Source: a bacterium
Lineage (GTDB): Bacteria; CSSED10-310; JAJRTK01
Length of the DNA stretch: 14,991 nt
Assembly (NCBI GenBank): GCA_024278345.1
Contig: JAJRTK010000337.1
Coordinates: 1-14,991 of the forward strand
Direction: 5' to 3'
The notes under the pieces are model-generated. The model had not been told where the DNA came from. It saw only the letters and a list, made by a program, of their open reading frames with translations, and made no database searches. The stretch's first letter is position 1; every line of letters begins with the position of its first letter. Both the position numbers and the translations under genes were made by a program. This document shows positions 1 to 14,991 of the stretch, one piece after another.

Positions 1-218
1 CAGGGCGAAGTCCTGCCAGGGGACGGGGGACAGCGTCCCCGGACGACCGCCGGGTAACGCGAGGCGTGACCCGCCGAGCGGAGCGCGGCGCTGCCCGATG
101 CCAATTTTTTTTCCGCGACCCATTGTCCCGCTTTGCGTGGATACCCGAGCAGGGCGCAAGTCTTGGGGGAAAGTCGGTTTTGGTTCGTCTTGAGGGCTTT
201 GAGCGTGGGTCCAGGGTG
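1..218. other. Left-edge region without a clear gene; hairpins and a T8 tract
   Basis: No convincing complete gene is visible. Plus-strand hairpins are seen at 26-40 (GGGGAC, loop AGC, GTCCCC), at 51-73 (a nine-pair stem with one A/G mismatch closed by a GAG triloop) and at 72-90 (CGCCG, 9-nt loop, CGGCG). A run of eight T follows at 105-112. This could be the 3' end of a structured RNA or of a gene entering from the left: one plus frame is open from base 1 to a TAA at 55-57, exactly where the 51-73 hairpin sits. The T run lies about 14 nt after the last stem, which is too far for a textbook terminator. I compared the stretch mentally with RNase P RNA, tmRNA and SRP RNA and found no convincing match. 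Confidence 0.3.
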
Positions 219-275
219 ATGAAGGGCGAGTGGCGGCGGACGGATTGCCGCCGGCGCGAGCGGACCTCAACTCTA
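215..275 (+). repeat. Dispersed hairpin element, copy A
   Basis: This is one of three copies of an approximately 60-bp intergenic element. Its core, GCGGCGGACGGATTGCCGCC, matches the copy near 13530 exactly, and similarity continues through GCGAGCGGA and CAACT to an A-rich tail. The core folds as CGGCGG, 8-nt loop, CCGCCG. Read as codons from the ATG at 219, it gives MKGEWRRTDCRRRER, related to the frames in the other two copies. Here the second Cys is Arg, one extra codon is present and the frame has no early stop, so this copy looks degenerate as a coding unit. It lies beyond the 3' end of parC. Confidence 0.65.
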
Positions 276-318
276 AGAAAACGAAGCCATCGACGATCAT
301 CATGCCCTGGAAAGGTTC

Positions 319-337
319 CGGATGGTCATGTCATCCG
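319..337 (-). terminator. Possible weak hairpin downstream of parC
   Basis: CGGATG (319-324) and CATCCG (332-337) form a 6-bp stem with a 7-nt loop about 50 nt past the parC stop. There is no T run after it in the parC direction, so intrinsic termination is doubtful. A Rho-dependent end or simple chance symmetry are equally possible. Confidence 0.2.
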
Positions 338-389
338 CGAGGTGAGCTGGGGAAGGGGTTGCCTGGGAGGTGAGTGGAGAAAGGGGTTG
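337..389. repeat. Imperfect tandem duplication abutting the parC stop codon
   Basis: Two 25-bp units, 337-361 and 365-389, both contain AGGTGAG and end in AAGGGGTTG. They share about 19-20 of 25 positions, with a 28-bp period. The second unit ends at the base before the parC stop codon. It is most simply a local slippage duplication in the 3' untranslated region; no function can be read from it. Confidence 0.45.
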
Positions 390-2987
390 CTAGAAGTCGT
401 CGAGGAGAGAAAGTTGTTGGGTGCCTCTCTCTTCCTGGCTTGCACGAGTCCCGGTCTGGGTCGAGCGCGGGTTATTGGGTGTCTCCGGGTCCTTGGACAG
501 CGGTGACTTCGAAGTTGAAAGGTTTGGGTCGGCGTCTCTTTCGGGGTCGGATGAGGTTTTACACCGCCGGGGATCGACCGCACAGTGGGAGAAGGTCTCT
601 CCGGGCTCAAGCTTCAGGATGCCCGACACGTTTCCGTCGCGGCTCGAGGGGGGGATTTCGTTGGAGCGGAGGAAGGAGATCTGGCCGGAGGATGTGCAGA
701 TCCACCATGCTTCGGCCTCGCTTGGGGCTAGAGCGGCTGCTGCGATTTGATGGGCTCGCCTCATAAGGCGCTTGACGGTCCTTGTTCCTCGCCCGCCTCG
801 GCTTTGCACGGGATAGGCTTTCAAGGGGGTTCGTTTTCCTCTCCCGGTGGTGGTGAAAATGGTGATTTCGGTTGCGCTGTCCATGGGCGCATGGAGCAGT
901 TCCACTACGTGGTCATCGGGAGCCAGGGCGATTCCCTTAACCCCGCTGGCAGCCCGGCCCTGAACGGGGACGTCGGAGGCGGGGAAACGAATTGCCATGC
1001 CCTGGAACGTCACCAGGAGGAGATCTCCTGAATGTTTGGCGGGCATCGCCTTGACCAGCTTGTCGTCGTCGGCCAGGCGGAGGGCGGCGATGCAGGTACT
1101 CCGGGTGGTTTGAAAGGTCTTGAGGCTTGTCAGTTTGATTTTTCCGAGGTGCGTGGCAAGGGCTATGAGTCCTTCGTCTTCGAAGCTGCTGATGGGCAGA
1201 CAGCCCACGACCTTTTGTCCGTTCCGGACGGAGGTCAGGTTGACAAGGGCCGTGCCCCGTTCGCTCCATCGTGCTTCGGGGAGCTCGTGGACCCGGAGAG
1301 CCGCGTAGGTTCCGTCATCCAGGAAAAGGAGTAGGCGATCGGTGCTCCAGGCCTCGGAGGTCCAGCGGAGGAAATCGCCTGGCCGAGCCCCAGCGGTCGT
1401 AGGATCGGGTTCGCCGCGGAGGGAGCAGCGTTTGAGGTAACCCTCTTCGGTCAGGGCGAGGCGGATGCGTTGTCTGGGCACTGTTACGCTCAGCGAGACC
1501 GGTGGCTTCGTTGCGGCATCGGTGATTTCCGTGCGCCTTTCTCGGGCATGTTTTTTGATGACTTCGCGCAGTTCGGACCGCAGGAGCCGTTCCAAAGTTC
1601 TTGGCACCTGGAGAATCTCGTTGAGCCGTTCGATCTGTTGGTTGAGCTCGCCTTGCTCCTTCAGGAGACGCTGGAGTTGGAGGTTGGTCAGCCGGTGGAG
1701 GCGGAGCTCCAGGATGGCGTCGGCCTGTTCAGCGCTGAACTCTAGCTCGGCGATGAGGCGCCGGTGAGCTTCTCCTCGGTCCCGGCTGCTTCGGATAAGG
1801 ACGATAACTTCGTCTAGGAGATCGAGGGCGCGGATCAGGCCCTCGACCTGGTGGAGCCTCTTTTGACTTGCCTCGAGATCGTGTGCCGATCTCCGGGTGA
1901 TGACTTCCCGCCGGTGATCCAGGAAACACTCCAAAATCTCTCGAATCCGCAGTTGCCTGGGGGCGCCTCTGGCGATAGCCATCATCTGGACGTTGAGGCT
2001 TACTTGGAGATGCGTTTTTTTGAGCAGGTAGTTCAAGATGCCGTCGGCATGAGCGCCTTTATCGAGGTCGATGACGATGCGAAGCCCCTCGCGGTCGCTT
2101 TCGTCGCGGACGTCGGAGATGCCCTGGACTCCGGAAGAGAGCCTTTCCTGATCAAGTTGAGCGACGAGATTGCTTTTGATGACGCCGTACGGCAGCTCGT
2201 CCACCACGATGCGCTTTCCGCCTGTCTTGGGTCTCGGCTCGATCCTCGTCTTCGCCCGGAGAATCACTTTTCCCTTGCCCCGCTCGTACATCTTTTCCAA
2301 GTCCGACCCGTTGACGATGATTCCGCCCGTGGGGAAATCGGGGCCGGGCACGATCTGGCACAACTCATGGGTCGTGGCCCCGGGTTTTCTAGAAAGCAGG
2401 AGAGCCGCCTCCATCGTCTCCCGGAGGTTGTGAGGCGGCACCTCCGTGGCGAATCCCGTGGAGACTCCGCTGCAACCGTTGATCAAGAGATTTGGCAATC
2501 GCGAAGGGAGGACCGTGGGCTCCTCTTGGCTCTGATCGAAGTTTGGCGCAAAGGGGACGGTTTGTTTCTCGATGTCCTGCAAAAGAGTCCTTGCCAAGGG
2601 CGCCAGACGAGACTCGGTATAGCGCATGGCCGCCGGTGGATCGTCATCCATGGACCCAAAATTTCCGTGCCCGTCCACGAGGGGGTGCCCCATTTTCCAC
2701 CACTGCGCCATCCGGACGAGGGCATCATAGATACTCTGATCGCCGTGGGGATGGTAGTTGCCCATGACGTCGCCCACGGTCTTCGCGCATTTTCGATAGG
2801 GTCGGTCGTCGAGGTTCCGCGCTTCGTATTTTGCGTAGATGATCCGCCTTTGTACTGGTTTAAGCCCGTCTCGGACGTCGGGGATTGCCCGGGAGAGGAT
2901 CGTGTAGCGTGCGTATCGGCCATAGCTCTCGGACATTTCGTCTTCGAGGCTCACCGGGATGATTCTGTCCATAATCTGCTGCGGCAT
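390..2987 (-). CDS. parC: DNA topoisomerase IV subunit A (ParC-type)
   Basis: The 865-residue type II topoisomerase A subunit cleaves and rejoins DNA; with ParE it decatenates and relaxes chromosomes in the cytoplasm. The N-terminal breakage-reunion domain carries DVRDGLKPVQRRIIYA (about 37-52), HPHGD (79-83) and AMRYTES with catalytic Tyr123. The middle is the coiled-coil tower, and the C-terminal part (about 500-800) is a beta-pinwheel. KPVQRR, TVLPSRLPNLLINGCSGVS and GFATEVPPHNL resemble Gram-positive ParC more than GyrA, which normally has KPVHRR and GMATNIPPHNL. Two oddities: QSRGGRG at 728-734 resembles the GyrA box, and Gln84 replaces the usual Ser contacted by quinolones. A polar, probably disordered tail of about 55 residues ends in LSLLDDF. 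The start lies 3 bp after the parE stop, with GGAG about 10 nt upstream inside parE. The family is certain; the ParC rather than GyrA label is likely. Confidence 0.9.
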   Translation of the reverse strand: MPQQIMDRIIPVSLEDEMSESYGRYARYTILSRAIPDVRDGLKPVQRRIIYAKYEARNLDDRPYRKCAKTVGDVMGNYHPHGDQSIYDALVRMAQWWKMGHPLVDGHGNFGSMDDDPPAAMRYTESRLAPLARTLLQDIEKQTVPFAPNFDQSQEEPTVLPSRLPNLLINGCSGVSTGFATEVPPHNLRETMEAALLLSRKPGATTHELCQIVPGPDFPTGGIIVNGSDLEKMYERGKGKVILRAKTRIEPRPKTGGKRIVVDELPYGVIKSNLVAQLDQERLSSGVQGISDVRDESDREGLRIVIDLDKGAHADGILNYLLKKTHLQVSLNVQMMAIARGAPRQLRIREILECFLDHRREVITRRSAHDLEASQKRLHQVEGLIRALDLLDEVIVLIRSSRDRGEAHRRLIAELEFSAEQADAILELRLHRLTNLQLQRLLKEQGELNQQIERLNEILQVPRTLERLLRSELREVIKKHARERRTEITDAATKPPVSLSVTVPRQRIRLALTEEGYLKRCSLRGEPDPTTAGARPGDFLRWTSEAWSTDRLLLFLDDGTYAALRVHELPEARWSERGTALVNLTSVRNGQKVVGCLPISSFEDEGLIALATHLGKIKLTSLKTFQTTRSTCIAALRLADDDKLVKAMPAKHSGDLLLVTFQGMAIRFPASDVPVQGRAASGVKGIALAPDDHVVELLHAPMDSATEITIFTTTGRGKRTPLKAYPVQSRGGRGTRTVKRLMRRAHQIAAAALAPSEAEAWWICTSSGQISFLRSNEIPPSSRDGNVSGILKLEPGETFSHCAVDPRRCKTSSDPERDADPNLSTSKSPLSKDPETPNNPRSTQTGTRASQEERGTQQLSLLDDF

Positions 2988-2990
2988 TTC

Positions 2991-4916
2991 TTAGCTCCGG
3001 CTCAGGGAGAGGATCTCATCATCCTCCAGCCCAAAATCGATGGTCTCCACGATGAACTGGCGCCGGGCCGCCGGTTCATCGCCCATGAGGATACTGACCT
3101 GGCGTTCCGCCGCCGCGGTATCGTTGATGGTGACTTGTAGCAGCGAGCGGGTTTCCGGGTTCATGGTCGTCTCCCACAGTTGCGTGGAGTTCATCTCGCC
3201 CAACCCCTTGTATCGTTGGATGGTGGGGTTGCGATACCGGCGGGCGATGGCTTCCATCTCCTGGCGTGTCCAGGCGTACGTGGGTTTGCTTCGTCCTTTT
3301 CGTGAGGCGATCTTGTAGAGCGGAGGCCGGGCAATGTAGATGTACCCGCCCAGCAGAAGAGGGCGCATGAACCGGTAGAAAAAGGTCAGGAGCAGGCATC
3401 TGATATGAGCGCCATCCTCGTCCGCATCGGCCAGGAGGATGATCTTGTGGTATCGGCAGCGGCGGAGGGAAAAATCGGGATGGACTCCACCACCTATCGT
3501 CTGGATCACTGCCGAGAATTCCTTGTTACTCAAGAGCTTCTTCACTGCTGTTCGCTGCGCGTTGGGGGGTTTGCCACGGAGCGGAAGGATCGCTTGTGTC
3601 CGTCGGTCGCGGCCCTGCTTGGCATTGCCGCCCGCCGAATCGCCCTCGACGATAAAGAGTTCGCAGTCCACCGGCTTCCGGCTGGAACAGCGCGTCAACT
3701 TGCCGTTTAGTGAGGTATTGGCCCCCGTTCCGCTCTTGCTCTTGCGACTCGCTTCCCTGACCTTGCGGGCTGCTTCACGGGCTTGGCGAGCACTGGTGGC
3801 TCTTGCCAGGAGTTTCCGGGCCACATCGGGATTTTCTTCCAGGAAGGCGGTCATGTGCGCGCTCGTCACCGCCTCGACAGCCGCCCGCGCCTCGGTATTC
3901 CCCAGCTTCATCTTCGTCTGTCCTTCGAATTCCGTCTCCGGCATTCGCAGCGACAAGATCGCCAGAAGTCCTTCCCGCAGGTCTTCCCCCGCCAAGTTTT
4001 CTTTCTTTCTCCAGACCCCGAGCTTCCGTGCGTACTCGTTCATGACGCGAGTCAGGGCGCTCCGGAATCCAGTCTCGTGATAGCCCCCCTCCACCGTGTT
4101 GATGCAGTTGACGAAGCTAAGAAGCGACTCGCTGTAGGCGTCTGAGTACTGGAAGGCTACCTCAACGAAAATTGTACCGCTCTTGCCCGAAAAACTATGC
4201 ACAGGATGCACCGTTCGTTTTCCGGTGTTGAGATAGGCAACAAACTCCGTCAGTCCTTCCTGAAACCGGAACGTCTCTTTTCTTCCTTCCCCCCGAAGAT
4301 CCTCCAGGTGGATCGTGAGTCCCGCATTCAAAAAGCAAAGTTCTCGAAGGCGATCCGCCACCATCCGATACGAGAGCTCCAGGTCGCCAAAAATCTCCCG
4401 GTCCGGGAGAAAGCGAACCGTGCTGCCGCGTTTCCGGGTGCGTCCCAGTTCCTCCAGGGGGCCATCGATTCCGCCTCCTTCCCTGAATCTCTGCCGGTAT
4501 CGCCTGCCGTCCCGGCAGATCTCCACTTCGAGCCACTGTGACAGCGCATTGACCACTGCCGCTCCGACGCCGTGCAACCCGCCGGAGACTTTATACGATG
4601 CCGTAGAGAACTTGCCGCCGGCGTGGAGGCGAGTAAAGACGAGCTGCGGAGTCGGGATTCCCGTCTCGTGAACTCCCACGGGGATCCCCCGACCGTTGTC
4701 CCGGACGCTTAGGACCCGTTCCTTTTCAAGCCGTACCGTAATCTCCGTGCAGGCACCTGCAAGTGCTTCGTCGATGGCATTGTCCACGATTTCCTGCAAC
4801 AGATGATGCAGTCCTCGGATTCCCGTCGAGCCAATATACATGCCCGGCCGCTTCCGCACGGCTTCCAGGCCTTCCAAGACTCGGATGTCTTCTTCAGTAT
4901 AGCTCGCGATGGCCAT
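2991..4916 (-). CDS. parE: DNA topoisomerase IV subunit B (ParE-type ATPase)
   Basis: The 641-residue ATPase subunit of a type II topoisomerase drives strand passage with the ParC encoded immediately after it. The GHKL ATPase domain shows EIVDNAIDEA (Glu42 general base, Asn46 for Mg), DNGRGIP (Asp73) and the SGGLHGVG loop (111-118). A transducer domain follows. The TOPRIM domain has EGDSAGG beginning at Glu424 and DADEDG at 497-502, with the three metal-binding Asp residues kept; Glu500 stands where Val is usual. The C-terminal RYKGLGEMN, LWETTM and LMGD motifs are intact. The length fits ParE or the short GyrB form without the enterobacterial insertion. ParE versus GyrB is decided mainly by the ParC-like partner, since the ATPase domain itself is close to GyrB. 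The ATG is preceded by AAGAGAG as a modest ribosome binding site. Confidence 0.9.
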   Translation of the reverse strand: MAIASYTEEDIRVLEGLEAVRKRPGMYIGSTGIRGLHHLLQEIVDNAIDEALAGACTEITVRLEKERVLSVRDNGRGIPVGVHETGIPTPQLVFTRLHAGGKFSTASYKVSGGLHGVGAAVVNALSQWLEVEICRDGRRYRQRFREGGGIDGPLEELGRTRKRGSTVRFLPDREIFGDLELSYRMVADRLRELCFLNAGLTIHLEDLRGEGRKETFRFQEGLTEFVAYLNTGKRTVHPVHSFSGKSGTIFVEVAFQYSDAYSESLLSFVNCINTVEGGYHETGFRSALTRVMNEYARKLGVWRKKENLAGEDLREGLLAILSLRMPETEFEGQTKMKLGNTEARAAVEAVTSAHMTAFLEENPDVARKLLARATSARQAREAARKVREASRKSKSGTGANTSLNGKLTRCSSRKPVDCELFIVEGDSAGGNAKQGRDRRTQAILPLRGKPPNAQRTAVKKLLSNKEFSAVIQTIGGGVHPDFSLRRCRYHKIILLADADEDGAHIRCLLLTFFYRFMRPLLLGGYIYIARPPLYKIASRKGRSKPTYAWTRQEMEAIARRYRNPTIQRYKGLGEMNSTQLWETTMNPETRSLLQVTINDTAAAERQVSILMGDEPAARRQFIVETIDFGLEDDEILSLSRS

Positions 4917-4953
4917 GGGCGTCTCTCTTGCAAAGCGCTTTCAGGTTGCGGCG

Positions 4954-4967
4954 GCTCCCAGTGGAGC
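4954..4967. other. Small hairpin between the peptidase gene and parE
   Basis: GCTCC (4954-4958), loop CAGT and GGAGC (4963-4967) form a perfect 5-bp stem in the 113-bp gap. It has no T tract on either strand. It could lie in the parE leader or help end the peptidase transcript. I see no clear promoter for parE in this gap, so parE may be read through from the peptidase gene. Confidence 0.2.
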
Positions 4968-5029
4968 GATCCCCAGATACGAACGATCACAAGGGTAACA
5001 TTCGCTCGCATGGAATGTCCAGCTCAGCC

Positions 5030-7717
5030 TTAGAAAGAGGGGGAGAAGAGGATCGCGTTGAGAAAAAGATGTTGCAAACGCCATTCCAACGCTCGAAACC
5101 CCGGGTCCTCCAAGAAGAGGAGAATCTTGCCGCGCTCCTGTCTTTCACCCGCCACGTAAGCGCTGCCCGCAAGGGCCTCTACTGCTTCGCTCCAAATGTG
5201 GCCTGCCAGGCGCAGCCTGGCAGGAGTCCGGTCCAGGCGAACTGGATCGAATCGCTCCGGATCCGACTCGAATGACCAGGATGATATCACAAGAACCGCC
5301 ACTTCCCTCGGTAGTCCATACCCAAGATAGTGCTTTCCGTCGAGGTGTGCCCGCAACAAAGCTCCATGGGTCCGGATGGGCCATGCCGGCTTTGCCAGCT
5401 CATCGCCTTCCGATCCTTCCGCGGGCAAGGCCCTGCCTTTTTGCGGGCGTGGCACGGCTTCATGAGACGAGCGTGTCGAATGTGCCATGGTATCATGCCG
5501 TCCCGAGGATTTTTCGTCAGGTAGGGAAGTCGATTGGCGAAGGCCGATGCGCGTCATGGCGAACTTCGCGTCGGCCAAGATAGCCGCTGCGCCACCGATT
5601 CCGATGAGAGTTCCTCCGCCCTTGACCCACGGCGTGAGCATTTTCTGGAATGGCGCAAGCCAGATTCTGTAGTCCTCGGATTTGCCGTCCGGGAGTACCA
5701 ACACGTTGAAGCGGGAGAGAGTTTCCGCCGAAAGCTGGTCCAAGCGGATGGGCGTGTAGGGAACGTCGTAGCGAGACTCCAATAGGAAAGCAAGGGCGCC
5801 AAATGATCGGGATTTCGTGGGCCAATCTCCCACAAGGGCGATTCTTGGCGGGACAAAGAGCCGGTTTGAATCGCTCCCCAAATCCGGCCCCCGCTGGCTA
5901 CGGCTCGATTCCAAGGCCACGAGGCTCGATGCCGCCGCGGAATCGAGCCCCCTGGATATCTTCCCCAGACCGGGATTCATCTGGGCGATTGCCAGAAGAG
6001 TTCCGGCGGAAAACCTGGTCCCGCCACTTTGGAAGGGCCGTGTCGCCACTCGCAGCCTGGCTCCAGATTCCAGAAGCGCAAAAAGTCCGTGGATTCCTTC
6101 CGGTCCCCAGGGAAGAGCGAGAGCCACCGGTTTTTCTGCCAGAACGCTGTCGGCCACCGGGAGCGGAAAGGCGATCCGCTCGGTTTCAAGAGGCAGATCC
6201 TCGTTGGAATAGACCACGGGCAACCCGGCCGCCAGGGGAAGAGTCCAGGCCGTGACATCATTGATTTTGCTTTTTTCCCTGCGCAGGAGCCGATGCCGTT
6301 CTTCCTCGACAAAGCTCTTGGGGAGTGGCAGCTCGGTTCGAAAAAGAGCCTCCAACAGGTGCCCGGCCGGTTGCCTCGAATCGATGACCAGTGCTCCCGC
6401 GGGAATCGCCATTCCGCGCTGCTCCGGCTCCATGGGAGTAAAAGCTGAACGGAGCTCCACGGGCTTGGAAAGCCGCCGAACCTCGATTCCTTGCGTTCCC
6501 AGCATCTGCCGGAACCAGGCTTGTTGGAGCGGATTGGACAGCGGCATGACAAAGAGATGGCGCGGCATGGCGGGTGTGGTCTTCAGGGCTGACTCATGGA
6601 ATCGATAATAGTGGCCCAGAAGCTCGCGACGACTTTTGCGGGCCTGCTTCAATGTTGCCCAGGCGGCCAGCCCATGGCCTTCCACCGCTTCCCGGTACGT
6701 GATCTGAGTGCCGTCCTTGCGCTCCACGGCCAGGCCACGGGGGGAGGCCTGCTCAAAGGTCATGCCGATGGCTCCATTCAAGCTTGGCCAGGTGTCGCCA
6801 TAACCGGGATAGAAGGAATCGAAATCTTCTCCGCGAAAAAAGGCCCTCTGTTCCCTGTCGAATTCCCTGGCAAGAGCCTCACCGAACGTGGCCCAAAGTT
6901 TTGCCGTTGAAGGCCGAAAAGCGTCCAAAAGTGGCTCTGTAGGCGGCACAAAATAATAGGTTGAACTCGATTTCATCTCGTGGAAATCCCCGAACACCTG
7001 GCCCGGAAAATGACGAAACGCCGAGACCCGCCCCACGGATTCCGGCTGGCTCACGATGAACCAATCGCGGTTGAGGTCGAAAAAGTAGTGGTTTCCCCTG
7101 GGCGACGGCCAACGAGGCTCGTGCTCGAGAGCCGCGGGGTCCAGCTTCGGTTTCGGACCCAGAAAGGTCTGCAAATGGCGCAAATATCGGGCACGCCCAT
7201 CCGGATTCTGGCAGGGATCGATGAGGACGACCACCGATTTCAAAATCTCTACGGTCTCTGGGTCATTCCTTGTGGCCAGCCGATACAAAAGCCCGATGGC
7301 GGCATCGGTTCCCGATGGCTCGTTCCCATGTACGGAGAAGGAGAGCCAAACAACCACCGGAAGACTTTCCAGCAACTTGCGGGCTTCTTGCTCGTCCGTG
7401 ACCCGCGGATCTTCCAGACGTCGGATACCCTGGCGAATGGAATCGAGGCGTGCCATGTTCTCCCGCGACGTCGCCACAAGATAGAAGAGCTCTCGACCTT
7501 CGTGGGTTTGGCCGTATTGGACGCGGCGAATGCGCGGGGATCCCTTGGACAAAGCCGAAGTCACGGAGTCGAGCTTGGCGCAATCGGTGATCCGGTCACC
7601 AAGGGAGTATCCCAAGAGTTCGTCGAGGGGAAGGAGCGACGAGGCTCCGACCACGCCCCCGGTCGCCAAGACCGAAAGAAACTGGAGCAGCACCGCCCGC
7701 CGGACAAAACCCATCAT
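5030..7717 (-). CDS. Secreted M14-family zinc carboxypeptidase with C-terminal amidotransferase-like domain
   Basis: The predicted 895-residue exported metallopeptidase presumably removes C-terminal residues from peptides outside the cytoplasm. The N-terminus MMGFVRRAVLLQFLSVLA is a signal peptide with a likely cut after VGA. Zinc ligands are His130 and Glu133 in SVHGNEPSG and His246 in GDFHEM; NPDGR at 171-175 is the usual substrate-carboxylate motif; Glu322 in GMTFEQASPRG fits the catalytic Glu. YGQTHEGREL before the first ligands is also typical. Residues about 622-745 look like a class I glutamine-amidotransferase/DJ-1 fold (ALVGDW, VLVLPDG, GGGTLIGIGG), as in related large secreted peptidases, but the nucleophile Cys is not visible. 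The start is set at 7717 because GGGAGGA lies about 6 nt upstream and the signal peptide begins there; a TTG at 7756 would add 13 residues. The substrate is unknown. Confidence 0.85.
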   Translation of the reverse strand: MMGFVRRAVLLQFLSVLATGGVVGASSLLPLDELLGYSLGDRITDCAKLDSVTSALSKGSPRIRRVQYGQTHEGRELFYLVATSRENMARLDSIRQGIRRLEDPRVTDEQEARKLLESLPVVVWLSFSVHGNEPSGTDAAIGLLYRLATRNDPETVEILKSVVVLIDPCQNPDGRARYLRHLQTFLGPKPKLDPAALEHEPRWPSPRGNHYFFDLNRDWFIVSQPESVGRVSAFRHFPGQVFGDFHEMKSSSTYYFVPPTEPLLDAFRPSTAKLWATFGEALAREFDREQRAFFRGEDFDSFYPGYGDTWPSLNGAIGMTFEQASPRGLAVERKDGTQITYREAVEGHGLAAWATLKQARKSRRELLGHYYRFHESALKTTPAMPRHLFVMPLSNPLQQAWFRQMLGTQGIEVRRLSKPVELRSAFTPMEPEQRGMAIPAGALVIDSRQPAGHLLEALFRTELPLPKSFVEEERHRLLRREKSKINDVTAWTLPLAAGLPVVYSNEDLPLETERIAFPLPVADSVLAEKPVALALPWGPEGIHGLFALLESGARLRVATRPFQSGGTRFSAGTLLAIAQMNPGLGKISRGLDSAAASSLVALESSRSQRGPDLGSDSNRLFVPPRIALVGDWPTKSRSFGALAFLLESRYDVPYTPIRLDQLSAETLSRFNVLVLPDGKSEDYRIWLAPFQKMLTPWVKGGGTLIGIGGAAAILADAKFAMTRIGLRQSTSLPDEKSSGRHDTMAHSTRSSHEAVPRPQKGRALPAEGSEGDELAKPAWPIRTHGALLRAHLDGKHYLGYGLPREVAVLVISSWSFESDPERFDPVRLDRTPARLRLAGHIWSEAVEALAGSAYVAGERQERGKILLFLEDPGFRALEWRLQHLFLNAILFSPSF

Positions 7718-7774
7718 CCTCACTCCTCCCTTCCAGATCTCTTCACGATTCATCAATGGCCGTTCAAAGAACTC

Positions 7775-7850
7775 AATCAGTTACTTTTTTGGGGTTGTGT
7801 TCCACTCACATCGGCGGCAGTCCGTCCGCAGCTGCTCGCCCATCGTCACC
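7775..7850 (-). repeat. Dispersed hairpin element, copy C (inverted)
   Basis: On the minus strand this spacer matches copies A and B: GATGGGCGAGCAGC, then CGGACGGACTGCCGCCGATG, then GAG.GGAA, CACAAC and an A-rich end. One base change weakens the hairpin to five of six pairs. From the ATG at 7843 a 20-codon frame reads MGEQLRTDCRRCEWN and ends in TAA at 7781. It lies between the ispA-like gene and the peptidase gene. Nothing else is recognisable in the 7718-7948 gap, and there is no obvious terminator after the ispA-like gene. Confidence 0.6.
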
Positions 7851-7948
7851 CCCACGCCCAATCGGCGGGCCAACCAGCGAAGGATTACCGAAAACTGCCG
7901 CCCCATCGGCCCAAGCCGCGCCAGCCGGCCCGGTTCATGCCATCAGTC

Positions 7949-9001
7949 TCAGTGATCCCGCCGGATGGCGAAGAGAGCCAGCTTTTCCAAAAGCCTTCTC
8001 TGAGGCCTGTCGGGCAGTTTTCGGAGCTTCGCCACTCCCTGGCGAATCAGCTTTTCGGCGAGCTCCGTAACCCTGGCCACGGCTCCCGTTTTCCGAAATA
8101 GATCCCGGATCCTGGCAACGTCGGCCGGACTTGCCCCAGTGTCTCCCAGAACCGCTTCCATCAGCTTTCTTCCAGACTCATCCGCCGCGCCGTACGCCAA
8201 GGCCGCCAGGAAGGTCCGCTTTCCTTCCCGAATGTCGGAGTCCGGGTCCTTGCCTAGCTTGACCCTGGAAGAGGTCATCCCCAGCAAATCGTCCTGGAGC
8301 TGGAACGCGAGGCCGATGGAGCCAAGGAGATCGCCCAGAAGATGGACTTCTTCCGTGGGCTCGGTGGCACGCAAGGCGATCCGGGCTCCTGCTTCGCCGG
8401 CAAAACGGTACAAAACACCCGTCTTGTTCCGCATCATCCCCAGGATCCGTTCGTCGTCGATCTTGCCGAACTCCAGGCCGGCAAGGACGATATCTTCCGC
8501 TTCTCCTTCGATGAGCTTCGGCACGGCCCAGCCCATCATCCGGCGGAGCAGCCCCAGGGCCGTGGCGGCTCCCACGTGGGTTTCGGTTTTGGCCAATAAC
8601 TCTCCGGACCAGGCCTGTTGGATATCCCCGGCAAGAAGGGCCATGGAGAGGCCATACCAATCAGCCTCGTGCCCGGTGGCCGCCGAGTCCCGGTAGTACC
8701 TATGGAGAGTGGGGCCGCCGCGGCGCTCCAAGTCCCGATCAACGATGTCGTCGTGGACCAGGGTCCAGACGTGGAACACCTCAATGGCCGCCGCCGCCGG
8801 GAGCGCTTCCTCTTCTTTCCCGCCAAACAGGCCGCAGCTCAACATGCAGACCGAGCCGCGAAGGCATTTTCCCGGTCGCCGCAAGTATTCCATGACCCCC
8901 GGCAACAGGGCGCCGGAGGTCAGTCCCGCCGGCGGATTTTCCCGGATGTAGGCAGTGATCTCTCCCTTGCGCCCGGCGATGGCCTCCGCCAGCTCATTCA
9001 T
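7949..9001 (-). CDS. ispA: Polyprenyl (farnesyl/geranylgeranyl-type) diphosphate synthase
   Basis: The 350-residue all-trans prenyltransferase condenses isopentenyl diphosphate with an allylic diphosphate to make C15 or C20 and longer precursors of quinones, undecaprenyl carriers or hopanoids/carotenoids. The first aspartate-rich motif is HDDIVDRD (Asp84, Asp85, Asp88), followed by RRGGPTLH. The second is LQDDLLG (Asp237, Asp238, with Gly241 replacing the last Asp), a form also common in known geranylgeranyl synthases. LGKDPDSDIREGKRT (249-263) is the flap region. The usual GGKRLRP motif is altered to PGKCLRG (44-49), keeping Lys45 and Arg48. The start ATG overlaps the xseB stop as ATGA, so the genes are translationally coupled. 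xseB-ispA adjacency is widespread, often with dxs next; dxs is not here. Product chain length cannot be read with confidence. Confidence 0.87.
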   Translation of the reverse strand: MNELAEAIAGRKGEITAYIRENPPAGLTSGALLPGVMEYLRRPGKCLRGSVCMLSCGLFGGKEEEALPAAAAIEVFHVWTLVHDDIVDRDLERRGGPTLHRYYRDSAATGHEADWYGLSMALLAGDIQQAWSGELLAKTETHVGAATALGLLRRMMGWAVPKLIEGEAEDIVLAGLEFGKIDDERILGMMRNKTGVLYRFAGEAGARIALRATEPTEEVHLLGDLLGSIGLAFQLQDDLLGMTSSRVKLGKDPDSDIREGKRTFLAALAYGAADESGRKLMEAVLGDTGASPADVARIRDLFRKTGAVARVTELAEKLIRQGVAKLRKLPDRPQRRLLEKLALFAIRRDH

Positions 9002-9243
9002 GGAAGAGATTCCTTTTCGAACGCCTCCACCACCACCTCACCCGATCCACGGCGCGACAGAATCTCCACCCGTTGTTCGGCTTCTTCCAAAAGCTTGCCG
9101 CACCTCTTGCTCAAACCCATTCCAGCCTCGAACGAATCGATGGCCTCCGAAAGTTCGAGATCTCCTCGTTCCAAACGTTCCACGATCCGTTGGAGCTGTT
9201 CCAGGCCCTTTTCGAAAGAGAGAGGCGATTCTTGATGGTCCAT
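8998..9243 (-). CDS. xseB: Exodeoxyribonuclease VII small subunit
   Basis: The 81-residue XseB binds several-fold to the XseA C-terminal helices to form exonuclease VII, which degrades single-stranded DNA to oligonucleotides. The typical helical core is present: LSFEKGLEQLQRIVERLERG, then LELSEAIDSFEAGM and CGKLLEEAEQRVEIL. I chose the ATG at 9243, giving MDHQESPLSFEKG, which begins 7 bp after the xseA stop with GAAGGA upstream. A longer frame from 9333 would overlap xseA by 83 bp and add 30 residues without family similarity. It overlaps the next gene by 4 bp (ATGA). Confidence 0.92.
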   Translation of the reverse strand: MDHQESPLSFEKGLEQLQRIVERLERGDLELSEAIDSFEAGMGLSKRCGKLLEEAEQRVEILSRRGSGEVVVEAFEKESLP

Positions 9244-9250
9244 GAGTGGT

Positions 9251-10630
9251 CTATCCTTCGGGTGCAGTTCGCTTGTTTCCAGGGGGAGAAAGCTCTTGGA
9301 CGGCAACGAAAAGCCGTCCATGCTGAAGCTCAATCTCCAAGATCTCCCCGGTTTTCACTTGTCTCACATCCGTCAAGACGCGGCCCTCTTTTCTGGTGAT
9401 GGAATAGCCGCGCTCCAGAACGTTTCGCGGATCAAGGCCATGCAGTTTCGCCTGAAGCCGTTCCAGGGAGCTTCGCCCGTGGGCAAGCCGTGTCCGGATT
9501 GCCGCTTTGGTTCTTTGGTCCAAGGACTGCAAAAGAAGGCGGTAGCGTCCGATTTGTGGCCGTGGCCCCGGGTGCGCCAACCGCCCGGCCATCCGTCCCA
9601 GTTGGAGTCCCTTGCGCTCCAAAAGGCTTTTCAGGCTCTGATCGAGTCGCCTTTCCAGCTCGTCCAGCCGCTGAACACCTTCCGCGACCCGCCGCCCGGG
9701 AGATCGGCTTCGGAGTCTTGAATCAAGATCCAAGCGCTTCGAGGTCTGGCGTTTGAGGTGGACACCGATGGCGTATCTCAGCTTTTGCTGGAAAAGAAGT
9801 AGCTTTTGGAGAAGCTCCTCTCGCACCGGTGTCACGAGCTCGGCGGCCGCGGAAGGCGTCGGTGCCCGGTGATCGGCCACGAAATCCGCTATGGTGAAGT
9901 CCACTTCATGGCCCACGGCGGAGATCACGGGTGTATGGCATGAAAAGATCGCTCTTGCCAGCTCTTCATCGTTGAAGCAGGCCAAATCATCCGCCGAGCC
10001 GCCACCTCGGGTCACGATGAGGAGATCGGCCGCCGCTTCTTCCTGGGCAAGACGAACGGCCGCCGCAAGCTGACGGCCGGCATTTCTTCCCTGCACCGGG
10101 GAAGGCACAATCCGCACTTCCACACAGGGGTTCCGCCGGCGTAGCACGGAGATCACGTCGCGAATGGCCGCACCGGTAGGAGACGTGATCACCGCGACCC
10201 GCCGGGGGAGATAGGGTAGGGGTTTCTTCCAATGGTCGGCAAAGAGTCCTTCAACCTCGAGCTTGCGCTTCAAACGCTCGAATTCGGCCCGAAGATCCCC
10301 AGCGCCCAGGGGCTCCGCCCACTGAAGGACGATCTGGAGTGCTCCCCGCTGGCTGTAGATGCCCGGCCGGCCCCGGAGGAGGATCTCTGTTCCTTCCGCA
10401 AGCTCAAAACCCAGGCGCTGGACCGCGGATCGGAAGGCCACGCAGCGGAGCTGCGCCCGGTCGTCCTTGAGGCTGAAATAAGCATGCCCCGAGCGTGCGA
10501 TAGTCAGCCCGCCCACTTCTCCCTGCACCCAGACGGAGGGGAAGTTCTCCTCCAGGAGGTTTCTCAGGGTCTCCACAAGCTCGCTGACGCTGTACGGACG
10601 CTTCTCCTTGGCCGCAATCGCTGTATGCAT
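9251..10630 (-). CDS. xseA: Exodeoxyribonuclease VII large subunit
   Basis: The 459-residue catalytic subunit of exonuclease VII cuts single-stranded DNA from both ends and works in mismatch repair and recombination. The N-terminal OB fold is RPYSVSELVETL to YFSLKDD (11-57). The catalytic domain holds VITSPTGAAIRDV (148-159), TRGGGSADDL (207-216), FNDEELARAI and SAVGHEVDFT through DHRAPTPSAAAEL (237-265), all hallmarks of the family. A long basic helical segment for XseB binding follows, then the conserved RNVLERGYSI near the C-terminus. The start is set at ATG 10630 (MHTAIAAKEKRPYS): the frame stays open to 10825, but that extension runs inside rplT and lacks family similarity. GGAG lies about 13 nt upstream, so the ribosome binding site is weak. 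The gap to rplT is 44 bp. Confidence 0.93.
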   Translation of the reverse strand: MHTAIAAKEKRPYSVSELVETLRNLLEENFPSVWVQGEVGGLTIARSGHAYFSLKDDRAQLRCVAFRSAVQRLGFELAEGTEILLRGRPGIYSQRGALQIVLQWAEPLGAGDLRAEFERLKRKLEVEGLFADHWKKPLPYLPRRVAVITSPTGAAIRDVISVLRRRNPCVEVRIVPSPVQGRNAGRQLAAAVRLAQEEAAADLLIVTRGGGSADDLACFNDEELARAIFSCHTPVISAVGHEVDFTIADFVADHRAPTPSAAAELVTPVREELLQKLLLFQQKLRYAIGVHLKRQTSKRLDLDSRLRSRSPGRRVAEGVQRLDELERRLDQSLKSLLERKGLQLGRMAGRLAHPGPRPQIGRYRLLLQSLDQRTKAAIRTRLAHGRSSLERLQAKLHGLDPRNVLERGYSITRKEGRVLTDVRQVKTGEILEIELQHGRLFVAVQELSPPGNKRTAPEG

Positions 10631-10674
10631 CTGGGGCAAGGCTCCGGGGGGGCAAGTTCGACGTGCGCAGCCTC

Positions 10675-11028
10675 TCAACCCGCGTGAGTGGCTTTGCCCA
10701 CGATCTCGGAGAAGACCTCTGGATGGTGCAGAGCGATCTCCGAAAGCATCTTCCGGTCCAGATCGATTCCGGCCGTTTTCAAGCCGTGGATGAAGGAGCT
10801 GTACGAGAGCCCGTTCAGCCTGCATCCGGCGTTGATGCGGTGGATCCAGAGTCTGCGAAAATCCCGCTTCCGGGTGCGCCGGTCGCGATAGGCGAATTTT
10901 AGGGCGCGTATGACGGTTTCTTTTGCGACTCGATATCTTGTCCGCCGCGAGCCGAAATAGCCCTTGGCCTGCTTGAGCAGCCGCTTGTGGCGTCGGCGTG
11001 TGACGACGCCGCCTTTGATCCTGGGCAT
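10675..11028 (-). CDS. rplT: 50S ribosomal protein L20
   Basis: The 117-residue L20 binds 23S rRNA early in large-subunit assembly. The protein has the standard length and the conserved basic N-terminus MPRIKGGVVTRRRHKRLLK, then AKGYFGSRRTRYRVAKE and DRRTRKRDFRRLWI.RINA. The C-terminal globular part (YSSFIHGLKTAGIDLDRKMLSEIA) is intact. GGAG lies 8 nt before the ATG. It follows rpmI by 53 bp. In many bacteria L20 represses its own operon through a leader upstream of infC or rpmI; no such structure was confirmed here. Confidence 0.98.
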   Translation of the reverse strand: MPRIKGGVVTRRRHKRLLKQAKGYFGSRRTRYRVAKETVIRALKFAYRDRRTRKRDFRRLWIHRINAGCRLNGLSYSSFIHGLKTAGIDLDRKMLSEIALHHPEVFSEIVGKATHAG

Positions 11029-11081
11029 CGGAGCTTCTCCTGCTCGATCATAGCGAAGTGGGGAAAAGAAGAAAAATGCAA

Positions 11082-11279
11082 TTAGAGGTGAGGAAGCAGC
11101 TTGGCCATTCGCTTCTCATCGGCCTTGTGGACAAGACCGCCAGACCGTAGCCGCCTTTTCCGCTTCGAGCTCTTCTTGGTCAGGATGTGAGCCTTGTTCG
11201 CGGAACCGCGCTTGAACTTTCCAGAGCTGGTTTTCCTGAGCCGCTTGGCGGCTCCGCGATGGGTCTTGAGCTTGGGCAT
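11082..11279 (-). CDS. rpmI: 50S ribosomal protein L35
   Basis: The 65-residue L35 has the standard length and sequence: [20 protein letters not shown] at the N-terminus, then [17 protein letters not shown] and the final [13 protein letters not shown]. An in-frame ATG at 11318 would add 13 residues foreign to the family, so 11279 is the start; GGAGAAG lies about 10 nt upstream. The usual upstream partner infC is missing and a valine tRNA stands there instead. L35 and L20 are probably made from one message starting at the promoter near 11426. Confidence 0.97.
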
Positions 11280-11339
11280 GATAGACCGCTTCTCCACCGT
11301 AGTGTCAGAATGATTCATGGGAGCGAGACAAAAAAAAGA

Positions 11340-11411
11340 TAGGCCCGAGCGGATTTGAACCGCTGACTTCTACCGCGTCAAGGTAGCGCTCTCCCCCTGA
11401 GCTACGGGCCT
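11340..11411 (-). tRNA. tRNA-Val (anticodon GAC)
   Basis: The minus strand folds as a full cloverleaf. The acceptor stem AGGCCCG pairs with CGGGCCT at all 7 positions. The D arm is GCTC, 7-nt loop, GAGC. The anticodon arm is CTACC, loop TTGACGC, GGTAG. A five-base variable region precedes the T arm AGCGG, loop TTCAAAT, CCGCT. Loop positions 34-36 are GAC, reading GUC and GUU valine codons. The discriminator base is A, and CCA is not encoded. Eight T (complement of 11330-11337) follow within 3 nt of the mature end, which could help 3' processing or partly terminate transcription before rpmI. Confidence 0.96.
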
Positions 11412-11432
11412 GTCTAACAATTTGCGAATCGG

Positions 11433-11461
11433 AGAATATGCTTTTGGAAGCACCTTGTCAA
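11433..11461 (-). promoter_or_regulatory. Sigma70-type promoter for tRNA-Val and the rpmI-rplT block
   Basis: On the minus strand TTGACA (11456-11461) is followed by exactly 17 bp and TATTCT (11433-11438). The -35 is a perfect consensus and the -10 matches 4 of 6. Transcription would begin near 11426, about 15 nt before the mature tRNA 5' end. The -35 box starts only 13 bp beyond the stop of the preceding gene. This is the best promoter in the window and probably drives tRNA-Val, rpmI, rplT, xseA, xseB and ispA. Confidence 0.75.
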
Positions 11462-11474
11462 ATGCGGGGAAAAA

Positions 11475-11930
11475 TCATGACCTCTTGAAGCGGAGCTTTT
11501 CTAAGTCCTTGAGCTTGAGCTTGAAGTTTCCGAGCTTCGATTTTCCGTAGAGCGTATCCCGCGCCTTGACGAAACCTCTGTCCGTCGCCCCATCCAGGAA
11601 CGTGAAAGTCGCCTCCACCCGGTCGATCCCGTCGATGTTCGTGCTCTCCCTGGCAAAAACCACGGACTCCAGTTTCTCAAAAGGAACGAAAATCGTCATT
11701 TCGCCCCGGCGCACGGAAAAATAAAGAAGGCCTTCTACCGAGATGTTCTCGCCCTCTATGGTTGCCGATGTGCTGTCCACCAGGTTCGCGGAAAAATTCT
11801 TTTCCGTTTCCGGGATCTGGTCTTCGGACTTGGAGCTGAGGCCCACGGCGCACAGCCAGAGCAGTGCCAGGCAGAGAGAAGTCGCAATCCCGGAGGAGCG
11901 GATCGAAATGGGAGAGGGGCGAAGATTCAT
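11475..11930 (-). CDS. Small secreted protein of unknown function
   Basis: The 151-residue protein is not recognised as a named family. It begins with a basic region and a hydrophobic stretch (about 14-31, GIATSLCLALLWLCAVGL) that looks like a signal peptide; a Cys at 27 does not sit in a convincing lipobox. The mature part is rich in beta-type segments: ISVEGLLYFSVRRGEMTIFVPFEKLESVVF, then VEATFTFLDGATDRGFV and GKSKLGNFKLKLKDLEKLRF. Paired phrases of the type 'FxDGxxxxGxV ... LGxFxLxLKDLxKLxF' recall small beta-barrel domains that sense or bind at the cell surface, but this is only a shape resemblance. It lies 54 bp after the beta-propeller gene in the same direction, so the two may be co-transcribed and act together in the envelope. 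Confidence 0.7.
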   Translation of the reverse strand: MNLRPSPISIRSSGIATSLCLALLWLCAVGLSSKSEDQIPETEKNFSANLVDSTSATIEGENISVEGLLYFSVRRGEMTIFVPFEKLESVVFARESTNIDGIDRVEATFTFLDGATDRGFVKARDTLYGKSKLGNFKLKLKDLEKLRFKRS

Positions 11931-11984
11931 TGCATTTCCTTCGTGCTGTGAAGAAGAGTCCGGCGGCCGCGCGGATTGAGCCTG

Positions 11985-13364
11985 CTACCTTTGCATTCGT
12001 TTCCACCGGCGGCGATGAACCAGGAGGGTCAGCATCCCGAAACCCAAAAGAAAGACCAGGGGCGAGAGGCCCGACGACATGGGCGGAAGATCCAGGACCG
12101 CGATGTTGTCCGGAAGGTGGTTCAGGACGTAGGCGATGTTCGTTCCCGGGTTCACCACGACGCTCACCGGTCCGTTGTCCTGAATCGTACCCCCGGTCTG
12201 CGTGGAGCTTTGGGGAATCTGTATGAATCCCACGAGTTCTCGCAAGCTGATACTGATCATGGCCACCGTGTTGCCAGCATTGTTGTCGTTTCCGAAGAGG
12301 GGAACCAGCAACCATCCCCCGGCGATGGGCACCAGCGACGTCGGGTTGTAATCGATGAAGTTTGGATCGCTAATCCCCGGCAGATCGATCCTCTTCACTA
12401 CCGATCGTGTTACGAGGTCCACGACGCTAATCCGGAAACGGGCCACTTCGTTCAGCCCGTTGTGCGTCACGAAAAGGGTCGAGCCATCGTCGGTGATGTA
12501 CAGCCCCGCGGGATCTTTGTCCGCGGAGTTGCTGCCCAGGTCGATGGACTTGATCGCCACGTCATTGAAACGGCCGCCGCCACTTGCCAGGGGCATTTCA
12601 AGGACGATGGGCGGATCGCTTCCGTTGATGGAGGCATACAGCGTACCGCCGTCCGGCGACAGCGCCAGGTTCACCGGTTCCACATAGTACTCGTCCACCA
12701 ACCGCGAACAGAGGTCAGAGCCGGGAGGATAGGTGTCCACCACCTGGTGCGTCGTGGTGTCCACGATCCAGACCACACCAAAGTCGATGGGGATAATCCC
12801 CAGACAGAGCTCGTTCTGGAACCCCGTCACATAGAGATACTTTCCATCGGGCCTGGGAAGCATGTCGGTGATGGAGGTGAAGGGGCGGGTATCCGTGGCC
12901 CCGGGATCGGGATCGAATTCGATCCGTTCCTTGAACAGCTCGTAGTAGCCGGAAATGCCCTTGGCGTAAGTCTCCACGTGTCCTTCCACCGATCGGAAGT
13001 CGCCGATGCCGGGGCCGAAACAAGCGACATAGAGGCGGTTGTCCTTGCCGCCGATCTCAATGTCCACCGGAAAGCAGCTACTACTCAGGGCGATTTTGGC
13101 CCGGGGTTGGACCGAAAGACCGTTGGTCGATAGCGACAAGACCGAAACGGTGTCGCCAAAATTGTTAGCGACGTAGAGATAATCGCCGACCGGCGAGATC
13201 GCTTCACCCAGCGGCGAGGCCAAGTCCAGGTCTCTCAGCGGGTTGAGCGTTCCGTCGGTGTAGACGTGAAGCGTCGGTTGCGCCAGGACCGTCGTGGGCT
13301 GCCACCAACCGGCGCACGCCAGGGATACGGCCAGGAACAGGGGACGAAAATCAGTTCGGTGCAT
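11985..13364 (-). CDS. Secreted YVTN-type seven-bladed beta-propeller protein with C-terminal membrane anchor
   Basis: The 459-residue exported protein probably sits at the cell surface or in the periplasm as a binding scaffold; no enzyme activity can be inferred. A signal peptide (1-28, cut after TTVLA) leads into seven repeat segments of the YVTN kind: GDYLYVANNFGDTVSVL, NRLYVACFG, GKYLYVTGF, GGTLYASING, GSTLFVTHNG, GGWLLVPLFGNDNN and TNIAYVLNHLPDNIAVLDL. Seven blades would close a propeller. The C-terminus has a hydrophobic stretch (433-450) followed by RRRWKRMQR, an architecture like PEP-CTERM or related sorting tails but without a PEP or LPXTG motif. A promoter is visible at 13425-13455. 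Function is unknown; a surface or cell-wall role is inference. Confidence 0.8.
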   Translation of the reverse strand: MHRTDFRPLFLAVSLACAGWWQPTTVLAQPTLHVYTDGTLNPLRDLDLASPLGEAISPVGDYLYVANNFGDTVSVLSLSTNGLSVQPRAKIALSSSCFPVDIEIGGKDNRLYVACFGPGIGDFRSVEGHVETYAKGISGYYELFKERIEFDPDPGATDTRPFTSITDMLPRPDGKYLYVTGFQNELCLGIIPIDFGVVWIVDTTTHQVVDTYPPGSDLCSRLVDEYYVEPVNLALSPDGGTLYASINGSDPPIVLEMPLASGGGRFNDVAIKSIDLGSNSADKDPAGLYITDDGSTLFVTHNGLNEVARFRISVVDLVTRSVVKRIDLPGISDPNFIDYNPTSLVPIAGGWLLVPLFGNDNNAGNTVAMISISLRELVGFIQIPQSSTQTGGTIQDNGPVSVVVNPGTNIAYVLNHLPDNIAVLDLPPMSSGLSPLVFLLGFGMLTLLVHRRRWKRMQR

Positions 13365-13424
13365 GGATCCAATCTCGGGTTTCGCCGGGAAGCCGCGGCG
13401 TGGGCATCGTGTCGAATGGGCGAA

Positions 13425-13455
13425 AGTCTAGCACGTTTCCACGGGGTTGTGTCAA
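13425..13455 (-). promoter_or_regulatory. Candidate promoter for the beta-propeller gene
   Basis: On the minus strand a perfect TTGACA (13450-13455) is followed by 19 bp and TAGACT (13425-13430), which is preceded by TG at the extended -10 position. The spacer is longer than the ideal 17, which the TG motif may offset. Transcription would start near 13418, leaving a leader of about 54 nt before the ATG at 13364. Confidence 0.55.
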
Positions 13456-13514
13456 AATTCGGTCGGGTGGTGGTTCGGTGGGACTCCGTTTTCAGGCAAC
13501 GGATGGGGAAAGGG

Positions 13515-13583
13515 GCGTGATGGGGGAGCAGCGGCGGACGGATTGCCGCCGATGCGAGCGGAAGGCAACTTTATGAGGAAAAA
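13515..13583 (+). repeat. Dispersed hairpin element, copy B
   Basis: This copy shares the GCGGCGGACGGATTGCCGCC core with copy A and GAGCAGC plus GCCGATG with copy C. The hairpin is perfect at six pairs (CGGCGG/CCGCCG). From the ATG at 13520 an 18-codon frame, MGEQRRTDCRRCERKATL, closes with TGA at 13574-13576, with AGGGG about 4 nt upstream as a possible ribosome binding site. It lies between the promoter of the beta-propeller gene and the aroB stop. The rest of the 13365-13588 gap shows no gene. Confidence 0.65.
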
Positions 13584-13588
13584 TGTTT

Positions 13589-14743
13589 TCATGTCCATTC
13601 CTTTTCGTGGCGTTTTGGCGTGGGAAGGCCCGTCCGCTGGTGCTCCGTCGTGGGAAGACCCATCCGCTCTCCGAGGACCGCGTGCGCCGCCAGGATCTCC
13701 GGCGCCTCCACCTCCACCAGCTCTGGTCGCCCGAAACTCCGGAGGAGTACGAACCGGATCCGGCCGCCGAGCCGCTTTTTGTCCTGGAGCATTTTTTCCA
13801 TGAGCGCCTCGGGCTCCAGCAGATTCCAGGCCTCCACCGGCCGAAGCCCGCGCACCAGCCTCTCCATGCGCATGCTCTCCCTAGCACCTATCCACCCGCG
13901 CATCTCCGAAAGGATCGCCGCGTACCAGATCCCGATTCCCACCGCCTCGCCGTGGAGCAACCGGCTCTCCGTCGCCCCCGTCCGATCCTCCAGCGCGTGG
14001 CCCAGGGTATGTCCAAGGTTCAGAAAGGCCCGCCGCCCCGCCTCCCGCTCGTCCGCCGCCACGAAGAGCGCCTCGCTGCGGATGGATTGGGCCACGGCCC
14101 GAGTCAGCGCCTCGGGATTTCCCCTGGCCAGGGCCGCGAAATCCCTCTCCAGTTCGCGCACCGCGGCGTCACCCGTCAGCAGGGCATGCTTGAGATGCTC
14201 GAACAGGCCTGAAACCATCTGCCGCCGATCCAGAGTCGCCAGGAAGCCGGTGTCGGACAGAACGGCCCTGGGCTGGTAGAAGGCCCCAATGAGGTTTTTC
14301 CCCGGTCCCCGGTTTACGGCCACCTTGCCGCCCACCGCCGCGTCCACTTGGGCCAGAAGGGTCGTGGGTACGTTGATCCAGGCGACTCCCCGAAGATAGG
14401 TGGCCGCCACAAAGCCGCCCAGGTCCCCCGTTACGCCACCGCCCACCGTCACCACGACGGCCTGCCGGGGAACCTTCAGCTCGATGAGCCGATCTTGGAG
14501 TCTTGCGAATTCCCGGAGACTTTTAGAGGCTTCACCTGGCGGGATGACCAGGATGTTGTCGGGCTCGACGGCCTTTTCGATCCAGGAGTGATGCAGACGA
14601 AGGACATTTTCATCGACGATGGCGATTCTGGGCCGCCAATCTTTCGCCGCGGCTGGGAATCTTTCCAGGGCGCCGGCCCCAGCATAAACGGTGTAGCCTC
14701 GTTTTCCAAGGTCAACGGCGATTTCTTCGATTTCTTGGGACAT
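13589..14743 (-). CDS. aroB: 3-dehydroquinate synthase
   Basis: The 384-residue cytoplasmic enzyme converts 3-deoxy-arabino-heptulosonate 7-phosphate to 3-dehydroquinate, step two of the shikimate pathway, using NAD and a divalent metal. NAD-binding GGGVTGDLGGFVAATYLRGV spans 101-120; VPTTLLAQVDAAVGGKVAVN (125-144) and KNLIGAFYQP are intact. Metal ligands fit Glu182 in SGLFEHLKHA, His245 in LNLGHTLGHALE and His264 in HGEAVGIG; Lys185, Asn242 and His249 are also kept. SGLFEHLKHA departs from the usual SGMAEVIKYG but keeps Glu and Lys. The last 25 residues, including GLPTTEHQRTGLPTPKR, are an extension created by a 30-bp tandem duplication. The start at 14743 gives a normal N-terminus; no strong ribosome binding site is visible. 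No other aro gene is next to it. Confidence 0.95.
   Translation of the reverse strand: MSQEIEEIAVDLGKRGYTVYAGAGALERFPAAAKDWRPRIAIVDENVLRLHHSWIEKAVEPDNILVIPPGEASKSLREFARLQDRLIELKVPRQAVVVTVGGGVTGDLGGFVAATYLRGVAWINVPTTLLAQVDAAVGGKVAVNRGPGKNLIGAFYQPRAVLSDTGFLATLDRRQMVSGLFEHLKHALLTGDAAVRELERDFAALARGNPEALTRAVAQSIRSEALFVAADEREAGRRAFLNLGHTLGHALEDRTGATESRLLHGEAVGIGIWYAAILSEMRGWIGARESMRMERLVRGLRPVEAWNLLEPEALMEKMLQDKKRLGGRIRFVLLRSFGRPELVEVEAPEILAAHAVLGERMGLPTTEHQRTGLPTPKRHEKEWT
13619..13668. repeat. Short tandem duplication in the 3' end of aroB
   Basis: CGTGGGAAGGCCCGTCCGCT (13619-13638) recurs at 13649-13668 with two G-to-A differences, a 30-bp period. Because 30 is a multiple of three, the reading frame is kept and the protein tail repeats GLPT twice, ten residues apart. 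It lies beyond the conserved fold, so it is probably harmless slippage. Confidence 0.6.
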
Positions 14744-14907
14744 GCGTAATCACGGCGTAGGTGGAGGTGAGGGGGCATCCACGGAAAGCGGGCCAGTCCG
14801 ACGATCCTTTGCGCCACGGAGCTCACAAGGACCCGTTGCAATGAAAAGTAAGGGACCTATCAAATTGTCGTGTTTTTGCTTTACAATTTTCTTCGCCGAA
14901 ACGGTGG
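14744..14907. other. Upstream region of aroB
   Basis: No gene is seen. GTGGA (14761-14765) and TCCAC (14778-14782) could pair across a 12-nt loop in the aroB leader. An AT-rich patch (about 14855-14895) stands out from the GC-rich surroundings and is the likeliest place for the aroB promoter: TTGTAA is followed after 17 bp by TTGATA on the minus strand, but the -10 match is poor. Confidence 0.3.
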
Positions 14908-14950
14908 CACCGGCATCTTGCCGGTGTAGCGCCCTCCGGGCTGCACGGAG
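14908..14950. repeat. Pair of palindromes at the right edge, REP-like
   Basis: CACCGGC (14908-14914), loop ATCTT and GCCGGTG (14920-14926) form a perfect 7-bp stem. CTCCG (14934-14938) and CGGAG (14946-14950) form a second, 5-bp stem with a 7-nt loop. The compact paired-hairpin design in intergenic DNA is typical of REP-like elements, and the CCGGCATCTTGCCGG form is familiar to me from noncoding DNA of several GC-rich bacteria. Only one copy is present in the window, so repetition is not shown. The sequence runs out at 14991. Confidence 0.4.
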
Positions 14951-14991
14951 CCGGGAAGGAGGCCCGCCCCAGCGGTGATGTTGTCAACCGG

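Follow-up and report, generated by a model that had tools for sequence, protein, structure and literature searches.

What are the three similar hairpin repeats that lie between genes in this 14,991-nucleotide stretch (the window, which is the entire contig C267 of a 6.06-Mb genome in 550 contigs), and what keeps their fold? In a repeat search of the window, 206-278 paired directly with 13504-13576 (77% over 73 nt), 214-280 was 78% alike to inverted 7785-7851, and 7794-7844 was 86% alike to inverted 13519-13569. The likeness among the three repeats (77-86% over 51-73 nt) is far above chance, and an nhmmer profile built from 111 window-type copies matched all of them (copies A, B and C by position; E = 3e-35, 1.9e-21 and 6e-25). 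The preliminary description had given coordinates for the cores only; recognisable similarity covers 170-319, 7776-7896 and 13475-13599. The 20-bp identical core reported there, GCGGCGGACGGATTGCCGCC, exists, but at 233-252 and 13531-13550, not in the first and second copies, and it is the middle copy (7799-7840, minus strand), not the third, that is inverted and more diverged. All three hairpin cores are clear of predicted genes, as had been claimed. The features are as follows.

176..325, plus strand: copy A, element remnant of ~150 bp (profile match 170-319, E = 3e-35)
176-197, plus strand: remnant of the 5' terminal inverted repeat (TIR) of copy A, GGTTTTGGTTCGTCTTGAGGGC (TIR consensus GGTgGTGntncGntTTngGGGC...TGCCCTgnAgGaGtncCAcnaCC)
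304-325, plus strand: remnant of the 3' TIR of copy A, GCCCTGGAAAGGTTCCGGATGG (same consensus)
225..266, plus strand: hairpin core of copy A, GGCGAGTGGCG-(stem, loop)-GCGAGCGGACC (alignment, covariation; covariance model match C267:207-292, 1.5e-20)
7776..7889, minus strand: copy B, element remnant with its 5' end at 7889, GGTAATCC... (profile match 7896-7776, E = 1.9e-21)
7799..7840, minus strand: hairpin core of copy B, GGCGAGCAGCTGCGGACGGACTGCCGCCGATGTGAGTGGAAC (alignment; covariance model match C267:7773-7858, 4.0e-19)
13477..13599, plus strand: copy C, element remnant (profile match 13475-13599, envelope to 13618, E = 6e-25)
13477, plus strand: remnant of the 5' TIR of copy C, GGTGGGACTCCGTTTTCAGGCA (profile match of copy C)
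13523..13564, plus strand: hairpin core of copy C, GGGGAGCAGCGGCGGACGGATTGCCGCCGATGCGAGCGGAAG (alignment; covariance model match C267:13505-13590, 1.1e-18)

The outermost few bases of copy A were set by eye from the TIR consensus. The 8 bp flanking copy A on its two sides do not match, so its target site duplication (TSD) is not preserved, and no target duplication is visible at the window copies. In the profile alignment no 3' TIR of copy B was recognisable past 7776. From 13589 on, the 3' part of copy C coincides with the end of aroB; the overlap of the aroB 3' end with the expected 3' part of the element spans 13589-13620, and the element may have supplied the final residues of AroB. A tandem duplication of 30 bp follows at 13608-13667. 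An Rfam scan of the window placed no family over the three repeats, its sole match being one tRNA elsewhere. The window also holds other repeats: at the contig edge, about 38-100 (within 38-148), is a different high-copy family, GCGTGACCC...CCGAGC, and 121-148 belongs to another, like ATTGTCCCGCCTTGCGTGGATACCC, with 71 occurrences at up to 2 mismatches in 0.8 Mb.

To define the size of the family, 80 contigs picked at even intervals (0.80 Mb) were searched as an unbiased sample. A DNA profile matched 113 places, compared with 0 in the reversed control, and a covariance model trained on 85 copies gave ~110 matches at about E<1e-3, which extrapolates to ~830 (roughly 800) copies genome-wide. Across the 6.06-Mb genome, 322 sites match the core with no more than 3 mismatches, against 2 for the reversed pattern. 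The family is therefore one of hundreds of copies, as the preliminary description had supposed, and not of these three alone. Its intergenic restriction is also borne out: 81% of the sampled sequence is coding, yet just 11 of 111 copies lay within coding sequences as predicted by a simple gene caller based on codons. The element carries no gene and is inserted in either orientation, with a nearly neutral relation to neighbouring genes (29 sense, 19 antisense, 18 divergent, 9 convergent). The covariance model found 0 copies in seven genomes of the same phylum, the nearest available for comparison. Exact-core matches in other genomes and relatives were set aside as chance, nearly all of them covering just 18-32 nt of the inner hairpin. 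At least 10 more repeat families are present in the sample.

We asked whether the hairpin is the whole repeat unit. It is the middle of a ~150-bp element, which in well-preserved copies reads GGTGGTGCTCCRGCCYTAGGGCA...hairpin...GCCCTAAAAGAAGAGCACGACC and in the window-type subfamily has the same layout between GGTgGTGntncGntTTngGGGC and TGCCCTgnAgGaGtncCAcnaCC. Intact copies have imperfect 22-bp TIRs, GGTSGTGCTC-N6-TAGGGC, starting GGTGGTGCTC-N6-TAGGGC and ending GCCCTA-N6-GAGCACSACC; in 33 full-length copies the distance from GGTGGTGCTC... to ...GAGCACSACC was 143-174 bp. The flanking octamers were identical at 8/8 positions in 9 of these 33 copies and at ≥7/8 in 13 (shuffled expectation for ≥7/8: mean 0.25, maximum 3 in 5000 shuffles), examples being AGGATTCC, CGAATCTG, CCTCTTTC and TGGTTCCC; in about half of the full-length set the flanks do not match. 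The matching octamers are transposition footprints. A 10-bp reading of the duplication was replaced by 8 bp plus an adjacent GG once more copies had been examined. When direct repeats were sought without restriction around every copy, no signal emerged, since the ends of most copies are gone. Short, non-coding, bounded by TIRs and an 8-bp TSD, and dispersed in mainly intergenic copies, the element is a MITE. An integron attC site was considered and dropped, the copies being dispersed and having target duplications. A strongly shortened copy at L254:100-150 consists of the two ends only (GGTGGCGCTCCGGCCTTAGGCCAGTAAAGCCCTAGACAAAGAACACGATCC). At L210 (minus strand, from 545) a different repeat family (GGCCTCGGTCATGGTACCGGCCAC) interrupts a copy past the left end, and nesting of repeats is frequent in this genome.

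The element ends suggested IS1, whose termini start GGT..TG. A search with PF03400 found three places, C58, C548 and C400, two of them above the cut-off; the C58 copy is degraded and below it. The IS1-type genes at C58 and C548 are decayed and 90% alike, and they end ...AATGCCCTAACCATGGAGCACCACC and ...AATGCCCTAACTATAGAGCACCACC, running into ...GCCCTAACCATGGAGCACCACC and ...GCCCTAACTATAGAGCACCACC, respectively. This terminal layout is that of the MITE ends except for the 6-nt spacer, and the C58 right end is identical to the two MITE ends at 18/22 and 16/22 positions. Within 1.32 Mb there are 30 instances of the pattern GGTGGTGCTY-N6-TAGGGC, of which 26 are MITE ends, 2 belong to the IS1 relics and 2 are others. 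No intact IS1 with two ends was seen (the left part at C58 runs off the contig, and C548 is cut at a contig end). The better preserved IS1 transposase at C400 has another end (GGTAGTCCTGATT, read from sequence). An IS1-family transposase gene at L249:1-360, open to its stop, 5' cut at the contig end and with terminus GGTAGTCCTGATT, is possibly a currently active IS1. An ISAs1 source was rejected, the transposase fragment at C373 ending CATGGCAATCGCATC, unlike the element TIR. Judged by the shared ends, the best candidate mover is an IS1-family transposase, and the preliminary suggestion of a family mobilised in trans is supported.

The preliminary description had proposed a REP-like family and a search for a RAYT/Y1 gene. 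Such a gene raises a different account, in which a REP/REPIN-type palindrome is moved as a single strand by the genome's RAYT (a Y1/HUH tyrosine transposase). One RAYT-like gene was indeed found (C390:22510-23232, L062:7511-8236; NF047646 E = 1.4e-18 but below cut-off, PF01797 E = 5.7e-7), with its stop codon falling in a diverged element copy (L062:8193-8278, 36.1 bits, E = 1.2e-9). The element resembles REPs further in being a high-copy intergenic hairpin with conserved mismatches. However, a stop codon within the element was seen in 8 of 521 sampled genes, so that this 3' overlap has a ~1.5% chance per gene. No copy lies directly 5' of the RAYT-like gene (the nearest is ~1.2 kb off), and the gene is not flanked by inverted copies, the one diverged copy being at its 3' end only. 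The gene also has its own internal GTAG palindrome, GTAGGGGCGGGTTCCGAACCCGCCCC, different from the element and nearly absent elsewhere in the genome. No GTAG tag is present at the element's hairpin feet, whose consensus is ATGAAAGGCGAG and GAGCGGAACGCAAC. A REP would be a 20-40 bp palindrome without target duplication; the element has ~150 bp, TIRs and 8-bp duplications, and HUH transposition is not known to make such duplications. We conclude that the target duplications together with the shared IS1 ends mostly refute movement by the RAYT, which we regard as very unlikely, and the REP-like assignment is not supported: the repeats are copies of a MITE with IS1-like ends. Two observations on the RAYT-like locus stand apart. 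Two in-frame copies of the GTAG palindrome encode a repeated peptide, AGSEPAPTQPDTTDR. Directly upstream of the gene (L062:7325-7490) is a copy of a second MITE-like family (~156 bp, TIR GGGACCTATCA...TGATAGGTCCC; also at L020, L155 and others), which contains a CACCGGCAAGATGCCGGTG palindrome that is a repeat family in its own right.

Next, selection on the hairpin was examined in an 85-row alignment made by MAFFT without structure information and in 66 distinct ungapped cores, on which pairing was counted. The hairpin has a conserved foot, near-invariant tandem G·A mismatches and a variable apical stem. Columns 8-31, 13-26 and 14-25 pair in 66, 61 and 64 of the 66 cores, against ~50, 34 and 35 expected, and in the same cores G4·A35 never varies and A5·G34 hardly ever does. 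In the 85-row alignment 98 cells were changed on two sides, compared with 44 after shuffling (0/500), and pairing was destroyed when the partner was slid. Kinship of copies inflates such pair counts, and a test of G·T against A·C was therefore added, in which a single transition in a Watson-Crick pair leaves a G·T or an A·C mismatch, as read on the element plus strand. Single changes gave 57 G·T and 3 A·C (22 vs 3 and 35 vs 0 by subfamily; the G·T counts include inherited subfamily variants, and independent events are fewer). At unpaired positions C>T (0.044) and G>A (0.033) were similar. The plus strand was the more stable strand in 66/66 cores. Among copies found by one end, the core was kept somewhat better than the other end, in small numbers. 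A second module, GGGGAACTCGCGCC-N-GGCGCGGGTC, occurs in the hairpin loop at L146:14462, L160:6750, L199, L201 and L267, making the element ~22 bp longer; it may be a nested insertion.

Because G·T exceeds A·C by 57 to 3 with similar unpaired transition rates, these sequence comparisons indicate that selection acts on the plus strand folded alone; the selected form of that strand is probably RNA. The covariation by itself would fit equally a process at the DNA level, in which templated quasi-palindrome repair (cruciform or replication slippage) keeps the pairs of this GC-rich palindrome with no selection on RNA. Such repair concerns the hairpin only and does not conflict with the MITE identity, but it should leave G·T equal to A·C on the plus strand, and the invariant tandem G·A mismatches have not been turned into Watson-Crick pairs; we consider it improbable. 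Strand-specific covariation and a conserved 3' tail, GGAACGCAACCCAAAG, could instead be read as marks of a host regulatory element or small RNA gene family (terminator, attenuator or RNA stability element) not spread by transposition. The nearly neutral gene orientation, an A-rich rather than T-rich sequence 3' of the hairpin, the TIRs and target duplications on full-length copies and the lack of an Rfam family at the window repeats all speak against a host element, to which we give the least credence of the accounts weighed here.

Taken together, each copy is, with a probability of roughly 80%, the remnant of a ~150-bp non-autonomous IS1-type MITE whose hairpin forms a module of its own. An IS1-family transposase, binding the ends, would have mobilised the element in trans, insertions within genes would have been purged, and the window copies would be old, their ends eroded and target duplications gone. 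In this central hairpin module, the fold would be preserved in single strands of just one polarity, most likely in read-through transcripts; RNA stability, processing or making insertions harmless are candidate roles. A more specific proposal, that the element owes its success to the hairpin as a functional module of RNA or single-strand DNA, is rather unlikely in our judgement. If true, active subfamilies in succession would have kept the strand fold, the tandem G·A foot and a C-GGAY-G cap while changing the apex, and the transcript or single strand would serve mobilisation or shield host transcripts from the insertion.

In kind the element is an ordinary MITE whose copy number is unusually high; it represents a new MITE family, marked by its IS1-type end and by a covarying hairpin in the interior. 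It is a clear case of REP-like hairpins as the surviving cores of MITEs, in a host lineage with almost no neighbouring genomes in the collection. The hundreds of copies make structural selection measurable, and the asymmetry of G·T and A·C, which reveals the selected strand, is applicable to bacterial MITEs whose RNA role is disputed.

The closest likeness is to IS1-family MITEs and transposons, with which the element shares the TIR start GGTnnTG, the 8-bp duplication and the terminal motif of the PF03400 relics. It differs from the IS1 relics of this genome in that just the terminal 22 bp are visibly common, the interior being unrelated, and no intact autonomous partner was seen. MITEs with stem-loops are well known (PMC2229807, PMC10969869); ERIC/IRU, Correia/NEMIS and RUP elements are, like this one, 100-200 bp long, gene-less, mostly intergenic and provided with TIRs, a TSD and stable stem-loops. 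In ERIC/Correia/RUP-type elements, however, the long stem comes mostly from the paired ends, whereas the element described here has an internal hairpin with a conserved foot and hypervariable apex. Old MITE copies without TIRs are known to resemble REPs, as in QMITE2, and up to 711 ERIC copies have been reported in one genome, that of Photorhabdus luminescens (PMC10969869), a number that the extrapolated ~830 copies here exceed. GTAG REPs with their RAYTs are likewise high-copy, intergenic, imperfect palindromes with conserved mismatches; the element lacks the GTAG tag, is far longer, has TIRs and a TSD, and sits in a genome whose RAYT has another palindrome (PMC2817692, PMC3733652). Caulobacter CIR elements, finally, are similar in that they are abundant, intergenic and ~110 bp long and have conserved arms of an internal stem-loop, but they carry GANTC in a loop (PMC2229807), and the element is not defined by such a motif.
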